This document shows positions 1-49,263 of a stretch of 49,263 nucleotides of DNA, piece after piece. This DNA is from Acidimicrobiia bacterium (lineage in GTDB: Bacteria > Acidobacteriota > Vicinamibacteria > Vicinamibacterales > UBA2999), in assembly GCA_016871275.1 (NCBI GenBank), contig VFZG01000025.1, forward strand, positions 1 to 49,263. The letters run 5' to 3'. The notes under the pieces were generated by a model, which had not been told where the DNA came from, did not search any database, and saw nothing but the letters and a program-made list of their open reading frames with translations. The position numbers were made by a program, and so were the translations under genes. The first letter of the stretch is position 1; each line of letters starts with the position of its first letter.

Positions 1-179
1 CGGACGATAGGCCGTATTAGCGGCCTCCGCCAGGATGCCGGTCGCCGGCGGGTATACCGATAAGTCCCGCCCCCCGCCTCCACGACGAACCAATGGTTCT
101 GCGCGGAGAGCCAGTCCCTCACGAATGGGTCAAGAGCGCGCGTTCCGTGTCTAAGGATCGAGAATGGGATCAGGGCGTT
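1..179 (-). pseudogene. Frameshifted fragment of a probable membrane protein, runs off the left edge
   Basis: Read on the minus strand, one frame gives NALIPFSILRHGTRALD, then FVRDWLSAQNHWFVV. After the G-rich run near 70-80 the reading continues sensibly only in another frame, as LSVYPPATGILAEAANTAY. Joined, the pieces resemble the pattern seen in large acidobacterial membrane proteins (a 'LPFSIL..G...LD' segment followed by 'YPV.PGI.A'), recalled from memory. No start codon fits upstream, where a stop interrupts the frame. It is either a decayed gene or a live gene broken by a sequencing error in the homopolymer. The family is not certain. Confidence 0.35.
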
Positions 180-423
180 GCAGTGAGAGTACCGTTTAGG
201 AGTTTGCTGACAAACCTACCATGACGGGGATCGACACGACGCGGCGATCGCACTACCATGGCGGCATGCGAGGAGACGATCGTCAGCCAGCGGCCCTGTT
301 CAGTTACGTGTCGACGGAATCGCGTGTCCCGGCGGATCGCCCCCGCGGGCCTCGCGCCATCGAGCAACCAGGTGTTGTTCCCTGGGCCGGTCAGGGTGCC
401 CGGATTGCGCGCTGGAATACTCG
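180..423. other. No gene seen
   Basis: This stretch lies between the left-edge fragment and the stop of the beta-barrel gene. Open frames exist on both strands, but none shows a recognisable motif, a ribosome site or a plausible protein composition. No clear terminator follows the beta-barrel gene. Confidence 0.4.
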
Positions 424-1668
424 TCAGAAGAACCATCGCACGCGCGCAAAAGCAAAGTCACGATCACGAAATCGCGAGAGGGTGTCTGTGCCGTCAGCCT
501 CCCCGAAGAATGCGCCCCCGGAGACCTCCAGCGCCACGTTGTCGCGCACGGTCCAGGCGGCAACGCCCCGGACAAATCCGGAAGCGTCCACCGGGTTGCT
601 GACGCCAAACACCCGCACCATGTAGCGATCTCGCGCAAACCGGCGCTCAATCGAACCAATTAGGCTGAGATCGTGATTCACGACCGTTGGCCCGTCCATC
701 GACCAGTCGCGATGCCACACCACCGATGTAAACACGCGATAGTCACCTGCTGATCGATCGACGCCCACCCCGGCATCGATTGCCGCACGATCCGGAAAGT
801 ACGCCGTCTCGGCGCGAATCGCCCACGGCCCCACAATCGCTTCGGCATCTGCCGCCACCATGGTGAAGCGCGCATACCGCTCAACGAGTGTGCCCACCAC
901 GAGGGGAATCGGCTGCGCCAGGATCGTCGGGTCGATGAACACCGATGGTTCCAGCGATACAGTGCCAAACGACTCGCAGCCTCGATAGGCCGACACGCTC
1001 GCGTCCACACGTCCAAGCGTTGTGGACAAACGCCCGCCGCCCTGCAGGCTGCTCCACGTCGCCTTAGGCTCCCGCCGGTCAAGGTTGTCAACCAGCCCCG
1101 CCGGCAGCACCAGGTCCCGCAGCAGGTTGAAGGGCGACGTAGCCTCGTCGAGTTCATCAAACCGTCCGCGCCTGCCAGGGAGACTGACGATGGCTTCGAG
1201 GGAAGTATCGTCGGTGAAGAACAGCCGGGTGCGTGCGAAGGCCACGGGCAAGCGCGCCTCCGCCCGCCCCTCGAGGAAATAACGCGCTGACTCGACGGGA
1301 TTCAGAACGTCGGACGGCATGATCTCGTCGAGCCGCCCCCAGACAAGACGGCCGTATCCCACGCGCACATCCACCTGGGAGCCACGGACCTCCACCCACG
1401 CATCTCGTGCGCGCGCGATCGCATCGTTCACGCGTCCGCTGCGGTCGGCCACAAGCCCATCCACCGAGCCATCAAACTTGAGCCGGAGCCACGACGTGGG
1501 ATCTGCGGTCACTTCCAGCCTGGCCCGGCTGCGAAGTTCCTGTGTGCCTCCCCCCTCGGGCTGATTCGGCATCGTCATGCCGAGCACACTGACTTCGCCG
1601 CCCACATCGATTTTCTGTGCGTGGGCAAGAGTGGGGATGAGGACCAAAAGGAGCGCAAGGGTCCTCAT
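424..1668 (-). CDS. Outer-membrane beta-barrel protein of an RND/LolA-like operon
   Basis: The 414-residue protein starts with a signal peptide (RTLALLLVLIPTLAHA, cleavage before QKID) and ends in Trp-Phe-Phe. A terminal Phe is the usual last residue of barrels inserted by BamA. The body is rich in alternating polar and aromatic residues, and a segment near residues 100-135 (GYGRLVWGRLDE, then DVLNPVESARYF) resembles DUF1302/alginate-export-like barrels. Its ATG overlaps the stop of the upstream permease gene as TAATG, so translation is probably coupled. The operon order (carrier, permease, barrel) suggests that it is the outer-membrane end of a lipid or hydrophobic-substrate transport path. 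The substrate is unknown. Confidence 0.8.
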   Translation of the reverse strand: MRTLALLLVLIPTLAHAQKIDVGGEVSVLGMTMPNQPEGGGTQELRSRARLEVTADPTSWLRLKFDGSVDGLVADRSGRVNDAIARARDAWVEVRGSQVDVRVGYGRLVWGRLDEIMPSDVLNPVESARYFLEGRAEARLPVAFARTRLFFTDDTSLEAIVSLPGRRGRFDELDEATSPFNLLRDLVLPAGLVDNLDRREPKATWSSLQGGGRLSTTLGRVDASVSAYRGCESFGTVSLEPSVFIDPTILAQPIPLVVGTLVERYARFTMVAADAEAIVGPWAIRAETAYFPDRAAIDAGVGVDRSAGDYRVFTSVVWHRDWSMDGPTVVNHDLSLIGSIERRFARDRYMVRVFGVSNPVDASGFVRGVAAWTVRDNVALEVSGGAFFGEADGTDTLSRFRDRDFAFARVRWFF

Positions 1669-3998
1669 TAGGCCACCTCCGCAGTGTGATCCGCGCGGCG
1701 TACCGCGTCGGCTCCGAACAGCTTCGGGAAGGTCTTGATCGTGGCGGGCAACGCAAAGACCTCCGCTAGAAATGCGACTACCATCGTAAGCGCCAGCAAG
1801 CCGCCGAACCAGGCGCTTGGCTGGTACTCGGACAACATCAACACGCCGAACGCGCTGCAGTTGACGATGGCCGTGGTCAGCGCGGCGCGGCCTTCATGAA
1901 TCGTCGCCGTCTCAATCGCTTCGTCGGTGGTGGCGCCCAGATGGGTTTCTCTCCGGTACCGGTTGAGGAAGTGGATCGTATCGTCATCCACGACGCCCAG
2001 GGCCACACTGGCCACCATGACTGTGGCCACATTCAGGGAGATGTCGAGCCACCCCATCACACCAAACACCATCAGGACAGGGAACAGGTTGGGCGGAATC
2101 GACAGCAGCCCGAATCGCCACGACCGAAACACGATGAAGATGACGGTGAACACCATCAGGAACGCCATGGCGAAGCTCGAAATCTGCGATCGCACCAGAT
2201 AGTGGTCGAGCGTGCTGAAGAGGCGCCCCGACCCGGTCACCGTGGCGACCACGCCGGAGTCCGCGAAGATGGATTGCGCCAGCCGGTCGGCCTCGTTGAC
2301 CTGCACAAACACCAGATCCGAACTCATCGACGCCAGCTTCACCGTGATCTGGGCACGAGAGTAGTCGGACGCCACGATACGATCGAGCTCCGCCCGGCCT
2401 TCATCACCCAGACCAAACACCAGCAGTTCCTGGGCGATCTCCTGCGAGGACGCGGGGACGACATAGGTCTCCGGCCGGTCGTCATTCAGCTCACGGTGGA
2501 CACGCTTGACGTAGTCCGCCAGCGACGTGACTTTCTTGACATAGGGCAGAGTCGAGAGCTCCGTCGCGAGTCGGTCCATCCTGGCCAGCACGTCCGGGCG
2601 TTGCATGACGTCGGGCCCCCCTTCCAGAAAAATCTGGAACGTATAGATCCCCGACAGTTTGGTGTCGATCACCTGCGCCGACGTGTAGAGTTCGTGCCGC
2701 TCGCTGAAGAAGTTGATGTGGTTGGTATCGACCTTGAGCCGGGTCGCGCCAGCCACTGACACGGCCACGACGACGGCGCCGATGGCCAGCACCGCTGTGG
2801 CGTGACGAGTCGAGAACATCGCCACGCGGCGCAGCGGACCGATGAACCAGGTCTCCTGGGGAATCTCCGTCGTCTCCGGCTTCACCCAGGCCAGCATCGT
2901 CGGCACCAGGATGATCGAGATCGCGAAGTCGACCATGACGCCCGTGGCGGCGCCAAGGCCAAATTCGCGCACAGCCACGACCTGGCTGGTCGCGAGTGAC
3001 AACATGCCGAGGGCAGTCGTCAGGCTGGCGCTAAAGATCGGCGCAAGGAGATGACTGACCGTCGCGATGAATGAGTCCTCGTGTGACTGCGTCCGCCGGT
3101 GGTGGCCGTAGTGCTGGAGAATGTGGACGTCGTCGGCCACCGCCAACACGACCACAAGCGGCACGATCATGCTGCTCAGGACGTTGAAGCTCATCCCGAA
3201 GAGGTCGTAGAGGCCGAGCGTCCAGAACAGGCTGACGAGGATGGCGCCGAACGTCAGCCACGTCTTGCGCCAGGACCGGAACATCAGGAACAGCGCACCG
3301 AGCGTCAGCACGAAGATCGGCGGCGTGAATTTCAGCTGGTTATCGAGGGTGACCCGGTTGTACCACTCGGTGATTTCGAGGCTGCCGTTGTAATGGGCCT
3401 TGAATCCGTCCGGCAGGCCGGCAGACACCAGTTGGCGGATCCGTGCCAGCACGTCGGCGCGCACGTCATCGATCCGTGACTCGTCGAAAAATACGACGAC
3501 GGCCGTGACGGTGCCGTCTTTGGAAATGAGATCGCCGCGGAAGAGTTCGTCCTCGATCGCCCTGGCGCCGATGGCCTCCGGCGTGGATGTGTCGAGGTCG
3601 TTAAGGAGGCGCCGCACGCTGAGACCGCCGTCTCCATCCGGTGTCGACGCCAGGGCGTCCACGATCGTGGCAGTGGCGAGGCTGCTGACCCGCTGCACGG
3701 CTTCGACACGTTTGATGTCTTCGCTGAGTCGTGTCAGGAAGTCGAAGGACTCCGCGCTGAACAACCGGTCGCGCGACGGGGCCTCAATCGCGAGGATCAG
3801 GGTGCGGGTGCCGCCAAACTCGGTCTGGAAGCGTTCGTAGTCCTGGTAGACCGAGTCCTCGCGCGAGAACCACGCGGTCAAGTCGTTGTCGATGTTCTGG
3901 ATCTGCGCGCGTGGCGCGAGCAGGACTGCTCCGATGACGACAAAGCCCGACAGCCACCGCCGCCAGCGGTAGATGAAGCGCGCGACGCGGAGGCTCAC
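1668..3998 (-). CDS. MMPL/RND-family inner-membrane permease
   Basis: This 776-residue protein has the two-fold RND layout. Each half has one N-terminal membrane helix, a large periplasmic loop and a bundle of helices. The paired transmembrane signatures are visible: VLAVADDVHILQHY in the first half and ALGVVDDDTIHFLNRY in the second, the acidic motif used for proton coupling. The family includes hopanoid/lipid exporters and Patched-like proteins rather than drug pumps of AcrB size (over 1000 residues). The start is GTG, overlapping the upstream stop as GTGA. Together with the LolA-like protein and the barrel it probably moves a lipid or lipoprotein across the envelope; the cargo cannot be read from sequence. 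Confidence 0.88.
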   Translation of the reverse strand: MSLRVARFIYRWRRWLSGFVVIGAVLLAPRAQIQNIDNDLTAWFSREDSVYQDYERFQTEFGGTRTLILAIEAPSRDRLFSAESFDFLTRLSEDIKRVEAVQRVSSLATATIVDALASTPDGDGGLSVRRLLNDLDTSTPEAIGARAIEDELFRGDLISKDGTVTAVVVFFDESRIDDVRADVLARIRQLVSAGLPDGFKAHYNGSLEITEWYNRVTLDNQLKFTPPIFVLTLGALFLMFRSWRKTWLTFGAILVSLFWTLGLYDLFGMSFNVLSSMIVPLVVVLAVADDVHILQHYGHHRRTQSHEDSFIATVSHLLAPIFSASLTTALGMLSLATSQVVAVREFGLGAATGVMVDFAISIILVPTMLAWVKPETTEIPQETWFIGPLRRVAMFSTRHATAVLAIGAVVVAVSVAGATRLKVDTNHINFFSERHELYTSAQVIDTKLSGIYTFQIFLEGGPDVMQRPDVLARMDRLATELSTLPYVKKVTSLADYVKRVHRELNDDRPETYVVPASSQEIAQELLVFGLGDEGRAELDRIVASDYSRAQITVKLASMSSDLVFVQVNEADRLAQSIFADSGVVATVTGSGRLFSTLDHYLVRSQISSFAMAFLMVFTVIFIVFRSWRFGLLSIPPNLFPVLMVFGVMGWLDISLNVATVMVASVALGVVDDDTIHFLNRYRRETHLGATTDEAIETATIHEGRAALTTAIVNCSAFGVLMLSEYQPSAWFGGLLALTMVVAFLAEVFALPATIKTFPKLFGADAVRRADHTAEVA

Positions 3999-4840
3999 CG
4001 GGCGCCTTGCTCCAGCGCCCGACGGCTGAAGTCCGCGGCGGTCAAGCCGACGTTGTACTCGACTTTCTCCACCACGAGTTCCGTGCGGGTTCTCTGGAGC
4101 GTGTCCACCATCACCATCTCGAGCACAGTCCAGATGCCGTTGACCCGCTCGAGTCTTTTCACGTCGAACACTTTCTGCAGTTCATCGCGCCGGTTGTGGA
4201 CCTCGCCGCGTACGACCACAAAGTTGTCCTGCCGGACGAGCGAGACGACGCGCGGAAACTTCGCTTTGGGATCACGGGTGCGCGACTCAAGGCGGAACAC
4301 CGGATGCACCGTGCCGTCAGGAGCCGTCCAGCGACTGGTGTCATCGATCAGCCGGTAGGTATAGTCTTCGAACTCGCGGCCGCCGATGTCCTCGTAGGTG
4401 AAGTCGCTGCCCATGAAGCTGTCCTGGGTCTCGCTGCCGGCGATACGGCGTACACGGCCAAGCGACGGCAGATACAGGAAGCGTTCATTCTCACCCTCTG
4501 GATTTTCCCAGACGAGAAAGCCGGTGCCATTGATGTCGTTAGGGTAGGTGAAGCGTGTCAGCGACCGATCGCCGGGCACGGCGCGACCCGCGCCACCCTT
4601 CATCCCGAGCGTCGACAGCGCGCGCTCACGCACGCGGCCCTGCCGATCGAACAGGCGCATGCGCATGGTGGAACGGCTGTCGCGACCGGTGTCGCGGTCC
4701 TGCACCTGGCGCGCGATTTGGGTTCCGCGTTCCTCTGCAGAACGTGACTGGGGGAATGTGGTCGCCTCAAGAAAACGCTCGTTCCCGGCCCAGGTATGAA
4801 GGAAGGGCGTTATGAGGAAGAGAGATAAAAGGCGAGACAT
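3995..4840 (-). CDS. LolA-like outer-membrane lipoprotein-sorting protein
   Basis: The 281-residue form starts at the ATG at 4840, which has GGAAG just upstream and opens a clean signal peptide (SRLLSLFLITPFLHTWA). Longer open frame upstream overlaps the promoter, so I do not use it. The mature part matches the LolA-like family (PF17131): MRMRLFDRQGRVRE early, then GTGFLVWENPEG and a PSLGRVRRIAGSETQDSFMG stretch near the middle, followed by FTYEDI. Such proteins adopt the half-barrel fold that shields lipid moieties in the periplasm. It is the first gene of a three-gene operon with an RND permease and a beta-barrel, and is likely the periplasmic shuttle of that system. Confidence 0.85.
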   Translation of the reverse strand: MSRLLSLFLITPFLHTWAGNERFLEATTFPQSRSAEERGTQIARQVQDRDTGRDSRSTMRMRLFDRQGRVRERALSTLGMKGGAGRAVPGDRSLTRFTYPNDINGTGFLVWENPEGENERFLYLPSLGRVRRIAGSETQDSFMGSDFTYEDIGGREFEDYTYRLIDDTSRWTAPDGTVHPVFRLESRTRDPKAKFPRVVSLVRQDNFVVVRGEVHNRRDELQKVFDVKRLERVNGIWTVLEMVMVDTLQRTRTELVVEKVEYNVGLTAADFSRRALEQGAR

Positions 4841-4925
4841 CGTTCTTCCGTTGACAAACAGCTTCCGGGGAAAGGAAGCCGTGCGGGTCACTGACAAATA
4901 GCGTTGGCCGGGTGCGCCTATCCGC

Positions 4926-4954
4926 ATTGTGTGAAATGTTTCACAAAGAGTCAA
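4926..4954 (-). promoter_or_regulatory. Sigma-70 type promoter of the LolA-like/RND/barrel operon
   Basis: On the minus strand the -35 is TTGACT (4954-4949, five of six consensus bases). A 17-base spacer follows, then the -10 CACAAT (4931-4926, four of six). Transcription would start near 4919, leaving a leader of about 80 bases before the ATG at 4840. A palindrome fills most of the spacer. Confidence 0.65.
4929..4946. promoter_or_regulatory. Rex-like (or CRP-like) operator inside the promoter spacer
   Basis: The plus strand reads TGTGAAATGTTTCACA at 4930-4945, two perfect 7-base arms with two bases between. On the minus strand, 4946-4929 reads TTGTGAAACATTTCACAC, which matches 13 of the 14 fixed bases of the Rex consensus TTGTGAA-N4-TTCACAA. 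The core TGTGA-N6-TCACA also fits CRP-type sites. Its place between -35 and -10 favours a repressor, and a rex gene lies in this window. Confidence 0.55.
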
Positions 4955-4993
4955 GGCCATAATGCACCAAGAGTTTCGCTCTTGGTTCGCCTA

Positions 4994-5207
4994 TCAGCGT
5001 GGATACTGCTTCCTGACGTGCTTTACGAACTGACTGATGAGCTTCTTCAGGGTCGGCAGATGCAGATCGGACAGGCGCTTCACATACAGGCACGACTTGC
5101 CGGTCGAATGGGGACCGAGTTTCGCCATCAACTCGGGATACCCGTCGAATCCCGCCATAATGTTCAGGGTCAGATTCTGTTTCCGGGGGGACGTCGACGC
5201 TACGCAA
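4994..5207 (-). pseudogene. C-terminal remnant of a DUF1801 domain protein
   Basis: The minus strand encodes SPRKQNLTLNIMAGFDGYPE followed by LMAKLGPHSTGKSCLYVKRL, then SDLHLPTLKKLISQFV, and a TGA at 4996-4994. This is the typical C-terminal half of DUF1801 proteins. The N-terminal half is missing: upstream only RFGSCVAST remains, where family members have a longer GFGSYHY-type segment. The break lies where an IS3 transposase tail begins on the other strand, so insertion and later decay is a likely cause. There is no start codon, so the remnant is not expected to be functional. Confidence 0.75.
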
Positions 5208-5396
5208 GAACCGAATCGGTCATCGGACTCTTCAAGACGGCGGTGATTCAGCGACTGGGACCGTGGCGGAATCTCGACACCGTGGCATTCCAGACCCTGG
5301 CGTCAGGTCGATTGGTTCAACACGCGCCGGCTGCTCGGGTACGTGCCGCCGGCGGAGCATGAAGCCAAGTACTATGAGCGGGCCGCAGCGGCCTGA
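5207..5396 (+). mobile_element. IS3-family transposase (OrfB) C-terminal remnant, frameshifted
   Basis: Plus-strand frames give IGLFKTAVIQRLGPWRNLD and VAFQTL. After a frame change near 5304 they give QVDWFNTRRLLGYVPPAEHE, then AKYYERAAAA and TGA at 5394-5396. These match the end of IS3-family integrase-type transposases (LYK.EVI...GPW, WVDWFN.RRLL, PPAE.E..YY). The catalytic DDE region and both IS ends are absent, so only a scar of the element remains. Confidence 0.8.
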
Positions 5397-5475
5397 CTCA
5401 ATTCACCCGCCCTCCGAGATTCCCGGTACGATTCAGTAACACATTCAGCCAGACTCGATACGAACGCGCGGGAGG

Positions 5476-7428
5476 TTATGGTTCCGTGTACCGGGTCCGC
5501 TGCTTGAATAGTTCAAGACGTTTGCGCATCGACGTGACCTCGAGAGTCTGCGCATCGCGACCGGCCAGGTCGAGAGCCGCGTCCTCAGTAAGAACCGCAC
5601 CTTCGAACTCGCCCGATGCCGCAAGGGCCGTCGCCAGGATGTCCAGGAATCCCGCGTTCTTGCCGCCCGTAGCCTGGACGATCCTTTCTGCAAGGCGTAC
5701 TGCCTCCAGGTGCTCGTCGCCACTTGCCTGGTTGTCGACAGCAAGCATCCAGGCAAGGGCAGCGGCGGCCTCAAGTGACCTGGGCGTGACCGATACGGCA
5801 CGGCGCAGGTGGTCGATTGCGCCACGCGTCTCACCCTGCGACTTCAGGACCAGAGCCAGGCGGTAGAGTGCCAGGGCATGACTGGGATCGGCCCGCAAGG
5901 CCGCTTCCAGGTAGAGACGGGCCTCAGGTGTGCGGCCAGTCTCGAGAAGCGCAGAAGCTACGTTGAACCGCGCCGCCGCAGAGTCGGGCTGCAGACGGAG
6001 CGAGGTCTGGAACACGGTTGCTGCGCCTTCGTAGTCACCGGTCTCGGCGAGGAGCACCGCCAGATCGTCCAGCAGCGCCACATTGGTCCCGTCGCGCCGA
6101 AGCATCATCCTGCGACCGCTGATTTCTTCGGGAAGTGTCGTCGCGTACACGCTCTTGAGTAAGGATCCGCGGTCCGCAGTATTTCTCGGCAGCACCTGCA
6201 GCCACAACTCCGCCATTTCGTCCGAGGTCTGTTGTCCATACGTCACAGGGCGGGGTGGATTGGATGGATTGCGAAAGTTGGACGCCGAGTTGTTGTACGT
6301 GTAGCGCATCTCGATCAACGTGCCGGCTGGGAGGAGGAGAGGAGAGGCGAAGTAGTAGACCTCCTGCCAGTTAAAATCCCACTCCTTGATCGAGATCAGT
6401 GTTGCCCGTGTTCCGTCGGGCAGTGATGCTGACGCGCTGATTTCGTGGGCCAAATAGTGAGCGTGCGGCAGAACTGAGTAGGCATACACATCAACAGGCA
6501 CGGTGTACGAACGAGTCACCACATGGGCTGAAGCTCCCGCCGGGATATCGAGGTCTTGGGCTGTCAGCCGCACCATGACTGGGGATTGGTCCGGCGGCCC
6601 ATCCGCAAAGTAGAGACCGATACTCGCTTGCACCGTCTCTTCTTTGCCGCTCGGGCGCAGATGCAGCATCATGAGCAGGTCGCTGGCGTCTGGCAGGGGC
6701 CACGCCGTGCCAGGGATCGCCATGCCAGGGCCGTGTCCAGGTGCCCAGTCAAGGAAGAATCCGTCTGGCGCTCGCGCCGAAGGGGCAATCAACCCCTCGT
6801 ATCCTGGCGTGGGATCCTGCTGGTCGAAGCGCCGTGAAGAGCGCGTCGGATCGATCTGAACTGTGGCATGGTGAACGACCGTTGCGTTCCCAGGCCGGAA
6901 CTCCCACGCCCTCACGTACCGCATGACCCCTGTTTCGACTGGGATGACGAAGTTGCGAAACATGTCCGGCTGTTCCGCGCGGAGCCTGTACGGCGGAATG
7001 CTCAGAATCAGATCCGGCTCGCCCAATTCCCAACTGCTCTGCCGAATGGGCGCCTCCGGCAGTCGCCGGGCGTCCCCGCGCAGAAATCCCTGGTCCGCCC
7101 ACGCTTTGAACAAGCCGACCTCGTGATCGGACAAACGCCGCTGGCCTCTGAAATGACCGTGGGCCGGATCGGGTTTCCAGGGAGGCATGAATCGCGACGC
7201 GGTGACTGCGGCTATCGTACGCCCATGCCTTCGGGCATCTTCATAAGTCAAAAGACTGAAGGGGCCTGAGCCGCCGGGCTGGTGACAACTGGCACATGCG
7301 CGGAACAGGAGCGGAGCGATGTCCTCTGCGAAACGGACGCTCTGCGCTTCAGCCGGGCCGAGAGTCAGCCCAAGTGCGCCAGCGAAGGCGGCGATGGTGA
7401 ACGTACGGGTCTTGGCCGTTGAAGTCAT
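5476..7428 (-). CDS. Secreted c-type haem / PHM-like copper monooxygenase with C-terminal TPRs
   Basis: The 650-residue protein begins with a signal peptide (cut near AEA-QS). A haem-c motif follows at residues 45-49 (CASCH), with MPPW at 81-84 as probable distal ligand. The middle resembles the two Cu type II domains of peptidylglycine alpha-hydroxylating monooxygenase (PHM). His186-His187 and His256 fit the CuH site; His322, His324 and Met405 (in TSDEMAELW) fit the CuM site, with spacing close to PHM. Residues 440-650 are TPR-like helices. Family knowledge suggests copper-dependent hydroxylation of an exported substrate. The fused haem could supply electrons in place of ascorbate; that is inference. 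A divergent paralogue lies at 8222-9508. Confidence 0.8.
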   Translation of the reverse strand: MTSTAKTRTFTIAAFAGALGLTLGPAEAQSVRFAEDIAPLLFRACASCHQPGGSGPFSLLTYEDARRHGRTIAAVTASRFMPPWKPDPAHGHFRGQRRLSDHEVGLFKAWADQGFLRGDARRLPEAPIRQSSWELGEPDLILSIPPYRLRAEQPDMFRNFVIPVETGVMRYVRAWEFRPGNATVVHHATVQIDPTRSSRRFDQQDPTPGYEGLIAPSARAPDGFFLDWAPGHGPGMAIPGTAWPLPDASDLLMMLHLRPSGKEETVQASIGLYFADGPPDQSPVMVRLTAQDLDIPAGASAHVVTRSYTVPVDVYAYSVLPHAHYLAHEISASASLPDGTRATLISIKEWDFNWQEVYYFASPLLLPAGTLIEMRYTYNNSASNFRNPSNPPRPVTYGQQTSDEMAELWLQVLPRNTADRGSLLKSVYATTLPEEISGRRMMLRRDGTNVALLDDLAVLLAETGDYEGAATVFQTSLRLQPDSAAARFNVASALLETGRTPEARLYLEAALRADPSHALALYRLALVLKSQGETRGAIDHLRRAVSVTPRSLEAAAALAWMLAVDNQASGDEHLEAVRLAERIVQATGGKNAGFLDILATALAASGEFEGAVLTEDAALDLAGRDAQTLEVTSMRKRLELFKQRTRYTEP

Positions 7429-7546
7429 GTCCAGATCATCTACCGGGTGAGTCTAGACCCTGTCGTGCCGTGAGGTGTAAGCTTGCCCCAAAAGGCGACC
7501 CACGGTAACGGTTCGCGCCGGGAAAGCCCGACCTGAGGAGCGACGC

Positions 7547-8026
7547 ATGAACATACTGGCTCGTTTGTCAATAGTGGTCGTGCTCGCGGTCAATCTGTGG
7601 AGTGAAGGGAGCGCTTCAGCTCAGGGTCACACCGAGGTTGGTACGTGGATACTGGACGTCGCGCGATCGACGTTCCCCGCAGGGAACGGTCCGAAAAGCC
7701 GCACACTCACGATCAAAGGCTCCGCAACGGCCGTCGAGGTGTCGAACGTGACGGTGGCCGCCAATGGACAAAGTTCCAGCAGTTCGTACAGCGAGGTTTT
7801 TGACGGCAGGGAGTATCCGCAGGCCGGCAGTGCAAACGCTATCACGACCACTTCAAGGCGCATCGACAAGAACACCGTGGAGCGGATTACCAAGACAGCC
7901 GGAAAGGTGACTCGCACCAGGCTGCGAACGCTATCCGCCGATGGCCAGACCCTGACCGTGAACGAACAAGGCACCAGCGGAGAGGGCCAATCCTATACTC
8001 TCACGATGGTTCTCCGGCGCCAGTAA
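7547..8026 (+). CDS. Small secreted protein of unknown function
   Basis: The 159-residue protein has a strong ribosome site (GAGGAG, 7 bases before the ATG) and a signal peptide ending near ASA-QG. The mature part starts GTWILDVARSTFP and continues as regular beta-strand-like segments ending in TLTMVLRRQ. The 'GTW.L....S.F' opening is common in small secreted acidobacterial proteins with a lipocalin-like look, but no enzymatic motif is visible. It lies between two divergent copper-monooxygenase-like genes, about 120 bases from the divergent start at 7428, and may share their regulation. Function is not assigned. Confidence 0.75.
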   Translation: MNILARLSIVVVLAVNLWSEGSASAQGHTEVGTWILDVARSTFPAGNGPKSRTLTIKGSATAVEVSNVTVAANGQSSSSSYSEVFDGREYPQAGSANAITTTSRRIDKNTVERITKTAGKVTRTRLRTLSADGQTLTVNEQGTSGEGQSYTLTMVLRRQ

Positions 8027-8108
8027 TCGACGGACCGGTCGGCGTACCGTGTCGGCATAGACAGCGCCGACCACTCGCCGACGACGAAGTCCCATGCCTC
8101 TGATGTCA

Positions 8109-8138
8109 TTGACAGCGGCCGCTGGCGAAAGGTACTCT
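8109..8138 (+). promoter_or_regulatory. Possible promoter for the second haem/copper gene
   Basis: A perfect -35 TTGACA (8109-8114) is followed after 18 bases by TACTCT (8133-8138), a weak -10. It lies about 85 bases upstream of the ATG at 8222. I see no other promoter-like pair in the 195-base gap. Confidence 0.4.
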
Positions 8139-8221
8139 TCCGCCCTGATGCGGTAGCCTTTAAGGGCTCTACCGACTATGCGGTTGGTAACCCTCACGTT
8201 TCCAAGACTGATGGGACGGCA

Positions 8222-9508
8222 ATGATTGCACGATATTCGTTCGGTATGCTCGCCCTGCTGGTATTCGCTGGTCTGCCGAGCGCGGTCGCGCAGGAGCGAA
8301 CGGCGACTCCCGCCGGACCCAAGGAACCGACATTCACCCGCGACGTTCTCCCGATCTTTCAGGCGTCATGCCAGGGCTGTCATCGGAGCAATACGTCCGC
8401 CCCGATGTCTCTGGTGACGTATGAAGACGCACGACCATGGGGGCGCGCCATCAAGCAAAAGGTCATGGCGCGAGAGATGCCGCCGTGGTTCAGTAACCGG
8501 TCGGTTGGCGAGTATGAGGATGACCCGTCTCTGACGGATGCCGAGATCGCGACCATCGCGAAGTGGGTCGACAATGGCGCGCCGCGGGGGAACCTTGCTG
8601 ACGCACCGCCACCGGTGGCTTGGCCATCGGGTGGGTGGCGACTCGGCGAACCTGACCTGGTGCTCACGTCTCCGCCGGTGCAAGTGTCCGCTGTCTCCGG
8701 CGATGCATTTCCAGAGGTCGAGGTGCCGACAGGGCTGACGGAGGACCGCTATCTCCGCTCGATCGAAATCCTGCCGGAACATGATCCCGTCGTGCATCAC
8801 TTGGTCATATTCAGCGTCGGCGGCGTCGGCGCCGCGCCAGCTCAGGCGGGCGACGACCCGAGATGCGCGGGCGGGGCAGGCTGCTCGAAGCTGGCGAACC
8901 TCGCCAAAGGGGGCTCTCCCGACACCTTCGCTGAAGGCACTTCACGGTTGTTGCTCAAGGGATCCAGCATCCGATTCCAATATCATCTGAACTCCAATGG
9001 CAAGAGCCATGTCGAGCACACCAAGGTCGGGTTCCGGTTCTATCCGAAGGGCTACGTGCCGAAGAATCTGATCGTGGCGAAAGCCATCTCGAGCGGAGTC
9101 GCCGCACTCGTCATTCCTCCAGGCGTCGCGGACTACAAGAGTGTCTTCTCGATGAAGGTCGAGCGCGAAATGACGCTGGTGGATTTCCAACCCCACATGC
9201 ACTATCGCGGAAAACGCATGACGCTCGACGCCATACTGCCCTCGGGTCAGATACAGGCGCTAAGCGATATCGACAGGTTCACCCAGCATTGGCAGGTGAA
9301 CTACGTGTACAAAGACCCGCCGACGCTTCCCGCGGGAACGGTCTTGCGCGTGACCTCGTACCACGACAACTCGGCGGCAAACAAGCTCAATCCTGACCCA
9401 ACCGCCGTCGTGACCTGGGGCGAACGATCCGTGGACGAGATGGCCATCGCTCATATCGACTACTACGAGACGTCGCCGCAGACACCGAAGTCCAGAGACC
9501 GTCAATGA
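8222..9508 (+). CDS. Secreted c-type haem / PHM-like copper monooxygenase (no TPRs)
   Basis: The 428-residue protein has a signal peptide (cut near AVA-QE), a haem-c motif at 50-54 (CQGCH) and MPPW at 86-89. All six PHM copper ligands can be placed: His192-His193 and His255 for the CuH site, His325, His327 and Met407 for the CuM site. Met407 lies in SVDEMAIAH, much like the DEM segment of PHM. It shares with the protein at 5476-7428 the order haem, LGEPDL linker, two copper domains, but lacks the C-terminal TPRs. Two extra cysteines (215, 221) may form a disulphide. It is followed after 12 bases by a small secreted protein, probably in the same operon. Confidence 0.82.
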   Translation: MIARYSFGMLALLVFAGLPSAVAQERTATPAGPKEPTFTRDVLPIFQASCQGCHRSNTSAPMSLVTYEDARPWGRAIKQKVMAREMPPWFSNRSVGEYEDDPSLTDAEIATIAKWVDNGAPRGNLADAPPPVAWPSGGWRLGEPDLVLTSPPVQVSAVSGDAFPEVEVPTGLTEDRYLRSIEILPEHDPVVHHLVIFSVGGVGAAPAQAGDDPRCAGGAGCSKLANLAKGGSPDTFAEGTSRLLLKGSSIRFQYHLNSNGKSHVEHTKVGFRFYPKGYVPKNLIVAKAISSGVAALVIPPGVADYKSVFSMKVEREMTLVDFQPHMHYRGKRMTLDAILPSGQIQALSDIDRFTQHWQVNYVYKDPPTLPAGTVLRVTSYHDNSAANKLNPDPTAVVTWGERSVDEMAIAHIDYYETSPQTPKSRDRQ

Positions 9509-9520
9509 GGGTAAGGTCGG

Positions 9521-10051
9521 GTGGCATTGCGAGTCGTTGAACTGGTAGGGCCTGCTCTTCTGCGTCGGGTCGGCGGGTTCCTGTGCCTTGTAACAATATC
9601 GGTGGCGGTGTGCCCGGGCGGACCGGTGGTATTCGCGCAGACCGATAAGCCGGTCTACGCGCACTACGAAGGGTTCATGCGGCACAGCGATGGTGCACTA
9701 CTCGTGTCGTTCGGTTACATCAACATGAACGATACCGATGTGGTCATTCCGGCTGGCGAGAAGAATCATTTCACACTGGCGCCCGCCAACCGGCAACAGC
9801 CGCTGACCTTTAAGAAGGGACAGCATCGCTCAGCCTGTGTGATGGTCCTGCCGAAGGACTTCACTGGAGTGCTTCGGTGGAGTCTGACCCATGGTAACCA
9901 CGTTTCCGTCACCACCGAGCGAGCCCTCGAATCGTTCTACGCCCTGGCGGACCCAATCGCCCAGCGAGCCTCGGCCGGGGTCGATTGGCAGAATGCGCCC
10001 AGGGGCGTCTGCCTGACGCCATCGGAAAGAGGCCTTGCGAAGAACCCATAA
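9521..10051 (+). CDS. Secreted protein of unknown function, partner of the haem/copper gene
   Basis: The 176-residue protein starts at a GTG 12 bases after the monooxygenase stop, with AGGGTAAGGT upstream as ribosome site. A hydrophobic signal segment ends near VVFA-QT. The mature part contains VYAHYEGFMRHSDGALLVSF and GYINMNDTDVVIPAGEKNHF, then AGVDWQNAPRGVC near the end. The run 'EGF....DG...SFGY.N.N..' followed by 'P.G..N.F' recurs in acidobacterial hypothetical proteins, as I recall. No catalytic motif is seen. Tight spacing suggests that it works with the upstream enzyme. Confidence 0.7.
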   Translation: MALRVVELVGPALLRRVGGFLCLVTISVAVCPGGPVVFAQTDKPVYAHYEGFMRHSDGALLVSFGYINMNDTDVVIPAGEKNHFTLAPANRQQPLTFKKGQHRSACVMVLPKDFTGVLRWSLTHGNHVSVTTERALESFYALADPIAQRASAGVDWQNAPRGVCLTPSERGLAKNP

Positions 10052-10070
10052 GGTCTGACGGTAGGAAGCG

Positions 10071-12170
10071 TCAACGCTTTCTGGGACCATAGTGCGGTAG
10101 CACGCTGCCGTACTCCAAAGCCCCCAAGTCCGGCGCCCGGCCCGTAAACCCATCGGTCACCGTCGGCAGCACGACGCCGCGGTCCACGGCCGCCGACGCT
10201 GGTCGAAGGCGGACGTCGAGATCCCCAGGCCCGTAGAGTCGCTGCAGCGTCGTCTTGTCGCGCGCGTCGAGCGGCGGCACGCGGACGAACACGTCGAAAT
10301 CGATGAGCACACTGTTGCGGTCCTGCCCGGTCGCCCGGCTGTACTCCTCGAGCGTCGCGAAGCGGCGCGCCTCGAGCGTCGTCGGACCGGACAGTCCGGC
10401 GAAGTCGGTGGCCACGCCCGTCGATGGCGACGTCCATTCGAAGGACGTTTCGGCTTTGGGATTCGGCCGGAAGCCGTTGTAGTCGGACGAGGTGTAGTTC
10501 GTGAAAGTGCGGACGCTGAAGATGGCCGGCGCGGCGTGCTGCCCGAGCATCAGGTTGTTGCGCCAGTGCACGTTTGACCCGGCCGCAACGGCCGTCTCCG
10601 ACAGCACGGTGTTGTTGTAGAAGACGACCCCTGCCGACCCGGCCGTCAAGCGCGTCGACCCAGCCGGCAGGTTGTACGCGATGTTGCGAATCCAGTAGAT
10701 GGGCCCGCCGAGCGCCGGCTGGTTGCAGAACGCGTGCGACGGGTGGTTCAGGAACAGGTTCCGCATGATGCGGATGTTGTGCATGCCGCCGTCGGCCTCG
10801 ATCGGGTTGTCGTGCGAGTTGGTGATGTAGTTGTTGTAGAAGTCGATCGCGACCGGCCGGCGGTCCCAGTACTCGGGTGTCGGATAGCGCGGGCCGTCCC
10901 CGATGCCGGGCCCGCTCGGCATGGATCCGTCGGGATTCCCGTACGTCTCGATGTTGATGCCGTCGTGGAAGTGCGCGATGTGGTTATACGCGACGATGTG
11001 CCCAGGGCCGTACAGCTTCACGGCGACGTACGACGCCATCCGCGGCGGGAAGACCTGCCCGTTCACGCCGTGGAACGGCTCCCAGATCGCGCCGTCCCAG
11101 CCGATCAGGTGACCCGGGTCGTTGCGGCCGATGAACGTGTTGTCGGCGATGTAAAAGCCGCTCGATCCAGCGTAGTTCGTGAAGACGCCAGCGCCGACGT
11201 TCTGGAAGTGGCTGTGCTTCACCGTGAGCCCCGTGGCCCCCATCAGAAACTGCGTGCCCGCGAGGATGGCGATCTCGCTGTTGCGGAACGTGATCCCTTC
11301 GAAGTAGGTGTGGTCGGCCGCGCGGACGTCGAACAGTGCAAAGTTGCCGTTTCCGTCGAAGACGACCTCGCCGTCGCCGGCCGCCGTGATCGCAATCGGC
11401 CTCTCGGGCGTGCCGCTGGCCGTCAGGTAGTAGGTCCCCTCGAGCGGCACGGTCCGGTTCACATGTGGTTTGTTGGTGTATTCGTAGCGGTCGTACCTGT
11501 AGACGCCGGCGTGCACGAGGACGGTGTCGCCCGGGCGCACGCGCGGGCGGCCCGCCGTCGCCCAGTCGGTGCCAGCGCACCAGAAGTTATAGGCGCACAT
11601 CAGCCCTTCAAACGCCGGCTCCTGCTTCGGCCCGGTGTGTCCGTGCGGGTAGACATGGAAGATACGACCGCCAGCCACCGGTGTGGGCTCGGCGCGCGTG
11701 CGGACGGAGACGACTCGTTCCGCTTGACCGCGGACGCCGTCCGGGTCCGTCATCCGCATGCGAATCTCGTACGCCGTATCGGGCTCGAGATCGATCACAC
11801 TGCCGGCGAACATCGCGGGTAATACGACATCCACGCGTGACTCGGCGTAGATCCGCTCGCCGCCGATCCGCAGCAGCGGCAGTGCGGGCGACCAGTCGGC
11901 CACGCCCTGGCGGCGATACCCGACCTCCACTGACGCGTTGCGGTTGGTGTCGCCCTGGATGAACCACTCGAAACCCAGATTGATCAGCGTCGGCGGCTCG
12001 ACGACGAGTTCCCCGGGAACGACAACCTCCGGTGGCGGTGCGTCCGCCGCGCTCGCTGGGACCTGCGCACCCAGAGGTGTCGGCACACCGGCGATCAGCA
12101 CCGCACCGAGTCCGCAGAGACACGCCAGCCCCCACCACATTCGCCGGTGGTTCGTTCGTGCGATCCTCAT
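10071..12170 (-). CDS. Secreted right-handed parallel beta-helix protein, possible polysaccharide lyase
   Basis: From the ATG at 12170 the protein has 699 residues with a basic n-region and a signal peptide ending near PLGA-QV. GTG/ATG codons at 12191 and 12179 are alternative starts. Residues about 50-170 look like a fibronectin-III or Ig-like domain (DLEPDTAYEIRMRMTDPDG). The rest consists of short repeats typical of PbH1 coils (YFEGITFRNSEI, GLTVKHSHFQNV, GFYIADNTFIGR, HNIRIMRNLFLNH), in the manner of pectate-lyase-like folds. A PGDTVLVHAGVYR segment opens the helix, as in many family members. It lies next to a TonB receptor on the same strand, suggesting a role in polymer breakdown; substrate and catalytic residues are not evident. 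Confidence 0.78.
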   Translation of the reverse strand: MRIARTNHRRMWWGLACLCGLGAVLIAGVPTPLGAQVPASAADAPPPEVVVPGELVVEPPTLINLGFEWFIQGDTNRNASVEVGYRRQGVADWSPALPLLRIGGERIYAESRVDVVLPAMFAGSVIDLEPDTAYEIRMRMTDPDGVRGQAERVVSVRTRAEPTPVAGGRIFHVYPHGHTGPKQEPAFEGLMCAYNFWCAGTDWATAGRPRVRPGDTVLVHAGVYRYDRYEYTNKPHVNRTVPLEGTYYLTASGTPERPIAITAAGDGEVVFDGNGNFALFDVRAADHTYFEGITFRNSEIAILAGTQFLMGATGLTVKHSHFQNVGAGVFTNYAGSSGFYIADNTFIGRNDPGHLIGWDGAIWEPFHGVNGQVFPPRMASYVAVKLYGPGHIVAYNHIAHFHDGINIETYGNPDGSMPSGPGIGDGPRYPTPEYWDRRPVAIDFYNNYITNSHDNPIEADGGMHNIRIMRNLFLNHPSHAFCNQPALGGPIYWIRNIAYNLPAGSTRLTAGSAGVVFYNNTVLSETAVAAGSNVHWRNNLMLGQHAAPAIFSVRTFTNYTSSDYNGFRPNPKAETSFEWTSPSTGVATDFAGLSGPTTLEARRFATLEEYSRATGQDRNSVLIDFDVFVRVPPLDARDKTTLQRLYGPGDLDVRLRPASAAVDRGVVLPTVTDGFTGRAPDLGALEYGSVLPHYGPRKR

Positions 12171-12261
12171 CGCGCGCATTTCGCGGCCCACTCGTACTCC
12201 CGAACGTGGAGTCGAGCATGCGAAAGGGACGCCCAGTGCCGCCGACGAGTCATGTCAGGGG

Positions 12262-15117
12262 TTAGAAACGCATCTGCACACCGAAGCGAACAAGACGCCC
12301 GGACAGAATACGAAGTGGCATACCCACTCGTGGGTATGCGGTCGACTCGGCCAGCACTGGGTTGGCATTAAACGCGTTGAAGAGGCTGATCTCTGGCGTG
12401 ACTCGTGCCTTGCCGACCGTGAGGACCTTACCAATGGTCACGTCGAGCTGGTTGACGCGATCGAGATAGTCGCTGCCGGGCTCATTGAGACGCAAGTTCA
12501 GCGACGACTGACCCAGGGTTGCCCCCGTGAGCGTCCGGAAACTGGCGGCCGTTACAAGATATGTCTGAATGACCTCGTCGCCAGGCAGGCTCTGAAACAC
12601 GCCGCTCAGACGGAGGCCGTACGGTAATGGGTAACTCCCCGACATCTTGAACGTGACGAGGAACGGTATGCTGAAGTCGGCCTCATCACAAAACCGACCC
12701 TGGTTCGGATCAGTGACGTCGCAGGTGCTCGAGATCGTTCGGCCCGAGGACATGCCGCCGGACACAAACGCGCTGTTTGCCAGACGGGCGCTCATGGTGA
12801 CGTCGAATCCATCGTACTGGACCCGATTGTTCGCCGAGGTCGTGTCCAGCTCGTTGAGCGTGGCCAAGGCGCTGGGCTGGATGTTGTAGGTTGTGATCAT
12901 TGCTCCATTCCCGCGAGGGTCTGGAATACTGAACGGCGTATACACGCTGAGCGGCTTGGCGAGATCTGTGGTGAACGTGATATCGCGAAAGTCACGCCGG
13001 TAGTAGTTCACCGCAACGCCGAGACCGGGACGAAGTTCATGAGTGACGCCCAGGTTGTACAACAATTGATACGGCCGCTTGAGTTCGGGATCTGGATTCC
13101 TGTTGCGGCGAGCGCCGAATGTCCTCGGCAGTTGAGCAAAGTTGATTTCACAGCCAGCCGTCAGGTAGGTGCAGCCAAACTCGCCCTGTGCGAGATCGTC
13201 GCGATTCAGATCGGTCCACGCCAGGGTTGCGAAGGTCAGCACCATGGGGTTGTAGCGTTCCGGGAACGTTGACGCGTCCTGCTGCAGGTAGCGACCAACG
13301 GAGCCCTTGAGTCCGGTCCTGCCATCGCCGAAGACGTCGTACGCCGCTCCAAGTCGTGTGACCCAGTTCCTGAAGTTGGGAAGGTTGGGAATGGCATCAA
13401 AATGTCGCGCGGCGACGAAACGTCCTGCCGCAGCCGACGCTGCAGAAGATCGCGCCTTGAATTGCTCGAAACGCAATCCAGGATTGAACGTCAGCCGATT
13501 GAGTTTCCAGGAATCCTGCAGGTAGATGCCAAGGTCAGCTTCGAGATCGGAGCGTGAACTGATAGGCGTGTTGTAGGCCCGAATCTGAAGCGGCTGTCCA
13601 TTGTTGTAGACCTGCACCATGTTGCCGTTTTGGGTGTGCTCATTCTTGATCCAGCCAAACTTGTACTGCAGGCCTACCTTGAAGCTGTGCGTTCCGGTCA
13701 CGTACAGGGCTGAAGCCACGACATTCTTCGCGACTTTCGGTTGGTCGAATTCGGTGACCACATTGTTGTAGATCGTCAATCCTGACACGGCGATGTCGCT
13801 CTTTGAGACGTCGCCAAAGGGATCAGTCGCCGTCGGTTTCTTGCGGTCGGGCTGGCTCTTGATGTTGAACCCCATGAAGCCTCTGGAAAAACCGGCCTCC
13901 AGCAAGAGCTTGTTGGTCACCGTCGACGTCCACTTCAACTGCATGATGCCGGTAAACTGATCCTGAATGCCGCTGCCTGACAACGTCCTCGTGCCGGTCT
14001 CGCTCAAAAAATACTGACGATATCTGGGCAACGGGTCGAACATTCCCGTCAGCTTGTTGCTTTTGTTCAGCTGGAGCGTCAGTCGCGACGTGTGAGCTTT
14101 CAGGTCGGTGTGATCAAATGCGGGGCTGCCGTCTGGAAGGACCTGATTGGTCACGAAATTGCTCACGCCCCATCTGCGCGGCGAAAAAAAGAACCACAGC
14201 CGGTCGCGCCTCAGGGGCCCCCCGAAGCCGGCGCTGTAGTCATAGAGCCGCTTCAGGCTCGGCGCAACAGTGAGGCCCCTGGCGCGCAGATCGTCGTCAT
14301 TGTTCTGGGACGCCAAGCCGTCGTTCGTGTACACCGCCACACCCGTACCGGAGAAGCGGTTGCCGCCTTGTTTGGGAATCATGTTGATCAGGACACCACC
14401 ACTTTGAGACTCGGCGGACCCGGCGACGACTTGATACGACATTTCTTGATAGGCTTCCTGATTGTGACCTGCGCCTGCCACGGAACCGGTGGTTTGCAGG
14501 CTCGCGACGCTTATGCCATCCACTTGGAGCGCCATGTCACCTCCAAGCGAGCCATACGCCGCGACGGTCCCCTGCCACATCTGGCTCGACCCGCCAACGT
14601 CGAAGCGTCCGGCGCCGGAAGCGGCCAGCCCTGGAATGGTAGCGGCCAGAGTCTGGAAGCTTCGACCCGTCGGCAGGACCTCAACCTGTTCAGCCGTCAG
14701 CACACTGCGACTCGTCGTACTATGCACGTCGACGACTGGTGCGGCTCCCGATACGGTGATGCTTTCGTCGATCCCGCCGGTTCGCAGCTGAGCATTGACG
14801 GTCGCTGTGAAACCTGTTTCGAGCACGATTCGTTCGCGAATGAACGTCGTAAAACCTGGAAGGGTGAAGGTGAGCGAGTAGCTACCTGGTCGAAGGTCGA
14901 TGATACGGTACCGTCCGTTACCATCCGAAACAACCGAACGCATTTGCTCGATCAGGGCTGGACTCGAAGCCTCGACGGTGACGCCGGGCAGGACACCACC
15001 CGTTTCGTCCGTCACGACACCGGCGATCGCACTCTGCGCGAAAGCGGCACGACTCACGACAAGCGCGACGAGAAGACCGAACGTTGTGACCAAGCACCGA
15101 GCGAACGCTGTCTTCAT
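12262..15117 (-). CDS. TonB-dependent receptor with N-terminal carboxypeptidase-regulatory domain
   Basis: The ATG at 15117 gives 951 residues; a longer GTG form at 15138 begins right at the -10 element and is less likely. A signal peptide ends near AFA-QS. Residues 30-115 form a carboxypeptidase-D regulatory-like beta-sandwich (AGVVTDETGGVLPGVTVEAS, DLRPGSYSLTFTLPGF). Residues about 120-250 are the plug, and the remainder is a 22-strand barrel ending in RFGVQMRF. This domain order is the usual 'Oar-like' receptor of Acidobacteriota, which takes up large substrates or oligosaccharides with TonB energy. It probably pairs with the beta-helix gene 91 bases downstream. Confidence 0.9.
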   Translation of the reverse strand: MKTAFARCLVTTFGLLVALVVSRAAFAQSAIAGVVTDETGGVLPGVTVEASSPALIEQMRSVVSDGNGRYRIIDLRPGSYSLTFTLPGFTTFIRERIVLETGFTATVNAQLRTGGIDESITVSGAAPVVDVHSTTSRSVLTAEQVEVLPTGRSFQTLAATIPGLAASGAGRFDVGGSSQMWQGTVAAYGSLGGDMALQVDGISVASLQTTGSVAGAGHNQEAYQEMSYQVVAGSAESQSGGVLINMIPKQGGNRFSGTGVAVYTNDGLASQNNDDDLRARGLTVAPSLKRLYDYSAGFGGPLRRDRLWFFFSPRRWGVSNFVTNQVLPDGSPAFDHTDLKAHTSRLTLQLNKSNKLTGMFDPLPRYRQYFLSETGTRTLSGSGIQDQFTGIMQLKWTSTVTNKLLLEAGFSRGFMGFNIKSQPDRKKPTATDPFGDVSKSDIAVSGLTIYNNVVTEFDQPKVAKNVVASALYVTGTHSFKVGLQYKFGWIKNEHTQNGNMVQVYNNGQPLQIRAYNTPISSRSDLEADLGIYLQDSWKLNRLTFNPGLRFEQFKARSSAASAAAGRFVAARHFDAIPNLPNFRNWVTRLGAAYDVFGDGRTGLKGSVGRYLQQDASTFPERYNPMVLTFATLAWTDLNRDDLAQGEFGCTYLTAGCEINFAQLPRTFGARRNRNPDPELKRPYQLLYNLGVTHELRPGLGVAVNYYRRDFRDITFTTDLAKPLSVYTPFSIPDPRGNGAMITTYNIQPSALATLNELDTTSANNRVQYDGFDVTMSARLANSAFVSGGMSSGRTISSTCDVTDPNQGRFCDEADFSIPFLVTFKMSGSYPLPYGLRLSGVFQSLPGDEVIQTYLVTAASFRTLTGATLGQSSLNLRLNEPGSDYLDRVNQLDVTIGKVLTVGKARVTPEISLFNAFNANPVLAESTAYPRVGMPLRILSGRLVRFGVQMRF

Positions 15118-15139
15118 CGCGGAAGCTTCATTGAGCACC

Positions 15140-15169
15140 CTTATAGACTGTCAAGCCGGCCAAAGTCAA
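15140..15169 (-). promoter_or_regulatory. Promoter of the TonB receptor gene
   Basis: On the minus strand TTGACT (15169-15164) is followed after 18 bases by TATAAG (15145-15140). Start of transcription is expected near 15130, about 13 bases before the ATG at 15117. A second TTGACA inside the spacer is too close to a -10 to be used. Confidence 0.6.
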
Positions 15170-15326
15170 CGACATCGAGACATCACGGTGGAGTTGCGCT
15201 TCAACCGCGTGCGCTCCCGATACGACTATAGTTCGGATCGAAAACAGCGTTCATGCCCGCTGCAGAATGCTGGTTCGGCGATACATTGGCACTCACAGTT
15301 TCCAAGCACTATTGGGGTCGATCAGC

Positions 15327-16982
15327 ATGACAGGAAAGCCATCTCGAGAATCTGTTATTGATCGCCGGACATTGCTGGCCACCACCGCGACCGGAATGGC
15401 GGCAGCCTTGCTCAGTAGTTGGCCCTTACATCGATTGAGCGCGCAGCCGTCATTGCCTGTCCGGCAAGACGACTGGGACGCCGGGATCGTGCGTCATCTA
15501 TTACCCACGGTAAACGCGACGTGCATGCTGTTGAAGCTGTCCCTGCAACGCCCGCTGGCACGGCCACCGCAGTTGCGCATCGAGGGTGGCGGCATTAACA
15601 GGCGGATCGAAGGACGGATGAACGATACGGCCGGAGCATTCTGGCAGTTTTATGCGGAAGACCTGATTCCTGCTATTCGCTATCGGTTGTCCCTGCGAGA
15701 TTCAGGCGGGGCGTCCCTCTGTGAACCCTGGCCACTTTCTACTTTCCCGTCTCCCGACCAGCGACCCGAGCAGGCACGCGTGCTGTTTTACACTTGCGCA
15801 GGTGGTCCCCAGGGCAGCTACTCCGGCATTGGAAATCGCTCGGGGAATCTGCCCACGGAGATCCGCAATCGCCTGCTGCGCCGTGGCCTTGCCTTCGCGC
15901 CCGATGCGGTCGTCGCCAACGGCGATCATATCTACTGGGATCTGCATGCTTGGCAGGGCAAAAATGCCGGTGACCTCAGTAGCGCCGGCCGGCAGTCGAA
16001 TTTCGATTATCAGGGACGCGTGTTCGGCGGCAGCAATGAAGCCGCGCTACGGCTGGCAGTCGATCCACAGATTATTCCAGTGTACGGTACCGACTTCCGA
16101 TCGACTCCCGTGTTTTTCCTGCAGGATGATCACGACCACTGGGAAAACGATTCGCCGCTCTCTTACCCCGTGCCATGGTTCCAGCTGGAACTCGCGAGAG
16201 CGACCCAGCAGCTTTATTATCCGGAGTTTCTCGCAGAGCTGTCTCGTCCCGCAGGCTTGCCGTGGTCGAGGCGTAGCGAGAGAGGAGACTTGTCAGAGAG
16301 CTTCGGAACCTTGCGCTTTGGCCAACTCCTGGAGGTGCTGCTGTACGACGTCAGACGCACCCTCAACGTCGGCGATCTCAACGCCGTGTTCATCGACCTG
16401 GAAGTCGAGCGTTGGCTGGCTCAGCGTACTGCCTCGCGTGACACACGCCATCTGGTTCACGCGCCATCGAACCCTCCAGGCTGGACCGCCGGGAAATGGG
16501 GCGAGTGGTATCCCGATGTATTGGATGACAATGGCAAACTGACCACCCGCATCCCCAAGCCCCACTGGCGTCAGGGCTGGCTCGAGCAGCACGATCGTAT
16601 CCTGCGATCACTCACAGACATGCGACACCGAACACCGCTGGTCATCAGCGGCGATCTCCATGCCATCGGCATCGGCGACATCCGTCGATCGGGCAGACTG
16701 GATTTGAGCGCCAATCCGGTGACGACGGTATTGAGTGGGCCGATCGGAACGTCAATTGAAGGCTTCCCATCGGTGGTGAGAGGAGTCCGACCACTGCCGT
16801 CGGAGCACCTCGATCTGCATGAACAGGTAATTCCACGAGAAGAACACGGATTCACTATCGTGGATTTTTTTGCGGACCGCACCGAGTTGCGGTTGTTCAA
16901 ATGGGATGTGAACACCCAGCCACTCGGGGCCATCGATACGCTGGAACCGTTTCACACCGTGAAATTGCCAGCCCCTGCTTAA
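15327..16982 (+). CDS. Tat-exported PhoD-like metallophosphatase
   Basis: The ATG at 15327 gives 551 residues and a twin-arginine signal (DRRTLLATTATGMAAALLS); the open frame continues upstream without a sensible leader. An N-terminal Ig-like domain covers about residues 40-145. The phosphatase domain then shows metal-binding motifs of the PhoD/calcineurin-like superfamily: FYTCAGG near 155, NGDHIYWD near 197, DDHDHWEND near 265 and SGDLHAIGIG near 440. The family acts on phosphodiesters or phosphomonoesters outside the cytoplasm with Fe/Ca or similar metals. It diverges from the TonB receptor across a 209-base gap. A precise substrate cannot be assigned. Confidence 0.82.
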   Translation: MTGKPSRESVIDRRTLLATTATGMAAALLSSWPLHRLSAQPSLPVRQDDWDAGIVRHLLPTVNATCMLLKLSLQRPLARPPQLRIEGGGINRRIEGRMNDTAGAFWQFYAEDLIPAIRYRLSLRDSGGASLCEPWPLSTFPSPDQRPEQARVLFYTCAGGPQGSYSGIGNRSGNLPTEIRNRLLRRGLAFAPDAVVANGDHIYWDLHAWQGKNAGDLSSAGRQSNFDYQGRVFGGSNEAALRLAVDPQIIPVYGTDFRSTPVFFLQDDHDHWENDSPLSYPVPWFQLELARATQQLYYPEFLAELSRPAGLPWSRRSERGDLSESFGTLRFGQLLEVLLYDVRRTLNVGDLNAVFIDLEVERWLAQRTASRDTRHLVHAPSNPPGWTAGKWGEWYPDVLDDNGKLTTRIPKPHWRQGWLEQHDRILRSLTDMRHRTPLVISGDLHAIGIGDIRRSGRLDLSANPVTTVLSGPIGTSIEGFPSVVRGVRPLPSEHLDLHEQVIPREEHGFTIVDFFADRTELRLFKWDVNTQPLGAIDTLEPFHTVKLPAPA

Positions 16983-17088
16983 TTCAATCTGTTGCTCGGA
17001 CCGCAGTCGGTGGGCTCGTCCTGCTTGTTGCCGAGGACGTTGGAGGGGATTTCGGTGTCCACCGGGACGCGATGAATCTGCGCGTTCT
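16983..17088. other. Gap with a possible decayed minus-strand coding tail
   Basis: No intact gene is seen. On the minus strand a frame ends at TAA (16981-16979) and reads LKNAQIHRVPVDTEIPSNVL, then GNKQDEPTDCGPSN, a protein-like composition with no start codon and an in-frame TAG a few codons upstream. It could be the remnant of a lost gene or chance. Confidence 0.2.
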
Positions 17089-17184
17089 TCAGGCGCCGCC
17101 GGGCAGGGCGGCCTGTCCGGCTAGCTTCAATCGAACCGCCAGCTTCTCGAAGTGGGCCCGGAGCTCAGACCTACGGTCGGTCAT
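17089..17184 (-). CDS. Possible 31-residue small protein coupled to the methyltransferase
   Basis: The ATG at 17184 overlaps the methyltransferase stop as ATGA, a pattern typical of coupled translation. The 31 residues (MTDRRSELRAHFEKLAVRLK, then LAGQAALPGGA) would form a basic amphipathic helix with a short tail. No family is recognised. It could equally be a chance frame after the real gene end. Confidence 0.3.
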   Translation of the reverse strand: MTDRRSELRAHFEKLAVRLKLAGQAALPGGA

Positions 17185-17780
17185 TGGCGCACTTTGCCAT
17201 CCGCGCGATACAGATAGAGCGTACGCGAGCGTCCCTCGGCGTCGGTGAAGGAGTCGGTTTTCTCCGGCGCCCAGTCACCGAACGAGAAGTTATGCGCCAC
17301 CAGCCGCGTGCCCGGTTTCATCTGCTTGGTCAGGATGGGCCGCAGCCGCAGATTCGACGCCGACAGCAGGTAGGTGGTCACCACCGTCGCCGTCGACACG
17401 TCGGTCTTCATGGCGTCCTGCAACCTGAATTCGACCAGCTGCGTGACGCCGGCGGCCTTGGCGTTGGCATTGGCTTCGGCAATTCGGGCGGGGTCAATGT
17501 CCACCCCGAAAGCGCGGGCGCCGTACTTTTTCGCGGCGGTCACGGGAATCCGGCCATCGCCGCACCCCAGGTCAATCACGTAGTCGTTCTTGGTCACCCC
17601 GGCCAGTGCCAGCATTCGCTCGACTACATCCTGTGGAGTGGGGACGTAGGGAGCCAACTGGGGCGCATCGGCGCGTTTCAGTGGCTGGGCTGTCTGGAGG
17701 TCCGGAAGCCTGGATGCCTGGAGGCCTGAACAAATGGTCAAAGATGCAAAAAGTGACAAACCGGCGGCGAATCGAATCAT
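17181..17780 (-). CDS. Exported or membrane-anchored class I SAM-dependent methyltransferase
   Basis: From the ATG at 17780 the protein has 199 residues. This start lies 7 bases after a TATGCT -10-like hexamer; a further ATG at 17792 falls inside that hexamer. The first 20 residues are a signal-like hydrophobic segment, unusual for a SAM enzyme. The Rossmann motif I is clear (VIDLGCGDGRIPV), with DIDPARI as the acidic motif II and a VVTTYLLSASNLRLRP stretch later. Family members of this type are annotated only as methyltransferases, so the substrate is unknown. Part of the mature N-terminus (QASRLPDLQT) is encoded by a repeat-like GC-rich tract also seen elsewhere in the window. Confidence 0.78.
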   Translation of the reverse strand: MIRFAAGLSLFASLTICSGLQASRLPDLQTAQPLKRADAPQLAPYVPTPQDVVERMLALAGVTKNDYVIDLGCGDGRIPVTAAKKYGARAFGVDIDPARIAEANANAKAAGVTQLVEFRLQDAMKTDVSTATVVTTYLLSASNLRLRPILTKQMKPGTRLVAHNFSFGDWAPEKTDSFTDAEGRSRTLYLYRADGKVRQ

Positions 17781-17859
17781 GTCGGTCAGCATACAGAATC
17801 CGCTGTAACCGTGCGCGAAATCAGGGGTTACCACGCGCATTCCTGTTACGTCCTGAACT

Positions 17860-17877
17860 CGCCAAAAGTGGCGTTTT
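17860..17877 (+). terminator. Small hairpin with T run upstream of carD
   Basis: CGCCA and TGGCG (17860-17864, 17869-17873) can pair around AAAG and are followed by TTTT. It looks like a short intrinsic terminator on the plus strand. No plus-strand gene precedes it closely, so it may shield carD from stray transcription or be chance. Confidence 0.3.
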
Positions 17878-17890
17878 CAGGCCATTTCCG

Positions 17891-17919
17891 TTGAATTTCG
17901 GCCATTCGTCGGCTATACT
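17891..17919 (+). promoter_or_regulatory. Promoter of carD
   Basis: TTGAAT (17891-17896), a 17-base spacer and TATACT (17914-17919) form a good sigma-70 type promoter. Transcription would begin near 17926, giving a leader of about 65 bases before the GTG at 17991. Confidence 0.7.
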
Positions 17920-17990
17920 GATGGAAGCTGATAGTGCAGTTCACTCCCGCCATCACCATCAGATCAGAGCGAGATCGAAACGAGGGGCAC

Positions 17991-18599
17991 GTGGGATTCA
18001 AGATCGGTGACAAGGTCATATACCCGAACCATGGGCTCGGGGTCGTTGAGAAGGTCGAAGAGAAGACCATTCTCGGTACCACTTGCGGTTTTTTCCACCT
18101 CAGGATCCTGTCGAATGAGACGACCGTGCTGGTCCCGGTCGCCAACGTCGACAACGTCGGCCTCCGCCGTGCCATCACCGACGAAGAAGTCGAACGGCTG
18201 TTCCAGCTGCTCGGCGACGGCAAGATTGACAACCACCAGAACTGGAAGGGGCGCTTCAAGGACAATTCCGACAAGATGCGCACCGGCTCGATCTACGACA
18301 TGGCCGATGTGCTCAAGAGCCTGACCTTCCTGGCCAAGTCCAAGAGCCTGTCGTTCCGTGAAAAGCGCATGCTGGATCGCGCCAAGTCGCTGATCATCTC
18401 CGAGATCTCCGAAGTGATGCAGACCACCCAGCAGGCCATCGAGCATCGCGTCAGCGAGTCGCTCGAGAAGTGCTTCATGACCAAGGCCCGCAACGCCCAG
18501 CGCGCTGTGGCCCGCGCCGCCACCAAGGCGGCCCCGGCCAAGGCCGCGGCCCGCACGGCGGCCCCGGTTGCCAAGCAGCGCCAGGCGCGAGCGTCCTAA
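17991..18599 (+). CDS. CarD-family transcription regulator with basic Ala/Lys-rich tail
   Basis: The start is GTG at 17991, preceded by GAGGGG; this places the conserved opening GFKIGDKVIYPNHGLGVVE at the N-terminus, as in other CarD proteins. The 202 residues comprise the Tudor-like RNA-polymerase interaction domain (about 1-65) and the helical DNA-binding domain (about 70-160). CarD binds the RNA polymerase beta subunit and stabilises open promoter complexes. The last 40 residues (ARAATKAAPAKAAARTAAPV) are a basic Ala/Lys/Pro tail, like histone H1-type tails and longer than usual CarD ends. The CarD call is firm; a DNA-binding role for the tail is inference. Confidence 0.9.
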   Translation: MGFKIGDKVIYPNHGLGVVEKVEEKTILGTTCGFFHLRILSNETTVLVPVANVDNVGLRRAITDEEVERLFQLLGDGKIDNHQNWKGRFKDNSDKMRTGSIYDMADVLKSLTFLAKSKSLSFREKRMLDRAKSLIISEISEVMQTTQQAIEHRVSESLEKCFMTKARNAQRAVARAATKAAPAKAAARTAAPVAKQRQARAS

Positions 18600-18671
18600 G
18601 AAGTCAGAAGTTGGAAGAGAGAGGTGAGAAGAGACGACGCTTCTCACCTCTGACATTGTACTTTTCACTTC
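18600..18671. repeat. 72-bp imperfect inverted repeat between carD and plsC
   Basis: The inner arms AGAGGTGAGAAG (18620-18631) and CTTCTCACCTCT (18640-18651) pair perfectly over 12 bases around an 8-base loop. The outer parts GAAGTCAGAAGT and ACTTTTCACTTC also pair, giving 24 of 32 matches over the full arms. It begins one base after the carD stop. No T run follows the inner stem, so it looks more like a REP/MITE-type or RNA-processing element than a terminator. Confidence 0.7.
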
Positions 18672-19372
18672 GTTCCATCTTCACCTACCTCCTCATTTCC
18701 CTTTACGTCCTGGTCGCCGGGCCGATTGCGCTGGCCATCGGGGTGCCCTTCAAGAACAAGACCGCGTTGTATGTGCCTGGACGGATCGGCGTCTGGCTGG
18801 CATTGACGTGCGCCGGCATCCGCCGTCGCGTGCGCGGACTCGAGCACGTGCCCCCGAATCGGGCCGTGGTGTTCTGCTCCAACCACGAGAGCAACGTTGA
18901 TCCGCCGGTGCTGTTTCTCGCGCTGCACAGCCGACTCCACGTGCTGTTCAAGCAGGAGCTGACCAAGCTGCCGATCCTCGGCCGGGTGATGGTGGCGGGT
19001 GGGTTCGTGCCGGTTGAGCGCGACAAGCGCGAGGCGTCGATCGCGTCGATCGATCGGGCGGCCGGGTCGATTCGCGCCGGCAATTCATTCCTGATTTTTC
19101 CGGAAGGCACCCGCAGCCGCACCGCCGAGATGCTGCCGTTCAAGAAGGGCGGCTTCATCATGGCCATCAAGGCACAGGCGCCGATCGTGCCGGTGTATGT
19201 GTCGGGCGGCCGCGCCGCCATGCAGAAGGGCAGCTGGTTCGTGCGGCCGGTGCTGGTGGATGTCAGAGTTGGTAAGCCGGTGGAAACGGCCGGAATGTCA
19301 ATCGACCAGCGTGACGAGCTGATCGACGTGGTTCGAACTCGCATCGAGGAATTGCGTAACAATCCACAATAG
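18656..19372 (+). CDS. plsC: 1-acyl-sn-glycerol-3-phosphate acyltransferase (PlsC family)
   Basis: This phospholipid enzyme transfers an acyl chain to lysophosphatidate at the membrane. The acyltransferase motifs are intact: NHESNVD (residues 76-82, the H-x4-D motif), FVPVERDKR near 117, FPEGTR (148-153) and APIVPVYVSGG later. An N-terminal membrane segment spans about residues 6-30. The start is uncertain because no ATG is available: TTG at 18656 gives 238 residues, the normal family length, while TTG at 18611 would run through the hairpin after carD. It lies downstream of carD and 17 bases before a DUF4126 gene, so the three are probably co-transcribed. Confidence 0.85.
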   Translation: MYFSLRSIFTYLLISLYVLVAGPIALAIGVPFKNKTALYVPGRIGVWLALTCAGIRRRVRGLEHVPPNRAVVFCSNHESNVDPPVLFLALHSRLHVLFKQELTKLPILGRVMVAGGFVPVERDKREASIASIDRAAGSIRAGNSFLIFPEGTRSRTAEMLPFKKGGFIMAIKAQAPIVPVYVSGGRAAMQKGSWFVRPVLVDVRVGKPVETAGMSIDQRDELIDVVRTRIEELRNNPQ

Positions 19373-19389
19373 GCCTCCGGGCCACCAGG

Positions 19390-19980
19390 ATGATTGAACT
19401 ACTCGCCACGCTGGGACGGACCCTGGGCTTCTCGCTGGCCGCAGGCGTGAACCTGTATGCGACGGTGGCGATTCTCGGCCTCGCATCGCGCTATCAGTGG
19501 GTCCAGCTTCCCGAACAGTTCAGGGTTTTCGATAACCCGTGGATCATCGGCCTGGCCGGTGTGCTCTACGTGGTCGAATTCGTCGCCGACAAGGTGCCGT
19601 GGGTGGATTCGATCTGGGACTCGATCCACACGCTGATTCGTCCGATTGGCGGTGCACTGATCGCGGTGGCGTCGCTCGGCGATGCCAACCCCGTGGTCAC
19701 GGGCCTGATCGCGCTGCTGGGCGGCGCCGTGGCCGCCAGCAGTCACGCGACCAAGGCGGGCACCCGCGTCGCCGCCAACACCAGCCCCGAGCCGTTCAGC
19801 AACTGGTTCCTCAGCCTGGCCGAAGACGCGTTCGTCATCGGCCTGAGCGTCATTACGCTCAAGTTCCCGCTCATTGCGCTCGGCATGAGCGTCGTGATCC
19901 TGGTGCTGATCGTCCTGACGATTCGCGCTGTGTGGCGCTGGCTGCGCCAGCGCCGGCGCCCGCTGGGATCAGCGGTATGA
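19390..19980 (+). CDS. DUF4126 family membrane protein
   Basis: The 196-residue protein has five or six hydrophobic segments and the DUF4126 landmarks: SLAAGVNLYATVAILGLASR near the N-terminus, VEFVADKVPWVDSIWDSIHT near 63-82, and SSHATKAGTRVAANTSPEPF near 117-136. The VADKVPWVD..WD motif with its acidic residues is the family's hallmark. Its function is not known. It follows plsC and precedes the VWA gene by 36 bases; the position next to plsC hints at an envelope role. Confidence 0.85.
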   Translation: MIELLATLGRTLGFSLAAGVNLYATVAILGLASRYQWVQLPEQFRVFDNPWIIGLAGVLYVVEFVADKVPWVDSIWDSIHTLIRPIGGALIAVASLGDANPVVTGLIALLGGAVAASSHATKAGTRVAANTSPEPFSNWFLSLAEDAFVIGLSVITLKFPLIALGMSVVILVLIVLTIRAVWRWLRQRRRPLGSAV

Positions 19981-20016
19981 TGCCCAGTGCCAACGCCTGC
20001 CACTAAACGTAACGCC

Positions 20017-22059
20017 ATGCGCTATTGCGTGCTGGTGCTCGGTCTCACGTTCGTCCCTGGCCTTCTCTACAGCCAGGAGCAGCCGCTGCCACGGTTTCGG
20101 GCCGGTGCCAACCTGGTGCGCGCCGACGTGTATGTCTCGCAGGACGGCGCCGCCGTGACCGATCTCACGGCCGAAGACTTCGTCGTATTCGAGGACGACA
20201 AGCCGCAGCAGATCGAGAGCTTCGAGCGGATCGAGGCGAGCCGACCGAACCCGCAAACCGAGCGTGTCAATCCCACGAACGTCCGCGACATGCAGCAGCA
20301 GCTCACGGATGCGGTGCGCGTCTTCACGTTCTTCTTCGACACGTGGCGCGTCTCGCTGCCGGGTTCGTACCATGCGCAACAGCCGATCGTCGAGTCGCTC
20401 AACCGTGTGATCGGTCCGGGCGATCTCGTCGGCGTCATGACGCCGGAGATGTCGCCCTCGTCCGTCACCTACAGCAGCGGCACCTCGAGCATCGAGCGCC
20501 TGGTGACGGGCGCATGGGCCTGGGGCAAGCGCGACAGTGTCGACCGCTTGCAGAGCGACCAGGAGATGGCGCTGGTCAACTGTTACGGCGAGCAGGCGGC
20601 GTGGCCGTTCATCCTGCGCATGCGCGAAGAAGACACGCTGCAGTCCCTCGAGGCGCTGGTCGGCTACCTCGAGGCGTACCGGCCCGAGCGAAAGTTCGTG
20701 ATGGTGTTCACCGAGGGGTGGGCGCTGTATCGACCCCAACCCGGGCTGTTGGAGTTGTTGCCGCGCGGCGCGCAACCGGATCCCCTGGGCACCGACCCGC
20801 GCACCGGTGGCCTGCGAAAGCAGGGCGCCATCGATCCGCAAACGGGTGACCAGTCCAACGAGGCGTGCAGCCGCGAGACCACCCGGCTGGCGTACTCCGA
20901 TCACGAACACGATTTCCGCGAGCTGTTGCAACGCGCCAACCGCGCCAACGTCAGCTTCTACCCGATCGATGCGCGCGGGTTGATCGTCTTCGACACGCCG
21001 ATTGAGTGGGGCGTGCCGCCGGCCGCGGATTTCGCGTCGATGGACCATCGCTTCGGCCATTTGCGCTCGATGGCGTCGGAAACCGATGGTGAGGCCATGC
21101 TGAATACGTCGGACGTCTCGCGCGCGATGGCGAAGGTCTTCGCCGACGTCGGTTCGTACTATCTGCTTGGTTACTACTCGACCAATCCGAAACTCGACGG
21201 GCGCTTCCGCCGTATTCGGGTCGAGGTCACGCGCGCGGGCGTCGACGTGCGGGCCCGTAGGGGCTATCTTGCGCCGACCGAAGCCGAAGCCAGGGCAGCG
21301 GGTGCCGCAATCGAGAGGGCCGGCGCCAAGCCGGGCCCGCCACCCACCGTCGCTCGCGCGCTGGACGCCATTGCGCCGGCCCGTGGAAATCTGCCGGTGC
21401 GCCTGCAGGCCGTCGGCGGCCGCAACACTATCCGCGCGATCGTCGAGCTCGACGTGGCCACCGCGAAGCAGCCCGAGTGGACAGCAGGCGGCACCGTGAA
21501 GCTGACCATCGAACCCGAGCGCACGACGATCTCGAAGGCCGCGCCTGCCCAGACGCTGACCCTGTCGCTCGATGCGGGGCAGCGCAGCATCGTGATTGAC
21601 GGCGAACGGCCGCTGGCGGCGGGGCGCTACGCCGTCCGCGCGGAGCTCACGCCGCGCAACGGTCGTGTGCCGCTCCAGGTGACGACACTTGCCTCGGTGC
21701 CGGCTGATGCGTCCGAAGTCGGAACCGGCGGACTCGCCGCGCGAAGGGGACCGAGCACCGGGCTGGCGTACATCGCAACGGCTGATCCGCGATTCCGACG
21801 TACCGAGCGCCTGCGCCTCGAGGTGCCGCTCGCGGCCGATGGATTCACCGGCACCGGCAGGATCCTGACCCGCGAAGGACAAGCGCTGCCGCTCATCGTC
21901 ACCTTCTCAGCGCGGATGGACGAGGCTACGAAGCGACAGTTCGGTGTCGCCGACGTCACGCTCGCGCCGCTGGCCACCGGCGATTACGTGGTGGAGTTGT
22001 CGCTGACGAAAGACGGACGGACGGAAGCCATTACCTATGGCTTCCGCCTTGTCCCCTAG
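20017..22059 (+). CDS. Secreted VWA-domain protein of the acidobacterial type
   Basis: The ATG at 20017 gives 680 residues and a signal peptide (RYCVLVLGLTFVPGLLYS). The N-terminal segment VYVSQDGAAVTDLTAEDFVV and FEDDKPQQIESFE is the opening of the 'VWFA-related acidobacterial' family (TIGR03436). The VWA fold follows (about 105-390) and ends at YLLGYYST, FRRIRVEVTRAGVDVRARRG. The usual MIDAS DxSxS appears as DTWRVS, so metal binding may be altered. After residue 430 come beta-rich, Ig-like regions. Such proteins are abundant in Acidobacteriota and probably act in protein or surface binding. Its stop shares the bases CTAG with the stop of the convergent gene. Confidence 0.82.
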   Translation: MRYCVLVLGLTFVPGLLYSQEQPLPRFRAGANLVRADVYVSQDGAAVTDLTAEDFVVFEDDKPQQIESFERIEASRPNPQTERVNPTNVRDMQQQLTDAVRVFTFFFDTWRVSLPGSYHAQQPIVESLNRVIGPGDLVGVMTPEMSPSSVTYSSGTSSIERLVTGAWAWGKRDSVDRLQSDQEMALVNCYGEQAAWPFILRMREEDTLQSLEALVGYLEAYRPERKFVMVFTEGWALYRPQPGLLELLPRGAQPDPLGTDPRTGGLRKQGAIDPQTGDQSNEACSRETTRLAYSDHEHDFRELLQRANRANVSFYPIDARGLIVFDTPIEWGVPPAADFASMDHRFGHLRSMASETDGEAMLNTSDVSRAMAKVFADVGSYYLLGYYSTNPKLDGRFRRIRVEVTRAGVDVRARRGYLAPTEAEARAAGAAIERAGAKPGPPPTVARALDAIAPARGNLPVRLQAVGGRNTIRAIVELDVATAKQPEWTAGGTVKLTIEPERTTISKAAPAQTLTLSLDAGQRSIVIDGERPLAAGRYAVRAELTPRNGRVPLQVTTLASVPADASEVGTGGLAARRGPSTGLAYIATADPRFRRTERLRLEVPLAADGFTGTGRILTREGQALPLIVTFSARMDEATKRQFGVADVTLAPLATGDYVVELSLTKDGRTEAITYGFRLVP

Positions 22060-23165
22060 GACCCACCGGTCCTGAACGTCAACGTGAAGGGCGCCATCGC
22101 GCCATCATCGGTGCCCCTCACGCCTTCCAGGATCTCCATCTTCACCAGTCGGAACGGTTCGAACGGAGCGGAGGGGCGAATCTCCAGCGCGCGATTCTCC
22201 CGGGTGTAGTTGGTCGTGAACGCGATCGGCGCGTCCTGCCTCGCGCTACCCGGCTGGTAGGTGAGTCGCACCCGGTCCTTCAGCGTCGCCACGTTCAGGT
22301 CACGCGACAACTGCATGCGAATGCGCTCCGCCAGCCGCACATCGGCCTCGCCCTCTGCGGGGGCCGTAAACAGGACCTCAACCGGCGGAGGGGGCGGCAG
22401 CTCGATCGCCGCTTCGGCGGTTTCTTCCGGCGTGGGCGCCAGCTCGATGCGGGTGCCGTCGAGCCACGTCAGACCCTTGGCCGAGCGAACCGTGCCTTGC
22501 ACCTTCACCCAGCGTCCGGTGTCGATGCGCTTGCTCGGATCGAACGTGAAGTCGCGGCCCTTTGACGGCACGCCCATCACCCAGAGGGCGGCGTCTCCGG
22601 CGCGCAGCACGAACTGGTGGCGGTTCTGGGCGGGAGCCTCCGGCAGGTCGCCGAACAGGTTGCGGCCGCGATACTGACCGGTGATCGTAACGTTCTGCGC
22701 GTCGAAGCGGGCAGGTTCCATCGCCACTGCTCTCAGGGGAGGCGTGGTCGCGTCGGTCGCCGTGGGCGGCGGGGCCGTGCCGCCAAGCAGCAGAATCAGC
22801 TCTTCACCTGGTTTAGGCCATCGCTCCTGATAGGCCGAGCGGATCCGCTCGAGGAGACTGAAAGGGATGAGCCGCGGGTCGTCTTGCGACATCCGCCCGA
22901 TGTCGAGGAGCTGGCCGCGAGCCTCCAGACGTCCTTCGCGCACTTCGCGCGCAATCAGGGTGATGGCACCTTCGTCGGTGCCGATTGTGGCGCGTTCGGG
23001 ACTGCCTTTCACGTCGCCGATGACCAGCACCGTCTGCTGGTGATAGAAGCCGGAATAGGCCCGAATCGCCGTGATGGTCGTGGCGCGACGGGGCTGGGGC
23101 TGTGCCGCAGCCGTCATGCCGAGCAAGGCCACGCAAGCCAACCCGAGGAACGTCCGGGAGCGCAT
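22056..23165 (-). CDS. Secreted protein with C-terminal bacterial Ig-like domain
   Basis: The 369-residue protein has a signal peptide (cut near AAA-QP). The central part includes two OB-like beta segments, NVTITGQYRGRNLFGDLPEA and GRWVKVQGTVRSAKGLTWLD, reminiscent of nucleic-acid-binding OB or 'tRNA-anticodon-like' strands but without clear evidence of that role. Residues about 265-365 (VLFTAPAEGEADVRLAERIR through FTLTFRTGG) match the SbsA/Big_5 Ig-like domain. It follows the OPT transporter gene by 9 bases on the same strand, so it is likely its operon partner. Function unknown. Confidence 0.75.
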   Translation of the reverse strand: MRSRTFLGLACVALLGMTAAAQPQPRRATTITAIRAYSGFYHQQTVLVIGDVKGSPERATIGTDEGAITLIAREVREGRLEARGQLLDIGRMSQDDPRLIPFSLLERIRSAYQERWPKPGEELILLLGGTAPPPTATDATTPPLRAVAMEPARFDAQNVTITGQYRGRNLFGDLPEAPAQNRHQFVLRAGDAALWVMGVPSKGRDFTFDPSKRIDTGRWVKVQGTVRSAKGLTWLDGTRIELAPTPEETAEAAIELPPPPPVEVLFTAPAEGEADVRLAERIRMQLSRDLNVATLKDRVRLTYQPGSARQDAPIAFTTNYTRENRALEIRPSAPFEPFRLVKMEILEGVRGTDDGAMAPFTLTFRTGGS

Positions 23166-23174
23166 CTACGTTTC

Positions 23175-25136
23175 TTACACCTTCCGTTGTGCGAATCTCA
23201 CGAGAATAGCGGCGAGCACGAAGAACATCCCCGCGCCCGCCCATTGTCCGAAGTCACCGTCACGAAGCAACGGCATGGCGCCGCCGACCCCCTGGAGCGT
23301 CGAGAGCACGGTATAGCCGCGTTGCTCCAACCCCACCAAGACGGCAAACAGGATGCCCGCCAGCGAACCGCCGGCGATCAAGCCTGAGCTGAACAGCGTG
23401 CCGGAGCTCAGGTCGGAATCGCTGCTTTCGCCGGTCTTGCGCTCGACGAACCAGCGCACCAGGCCGCCGAGGAAGATTGGTGCGGTGGTGGCGATTGGCA
23501 GGTAGGCGCCCACCGCGAACGACAGCGAGTGCACGCCGCACAGTTCGAGCGTCACCGCGATGAACACGCCCACGAGCACGAGACCCCAGGGCAGATCCTG
23601 CGACAGCAACCCCTTGATCAGCGTGGCCATCAGCGTCGCTTGCGGGGCGGCGACTTCGGCCGAGCCGATGCCGAACACCTGGTGCATGTACAGCACCGTC
23701 AAGCCGATCACGAACGCGGAGGCGACCGCGCCGATGGCGAGACCCATCTGCTGGTAGATCGGCGTGGCGCCGACCAGGTAACCGGTCTTCAGGTCCTGCG
23801 AGGTGTTGCCGGCGTTCGCGGCGCAGATGCAGACCAGGGCGCCCACGGAGATGGCCACCGGCGCATAGACGTCACCGGTCCAGCCGAGCGCCACGAAGAT
23901 TACACAGGTGATGATCAGCGTCGCGATGGTCATGCCGGAGATCGGGTTCGACGATGAGCCGATCAGGCCGGTGATGCGTGACGACACCGTCGCGAAGAAG
24001 AAGCCGAAGACGACGATCAGGACGGCGGCCAGCACGTTGCCCTGCGTCGGGAGGCCCGGCATCACCGCCAGGAAAACGGCCAGCGCCAGCGAGCCGCCGA
24101 GCACAATCTTCATCGACAGGTCGCGCTCGGTGCGGATCGTGCCGCCGCCGGCACCCGAGCCGAATCCCTTGAACCCGTCGCGCGCCGACGCAATGATGGT
24201 CGGCAACGTGCGGCCCAGGGTGATCAGGCCTGCGGCCAGCACCGCGCCGGCGCCGATGTAGCGGATGTAGGCGCTCCAGATCTGTCCCGGACTCATTTCT
24301 GAAATCAGGAACGGCTGTCCAGTGGCCGGGTTGTTGACCATGCCCGGATGGATGGGAGGGAACGCGTTCAAAATCGCCGCGCCCAGCAATGACAGCAGCG
24401 GCAGCAAGACCAGCCACGACAGCACACCGCCGGCGACCATCGTCCCGGCAATGCGCGGGCCGATCACGTAGCCGACGCCCATGTACTCCGGCGAGAGATC
24501 GACGTTGACGGTCGCGTTGGGAAACTGGCTGGTGGGCGGCGCGCTATAGCCGACTTCGGCGAGGAACAGATTGAAGATGTTGGTGAACGACTTGAACAGG
24601 GCGCCGATGCCAAGGCCGCTGAACACCAGCGCCGCCAGCTTGCCGCCACGCTCGCCCGCGACCAGCACTTCCGCGCAGGCGGTGCCCTCGGGATACGGCA
24701 GCACGCCGTGCTCCTTGACGATCAGGGCGCGGCGCAGCGGCACCATCATCAGCACGCCGAGAATGCCGCCGGCAAACGCCAGCATGGTGATCTGGGTGTA
24801 GTTGAAATACTTCGGCCCTTCGGGCACGAGGAAGATCAACGCCGGGATGGTGAACACCACGCCGCCGGCAATGGCTTCACCGGCCGATCCGATCGTCTGG
24901 ACGATGTTGTTCTCCAGGATGGTGGACCCGCCGAGCCTCTTGAGCACCGAGATGGCGAGCACTGCGATCGGAATCGACGCGCTGACCGTGAGGCCCGCGC
25001 GCAGTCCGAGGTACACCGTGGACGCGCCGAACAGCAGTCCGAACAGGACGCCGAGAATCACCGCCTTGGCGGTGAACTCCGCCATCGACTGATCTGCGGG
25101 GACGTAGGGCTGGAACGGCTTGGTGGGGCCTGCCAT
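23175..25136 (-). CDS. OPT-family oligopeptide or metal-chelate transporter
   Basis: The ATG at 25136 gives 653 residues starting MAGPTKPFQPYVPADQS, just before the first membrane helix; upstream frame is not credible as coding and crosses the promoter. About 15 hydrophobic helices are present. Family landmarks are ENNIVQTIGSAGEAIAGGVV near 95, PYPEGTACAEVL near 165, and the SNPISGMTIATLI segment in the second half. Bacterial OPT proteins carry peptides or metal complexes with proton symport. The gene diverges from rex across 107 bases and starts 7 bases after a TAGAAT hexamer, suggesting a leaderless message. Confidence 0.9.
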   Translation of the reverse strand: MAGPTKPFQPYVPADQSMAEFTAKAVILGVLFGLLFGASTVYLGLRAGLTVSASIPIAVLAISVLKRLGGSTILENNIVQTIGSAGEAIAGGVVFTIPALIFLVPEGPKYFNYTQITMLAFAGGILGVLMMVPLRRALIVKEHGVLPYPEGTACAEVLVAGERGGKLAALVFSGLGIGALFKSFTNIFNLFLAEVGYSAPPTSQFPNATVNVDLSPEYMGVGYVIGPRIAGTMVAGGVLSWLVLLPLLSLLGAAILNAFPPIHPGMVNNPATGQPFLISEMSPGQIWSAYIRYIGAGAVLAAGLITLGRTLPTIIASARDGFKGFGSGAGGGTIRTERDLSMKIVLGGSLALAVFLAVMPGLPTQGNVLAAVLIVVFGFFFATVSSRITGLIGSSSNPISGMTIATLIITCVIFVALGWTGDVYAPVAISVGALVCICAANAGNTSQDLKTGYLVGATPIYQQMGLAIGAVASAFVIGLTVLYMHQVFGIGSAEVAAPQATLMATLIKGLLSQDLPWGLVLVGVFIAVTLELCGVHSLSFAVGAYLPIATTAPIFLGGLVRWFVERKTGESSDSDLSSGTLFSSGLIAGGSLAGILFAVLVGLEQRGYTVLSTLQGVGGAMPLLRDGDFGQWAGAGMFFVLAAILVRFAQRKV

Positions 25137-25143
25137 GCGCGGG

Positions 25144-25149
25144 ATTCTA
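25144..25149 (-). promoter_or_regulatory. -10-like hexamer of the OPT gene
   Basis: TAGAAT on the minus strand ends 7 bases before the ATG at 25136. No good -35 and no Shine-Dalgarno are seen, so a leaderless or near-leaderless message is likely. Confidence 0.4.
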
Positions 25150-25226
25150 GCAGGCTCCCTGTGATGTGACGGCCGGGCACCGCCTCCGCCGAGCAATTCG
25201 ACGCCGGCCGGAGCGCGGAATTGAGT

Positions 25227-25254
25227 TATCCTGCAAACGTCTTGTGAACTCACA
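25227..25254 (+). promoter_or_regulatory. Start region of rex: TATCCT hexamer and TGTGA/TCACA palindrome
   Basis: TATCCT (25227-25232) lies 11 bases before the GTG. The palindrome TGTGAACTCACA (25243-25254) overlaps the start codon. It has the same half-sites as Rex operators but only two bases between TGTGA and TCACA, where the consensus has six, so autoregulation is possible but unproven. Confidence 0.35.
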
Positions 25255-25912
25255 GAACAAGCGGAAGACGGCCTCCGAGCCGGTCTCCGAGCTCACGACG
25301 AATCGACTGTCGGTCTACCTGCGCTGCCTCAACCAGCTCGAAGCCGCGAGTGTGGAGACCATCTCGTCGCAAGCGCTCGCCGAGCAGTTCCACCTCAACG
25401 CCGCCCAGATCCGGAAGGACCTCGCGTATTTCGGTGAGTTTGGCGTGCGTGGCGTGGGTTACTACGTCAAGGACCTGAAGCGCCACCTGCGGCAGATCCT
25501 CGGGCTCGACCGCAAGCTGCGCGTCGCGGTGATGGGCGCCGGCAACCTCGGCCTGGCGCTGGCGGACTATCCCGGCTTCAGGCGCGAAGGCTTCGAGATC
25601 GTGGCGATGTTCGACATCGCCGACGCGAAGATCGGCGACCGCTCGAAAAGCGGCGTCCCGATCCACGACCTGAAGGAGCTGAAGAAAGTGGTCCGCAGGG
25701 ATCGCTTCGATATCGCCGTGATCGCGGTCCCGGCTGAATCGGCGCAGCGTGTGCTCGAGCAGGTGGTGGCGGCCGGCATCAAGGCGGTCTTGAATTTCTC
25801 GCCCGGAGCCATCAAAGTGCCTGCGGGTGTGAAGATGAAGAGCGTGGATCTGACCGTCTCTCTCGAAAGCCTCTCGTTCTACCTGGCGCAGGGGATCGAC
25901 GATGGCCACTAA
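25244..25912 (+). CDS. rex: Redox-sensing transcriptional repressor Rex
   Basis: The 222-residue form begins at GTG 25244 (NSQNKRKTASEPVSELTTNR). Residues 15-75 are the winged helix with the family signature LAEQFHLNAAQIRKDLAYFG and EFGVRGVGY. Residues 90-205 are the NAD(H)-binding Rossmann domain with MGAGNLGLAL (97-106), and the C-terminal helix contributes to domain swapping. Rex senses the NADH/NAD ratio and releases DNA when NADH is high. The moaC start lies inside its last codons. Within the window the best operator match is in the promoter at 4926-4954. Confidence 0.93.
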   Translation: MNSQNKRKTASEPVSELTTNRLSVYLRCLNQLEAASVETISSQALAEQFHLNAAQIRKDLAYFGEFGVRGVGYYVKDLKRHLRQILGLDRKLRVAVMGAGNLGLALADYPGFRREGFEIVAMFDIADAKIGDRSKSGVPIHDLKELKKVVRRDRFDIAVIAVPAESAQRVLEQVVAAGIKAVLNFSPGAIKVPAGVKMKSVDLTVSLESLSFYLAQGIDDGH

Positions 25913-26423
25913 TCCGCCGTCGCGGTCCGCGCCGGCGCGCCGGCCTCGCCAGGCGCAACCGGCGTTGACGCACGTCGACCGGAAGGGCCGCATCCGCATG
26001 GTCGACGTCGGTGACAAGCCGGTGACCGATCGCGAAGCGGTGGCGCGCGGCTCGATCGCGATGTCGAAGGACGCCCAGACGCTGATTCAGTCCGGCAACA
26101 ACAGGAAGGGCGATCCCATTCAGGCGGCGCGACTCGCAGGCATCATGGCCGCGAAGAAGACCAGCGAGCTGATTCCGCTGTGCCACCCGCTCGCCCTGTC
26201 GCATGTCTCGGTCGACCTGACGCCTACCAAGCAGGGCTACGACATCGAGTCGCGCGTGCGCATTTCCGGTCAGACCGGCGTCGAAATGGAGGCGCTGACC
26301 GCGGTCGCGGTGGCCGCCCTGACGCTCTATGACATGGTCAAGGCGGTCGACAAGTCAATGGTGATCGGTCACATCGAGCTCGTCGAAAAAAGAGGCGGGC
26401 GCTCAGGCCACTATCGCAGGTGA
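25902..26423 (+). CDS. moaC: Cyclic pyranopterin monophosphate synthase MoaC
   Basis: MoaC converts the MoaA product into cyclic pyranopterin monophosphate in molybdenum cofactor synthesis. The 173 residues include a 20-residue basic N-terminal extension before the conserved THVDRKGRIRMVDVGDKPVT. Signature motifs are present: KKTSELIPLCHPL (about 86-98) and GVEMEALTAVAVAALTLYDM, then KAVDK (about 126-150), which contain the active-site His, Glu, Asp and Lys. The gene overlaps rex by 11 bases and the next gene by 4, so the three are translated as a unit. No other moa gene is seen in the window. Confidence 0.93.
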   Translation: MATNPPSRSAPARRPRQAQPALTHVDRKGRIRMVDVGDKPVTDREAVARGSIAMSKDAQTLIQSGNNRKGDPIQAARLAGIMAAKKTSELIPLCHPLALSHVSVDLTPTKQGYDIESRVRISGQTGVEMEALTAVAVAALTLYDMVKAVDKSMVIGHIELVEKRGGRSGHYRR

Positions 26424-27400
26424 AAGTCCTCGTCTCGATCCAGCAGCCCGTCCATCAGTGGCAGATTCCGGCTGACGGCGTGGCCAGGCTGCGTCAGCGC
26501 TTTCCCGACGTCGAGTTCATTCACGCGACCAGCGATGAGCAGCGTGCCGCCGGGCTGACGGACTGCGACGTCGCCTACACCTGGATCCTGAAGGCCGCCG
26601 AAGCGGCGGCCGCCGAGCAGCTGCGATGGGTGCACACCTCGGCAGTGGCGGTTGAGACGATCTGCCTGCCGGAGCTGTTCGCGCGACACATCCCCGTGAG
26701 CAACAGCCGCGGCGTGCAGGCCGTGCCGATTGCCGAGCACGTGATGGCGGTGGTGCTGGCGCTGGCGAAGCAACTGCCGTTCGCGCTGCATCACCAGCGC
26801 GTCGCGCGGTGGGTGCAGAACGAGTTCACCGGCCCGCGCATCCCCTGGCTGCTGAAGGGGCGTACCCTCGGCGTGATCGGCGTCGGCACCATCGGCGCCG
26901 AGATTGCCGCGCGCGCCAACGCGTTCGGCATGCGCGTGATGGCCATGCGCCGCCGCTCGACGCAGCCGGTCGACGGCATCGAGCGCATCTTCGGCGGCGA
27001 GCAGCTCGATCAGTTTCTCTCCCAATGTCACGTGCTGGTGATCGCCGCGCCGCTCACGCCGCAGACGCACTCGCTGCTGGGGGCGCCGCAGTTCGCCCAA
27101 CTGCCGAAGGGGGCAATCGTCGTCAACGTCGGCCGCGCGAAGATCGTCGATACCGACGCGCTGATGGGCGCGCTGGAGTCCGGTCATCTTGGCGGCGCCT
27201 CGCTCGACGTGTTTCCGCTGGAGCCGCTGCCCCCAGAGCACCGGCTGTGGAAGATGCCGAACGTGATTCTCACGCCCCACACCTCCGGGTTCCGCCAGGG
27301 ACACTGGGACGAGGTGGTCGATCTGTTTGCGGACAACCTCGATCGATTCAGGCGGGGTGAGGCGCTGAGATTCAGGGTTGAGCCGGATTTGGGGTACTGA
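26420..27400 (+). CDS. D-2-hydroxyacid dehydrogenase family protein
   Basis: The 326-residue protein (GTG start overlapping the moaC stop as GTGA) belongs to the NAD(P)-dependent D-isomer hydroxyacid dehydrogenases, which interconvert 2-hydroxy and 2-oxo acids. The nucleotide-binding loop GVIGVGTIGAEIAA is at 151-164. The catalytic set is complete: Arg239 (VNVGRA), Glu268 (PLEPLP) and His287 (TPHTSG). The residue after the second strand is followed by RRRSTQP, which suggests NADP preference; this is inference. Being in one operon with the NADH sensor Rex fits a redox role. The substrate is not known. Confidence 0.87.
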   Translation: MKVLVSIQQPVHQWQIPADGVARLRQRFPDVEFIHATSDEQRAAGLTDCDVAYTWILKAAEAAAAEQLRWVHTSAVAVETICLPELFARHIPVSNSRGVQAVPIAEHVMAVVLALAKQLPFALHHQRVARWVQNEFTGPRIPWLLKGRTLGVIGVGTIGAEIAARANAFGMRVMAMRRRSTQPVDGIERIFGGEQLDQFLSQCHVLVIAAPLTPQTHSLLGAPQFAQLPKGAIVVNVGRAKIVDTDALMGALESGHLGGASLDVFPLEPLPPEHRLWKMPNVILTPHTSGFRQGHWDEVVDLFADNLDRFRRGEALRFRVEPDLGY

Positions 27401-27435
27401 CAGGAGTCACCTGACAGGAGTCACCTGACAGGAGG
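27397..27435. repeat. 14-bp tandem repeat starting in a stop codon
   Basis: CTGACAGGAGTCAC occurs twice (27397-27410, 27411-27424), followed by CTGACAGGAGG. The first copy includes the TGA stop of the dehydrogenase gene. The tract lies between two convergent genes and may be a slippage product. Confidence 0.75.
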
Positions 27436-27467
27436 ATAGGAGGTCAGGAGACCTGGACTTCAACCTG

Positions 27468-27998
27468 CTAGAACACGCGCGCGTGCGGGACGGGCCACCA
27501 CCGCACCTGGACCTTGCCGATGATGTATTTCTTCGGCACGAATCCCCAGTGACGGCTGTCGGAGCTATTGTTGCGGTGATCGCCCATCACGAAGTAGTAG
27601 CCCTCGGGAATCACCTGCGGGCCCCAGTCGTCGTGGCTGCGATATTCGGCCGGCACGAAGTCGTCGCGCATCGGCACGTCGTTCACGTAGACGCGGCCGT
27701 CCACCACCCGCACGGTGTCGCCTTCTTCGGCAATGACGCGCTTGACGAACGACTTGTCGGGGTTCAGCGGGTAGTGGAGCATCACGATGTCGCCGCGCTG
27801 CGGCGGGCTCAGGCGATAGCGCAGCTTGTTGACGATCAGGCGGTCCTGATCGGCGAGCGTGGGGGCCATGCTCTGCCCTTCGACGCGCGCCACCTGGAAG
27901 CCGAACGTCACGATCAGCGTGGCGTAGACGGCGGCCGACGCCAGCGTGCGGACCCACGCGAAGAATTCGTCGCGCCACACTTCCAGGCGGCGCATCAT
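27468..27998 (-). CDS. lepB: Signal peptidase I
   Basis: From the ATG at 27998 the enzyme has 176 residues: a membrane anchor (about 17-36), the catalytic Ser43 in GQSMAPTL, and the general base Lys86 in DKSFVKRVIA. The boxes RGDIVMLHYP and YFVMGDHRNNSSDSRHWG (136-153) are typical of bacterial type I signal peptidases. It cleaves signal peptides of exported proteins at the membrane surface. The frame is open much further upstream; a GTG at 28217 with AAGGAG eight bases before it would add a 73-residue Pro-rich N-terminus but overlap the response-regulator gene by 106 bases. I prefer the short form. Confidence 0.88.
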   Translation of the reverse strand: MMRRLEVWRDEFFAWVRTLASAAVYATLIVTFGFQVARVEGQSMAPTLADQDRLIVNKLRYRLSPPQRGDIVMLHYPLNPDKSFVKRVIAEEGDTVRVVDGRVYVNDVPMRDDFVPAEYRSHDDWGPQVIPEGYYFVMGDHRNNSSDSRHWGFVPKKYIIGKVQVRWWPVPHARVF

Positions 27999-28111
27999 CT
28001 GCTGGGAATCGTGCTCGACGTGCAGCGGCAGCGGCGTGGCGGCCGGCCGCGCGAACGGATCGGTGGTGGTCTGGAGAGTGACCGGGTTCTCGTCGCCGGG
28101 GTCGGCGAAGA

Positions 28112-28888
28112 CTACAGCTTCAGGTACGCCCTCAGGCGTCGGGTGTGCGATCGGCTGACCGGGATTTCCGTCGCCTTCGCGTCTGTCATCCTGAGGATGT
28201 AATTCCGGCTGAACCACGGAACGATCTCCTTCACCTTGTTGATGTTCACCAGGTGCGATCGGTGGACCCGCCAGAACACCTCGGGATCGAGCCGCTCGTG
28301 CAGCTCTTCCAGGGTCCGGTCGTTGGACGTCCCCGATACCTGATCCGTCACTATAGTAATCGAATCCTCGACGAGGGACGCATGAATGATGTCGTCCGCA
28401 TGCACGAGCACGAATCGGTCGCTGACTTTGACGGCCACCTGATCGCGGCGGCCTTGCTGGCCCGCCATCATCCGGACCAGCCGGTCGAGCTGGCCCGCCA
28501 GCGGCTCCGGCTCGCCGCGGCGCTTGCGGGCTCGTGAGACCGCCGTTTCCAGCCGGCCCGGGTCCACCGGTTTCAACAGGTAGTCAACGGCGTTCACTTC
28601 GAAGGCCTCGATGGCGCGCTGGTCGAATGCTGTGACGAAAATCACGCCCGGTCCGGTTCCCGACTCCATCAACTTTCTGGCGACTTCAAAGCCGGTCAGG
28701 CCCGGCATCTGGACATCGAGAAAGGCCACGTCCGGCCTCCGCCTGGCAATTTCATCGAGCGCCTCCACGCCGTTGGCCGCCTGGCCGACGACCTCCACGC
28801 CCTGCAGCTGGCCCAGCAGGAAGCACAACTCGTCCCGCGCCAGCTGCTCGTCGTCTGCCACCACCGCGGTCAGCGCGCCCGGCGTCAT
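28112..28888 (-). CDS. LytTR-type response regulator
   Basis: The 258-residue protein has a receiver domain (1-120) with Asp12-Asp13, the phosphorylation site Asp58 (FLDVQMP), Thr86 and Lys106 (LLKPVD). The LytTR DNA-binding domain follows at about 150-257 (VSDRFVLVHADDIIHASLVE, FWRVHRSHLVNINKVKEIVP). LytTR regulators bind direct repeats near promoters and commonly control envelope, attachment or transport genes. The start overlaps the stop of the histidine kinase gene by 4 bases, so the pair is one two-component system. Targets are not visible in the window. Confidence 0.92.
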   Translation of the reverse strand: MTPGALTAVVADDEQLARDELCFLLGQLQGVEVVGQAANGVEALDEIARRRPDVAFLDVQMPGLTGFEVARKLMESGTGPGVIFVTAFDQRAIEAFEVNAVDYLLKPVDPGRLETAVSRARKRRGEPEPLAGQLDRLVRMMAGQQGRRDQVAVKVSDRFVLVHADDIIHASLVEDSITIVTDQVSGTSNDRTLEELHERLDPEVFWRVHRSHLVNINKVKEIVPWFSRNYILRMTDAKATEIPVSRSHTRRLRAYLKL

Positions 28889-30207
28889 GCGGTAATCCGG
28901 TCGTCGATCGGATGGGTAAATGGCAGCTCCACGCGCGCCACCGACCCCTTGCCGGGCGAACCGACGAGCACAAACCGGCCTGACGCGCCATACAGGACGC
29001 GCAATCGCTCGCTGACGTTACTGAGGCCGATGCCCGTCGACAGCGCATGCGGCACCCGCTCATCCGAAATGCCCAGGCCGTCGTCTTCGATCTCAATGAT
29101 GGCCAGGTCGCGTTCGCGGCGGCTGCGAATCGTGATGGTGCCGGGGCCGACCTTCCGGGCGAAGCCGTGCTTGATGCAGTTTTCGACCAGCGGCTGCAGC
29201 AGAAGGCTGGGCACGATGATGTCCAGGGTTTCCGGCGCAATCGACTTTCTGACCCGCAGGCGCGAACCGAAGCGGATGACCTCGATGTCGAGGTACTCGT
29301 CGATGGCGGCGAGTTCGTCACGCAGCGTGACGAACTGCTGCTGGCTCTGCAGCAGTGTTCGCAGCAGGCCCGACAGCTTCTGAATCACCGCCCGCGCAGT
29401 TTCCGGCTGCGAGCGAATCAACGACGACACCGACGTCAGGGTGTTGAACAGGAAGTGCGGATTGATCTGGCTCTTCAGCGCTTCGACCTTGGCAGCGAGC
29501 AGCAGCTTCTCCTGCTCCTGGAGCCGGTGCTCGATTCGCGCGTTGTTCCAGATCTTGATCGGCGTCGACACGATCAGGACCGTCGCGATGTAGACCATCA
29601 GCGTGAGCCAGCGGTCGGGGCTCGACAGGTGAAAGAGCCGTAACGGATATTCCCGGCCCACCAGCTGGCGGATGAACTCGAGGCCGAGCGCGGCGAGCAG
29701 CAGCATCACCTGCCAGTTGACCTCCATGTCGCGCACCATGCGCCAGACATGGCGCGGCAGGCTGAAGATCATAAACGGCGAGAAACTCCAGATGTCTTCC
29801 TTGGGGCATGCTTCGCGAATCCCGCCGCCGGCAAAGCCGCAGCCCACGGCGAAGAACGGTGCGCCGTACTCGCCTGCGGCGAAGGCCGGCATGGACAGCG
29901 ATAGCCCCACGATGGCGCCGGTGTAGGGGCCGGCGATGAGCCCTGCCAGCAGCGCACCTTCGAGGGTGAGGTCGGCGGCGTCGTAGTTGAGCAGCACGCG
30001 GGCGGCGACCCCGGCGGTGATCGGGATTGCCAGACCCAGGGCAAAGACCAGCCGGTCCGGCCAGTTGCGCTGCTCGAAGATCAGGATGTGCCGGAAACGC
30101 CGGTAGCGCGTCAGCATGGTGGCCAGGGCCGCCATGGCCGCCAGCTTCACGACCAGCGTGGTGAGCAGAAACTGGTCGGCGCTGAGGAATTTGGGTTCTT
30201 GCAGCAT
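28885..30207 (-). CDS. LytS-type sensor histidine kinase
   Basis: The 440-residue kinase has an N-terminal membrane region of about six helices (residues 12-215) resembling the 5TM-LYT sensor, with a cytoplasmic linker coiled coil (222-245). The His_kinase domain shows INPHFLFNTLTSVSSLIR with the phospho-acceptor His251. The ATPase domain has LLQPLVENCIKHGF (N box, about 335-348) and DDGLGIS plus TGIGLSNVSERL (G boxes). It would autophosphorylate in response to an envelope or membrane cue and pass phosphate to the LytTR regulator encoded with overlap downstream. The signal is unknown. Confidence 0.92.
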   Translation of the reverse strand: MLQEPKFLSADQFLLTTLVVKLAAMAALATMLTRYRRFRHILIFEQRNWPDRLVFALGLAIPITAGVAARVLLNYDAADLTLEGALLAGLIAGPYTGAIVGLSLSMPAFAAGEYGAPFFAVGCGFAGGGIREACPKEDIWSFSPFMIFSLPRHVWRMVRDMEVNWQVMLLLAALGLEFIRQLVGREYPLRLFHLSSPDRWLTLMVYIATVLIVSTPIKIWNNARIEHRLQEQEKLLLAAKVEALKSQINPHFLFNTLTSVSSLIRSQPETARAVIQKLSGLLRTLLQSQQQFVTLRDELAAIDEYLDIEVIRFGSRLRVRKSIAPETLDIIVPSLLLQPLVENCIKHGFARKVGPGTITIRSRRERDLAIIEIEDDGLGISDERVPHALSTGIGLSNVSERLRVLYGASGRFVLVGSPGKGSVARVELPFTHPIDDRITA

Positions 30208-30216
30208 CAGGCGTTC

Positions 30217-30273
30217 GGGCCTCCGGGCTTCCGGGCCTCCTGGAGGCCGGAAGGCCTGACTGCCCGGAGGCCT
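30217..30273. repeat. GC-rich inverted repeat (GGCCTCC/GGAGGCC) between the kinase and nuoI
   Basis: The tract repeats GGGCCTCCGGGCTTCCGGGC, then a GGCCTCC/GGAGGCC palindrome (30234-30240, 30242-30248) and a partial inverted copy ending in CCCGGAGGCC. Related words occur at 19374-19384 and inside the methyltransferase N-terminus near 17690-17730. It lies between divergent genes, so it is not a terminator. Confidence 0.6.
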
Positions 30274-30280
30274 TAAATGG

Positions 30281-30286
30281 TATCAT
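30281..30286 (+). promoter_or_regulatory. -10-like hexamer of nuoI
   Basis: TATCAT ends 10 bases before the ATG at 30297. There is no clear -35 and no ribosome site between, so the message is probably near-leaderless. Confidence 0.45.
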
Positions 30287-30296
30287 CCAAAGACTT

Positions 30297-30743
30297 ATGC
30301 TCGGTCCGATCGCGAAAGGCTTTGCGCTCACGTTCAAGCACCTGTTCCGGAAGCCCATCACGGTGAATTACCCCGACCAGAAAGTGCCGATGTTTCCGCG
30401 GTATCGCGGCAAACAGGTGCTGATGCGCGACGAGAACGGTCTCGAAAAGTGCGTGGCCTGCGGTCTGTGCGCCGTGGCCTGCCCGGCCGACGCGATCTAC
30501 CTCGAAGCGGCGGAGAACGACGGCACCGTCATGGCCGGCCCGCGCTACGCGTCGACCTACCAGATTCACAAGACCCGCTGCATCTTTTGCGGCTACTGCG
30601 AAGAAGCGTGCCCGGTGTCGGCGATCTTCATGGGCAAGGACTACGAGCTTGCCGTCTACAGCAAAGACGACTTCGTGTGGGACAAGACCGAACTGCTGGT
30701 CCCAGCCGCGGCGAACGAGAAAGCGCCGGCCGCTGCCCGATAG
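30297..30743 (+). CDS. nuoI: NADH-quinone oxidoreductase subunit I-like 2[4Fe-4S] protein
   Basis: This 148-residue protein carries two [4Fe-4S] motifs, CVACGLCAVACP (52-63) and CIFCGYCEEACP (about 97-108), with the conserved PMFPRYRGKQVLMRDENGLE before them and YELAVYSKDDF after. This is the NuoI pattern, the subunit that carries clusters N6a/N6b between NADH and quinone sites of complex I. The gene stands alone here: no other nuo gene is in the window. It diverges from the LytS kinase gene and may feed a complex I encoded elsewhere. Confidence 0.87.
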   Translation: MLGPIAKGFALTFKHLFRKPITVNYPDQKVPMFPRYRGKQVLMRDENGLEKCVACGLCAVACPADAIYLEAAENDGTVMAGPRYASTYQIHKTRCIFCGYCEEACPVSAIFMGKDYELAVYSKDDFVWDKTELLVPAAANEKAPAAAR

Positions 30744-30787
30744 CGAACCGCGCGGCCACGGGGGCCGTCCGTAGGGTCACGACCTAA

Positions 30788-32650
30788 GTGAAGAAGCCCT
30801 TCCTCAATGCGTTAGATGATCGTGTGCTCGTCTGTGACGGCGCCATGGGCACGATGCTGTACGGGAAGGGCGTCTTCATCAATCGCTGCTTCGAGTCCCT
30901 CAACCAGTCGCATCCGCAGCTGGTGATCGACGTGCACGGCGACTACCTCAAGGCCGGCGCCGACGTGATCGAGACCAACACCTTCGGTGCCAATCGCATG
31001 AAGCTGCGCGCCTTCGGTCTTGGCGACCAGGTCGCTGAGATCAACCGCGCCGGCGCGGCGCTGGCGCGCGCCGCGATCGACCAGGCCGGCGTCGCCGACG
31101 AGGCCTACGTCGCCGGTGCGATCGGGCCGCTGGGTGTCCGCGTGGAGCCGTGGGGCAAGACCGGCGTGGACGAAGCCGAAGTGTTGTTCCGGGAACAGGC
31201 CACGGCGCTGCTCGCGGGTGGCGTGGACCTGTTCGTGCTCGAGACGTTTCGTGACCTGAACGAGATTGGCGCGGCGATCGCCGCGGTGCGCAGTGTGTGC
31301 GACCTGCCGATCGTCGCCCAGATGACGACTGAAGAGGACGGCGCCAGTCTCGACGGCGCGCCGGCCGAGGAGTTCGCGCCCGAGCTGATTCGCCGCGGTG
31401 CCAACGTGGTCGGCGTCAACTGCAGCGTCGGGCCCGCGCCGATGCTTGAAACGGTCGAGCGCATCTCCGACATCGTCGATGTCTGGCTCTCGGCGCAGCC
31501 GAACGCGGGCAAACCCCGCGACATCGAGGGCCGTAATCTCTATCTCTGTTCACCGGAGTACATGGCGTCGTACGCGCGCCGCTTCATCGCTTCTGGTGTG
31601 CGGCTGGTGGGTGGCTGCTGCGGCACGACGCCGGAGCATATCCGGCAGATCGCGCTGGCGGCCAAGTCCATGGCGCCAGGGTTGGCGCGACATGCGGCCA
31701 GCGCGGCAGACGTCCAGGTGCTGCCGGTGGCGAGCCAGCCAAACGCACGGCCTGGCGTGGCGCGCGAACAGAAGTCGGCGTTGGCGAAGAAGCTGGTGAA
31801 CGGCGGCTTCGTGCGCGCGATCGAACTGGTGCCGCCGCGCGGCCATTCGTCGTCGCGGGCGCTGGCGGACGCCGCCAGGCTTGCCAGCCGCGGTGTCGAC
31901 GTCGTGACCATCCCCGACGGCCTGCGTGCCGGCGCGCGCATGAGCGCGCTGTCGATGGCCGTGCTCGTGCAGCAGCACGCGGCGGTGGAAGCGTTGTTGC
32001 AGTATTCGTGTCGGGATCGCAACCTGCTGGGCATCCAGTCGGACTTGCTCGGCGCGCACGCGATGGGCGTACGCAACGTGCTCGGCATCACCGGCGATGT
32101 GCGCAACCTCGGGGATATCCCGGACGCGACCGCCGTGTTCGACGTCGACTCCATCGGTTTGACGAACGTGATCAACCGTTTGAATCATGGCCTTGGCATT
32201 GGCGGGCAGGCAATTGGCGAGCCGACGGCGTTCCACACCGGCGTGATGGTGAACCCATCGCGCGATTTGGAGCAGGAGATTCGGCGCCTCGCCTACAAGG
32301 TCGAGGCGGGGGCGGAGTTCGCCGTGACGCGACCGGTGTTCGATGTCGCGGCGTTCGAGCGCTTCCTGAAGCGCGTCGACTCCGTGGGGCTGCCGATCAT
32401 CGTCGGCATCTGGCCGTTCGAGAGCGCCCTGAACGCGGAGTTCATGGCCAACGAAGTGCCGGGCGTGACCGTGCCCGACGCCCTGGTCGAGCGCATGAAG
32501 CGGTCGGGCAGTCATGGTGCAGCAGTCGCCGAGGGTGTGGCGATTGCACGGGAAATCGCGACGACGGTGAAGGCGATGGCGGCTGGAGTGCAGATCGCCA
32601 CACCAGCGGGCCGACTGGACGCGGCTCTCGACGTGCTTGACGTGGTATAG
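30788..32650 (+). CDS. Bifunctional homocysteine S-methyltransferase / methylenetetrahydrofolate reductase
   Basis: The 620-residue protein (GTG start) joins two one-carbon enzymes. Residues 1-295 form a homocysteine methyltransferase barrel with the zinc thiolates Cys212 (VGVNCSVGP) and Cys277-Cys278 (GGCCGTTPEH), and VCDGAMGTMLY at the N-terminus. Residues about 335-615 match the MetF-type flavin reductase (RAIELVPPRGHSSSRALADA, NVLGITGD, GVMVNPSRDL, AGAEFAVTRPVFD, IWPF). This YitJ-like fusion lacks the cobalamin-binding and activation domains of full MetH. It probably links 5-methyl-THF formation to methionine supply, although the methyl donor used by the first domain is not certain. Confidence 0.9.
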   Translation: MKKPFLNALDDRVLVCDGAMGTMLYGKGVFINRCFESLNQSHPQLVIDVHGDYLKAGADVIETNTFGANRMKLRAFGLGDQVAEINRAGAALARAAIDQAGVADEAYVAGAIGPLGVRVEPWGKTGVDEAEVLFREQATALLAGGVDLFVLETFRDLNEIGAAIAAVRSVCDLPIVAQMTTEEDGASLDGAPAEEFAPELIRRGANVVGVNCSVGPAPMLETVERISDIVDVWLSAQPNAGKPRDIEGRNLYLCSPEYMASYARRFIASGVRLVGGCCGTTPEHIRQIALAAKSMAPGLARHAASAADVQVLPVASQPNARPGVAREQKSALAKKLVNGGFVRAIELVPPRGHSSSRALADAARLASRGVDVVTIPDGLRAGARMSALSMAVLVQQHAAVEALLQYSCRDRNLLGIQSDLLGAHAMGVRNVLGITGDVRNLGDIPDATAVFDVDSIGLTNVINRLNHGLGIGGQAIGEPTAFHTGVMVNPSRDLEQEIRRLAYKVEAGAEFAVTRPVFDVAAFERFLKRVDSVGLPIIVGIWPFESALNAEFMANEVPGVTVPDALVERMKRSGSHGAAVAEGVAIAREIATTVKAMAAGVQIATPAGRLDAALDVLDVV

Positions 32651-32679
32651 TCCGGTGCCGGTTCGGCGAGTGAGCAGAT

Positions 32680-33354
32680 ATGAGCCTATTCGAGCAGCAG
32701 ACTCAGCATTCGGGTAACGCCAAGGCGCTCTCGGTCACGCATTATGGGACCGAGTTCATGCACATGGTTTACCAGAACATCGCGAAAGTCTACGACTACA
32801 CCTATGGGCCGACGCTGCACCCCGGGCGCATCGAAGCGCTCGAAAAGATGCGGATTCGTCCGGGCACGCACGTGCTCGAAGTGGGCGTCGGCACCGGCAT
32901 CAACCTCGGCATGTATCCGCGTGCGGCGCGCATCACCGGCATCGATCTGTCGAGCCGCATGCTGCAGAAGGCCAACCAACGCATCGCGGACAAGGGTCTC
33001 ACCAACTGCGACGTGATGGAGATGGATGCGACGAAGATGACCTTCGCCGACGACTCCTTCGACGTCGTCTACGCGCCGTACGTGATCAGCGTGGTGCCAA
33101 ACCCGGTGGCCGTCGCGCGCGAGATGTACCGGGTGTGCCGTCCCGGCGGACGGGTGGTGATTCTCAATCACTTCAAGAGCGCGAACCCGCTGATGTCGAA
33201 GATCGAGACCGCCATTTCGCCGATGACGGTGCACATCGGCTTCAAGGCCGACCTCGACCTGCCGGGCTTCCTCGAGCAGGCCGGTCTGTCGCCGGTGTCA
33301 CTGGAAAAAGTCAACGTCCCGAAGATCTGGACGCTGATCACCGTGGTGAAATGA
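32680..33354 (+). CDS. SAM-dependent methyltransferase, PmtA-like
   Basis: The 224-residue enzyme has the class I SAM motif HVLEVGVGTGINLG (64-77), the acidic IDLSSRML, and SFDVVYAPYVISVVPNP as motif IV. The opening FMHMVYQNIAKVYDYTYGPT, then LHPGR, and the end FKADLDLPGFLEQAG resemble bacterial phosphatidylethanolamine N-methyltransferase PmtA, which makes phosphatidylcholine. The resemblance is good but ubiquinone/menaquinone-type methyltransferases share the fold. It lies 29 bases after the methionine/folate gene, and both concern methyl-group flow. A TATAGT hexamer at 32646-32651 could give it its own promoter. Confidence 0.8.
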   Translation: MSLFEQQTQHSGNAKALSVTHYGTEFMHMVYQNIAKVYDYTYGPTLHPGRIEALEKMRIRPGTHVLEVGVGTGINLGMYPRAARITGIDLSSRMLQKANQRIADKGLTNCDVMEMDATKMTFADDSFDVVYAPYVISVVPNPVAVAREMYRVCRPGGRVVILNHFKSANPLMSKIETAISPMTVHIGFKADLDLPGFLEQAGLSPVSLEKVNVPKIWTLITVVK

Positions 33355-33357
33355 GCG

Positions 33358-33822
33358 CTACGGGCGTTCGATCGCGCGCAACTGATCGTCCCGCAGAACG
33401 ATGAACAATCCGGACCCTTCAGCGACGACGCGTCCTGAGGGGTCTTTGATGGCGGATCGCAGATGAATCTTGCGGCCCTCGACCCGATCGACGCGGGCTT
33501 CGACCGTGGTTTCTGTTTCGAGTGGCAGCATCGCCAGGAAGTTGATGGTGATGCTCACCGCCAGGCACTTATGGCCGTCGATCCAGGCGGCGGCTCCCAT
33601 CGCTTCGTCGAGCGTGGCCGCCATGGCGCCACCGTGCACGCGGCCCGGTGGTCCCGCCGTCTTCGAACCGAACCAGGCTTTCGCATAGAGCGCCGGCTCG
33701 CCGGGTTTGCGGAAGTACGCCAGCCGGACGTGATGGTTCTCGGCGAGGAACGTGCCCTCCGGCGAGGGGAATGGCTCGGCGGGCACCCACCCAGGTTCAG
33801 GCGTCAGCACCGGTGTGGTCAT
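33358..33822 (-). CDS. Hotdog-fold thioesterase, PaaI-like
   Basis: The 154-residue protein has the single hotdog domain of the PaaI/4HBT group. The helix motif GRVHGGAMAATLDEAMGAAA (about 60-79) holds the His-Gly-Gly and the acidic Asp used by acyl-CoA thioesterases of this type, and LAVSITINFLAMLPLETETT is the following strand pair. It probably hydrolyses an acyl-CoA or acyl-ACP. The ATG has GGAG nine bases upstream. It ends only 4 bases from the convergent methyltransferase stop. Substrate unknown. Confidence 0.83.
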   Translation of the reverse strand: MTTPVLTPEPGWVPAEPFPSPEGTFLAENHHVRLAYFRKPGEPALYAKAWFGSKTAGPPGRVHGGAMAATLDEAMGAAAWIDGHKCLAVSITINFLAMLPLETETTVEARVDRVEGRKIHLRSAIKDPSGRVVAEGSGLFIVLRDDQLRAIERP

Positions 33823-33880
33823 GTGAGGATCTCCAGCAGGATATCAGCGCCGAACGGCGTGCAGCCGTCGGCCCGGCCGC

Positions 33881-34276
33881 TCAGCCCCTCCATCCCTTGG
33901 TAGGGCGGGTAAAGCGAGCTGGCAGCTGGGACCGGTCAAGCGGGGTAGCCGGGGCCGTGACGTCGGCGTCGGCGACGTCCTCGTCCTTCGGCAAGCCCTC
34001 CAGTTGATCGGTAAAGAGCAGGGAGTGGTGCGAAGGCACCTCGAACTTCTTTCCGCACGTCTTGCAGGTCAATTCATCGTCTAAGCGCAGCAGGTGGTCG
34101 CGCAGCTTGTCGTACTTCGCGCGATCTTCGGCGCCCTGCGGCTGGCGATCCTTCCGCTTCGTTCGCCGCATCCACCTGATCGAGTACTCGTTGGTGCGCT
34201 TGCACCGCGGGCATGCGTACTTCGCGGGACGGTGTTCGGGCTTGTCTTGGAAATACGCTTTCTCGTCAAACGCCAC
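33881..34276 (-). CDS. Small protein with two CxxC zinc-ribbon half-sites
   Basis: The 131-residue protein (GTG start) has CPRCKRTNEY near residue 22 and CKTCGKKFEVP near 71, separated by a charged helical stretch (RRTKRKDRQPQGAEDRAKYD). The two CxxC pairs probably bind one zinc ion in a zinc ribbon. The C-terminus is acidic then basic. Family not recognised. A TAGGAT hexamer lies 6 bases before the start codon, with no ribosome site between, so a leaderless message is likely. Nucleic-acid or protein binding are possible roles. Confidence 0.7.
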   Translation of the reverse strand: MAFDEKAYFQDKPEHRPAKYACPRCKRTNEYSIRWMRRTKRKDRQPQGAEDRAKYDKLRDHLLRLDDELTCKTCGKKFEVPSHHSLLFTDQLEGLPKDEDVADADVTAPATPLDRSQLPARFTRPTKGWRG

Positions 34277-34313
34277 GCCACCATCCTATCGTTCAGACGG
34301 ACGTTCGGCCAAA

Positions 34314-34358
34314 CGTTCGACGTCCGTCGAACGCCCGTCGAACACCCCGTCGAACGTC
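34314..34358. repeat. CGTCGAAC tandem repeat and inverted repeat
   Basis: CGTTCGACG (34314-34322) and CGTCGAACG (34325-34333) form a 9-base inverted repeat with two bases between. The right arm begins three tandem units of 11-12 bases: CGTCGAACGCC, CGTCGAACACCC, CGTCGAACGTC. The tract ends just before the stop codon of the ICMT-like gene. Confidence 0.75.
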
Positions 34359-34360
34359 CG

Positions 34361-35044
34361 TCACCACAGTCCGGGAATGAGCCGCCAGCGCATCTGCTGT
34401 TGATAGGCGGTGTACTTCTCGCCGAAGGTCTTGACGAGCAGCGCTTCTTCGAGCGGGATGGCAATCACCAGGTAGATCGTCGAGACGACGGCGAACAGCA
34501 GGTGCGACGAGGTCATCAGCGGTGTGGCGAACACCAGCAGCACCCAGCCCAGATAGATCGGGTGACGCACCAGGCCGAATGGTCCGTCGGCGCGGAATTC
34601 GACTGGGCGCGCCGGATTGGGCGGCTGCAGGCCCGCAAGCTCCCGGACGCCGACTCTCCGGGCGGCACTCACCGTCAACCCCAACCCGAACAGCTGCATG
34701 AGAGATAGCGCCAGTCCCGGCCCGCGTAGGTCCCAGACGATGCCGGGCAGCGGCTGCCACATCAGGCACACGGACAGGAACAGCAGGCTGGCCATCCACA
34801 CATAGACGCTGCGTTCGAGCGCCGCTGGCACGAATCGCGTGAGCCAGGCCTTGGCGCCGCTACGGGCCATGACGCTGTGGTGGAGCGCGAAGATCGTGAA
34901 GAGGATGACGTTGGTGACCGCGTCGCGCACGGTGGAGTCGTGTGGACGCGCCGGTGTGCCGAGCCGGAAAAAGTACAGGGCCGGCATGGAAAGCAGCGAC
35001 AATAGAAACAGCAATGCGCCGGCCCATCGGAACAGCTGCGTCAC
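34361..35044 (-). CDS. Isoprenylcysteine carboxyl methyltransferase-like membrane enzyme
   Basis: The 227-residue protein has five to six membrane helices and the C-terminal signature of the ICMT/PEMT superfamily: GLVRHPIYLGWVLL (about 157-170), IPLEEALLVKTFGEKYTAYQ and WRLIPGLW. These residues bind SAM and the lipid substrate at the membrane. Bacterial members methylate diverse lipid-like or small hydrophobic targets, so the name gives only chemistry. The gene diverges from the ketosynthase gene with 24 bases between and shares a -10 region with it. A second ICMT-like gene lies at 37569-38087, which makes a common pathway likely. Confidence 0.8.
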   Translation of the reverse strand: MTQLFRWAGALLFLLSLLSMPALYFFRLGTPARPHDSTVRDAVTNVILFTIFALHHSVMARSGAKAWLTRFVPAALERSVYVWMASLLFLSVCLMWQPLPGIVWDLRGPGLALSLMQLFGLGLTVSAARRVGVRELAGLQPPNPARPVEFRADGPFGLVRHPIYLGWVLLVFATPLMTSSHLLFAVVSTIYLVIAIPLEEALLVKTFGEKYTAYQQQMRWRLIPGLW

Positions 35045-35050
35045 ACCGCC

Positions 35051-35057
35051 TATTATA
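35051..35057. promoter_or_regulatory. Overlapping bidirectional -10 elements
   Basis: TATTATA contains TATTAT (35051-35056) on the plus strand and a perfect TATAAT (35057-35052) on the minus strand. They lie 12 bases before the GTG of the ketosynthase and 7 bases before the GTG of the ICMT-like gene. No good -35 is seen on either side. Confidence 0.55.
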
Positions 35058-35068
35058 GGGATGACTCA

Positions 35069-36337
35069 GTGACACAGCCACGCGTTGCGATTACGGGAAT
35101 CGGAGTCGTGTCGGCTTTCGGCGCCGGTCGCGAGGCATTCTGGAGCGCAGTCAAGAGCGGCCGGAGCGGTACCCGCGCGATCACCGACTTCGACGCGTCG
35201 ACCTATCCCTGCCAGGTGGCCGCGCCGGTCCCCTCCGTCGACCTCGCGTCGGCGATCGCGCTCCAGGGAGAACCGGGGCCGAAGGAGGGTAGGGCCGACC
35301 CGAAGCGCTACTCGCGCGCGGCGTTGTTCGGCGTGCTGGCGGCGCGCGAAGCGTGGCACGATGCCGGCCTGTCGTTTGCCGAGCCCAAGGCCGGTGTCAT
35401 CATCGGCAGCGGCGGCGGGGGCATCGACGTCGGTGAGCGCCAGTACCGCGATTTCTTCCAGAACAACGGCCAGCACGTCACGCCCTATGCCATCGCGGTT
35501 GGGATCTGCGGCATGGTGTCGAGCGAGATTTCGATTGCGCTGGGTCTGCGCGGCATCAGCCACGTGTTGTCCACCGGCTGCACCAGTTCCACCGATGCGC
35601 TCGGCTACGCCATGATGCTGCTGCGCCAGCGGGAGTGCGACGTGCTGCTCTCGGGCGGCACCGACGGATGCGTGTTGCCCGGCATGATCTTCGGCTTCTC
35701 GCGCATGCGCGCCGTCTCCACGCACTTCAACGATCGACCTGCCGAGGCCTCGCGCCCGTTCGACCGCCACCGCGACGGCTTCGTGCTCGGCGAGGGCGCA
35801 TGGATGATGGCGCTGGAGCTCGAGGAGCGCGCCCGCGCCCGCGGCGCCGCCATTTACGCCACCATCGAGGGCTACGCCTCGACGTGCGATGCCTACCATC
35901 GCGTCCAGATGGATCCCGAAGGCGAGCAGATCGTGCGCTGCATGCAGGAGGCGCTGGCGAAGGCGGGCCGCGCCCCAGACGAGATCGGCTACATCAACTA
36001 TCACGGCACGTCGACGCAGTTGAACGACGCGATCGAGTCGCGCTGCACGCGAACCGCGTTTGGCGCGCTGGCCGAATCGATCCCCGGCTCGTCGACCAAG
36101 TCGATGATCGGCCACCCGCAAGGGGCCAGCGGCGCCGCAGGGGTCGTCGCCACTGCACTGGCATTGTCGCGCGGCTTCCTGCCGCCGACCATCAACCTGA
36201 CGCATCCGGATCCGCAGTGCGATCTCGACTTCATCCCCAACCTGGGCCGCGCCGCGTCGCCGCAGGCGGCGCTGTGCAACTGCCTGGGGTTTGGATCGAA
36301 AAACAGCGCGCTGGTGCTCGGCAAGTCCGATGGATGA
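35069..36337 (+). CDS. Beta-ketoacyl-ACP synthase (FabF-like)
   Basis: The 422-residue ketosynthase has the complete Cys-His-His triad: Cys171 in STGCTSSTDA, His311 in NYHGTSTQLND and His348 in MIGHPQGASGAAG. The GTG start is 24 bases from the divergent methyltransferase. FabF-type enzymes condense malonyl-ACP with an acyl chain. Its setting is not a fab cluster: it overlaps by 8 bases a geranylgeranyl-reductase-like flavoprotein and is followed by an ICMT and a PIG-V-like gene. Insertions such as EGPGPKEGR-like residues around 68-80 are not usual in housekeeping FabF. It may make a specialised lipid or polyketide; no ACP gene is nearby. Confidence 0.88.
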   Translation: MTQPRVAITGIGVVSAFGAGREAFWSAVKSGRSGTRAITDFDASTYPCQVAAPVPSVDLASAIALQGEPGPKEGRADPKRYSRAALFGVLAAREAWHDAGLSFAEPKAGVIIGSGGGGIDVGERQYRDFFQNNGQHVTPYAIAVGICGMVSSEISIALGLRGISHVLSTGCTSSTDALGYAMMLLRQRECDVLLSGGTDGCVLPGMIFGFSRMRAVSTHFNDRPAEASRPFDRHRDGFVLGEGAWMMALELEERARARGAAIYATIEGYASTCDAYHRVQMDPEGEQIVRCMQEALAKAGRAPDEIGYINYHGTSTQLNDAIESRCTRTAFGALAESIPGSSTKSMIGHPQGASGAAGVVATALALSRGFLPPTINLTHPDPQCDLDFIPNLGRAASPQAALCNCLGFGSKNSALVLGKSDG

Positions 36338-37496
36338 CGTCGCGATTGCGGGAGCCGGACCGGCCGGTGCGCTGGCGGCGACGATTCTCGCGCGTGCCGG
36401 CCTGAAGGTTCGCCTGTTCGAACGCGCGCGCTTTCCCCGTCACAAACTGTGCGGCGACACTCTCAACCCCGGCGCGCTGGCGGTGCTGCGGCGTCACGGG
36501 GAGGTCTTGTCACTGATCGAACGGAGCGACCCGATCGGCGGCATGCTGCTGACGGGGCCCGGCGGGGTGCGCGTACGGGGCGAGTATGGCGGCGGCATGG
36601 CCGGCCGATCGATCACCCGCAGCGCGCTCGATTGCTGGCTGCTCGATCGCGCGATCGCCGCCGGTGCGTCGGTCGAGGAACAGGTGGCGATTCGCGACGT
36701 GTCGATGCGGGATGGCCGGGTGGGTGGGGTAGTGGCGACAGGTCGCGAGCGCCGGTCACTGACGCATCCGGCGCGAATCGTCATCGCGGCAGATGGCCGC
36801 CGGTCGGCGATCGCGATTGGCCGCGGCTTGTCGAAGCAGCCGGCGCGCCCGCGGCGGTGGGCGATCGGCGGCTACTTCACCGGCGTCAGCGGGATGAGCG
36901 CGTTTGGCGAGATGCACGTCCGCCAGGGCTACTACATCGGCGTCGCTCCCGTTCCGGGAGGTCTCTCGAACGTGTGCCTGGTCGCGACCCCAGGCGGGCA
37001 TCCGCTGGCGCAGCCGGCAGAGATGCTGCTCTCACACTTGCGCGCCGACTCGGAGTTGGCGGCACGCTTCGCCGGCGCGACCGCGGTATCGGCGCCGGTC
37101 ATGCTCGGCCCGTTGGCGGTCGACGCGACCGCAGCGGGGAAGCCGGGCCTGCTGCTGGCGGGCGATGCCGCAGGGTTTATCGATCCGATGACCGGCGACG
37201 GGCTCCGCTTCGCCTTGATGGGCGCGGAGCTGGCGGCGGCCGTTGTCCGGGAGGCGCTGGGCGGAACGTTGTCGATCGATCGCGCGCACCTCGAGCTTGC
37301 TGTGCGGCGCCGCGCGGCCTTTCGGACGAAGTGGCGCTTCAACCGGACGATGCGCGCCTTGGTCGCCTCTCCCGCAGGCGTGATCGCCGCGGCCTCCGTG
37401 GCCCGCGCTCTTCCCTCCGTGTTCGCGCAGATGATTCGCTACGCCGGAGACTGCCCAGAACGATCGTCCACAGATGCCACCGATGGCACAGATTGA
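36330..37496 (+). CDS. FAD-dependent oxidoreductase, geranylgeranyl-reductase-like
   Basis: The ATG at 36330 overlaps the ketosynthase end and gives 388 residues. The N-terminus has the FAD ADP-binding motif VAIAGAGPAGALAATILARA. CGDTLNPGAL near 42-51, IVIAADGRRSAIA near 150 and LLLAGDAAGFIDPMTGDGLR near 285-304 are typical of the geranylgeranyl reductase / halogenase-like group (PHBH fold). Such enzymes reduce isoprenoid double bonds or oxidise aromatic or polyketide substrates. The last residues (SSTDATDGTD) are encoded by the left arm of a long inverted repeat, so the C-terminus may have been changed by that element. Confidence 0.85.
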   Translation: MDDVAIAGAGPAGALAATILARAGLKVRLFERARFPRHKLCGDTLNPGALAVLRRHGEVLSLIERSDPIGGMLLTGPGGVRVRGEYGGGMAGRSITRSALDCWLLDRAIAAGASVEEQVAIRDVSMRDGRVGGVVATGRERRSLTHPARIVIAADGRRSAIAIGRGLSKQPARPRRWAIGGYFTGVSGMSAFGEMHVRQGYYIGVAPVPGGLSNVCLVATPGGHPLAQPAEMLLSHLRADSELAARFAGATAVSAPVMLGPLAVDATAAGKPGLLLAGDAAGFIDPMTGDGLRFALMGAELAAAVVREALGGTLSIDRAHLELAVRRRAAFRTKWRFNRTMRALVASPAGVIAAASVARALPSVFAQMIRYAGDCPERSSTDATDGTD

Positions 37497-37572
37497 GACG
37501 GTCGAGCGGCGCAAGCGCCGCCGACGAGCGTGCCGCGTGCGTACGAATCTGTGGTATCTGAGTAATCTGTGG
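37468..37572. repeat. Long inverted repeat that holds a gene end and the next gene start
   Basis: The left arm (37468-37494) and right arm (37546-37572) are 27 bases each and pair at 21 positions; the outer CCACAGA/TCTGTGG and inner CACAGATT/AATCTGTG parts are exact. The stop codon of the flavoprotein begins at the last base of the left arm, and the GTG of the ICMT gene lies in the right arm. The loop is GC-rich, with AGCGGCG/CGCCGCC-like palindromic words. Confidence 0.7.
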
Positions 37573-38087
37573 ATCCTGCATTAGCGATCGCGCTGCTGAC
37601 CACCGTCGCCATGCTGCTCGTCATGGGCGGCGAGGCGGTGCTGTCCTCGTTCAACGAAAGGCTGTTACGTGCGCGCGGCGCGATCGAACCCGCCGGCGAC
37701 GTGATCAACCTGATGCGCTGGGCGTATCCCGGCGCCTTCATCGCGATGGGCATTGAAGGCATGCTGACCGGTCCCGCGCCGCCGAACGTGCTGGCCGGCG
37801 GCCTGGCGCTGCTCGGCTTCGCCAAGGCCCTCAAGGTGTGGGCGATCTCGTCGCTCGGATCGAAATGGAGCTATCGCGTGCTCGTCGTGCCGGGCGAGCC
37901 GCTCGTCGTCACCGGTCCGTACCGATTCCTTTCGCATCCCAACTACCTGGCCGTCGTCGGCGAGATCGTCAGCGTCGCGGCGGTCGTCTGGGCGCCGATC
38001 ACCGGCACGCTGGCGGTGGTGGGTTTCGGCCGACTGATGATCTCGCGCATTCGCGTCGAAGACCGCGCACTCGGGCGAGTACACTAA
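37569..38087 (+). CDS. Isoprenylcysteine carboxyl methyltransferase family protein
   Basis: The 172-residue protein (GTG start inside the right arm of an inverted repeat) has four to five membrane helices. The ICMT motif is VTGPYRFLSHPNYLAVVGEI (about 113-132), followed by a hydrophobic pair and ISRIRVEDRALG at the C-terminus, where the Glu is conserved. Bacterial ICMT-like proteins often sit beside type III PKS or ketosynthase plus flavoprotein genes and methylate the product. The next gene starts 8 bases later. Substrate not known. Confidence 0.82.
   Translation: MDPALAIALLTTVAMLLVMGGEAVLSSFNERLLRARGAIEPAGDVINLMRWAYPGAFIAMGIEGMLTGPAPPNVLAGGLALLGFAKALKVWAISSLGSKWSYRVLVVPGEPLVVTGPYRFLSHPNYLAVVGEIVSVAAVVWAPITGTLAVVGFGRLMISRIRVEDRALGRVH
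38080..38085 (+). promoter_or_regulatory. -10-like hexamer of the PIG-V-like gene
   Basis: TACACT, overlapping the end of the ICMT gene, lies 9 bases before the ATG at 38095. It may give a leaderless transcript in addition to read-through from upstream. Confidence 0.35.
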
Positions 38088-38094
38088 TGATCGG

Positions 38095-39507
38095 ATGAAG
38101 CTGCCCCAATGGGCCAGAGCGCTGGATGGCCTCGCGATTGTGATGGCGCTGCTGTCGATCTCGGTTTTGGTGGCCGGTGGCTTCCGGGTCTGGCTCTTCG
38201 ACGTCGAATTGTCGGTCACGAGCTGGTGGCGGCCGGCGCTGTGGAGCGGCATCGCGGTCGCGATTCGGCATGCCTTGGTGCGGCAGCGCCCGCTGCCGCA
38301 AAATGTCGTGGCGGTGACACGCGCGTGGTGGCAGCGGCCCGAGACGCAGCGGGCCTGGCCCGTGCTGGTTGCGACGCGCGGCGGGGTGTTCCTGGTTGGG
38401 TTGCTCGCGGTGCTGCTGGTCGGCTTTCCCGACGCCAATCCGGCGCGCTGGAGCATCTACGACCACCACTTGCTGGACCTTCCGGCGCGTTGGGATACGG
38501 GCTGGTATGTTGCCATTGCGCTGCAGGGGTACCAGTTCGACCCCAGCGTCGGCGCGACCGCACAGCAGAATATTGCCTTCTTTCCCGCGTTCCCGATGGC
38601 GATGCGCTACGTCTCGGCGTTCTTCGGCCATCAGTTGCTGTGGACCGGCGTGGCGATTTCGATCGTCTCGTTCTTCGCGGCGCAGATCTATTTCATGCGG
38701 CTGTCCACCCTGGAGTTGGGGGATGAGGAGGCGGCCACGGCCGGCATGACCCTGCTGGCCGCGTATCCGTTCGCGCTCTTTTTCAGTGTGCCGTACACGG
38801 AAAGCCTGTTCCTGTTGACGATGCTCGCCGCGACCTATCATTTCCGGCGCGGCGAGCTGGGCCGGGCGGCGATCTGGGGATTCGTCTGCGGCCTGACCCG
38901 GCCGAACGGCTTTCTGCTCTCGGTCGTGCTGGGCCTGATGGCGCTGGCGCCGCTGGTGGATCGGACACGGATGCGTTTGGTCACGCCGACGGCCGCCGAA
39001 ATCGGCAGCATCCGCAAGGGCCTGCTCGCTGCTTCGGCGGCGGGATTCGGAATGTTGGCGTACTCCGCGTTCGTCTGGCGGCTGACCGGGCATGCCTTCG
39101 CCTGGGCAGAGCAGAACGCCGCCTGGGGCCGGACGTATCTCCCCATCGACGCGCTCGTCGCTGAACCGGCGGCGTTCATTTCCGACCACGGCGTGTACCA
39201 GTTCGCCCGAGATCAGCCGACCAACGCCCTGTACTGGGCCGCCATCGCTCTGGTGCTGATCTCGATCTGGCCGGTCTATCGCCGGCTGGGCTTGCCGTAC
39301 GCGGTGCTGATCGTCGGGACGATACTGCCGCCGATGGCGATGGGCGGCCTACTGTCGATCGGGCGCATCACGTCGGTGCTGTTCCCGGTCTTCATGTGGC
39401 TGGGACTCGCGGTGCCGGCCGCGCACCGCCAGGCCTGGGTTGGATTCTTCGCCTTGCTCCAGGGTTTTGTGGCGGTCATGTTCTTCACCTGGCGGCTGTT
39501 GTACTAG
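38095..39507 (+). CDS. PIG-V-like mannosyltransferase family membrane protein
   Basis: The 470-residue protein has about ten membrane helices. The loop motif LLDLPARWDTGWYVAIALQG (about 127-146) with its Asp matches the RWDxxxY catalytic loop of the PIG-V / GT-C mannosyltransferases. AFFPAFPMAMRY, VPYTESLFLL and GLTRPNGFLL are further landmarks shared with bacterial members of that group. GT-C enzymes use polyprenyl-phosphate sugars on the outer face of the membrane. Downstream of two lipid-methyltransferase-like genes and a ketosynthase, it may glycosylate the lipid they make; that is inference. Confidence 0.82.
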   Translation: MKLPQWARALDGLAIVMALLSISVLVAGGFRVWLFDVELSVTSWWRPALWSGIAVAIRHALVRQRPLPQNVVAVTRAWWQRPETQRAWPVLVATRGGVFLVGLLAVLLVGFPDANPARWSIYDHHLLDLPARWDTGWYVAIALQGYQFDPSVGATAQQNIAFFPAFPMAMRYVSAFFGHQLLWTGVAISIVSFFAAQIYFMRLSTLELGDEEAATAGMTLLAAYPFALFFSVPYTESLFLLTMLAATYHFRRGELGRAAIWGFVCGLTRPNGFLLSVVLGLMALAPLVDRTRMRLVTPTAAEIGSIRKGLLAASAAGFGMLAYSAFVWRLTGHAFAWAEQNAAWGRTYLPIDALVAEPAAFISDHGVYQFARDQPTNALYWAAIALVLISIWPVYRRLGLPYAVLIVGTILPPMAMGGLLSIGRITSVLFPVFMWLGLAVPAAHRQAWVGFFALLQGFVAVMFFTWRLLY

Positions 39508-39526
39508 CCCGTTCGTCTAACAGCAA

Positions 39527-39575
39527 GTCCGGCTCAAGCCGGACGCTGCGGTGTGGCGTCCGCCTTTGGGCGGAC
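39527..39575. repeat. Two tandem hairpins of the GTCC..GGAC type
   Basis: GTCCGGCT/AGCCGGAC (39527-39534, 39537-39544) pairs over 8 bases. GTCCGCC/GGCGGAC (39558-39564, 39569-39575) pairs over 7 bases with TTTG as loop. Both share the outer GTCC/GGAC. They follow the PIG-V-like gene, have no T run and look like a REP-type repeat that could still end transcription. Confidence 0.7.
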
Positions 39576-39581
39576 CACAGC

Positions 39582-39587
39582 TATACT
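39582..39587 (+). promoter_or_regulatory. -10-like hexamer of the TPR/peptidase gene
   Basis: TATACT ends 9 bases before the ATG at 39597 and directly follows the tandem hairpins. No -35 is evident. CCAGG just before the ATG could be a weak ribosome site. Confidence 0.5.
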
Positions 39588-39596
39588 CCAACCAGG

Positions 39597-42095
39597 ATGG
39601 CTCGCCGTCTTGCTCTTCTCGCACTGGCCGTACTGCTCACGGCCGGGCTCACGCCGCTCGTCACCGCCGAGCAGCAGAATCTCGCCACGTCGCGCAGTAA
39701 CGCCGACAAGTCGTACCGCGGCGGACGCTTCGACGAAGTCGCTACGATCGCGCAATCGTTCCCGAAGGACGAACAGGTCGCGGTGTATTACGCGTTGTCG
39801 GTGGCGGCGAGGGGCGACTACGCGCGCGCCGAGTCCCTCCTGCAGCCGTTTGCATCGGCCGGCACCGCCGGCGAGGCGGCACTCGAACTCGGGCTGTTGC
39901 AGCTGGCGACGGGCAAGCGCGACCAGGGCCGCCGCGCGCTGATGCTGATCCTGGCCGGCGAGCCTGCCAACCCGACCGCGCGCGACTTCCTCCGCGCCGC
40001 TCGCGCCGCCCGCGCGTTGAACCGCGTGGACGATGCGCAGTCGTATTTCCGCGATGCGATTGCGTTGGCGCCGGCCGATCCGCGGATCAACGCGGAGTGG
40101 GGTGAGCTGTTCCTCGAGAAGTACGCCAAGGCCGACGCGGCCAAGTCGTACCAGGAGGCGCTGAAGGCCGATCCCGAATACGGCCCGGCGCTGCTGGGCA
40201 TGGCCAGGGCGCTGATGGACGAGAACCCGCCGCAGTCGACGGTGTTCGCGCAGCGCGCGCTGGCGCAGAACGCCCACGACTTCGGCGCGTTACTGGTGCT
40301 CGCCAACCTCGCCGTCTACCAGGACAAGAAGGCTGACGTGAAGGCGGCGGTCGACAAGATCCTCGCGGTCAACCCGAAGCATCTCGAAGCGTTGTCCATG
40401 CGGGCCGCGATGGCCTACGTCGAGGGCCGCGACCAGGACTACCAGCAGACGATTGCCGAGGCGCTGAAGATTCATCCCACCTACGGTGAGATCCATCGCG
40501 TGGTCGGCGGCATCACCGCCCATTACTACCGCTTTGACGAAGCGGTGGAGCACACCCGCCGGGCGATCGCGCTCGATCGCGAGAACATCCGCGCCGTCGC
40601 CGATCTCGGCGCGCAGCTGCTGCGCACCGGCGACGAGCGCAACGCGCGCCGCAATCTCGAGACCGCGTTCCGCGTCGATCGCTGGGACGTGATGACCTAC
40701 AACCTGCTCGAGATGCTCGATCGCCTCGATCCGTTCGACACCATCAGGGACGGCGACATGGTCATCCGGCTGGCGCCGGATGAATCGCCGGTGATGAAGC
40801 ACTACGTGCCGCAGTTGGCGCGCGAGGCGCTCGACGCGCTGAGCCGGCGGTGGGAGTTCACGCCGAAGGGACCGATCCTGATCGAGATGTTCCCCAACCA
40901 CGACGACTTCGCCGTCCGCACGCTGGGCCTGCCGGGCATGCTCGGCGCGCTCGGCGCCTGCTTCGGGCGGGTGGTGACGATCGACTCGCCGACCGCGCGC
41001 GATCCCGGCGTGTTCAACTGGGGCGAGACGCTGTGGCACGAGTTGGCGCACGTCGTGACGCTGCAGTTGTCGGGCAACCGGTTGCCGCGGTGGCTGAGCG
41101 AGGGCATTTCGGTGTTCGAGGAGCGCCGCGCGCGTTCCGATTGGGGACGCGAGATGGACATCCCGTTCGCGCGCGCCGTGGATCGCGGCCAGGTGATCAA
41201 GATCCGCGAGCTGAACTCGGGCTTCGCCAGCGCGCAGACGATTTCCTACGCGTATTACCAGGCATCGCTGGTCGTCGAGCACATCGTCGAGCGCTACGGC
41301 CAGCGCAGCCTGCGCACGCTGGTGCAGTCGTATGCGGACGGCAGCGATACGGAAACCGCCATCAAGCAGGCGCTCGGCATCGACATCGACGAACTGCAGC
41401 AGCAGTTCGACGGCATGCTGGAGAAGCGCTACGCGGCGCTGCGTGCCACCCTGAAGATTCCCGCCGATCTGAAGGAGAAGATGTCGGCGGAGCAGGTGCG
41501 GGCGCTGGCCGACAAACATCCGGAGAGCTTCGTCGCGCAGCTGACGGCGGGCCAGGCGCTGATGAGCGGCGATCCCGATGCCGCGCTGACCTACTTCGGG
41601 AAGGCGGCCGAGCTGCTGCCCAATGCGCCGGGTGAAGACAGCCCCTACGCCCTGATGGCGATGCTGGCGCAGAAGAAGGGTGACAAGGCAGCGGCGGCCC
41701 GCGCGCTCGAGAAGCTGATCGCGTTCAGTCACACCGACGTGGCGTCGGCGCGCGCGCTGGTCGGGTTGCTCGACATCGACAAGGAGCCGGCGCGCATGCG
41801 GCTGGCGCTGGAGCGCGTGGTGTCTGTCGACCCCTTCGATGGCGCGGCGCATGCCTTGCTTGGCAGGCTGGCGATGCAGGGCGGCGACCACGCCGAGGCC
41901 GTGCGGTTGTTCCGCGTCGCGCTGGCGACCAAGCCGCCCGATAAGGCCACCGCGCACACCGATCTCGCTGAAGCCCTGTTGAAGGCCGGCCAGCGCGACG
42001 ACGCGCGCAAGCAGGTGCTCGAAGCCCTGCTGGTGGCGCCGAGCTTCACCAGGGCACAGGACTTGCTGCTGAAGCTGAGCGAAGGCAGTAGGTAG
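39597..42095 (+). CDS. TPR protein with embedded peptidase-MA-like gluzincin domain
   Basis: The ATG at 39597 gives 832 residues and a signal peptide (ending near VTA-EQ). The first 400 residues are TPR helices (repeats such as APADPRINAEWGELFLEKYA and AKSYQEALKADPEYGPALLG). A zinc-protease domain of the peptidase MA type follows: HELAHVVTLQ near residue 481 is the HExxH site, and LSEGISVFEE about 24 residues later supplies the third ligand. The C-terminal 270 residues are TPRs again. It heads a run with DUF4159, MoxR and Bat-like genes, so a role in periplasmic protein assembly or turnover with that system is likely. Confidence 0.85.
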   Translation: MARRLALLALAVLLTAGLTPLVTAEQQNLATSRSNADKSYRGGRFDEVATIAQSFPKDEQVAVYYALSVAARGDYARAESLLQPFASAGTAGEAALELGLLQLATGKRDQGRRALMLILAGEPANPTARDFLRAARAARALNRVDDAQSYFRDAIALAPADPRINAEWGELFLEKYAKADAAKSYQEALKADPEYGPALLGMARALMDENPPQSTVFAQRALAQNAHDFGALLVLANLAVYQDKKADVKAAVDKILAVNPKHLEALSMRAAMAYVEGRDQDYQQTIAEALKIHPTYGEIHRVVGGITAHYYRFDEAVEHTRRAIALDRENIRAVADLGAQLLRTGDERNARRNLETAFRVDRWDVMTYNLLEMLDRLDPFDTIRDGDMVIRLAPDESPVMKHYVPQLAREALDALSRRWEFTPKGPILIEMFPNHDDFAVRTLGLPGMLGALGACFGRVVTIDSPTARDPGVFNWGETLWHELAHVVTLQLSGNRLPRWLSEGISVFEERRARSDWGREMDIPFARAVDRGQVIKIRELNSGFASAQTISYAYYQASLVVEHIVERYGQRSLRTLVQSYADGSDTETAIKQALGIDIDELQQQFDGMLEKRYAALRATLKIPADLKEKMSAEQVRALADKHPESFVAQLTAGQALMSGDPDAALTYFGKAAELLPNAPGEDSPYALMAMLAQKKGDKAAAARALEKLIAFSHTDVASARALVGLLDIDKEPARMRLALERVVSVDPFDGAAHALLGRLAMQGGDHAEAVRLFRVALATKPPDKATAHTDLAEALLKAGQRDDARKQVLEALLVAPSFTRAQDLLLKLSEGSR

Positions 42096-42097
42096 TG

Positions 42098-42904
42098 ATG
42101 CTTCGCCGCTGGGCGTTCGCCGCGTTGGTGATGGCGGTCATCGCCGCCGATCCAGTGGCGTCCGGCTTTGCCCGGACGGTATCCGAACAGCTGCCCGTGG
42201 TCGACGGCAGCAGGTTCGCCGGCCTGAAATGGACCTTCGTCCGCATCAAGTACGGTTCCTACGACACCGAGGGTGGAGCGGCGTCGCGTCTGGCGTACTG
42301 GGACGAGCCCTGGGCCATCGATGCCCCGGCGGCGGAGCAGAACCTCTCCCGCCGCATCAAGTCGGTCACGGCGATCGAGGTCGGCGAGCCGATCGTGCTG
42401 ACCCTGGACGATCCGAGGCTCTGGGAGCACCCGTGGATCTACATCGTGGAGCCGAGCAACCTGGTGTTGAAGGACAGTGAAGTGCCGATCCTGCGGGAGT
42501 TCCTGCTGCGCGGCGGCACGCTGACATTCGACGACTTTCACGGTCCGTTCGAGTGGCAACTCACCGAGAGACAATTGAAGCGGGTGTTCCCGGACCGCGA
42601 CATCGTCGAGATGGCGCCGCCACACCCGATTTTTTCGTGCTTCTATCGCATCGACCGCTATCCGCAGATTCCAGGCCTCGGCTCGTTCCTGAGCGGCCGC
42701 ACCTGGGAGAAGGGCGGGTTCACCGCGCACCTGCGCGGCATTCTGGACGACCGGGGCCGCCCGATGGTACTGATCAACTGGAACACTGATATGGGCGATG
42801 GTGTCGAGTGGTCGAACGCGCAGGAATACCAGGGCTACATCAAATGGACCGCGCAGGCCTACCAGATGTTGATCAATGAAGTGATCTACTCACTGACACA
42901 CTAA
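42098..42904 (+). CDS. DUF4159 domain protein
   Basis: The ATG at 42098 (a GTG lies directly before it, overlapping the upstream stop) gives 268 residues and a signal peptide. The DUF4159 landmarks are FVRIKYGSYDTEGGAASRLA (about 46-65), then YWDEPWAIDAPAAEQNLSRR (66-85), LRGGTLTFDDFHGPFEW (about 150-166), HPIFSCFY near 185 and LINWNTDMGDGVEW near 225. The fold is thought to resemble glutamine-amidotransferase-like ThuA domains. It is commonly found next to MoxR/Bat genes; function unknown. Its stop overlaps the MoxR start as TAATG. Confidence 0.85.
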   Translation: MLRRWAFAALVMAVIAADPVASGFARTVSEQLPVVDGSRFAGLKWTFVRIKYGSYDTEGGAASRLAYWDEPWAIDAPAAEQNLSRRIKSVTAIEVGEPIVLTLDDPRLWEHPWIYIVEPSNLVLKDSEVPILREFLLRGGTLTFDDFHGPFEWQLTERQLKRVFPDRDIVEMAPPHPIFSCFYRIDRYPQIPGLGSFLSGRTWEKGGFTAHLRGILDDRGRPMVLINWNTDMGDGVEWSNAQEYQGYIKWTAQAYQMLINEVIYSLTH

Positions 42905-43911
42905 TGAATCCAAGCAGCATCGCCGTTGAAGGGCTGGCCGAGCAGGTCGCCGGCAGCCGTCAGAAGATTCTCGCCGAACTGCGCAAGGTCGTCGTCGGGC
43001 AGGATGAAGTGGTTGACGAAGTGCTGATGGCGCTGTTCTGCGGCGGCCATTGCCTGATCACCGGCGTCCCTGGACTCGCCAAGACGTTGCTGGTGAAAAC
43101 GCTGTCGCAGATCCTGGATCTGAGCTTCAAGCGCATCCAGTTCACGCCCGATCTGATGCCGGCCGACATTACCGGCACCGAGATTCTCGACGAGGATCAT
43201 GGCTCGCGCGCGCTGCGGTTCGTGAAAGGGCCGATCTTCGCGCAGATCATCCTCGCCGACGAGATCAACCGCACGCCGCCGAAGACGCAGGCGGCGCTGC
43301 TCGAGGCCATGCAGGAGTATCACGTCACGGCGGCCGGCCGCACCTATCCGCTGGAGCGGCCGTTCTTCGTGCTCGCCACGCAGAACCCCATCGAGCTGGA
43401 AGGCACTTATCCGCTGCCCGAGGCGCAGCTCGATCGCTTCCTGTTCAACGTGGTCATGACCTATCTGTCGGAAGACGATGAGGTGCGGGTCGTGACCGAT
43501 ACCACCAGCACCAGGCGGGCGGAACCCAATCGCGTGCTGAGCGGCGCGGACATCCTCACCGTCCAGGAGTACGTGCGCCAGGTGCTGGTGGCTGAAGAAG
43601 TAGTGCGATACGCGGTTCGCCTTGCCGACAGCTCCCGCCCGGGGCGGGGCGAGAAACTCGACTTCATCGAGAAATGGGTGAAGTGGGGGGCCGGTCTGCG
43701 TGCCTCGCACGCGCTGGTGATCGGCGCGAAGGCACGGGCCTTGCTGCACGGCCGTCATCACGTGTCGGTCAAAGACATCCAGGCGCTCGCCAAGCCAATC
43801 CTCCGCCACCGCGTGCTGCCGAACTTCTACGCCGAAGCGGAAGGCATCACTGCGGATCGCATTGTCGATCAGCTGCTCGACGCCGTCCCACTCCCGGCCA
43901 GCGGGTTGTGA
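42904..43911 (+). CDS. MoxR-family AAA+ ATPase
   Basis: The 335-residue ATPase has Walker A GVPGLAKT (54-61), Walker B IILADEINR (about 114-122), the ATQNPIELEGTYPLPEAQLD sensor region and the C-terminal AAA lid. MoxR proteins act as chaperones that load metal or assemble complexes through partner VWA proteins. Here the partners are encoded directly downstream: DUF58, a BatA-like VWA protein and DUF4175. Start and upstream stop overlap, and the DUF58 gene begins 3 bases after its stop, so the operon is tightly coupled. Confidence 0.93.
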   Translation: MNPSSIAVEGLAEQVAGSRQKILAELRKVVVGQDEVVDEVLMALFCGGHCLITGVPGLAKTLLVKTLSQILDLSFKRIQFTPDLMPADITGTEILDEDHGSRALRFVKGPIFAQIILADEINRTPPKTQAALLEAMQEYHVTAAGRTYPLERPFFVLATQNPIELEGTYPLPEAQLDRFLFNVVMTYLSEDDEVRVVTDTTSTRRAEPNRVLSGADILTVQEYVRQVLVAEEVVRYAVRLADSSRPGRGEKLDFIEKWVKWGAGLRASHALVIGAKARALLHGRHHVSVKDIQALAKPILRHRVLPNFYAEAEGITADRIVDQLLDAVPLPASGL

Positions 43912-43914
43912 GTC

Positions 43915-44805
43915 GTGGCAGCGGCGCGCTACCTCGACCCGGCGATCGTTGCGCGGCTCGGCACGATCGACCTGCAGGCCCGCACCATCGTCGAAGGATT
44001 CCTGACCGGCCTGCATCGCAGTCCGTACAAGGGATTCAGCGTGGAGTTTGCGGAGTACCGGCAGTATTTGCCCGGTGATGACCTGGCGACGCTGGACTGG
44101 AAGGTGTTTGCGCGCTCCGACAAGCACTTCGTCAAGAAGTACGAAGAGCAAACCAATCTGGCGTGTCATCTGCTGATCGACGTCAGCGCGTCGATGGGCT
44201 ACGCCTCTGGCGAAGTGACCAAGCTGCACTATGCCTCGTATCTCACAGGTGCGATCGCCTACCTGATGCACCGGCAGCGCGACTCGTTCGGGCTGATCGC
44301 CTTCGACGACAGCATTTCGGTCTTGCTGCCCGCCAGCGCGCGGTCGGGTCATCTCCGCACCGTGCTGTTGGCGCTCGAACGCCTGCAGCTGGGCGTGCGC
44401 ACCAATCTGGCGAAGCCGCTGCACGATCTGGCCGCTGCAGTCCGCAAGCGCGGCATGGTGGTGCTGGTGTCCGATCTGCTCGACGATCCAGCCTCCGTGA
44501 TCGATGGCCTCAAGCATTTCCGGTATCGAGGTACGGACGTGATCGTGTTTCACATCCTCGATCCATACGAGCTGAAGTTCCCGTTCGAGCAGGCGGCCCG
44601 GTTCCGGGACATCGAGACCGAAGAAGAGGTCATGGCGGTGCCAGGCGTGGTGCGTGATGACTACATCCGGAAAATGCAGGACCTGATCGGTTACTACCGG
44701 CGTGAGCTGGGGCTTGCCGGCATTGATTACTGCCTGCTCGACACGTCGCAGCCGCTCGAGCTGGGGTTGATGGCGTACCTGATGACACGCCACCGAGCCA
44801 TCTAG
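43915..44805 (+). CDS. DUF58 domain (VWA-like) protein
   Basis: The 296-residue cytoplasmic protein has the DUF58 opening SPYKGFSVEFAEYRQYLPGD, DWKVFARSDKHFVKKYEEQT and a VWA-like core with an intact MIDAS DVSAS at 89-93. RTNLAKPLHDLA and VVLVSDLLDD are later conserved segments. GTG start, 3 bases after moxR. DUF58 proteins nearly always accompany MoxR ATPases and probably link the ATPase to the membrane VWA components. No signal peptide or membrane helix is present. Confidence 0.9.
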   Translation: MAAARYLDPAIVARLGTIDLQARTIVEGFLTGLHRSPYKGFSVEFAEYRQYLPGDDLATLDWKVFARSDKHFVKKYEEQTNLACHLLIDVSASMGYASGEVTKLHYASYLTGAIAYLMHRQRDSFGLIAFDDSISVLLPASARSGHLRTVLLALERLQLGVRTNLAKPLHDLAAAVRKRGMVVLVSDLLDDPASVIDGLKHFRYRGTDVIVFHILDPYELKFPFEQAARFRDIETEEEVMAVPGVVRDDYIRKMQDLIGYYRRELGLAGIDYCLLDTSQPLELGLMAYLMTRHRAI

Positions 44806-44809
44806 GCCG

Positions 44810-46600
44810 ATGTCCTTTCTCTCGCCGCTGTTCCTGATTGGCCTGATCGCGGCGGCGATTCCGATCCTGCTGCACCTGTTTCATCGCAAGACCGAGGTGG
44901 TGGTCGACTTTCCTGCAGTCAGGCTATTGACGCAAGTGCCCGTGCAGCAGCATCGCCGCCGGCAGCTGCGTGAGTTGATCCTGCTGGCCCTGCGAGTGGC
45001 GGCGCTGATCCTGCTGGCGCTGTCGTTCGCGCGGCCGTATTTCGCCGCCACCGTCGCGCCGGCGGCCGCGCCCCTCACCGTGATCGCGGTCGATACCTCG
45101 ATGAGCATGTCTGCCCCGGGCCAGTTCGATCGCGCGCGCCAGGCCGCCACGCGCGCACTGCACGCGGCACCCACACACCACGCGCTGGCGCTGATCGGCT
45201 TTGCCGAGGCCGCGACGATCCTGGTCCAGCCGACCACCGATCGCTCCGCGATCGCATCGGCGCTGACCGCGTTATCGCCCGGGACCGGCGGCACCCGCTA
45301 TCGCACCGCGCTCGCGCGTGTCAGCGAGGTGCTCGGGACTCGCGACGGTCATGTCGCGATCGTCACCGACCTGCAGGAGATTGGATGGGAGTCGAACGAC
45401 GACGGGGGATTGCCGGACGGCGTGAGCGTTGATGTGTCGGGCGTCGCTCCGCCGCCGGGCAACCTGGCGGTGACAGCGGCGCAACGCCGCGGTCGTTCCG
45501 TGTCCGCCTCGATCCAGAACTTCGGCAACAGCGAGGTGCGGACGCCGGTTCGGCTGCTGGCTGCCGGCAAGCAAGTCGCCAGGGCAGATGTGGCCCTCGC
45601 GCCGCTTGGCGCGGCCGATGTCGAGCTGACAGGCGCGCTGCCCTCGTCCGGCGGCGCCGAGGTGCGCGTGGACGATGCGACCGGATACCAAGCCGACAAT
45701 GTCCATGTCGTTGCGCTTGAACCTGCCCGTGCGACGACCGTCGGCGTGGTGGTCGCGGATCCCACCGGCGCCACCGGCGGACTGTATCTCGAGCGCGCGC
45801 TGGCGGTCGCCGACAACGGGCGCGAATTCGATGTCGATGTACAGGATGGCCGAGACGTCGTGAAGTGGACGGAGTCGGATCTGGCCAAGGTTGGTGCGGT
45901 GTTCGTGCTCGGCACACGTACGCTGGATCGCCCCGGCCGCGAGCGGCTGCGAAACTATCTCCAGCGGGGCGGCCAGGTCCTCCTCACGCTGGGACCGGAC
46001 CTGGATCCCGGGACGGTCAGCGATGTGGTTGGAACGCCGATGTCGTTCGCCGATGAGCCGGTGCGCGTGCCCGGCGCGACGATGATTGCCAGCGACGGCC
46101 GCCACCCCATCTTTCGTCCGTTCCTGAATCCGTCGGGCGCCCTCGGAGACGTCCGGGTGGAGCAGCACCGGCGTCTCAACGACCAGACGGGGCGGACGGT
46201 ATTGGCGCGCTTTGCAGGGGGAGACGCCGCGCTGACCGAGCAGGCGGTTGGCGCCGGCAGATTGATGGTTTTCACGTCGGATCTCGATAATCAGTGGGGC
46301 CGCTTCCCGCTCAATCCGTCGTTCGTGCCGTTTGTCGTCGAGACCGCGCGCTACCTGGCGCGCAGCGGGACCCCGTCTCGACAGGGACGGGACCGGGCCC
46401 GGGCGGAAGAATCGAATCCCGCCGCGATGACGACGGAGGAATTTACGAATGCCATCGAGCGAACCGGCCGCGCTGGTCCGCAGGCGCCACGCACGGCCGC
46501 TCGTGACATCGAGGACCGGCAGCGATGGTGGCAGATTGGCCTGGTCGTGATGCTGGTCGCGCTGGCGGGTGAAGCGTTGGTGGGGCGCCGGGTTACATAG
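44810..46600 (+). CDS. BatA-like membrane VWA protein
   Basis: The 596-residue protein opens with the aerotolerance-regulator N-terminal domain: FLSPLFLIGLIAAAIPILLH, LFHRK, and a second helix near 55-75 ending SFARPYF. The VWA domain has an intact MIDAS DTSMS at 95-99. After residue 220 come beta-rich, CARDB-like regions and a GATase-like stretch (LQRGGQVLLTLGPDLD). A final membrane helix lies at about 575-590. It is probably a periplasmic-facing complex partner of MoxR and DUF58, as in Bat operons. Confidence 0.88.
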   Translation: MSFLSPLFLIGLIAAAIPILLHLFHRKTEVVVDFPAVRLLTQVPVQQHRRRQLRELILLALRVAALILLALSFARPYFAATVAPAAAPLTVIAVDTSMSMSAPGQFDRARQAATRALHAAPTHHALALIGFAEAATILVQPTTDRSAIASALTALSPGTGGTRYRTALARVSEVLGTRDGHVAIVTDLQEIGWESNDDGGLPDGVSVDVSGVAPPPGNLAVTAAQRRGRSVSASIQNFGNSEVRTPVRLLAAGKQVARADVALAPLGAADVELTGALPSSGGAEVRVDDATGYQADNVHVVALEPARATTVGVVVADPTGATGGLYLERALAVADNGREFDVDVQDGRDVVKWTESDLAKVGAVFVLGTRTLDRPGRERLRNYLQRGGQVLLTLGPDLDPGTVSDVVGTPMSFADEPVRVPGATMIASDGRHPIFRPFLNPSGALGDVRVEQHRRLNDQTGRTVLARFAGGDAALTEQAVGAGRLMVFTSDLDNQWGRFPLNPSFVPFVVETARYLARSGTPSRQGRDRARAEESNPAAMTTEEFTNAIERTGRAGPQAPRTAARDIEDRQRWWQIGLVVMLVALAGEALVGRRVT

Positions 46601-46624
46601 GTGCCAGGGTGCCACGGTGCCAGG
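46601..46624. repeat. 8-bp tandem repeat before the DUF4175 gene
   Basis: GTGCCAGG, GTGCCACG and GTGCCAGG follow one another directly after the stop of the BatA-like gene, then GGTGACAG. The tract breaks the otherwise tight gene spacing of the operon. Confidence 0.7.
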
Positions 46625-46637
46625 GGTGACAGCGGAG

Positions 46638-46643
46638 TAAAAT
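46638..46643 (+). promoter_or_regulatory. -10-like hexamer of the DUF4175 gene
   Basis: TAAAAT lies 5 bases before the ATG at 46649, too close for a normal leader. It may give a leaderless transcript or be chance within the operon. Confidence 0.3.
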
Positions 46644-46648
46644 CGTTC

Positions 46649-49263
46649 ATGGCCGACAGGGCCGCGGAACTGCGGGCAATTCTGGCAAGTGCGCGGGCGC
46701 GCTGGTCGCGCCGCGCGTTCCTGCGCGCGTGGATGCTGGGAGCGTCGACGGCCGGTGCCATGCTGCTCGTCGGCCTCCTCGCCATCTGGCTGATCGCGCA
46801 CGAGGGCATTCCGCTGGTGTTCGTGGTCGCGACCGCCGGGTTGGTCGCCGGCGTCGCCCTGTGGTTCGCGTTTCTTCCCCTCCGCCGCCAGCCGACCGAT
46901 CGCCAGGTCGCGCGTTTCATCGAAGAGCAGGCCGGCGATCTCGACGAAGTGGTCGTGACGGCCGTCGGAAAAATCGACTCCCAGGGCGACGCCGCACCGA
47001 GCCCGCTGGTCGAACTCCTCGTGGCCGACGCCGTGCGGGCGGCACGCGGTGTCGATGCACATCGCATCGTGACGCACGACAGCATGATCCGGGCGGCGAT
47101 TGGCGGGGCCGCCGGCACGCTGGTCTTCGCCGTCGCGTTCTGGTTCTTCGCGCCGTCGGCGTCGCGGGCCATTGACGTCGCCGGCTCCTACCTGCTGCCG
47201 TCGTTCTACGCCATCGATGTCACGCCAGGCTCGATCAAGGTGCGGGAAGGACAGCCGGTGACGGTGACCGCGCGCATTCCCGGCATCGACGGCGGGGTAA
47301 TACCGCAGATCGTCGTGGGCCGAGGCGACCAGGCGCGCACCGCGCGCATGTTGCCCTCCTTCGCCAACGCTCCGGAGGGCAAGCCGGGCGAATCCACCGA
47401 CACGTTTGCCATCACGTTGAACAACATCACGGTGTCGTTCCCGTATGTGGTGACCGCCGGGGCGGCACGATCGAACGAGTTCGATGTGCAGGTGATTCGG
47501 CCCGCTGCGGTGTCGCGGATCGACCTGAAGTACGACTATGCGCCGGGCCTGGGCCTCGAGTCGCACTCGGAACAAGACAGCGGCGACATTTTCGCCCCCT
47601 CCGGCACGACGGTGCAGCTCACCATCACGACCGACAAGGCGGTCGCCAACGGATGGCTGGACATGAACGACGGCCAGCGCGTCACGCTCACCGGCCACAA
47701 CCAGGTCTTCACCGCGGATCTCAGGGTCAGCAAGGACGGGTCGTATCGAGTCGCGCTGCATGACGTGGATGGCCTGCCCAATGACGGCGGCACCGAATAC
47801 TTCATCCGCATGCTCAACGATCGTCCTCCGGACGTGCGTGTCATGCGGCCGGCCGGAGACAAGCAGGTGTCGCCGCTCGAGGAAGTGGCCATTGAAGCGC
47901 GCGCCGATGACGACCACGAGTTGCGCTCGCTGGAACTGGTCGTCAAGTCCGCGGCGGGCAAGGAGCAGGTCGTTAAGATCGGTGCACCCATCCGCGGTTC
48001 GGTGGCCACCGGCCTGCACACCGTGTTCCTGGAAGATCTCAACGTCAAGCCGGGCGATGTGGTGACGTATTACGCTCGTGCGACCGACGTGGGGCGAGGC
48101 CGTCGGCCGGCCGAGTCGCGCAGCGACATCTTCTTTCTCGAAGTCAAGCCGTACGAGGAGGAGTTTGTCGCCTCCGAAAGCCAGGCCGGCGGCCTGGGCC
48201 AGCCGCAGACCGGCCTCGAGGAGCTGATCGCACAACAGAAAGACGTCATGGCGGCGACCTGGAAGCTGGATGCGCGCGCTCGGCGTGGCGGTCCCGGCGC
48301 GCAATCGCCGCAGGACGTCAAGGCCGTGGCACAGGCGCAATCGGCACTGAAGGCGAAGACCGAAGAAGTGGCGCAGCAGATGGCGGGTGCCATGGCTGCC
48401 CAGCGGCGCCGCCTGGGTCCGCAAAGCCGCGGCTTGACGCGCCCTGGAGACGATCCGCTGCCGAAGGCCGTGGATGCCATGGTTCGCGCGGCGGCCGAGC
48501 TCGATCGTTTGCGCCTCGCTCCGGCGTTGCCGCACCAGGAGCAGGCCCTTGCCGAATTGCTGAAAGCCGCCGCCGACATTCGCCGGCGCATGGTGAGGAT
48601 GCAACAGGCGCAGGGAGGTGGCGGCAACGGCAATCGGAATCAACCCGATCTGTCCACGCTGTTCGACCAGGAGTTGCGCAAGCGGCAGCAGACCAACTAC
48701 GAACAGCAGAGCACGACGACGGAAAACGCGTCGCAGAACGGGGGAGAGCAGGACCCGCTGGCGGAGATCCGCGATCTTGCCCGCCGACAGGAGAGTCTGT
48801 CGAAGCAGCAACGCGACCTGGCAAACAACCAGCAGCAGATGACGCCGGAAGAAGTGAAGCGGCAACTGGAGCGGCTGAGCAGGGATCAGGAAGAACTCCG
48901 TCGCCAGGCGGAAGAGCTCGCCAAGAACACCCAGGGCCAACGGTCTGCCGGCCACACTGGCCGGCAGAGCCGGCAAGACGGAAAGCCGGCCGGTCAGCAG
49001 GGACCTGCCGGGTCGAGCAGTCAGCAGTTGCGCGACGTCTCGGAGCAGATGCGGCAGGCGGCCGGTGACTTACGCAACCAGAATCCGCAGCAGGCGAGCG
49101 CGCGCGGTCAGAAGGCCGGCGAAGCGCTGCGCGGGATCGAGCGGCAGATGCAGGGCGCGCGGCCGGAGGAGCGGCGTCGCGCGATGGGCGACCTGCAACT
49201 CGAAGCGAGCCAGCTTGCGGATGCCGAGCGGCGGCTGGGCAATGAAGCGTCGCGCACCGCCCC
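46649..49263 (+). CDS. DUF4175-like large membrane protein, 3' end cut by the window
   Basis: The frame opens at the ATG at 46649 (MADRAAELRAILASARARWS) and stays open to the window end, about 871 codons. Two membrane helices occur at about 26-50 and 55-75 and another near 150-172. The middle is beta-rich with repeats such as VREGQPVTVTARIPG and RPPDVRVMRPAGDKQVSPLE, followed by VAIEARADDDHELRSLELVV, the hallmark of DUF4175. After residue 500 it becomes helical, Gln/Arg-rich and coiled-coil-like (QQRDLANNQQQMTPEEVKRQ). It is the usual last partner of acidobacterial MoxR/Bat operons. A longer antisense open frame on the minus strand is not a gene. Confidence 0.85.
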   Translation, partial: MADRAAELRAILASARARWSRRAFLRAWMLGASTAGAMLLVGLLAIWLIAHEGIPLVFVVATAGLVAGVALWFAFLPLRRQPTDRQVARFIEEQAGDLDEVVVTAVGKIDSQGDAAPSPLVELLVADAVRAARGVDAHRIVTHDSMIRAAIGGAAGTLVFAVAFWFFAPSASRAIDVAGSYLLPSFYAIDVTPGSIKVREGQPVTVTARIPGIDGGVIPQIVVGRGDQARTARMLPSFANAPEGKPGESTDTFAITLNNITVSFPYVVTAGAARSNEFDVQVIRPAAVSRIDLKYDYAPGLGLESHSEQDSGDIFAPSGTTVQLTITTDKAVANGWLDMNDGQRVTLTGHNQVFTADLRVSKDGSYRVALHDVDGLPNDGGTEYFIRMLNDRPPDVRVMRPAGDKQVSPLEEVAIEARADDDHELRSLELVVKSAAGKEQVVKIGAPIRGSVATGLHTVFLEDLNVKPGDVVTYYARATDVGRGRRPAESRSDIFFLEVKPYEEEFVASESQAGGLGQPQTGLEELIAQQKDVMAATWKLDARARRGGPGAQSPQDVKAVAQAQSALKAKTEEVAQQMAGAMAAQRRRLGPQSRGLTRPGDDPLPKAVDAMVRAAAELDRLRLAPALPHQEQALAELLKAAADIRRRMVRMQQAQGGGGNGNRNQPDLSTLFDQELRKRQQTNYEQQSTTTENASQNGGEQDPLAEIRDLARRQESLSKQQRDLANNQQQMTPEEVKRQLERLSRDQEELRRQAEELAKNTQGQRSAGHTGRQSRQDGKPAGQQGPAGSSSQQLRDVSEQMRQAAGDLRNQNPQQASARGQKAGEALRGIERQMQGARPEERRRAMGDLQLEASQLADAERRLGNEASRTA

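Follow-up and report, generated by a model that had tools for sequence, protein, structure and literature searches.

The genes known to be controlled by the NADH-sensing repressor Rex serve mainly respiration, fermentation, and the metabolism of NAD and heme. In Streptomyces avermitilis, the accessible sections of the published description list complex I, ATP synthase and heme genes as Rex targets and place the Rex footprints between the -35 and -10 boxes of rex, nuoA1, and atpI (PMC5355995). The consensus operator of Rex is quoted, in the available part of another report, as TTGTGAA-N4-TTCACAA (PMC5317091). An exporter that resembles in part the operon considered here is AmeABCD, the monoterpene exporter of Castellaniella defragrans, for which the accessible text describes a DUF1302 outer-membrane protein, a LolA-superfamily periplasmic protein, and an HAE3 RND transporter together (PMC6394551).

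We analyzed a stretch of 49,263 nucleotides from an acidobacterium (the window, to which all coordinates refer unless stated otherwise) in which a LolA-like/RND/DUF1302 operon is preceded by a Rex-type palindrome (Table 1). The proposed mechanism is ordinary for Rex, whereas its target, an envelope exporter operon, is unusual. The likeness to the S. avermitilis regulon includes the 18-bp word, operators over or between the -35 and -10 boxes, and the targets nuoA, atpI, and hemA; in contrast, the available part of that report mentions no RND/LolA/DUF1302 exporter, and the sites at alternative complex III and nadA genes are a feature of the present case (PMC5355995). Compared with AmeABCD, the operon has three genes, with no AmeC partner recognized adjoining it, and the accessible text on AmeABCD makes no mention of Rex (PMC6394551). 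A search of the literature available without subscription found no report of an Acidobacteriota Rex regulon or of a Rex-controlled RND/LolA operon.

Table 1. Coordinates of the operator, the promoter, and the associated genes in the window.
Feature	Coordinates	Strand	Basis
Block that spans operator and operon (91% identity with L022)	348..5191		DNA comparison; likely horizontally acquired
DUF1302 protein, probably outer membrane	424..1668	-	PF06980 above gathering score
RND/MMPL transporter; best NCBIfam model is HAE3, short of its cut-off	1668..3998	-	Profile matches
LolA-like periplasmic carrier, PF17131	3995..4891	-	Pfam over cut-off; N-terminus in relatives; structure model
-10 box CACAAT, first 3 bases common with operator	4926..4931	-	Sequence; CANAAT in 13/13 unique aligned promoters
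Rex-type operator, 13/14 fixed bases	4929..4946		Sequence; site with at most one mismatch in 13/18 orthologous operons
-35 box TTGACT	4949..4954	-	Sequence; TTGAC in 12/13 unique aligned promoters, by eye
rex, repressor that senses NADH; conservation starts near 25268	25166..25912	+	Profile matches, alignment

Predicted exporter operon, promoter, and operator

Both PF06980 (DUF1302) and PF17131 (LolA superfamily) were found over their cut-offs in neighboring genes of the operon, and the RND pump scored 251.9 bits against TIGR00921 (HAE3), for which the cut-off is 351.9. The structure model of the LolA-like protein (mean pLDDT 82) has its closest solved fold in LolA3 of Porphyromonas gingivalis (9tp6; TMt 0.93, 33% identity), a protein from a different phylum than the window genome, and the model of the DUF1302 protein (mean pLDDT 34) was too poor for use. 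In the first-pass annotation the operon was described as lipid-export-like, a description that is read from the protein families; by analogy, the operon may export an amphiphilic, apolar, or lipid compound through the periplasm. For the LolA-like gene, GTG 4891 is a more probable start than ATG 4841 or 4960: in close relatives, the frame above ATG 4841 continues to encode a protein-like N-terminal stretch, in the window up to GTG 4891. The open frame from ATG 4960 runs across the operator, but this codon is not generally available as a start, since the related locus L103 has an in-frame stop immediately ahead of the operator; in L104, an in-frame stop closely follows it.

The palindrome reads GTGTGAAATGTTTCACAA on the plus strand and TTGTGAAACATTTCACAC on the minus strand, and it shares all but one of its fixed bases with the Rex consensus, as had been claimed. 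Under a first-order Markov model of the window, sites with at most one mismatch are expected at 0.0017 per window and at 0.135 per 3.96 Mb, compared with one observed in the window and three in its own genome. At up to two mismatches, 7 sites were observed in this genome against 3.1 expected, and at up to three mismatches 40 against 45; these looser matches are near chance counts and hence not enriched as a set, and only the nuoA site, which is backed by relatives, was used from the list with two or three mismatches.

The predicted promoter points leftward on the minus strand, with a 17-bp spacer between its two boxes (17 or 18 in the aligned orthologous promoters) and a leader of about 28 bases, as deduced from the position of the -10 box. 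Its earlier description as strong is only partly borne out, with five of six consensus bases at -35 and four of six at -10. The operator does lie between TTGACT and CACAAT, as first proposed, but its last three bases overlap the -10 box, and thus it is not wholly within the spacer. This arrangement is compatible with repression.

Orthologous operons were defined by matches at E ≤ 1e-60, with the addition of the fragment G031 and of two named records, L023 and L025; the loci in the records L022 and L024 are those already represented by G055 and G338. The comparison of upstream regions in related genomes showed that the promoter-fused site recurs with at most one mismatch in 13 of the 18 operons (G055, G199, G338, L023, L025, G059, G047, G050, G394, G035, G012, G014, and G031). 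In G047, the gene is split over two contigs, the second of which carries the site, and the G035 operator matches the consensus at 14/14 bases. No such site was found upstream of the remaining five operons, in G044, G011, G017, G009, and G387; Rex was detected in the first four of these, and the G009 contig ends 172 bases ahead of the matched start, so that its upstream region is only partly covered. In the alignment of the sites (14 rows, 13 of them unique, with the window included and G047 left out), the unique sequences agree at 13 of the 14 fixed bases of the operator, the flanking columns vary, and AAT follows the operator in every row. The one operator base that varies occupies position three of CANAAT, and by this pattern the single mismatch in the window falls on a base that the operator and the -10 box have in common. 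Operator, promoter layout, and conservation are all read directly from the DNA.

Outside the orthologous set, 76 more distant LolA-like loci, Porphyromonas among them, have no site with at most one mismatch within up to 600 bp upstream; one of them has a site with two mismatches and three have sites with three. The former is L081, where a Rex word lies 133 bases ahead of a Bacteroidetes LolA-like gene; no other of these distant loci has a match with up to two mismatches. The 17 low-identity paralogue loci in relatives showed no site with up to three mismatches.

Rex and its word at other promoters of the order

Only one Rex-type N-terminal domain was found in the genome; it is encoded by the rex gene of the window, about 20 kb from the operator, which confirms the gene noted in the first-pass annotation. 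This domain gave one match of 66.5 bits against a cut-off of 27 bits, and several NCBIfam Rex models were also over their cut-offs. In comparison with Thermotoga maritima Rex (7WB3), as far as the available part of its description lists the residues, the window Rex is identical at 9 of 12 DNA-contact residues and differs at E34Q, K43N, and S52A; the base readers R48, K49, R60, and G61 (T. maritima numbering) are all kept, and so are the NADH-switch residues Tyr100 and Asp191 (PMC8836258). Autoregulation of rex was considered and rejected, as no site with up to three mismatches was found near the gene (23000-26500). Near the probable rex start, the window contains a compressed palindrome TGTGA-N2-TCACA at 25242-25255 (TTGTGAACTCACAG). 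Further downstream, positions 28112-30207 encode a LytTR response regulator and a histidine kinase, likely a two-component pair.

A scan of 60 genomes (relatives, with the own genome included) revealed a site with at most one mismatch in 57 of them, with 131 matches to the forward pattern versus 5 to a reversed control pattern. The genome scan for the Rex word that had been suggested found the same word, not a different one, at nuoA and actA in the window genome and also at nadA in relatives. Upstream of nuoA, a site with up to two mismatches is present within 200 bp in 29 of 30 loci, the own genome included and G033 excepted. At 12 further, less similar nuoA loci, a site with up to three mismatches was observed in seven of the nine from Rex-bearing genomes (G059, G050, G038, G056, G041, G037, and G048). 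No site was found upstream of nuoA in the Rex-bearing G033, G055, and G053, nor, at up to three mismatches, in the Rex-negative G039, G051, and G026; G019 and G021, Rex-negative by search, belong to the 29 loci with a site. In the window genome, the nuoA site has two mismatches and the site at actA, which we assign to alternative complex III, has one.

The gene nadA counts among the established Rex targets, and we know of no established Rex control of actA. For each of these two genes, the 30 listed loci were used; matches occurred in 47 genomes for nadA and in 50 for actA. A site with up to two mismatches lies within 300 bp upstream of nadA in 21 of its loci, and one with at most one mismatch lies upstream of actA in 17, compared with none in either set for the reversed control; at these cut-offs, no site was found at 9 nadA and 13 actA loci. 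The identity of NadA was confirmed by Pfam, and the naming of alternative complex III is our own reading, supported by QrcA-type models, which score below their cut-off, and by a TAT-molybdopterin domain that exceeds its own. The actA site of the window genome also faces hemA. As a separate observation, 8 of the 30 actA promoters (L280, L281, L282, L285, L287, L288, L290, and L291) contain TTGATCCTTTTTTCACAA followed by a GGTA-type stretch, in which one Rex half site is kept in another promoter form. The window genome has no nadA match at E ≤ 1e-30, compared with one in seven of the eight same-genus genomes.

Of the three sites with at most one mismatch in the window genome, one falls within a reading frame that immediately precedes atpE (L002 1501-1518; G000 C14:68970-68987), with the same 18 bases in all eight same-genus genomes; this may reflect either constraint on the coding sequence or an operator internal to the frame. 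It was not counted as a target because the frame, which we take to be atpI, contains no Pfam domain. Five loci were read as ATP synthase operons; Pfam confirms two of them (L144 and L159), and the ORFs tried in the other three (L133, L134, and L145) gave no Pfam match.

Rex was not detected in 6 of the 60 genomes. The only three genomes without any site (G026, G039, and G051) are all among these six, and none of the 54 others lacks a site (P = 0.0006 under the assumption of independent genomes, a value made too small by their relatedness). The other three Rex-negative genomes, G019, G021, and G057, do have sites; their assemblies are 86, 91, and 74% complete, and thus rex may be missing from the assemblies. 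The co-absence of Rex and its word is therefore suggestive only. The presence of Rex and the recurrence of the word at other likely targets are, like the operator, features of the sequences themselves.

Alternative binders of the palindrome

The binder had been left open in the first-pass annotation on the grounds that the same core would fit CRP. The CRP consensus TGTGA-N6-TCACA is indeed matched perfectly in the operator, and three proteins of the genome exceed the Pfam cut-off for the Crp/Fnr family (PF13545). However, binding of a Crp/Fnr-family protein to the palindrome is unlikely. The recognition helix of CRP has the form R-E-x-x-x-R, which is found in none of the three proteins (T-I-E-T-A-I-R, T-L-E-S-A-I-R, and T-R-A-T-V-T-R), and on alignment of the first helix an I stands opposite the R of a mycobacterial Crp. 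Many of the nuoA, actA, and nadA sites carry TTGCGAA or TTGAGAA instead; these variants disrupt TGTGA yet preserve 13 of 14 Rex bases. Moreover, the three site-less genomes without detectable Rex do encode Crp/Fnr proteins, and placement over the -10 box fits a repressor better than an activator. The fit of the core to CRP thus stands, and CRP as the alternative binder is weakened by the helix residues and by the site-less genomes.

A local or other repressor, for example of the TetR family, that recognizes a similar word at this operon only is very improbable. Its dedicated site could require the partial conservation of the operator N4 that is seen in close orthologues (ACAT or AGAT), but the same four positions vary in distant ones (AGGT, AGAC, CCGA, GCAG, and GAAT), and the same word is found at the nuoA, actA, and nadA promoters. 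In addition, the right-hand neighbors of the operon are not regulators, according to a Pfam scan of 30 window ORFs that all lie to the right of base 423. Finally, a chance or coding-sequence match without function, as might be read from the open frame crossing the palindrome and from the site inside the frame before atpE, was rejected as exceedingly improbable by the pattern of invariant operator bases between variable flanks in the 13 unique sequences, and the in-frame stops in L103 and L104 argue against translation from ATG 4960 as a general rule.

Proposed switch and probable horizontal movement of the operon

The palindrome is most probably a Rex operator at which NADH is predicted to relieve Rex repression. 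The earlier reading, that Rex and the NADH level control the operon, is supported as a prediction by the same word at other targets and by the conservation of the site. We infer both the binding of Rex to the operator and the direction of the NADH effect. When NAD+ is dominant, dimeric Rex would bind TTGTGAA-N4-TTCACAA across the spacer and the -10 box and would exclude RNA polymerase. Upon a rise of NADH, as under limitation of oxygen or another acceptor, Rex would be released and the LolA-like/RND/DUF1302 operon transcribed. The genes for complex I and alternative complex III and, in relatives, nadA would be transcribed together with it.

At the DNA level, the 4.9-kb block that carries operator and operon is 91% identical to L022, the genome of another family, and L022 contains the G055 locus L103 letter for letter; G055 is filed in the order of the window genome. 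Between the same two genomes, protein identity is 93% for the LolA-like protein, 96% for the RND pump, and about 90% for the DUF1302 protein, and it is 71% for Rex, 63% for ActA, and 59% for NuoA. Eight genomes of the same genus, 80-100% complete, gave no match to the LolA-like protein at E ≤ 0.001. Based on the identity of the block and on the LolA-like gene not being found in same-genus genomes, we concluded that the operon has probably moved horizontally together with its switch, that is, that the block probably moved between families along with the operator.

We slightly favor the view that the locus is a mobile cassette, in which an HAE3-like export operon with a promoter-fused Rex operator joins the NADH-responsive regulon of its recipient and envelope lipid or amphiphile traffic becomes part of the respiratory redox response of the order. 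Should the exporter be under Rex control, envelope traffic would be coupled to NADH/NAD+ in a lineage with few cultured members. The conserved word also offers a testable Rex regulon for this order, comprising complex I, alternative complex III, and nadA.
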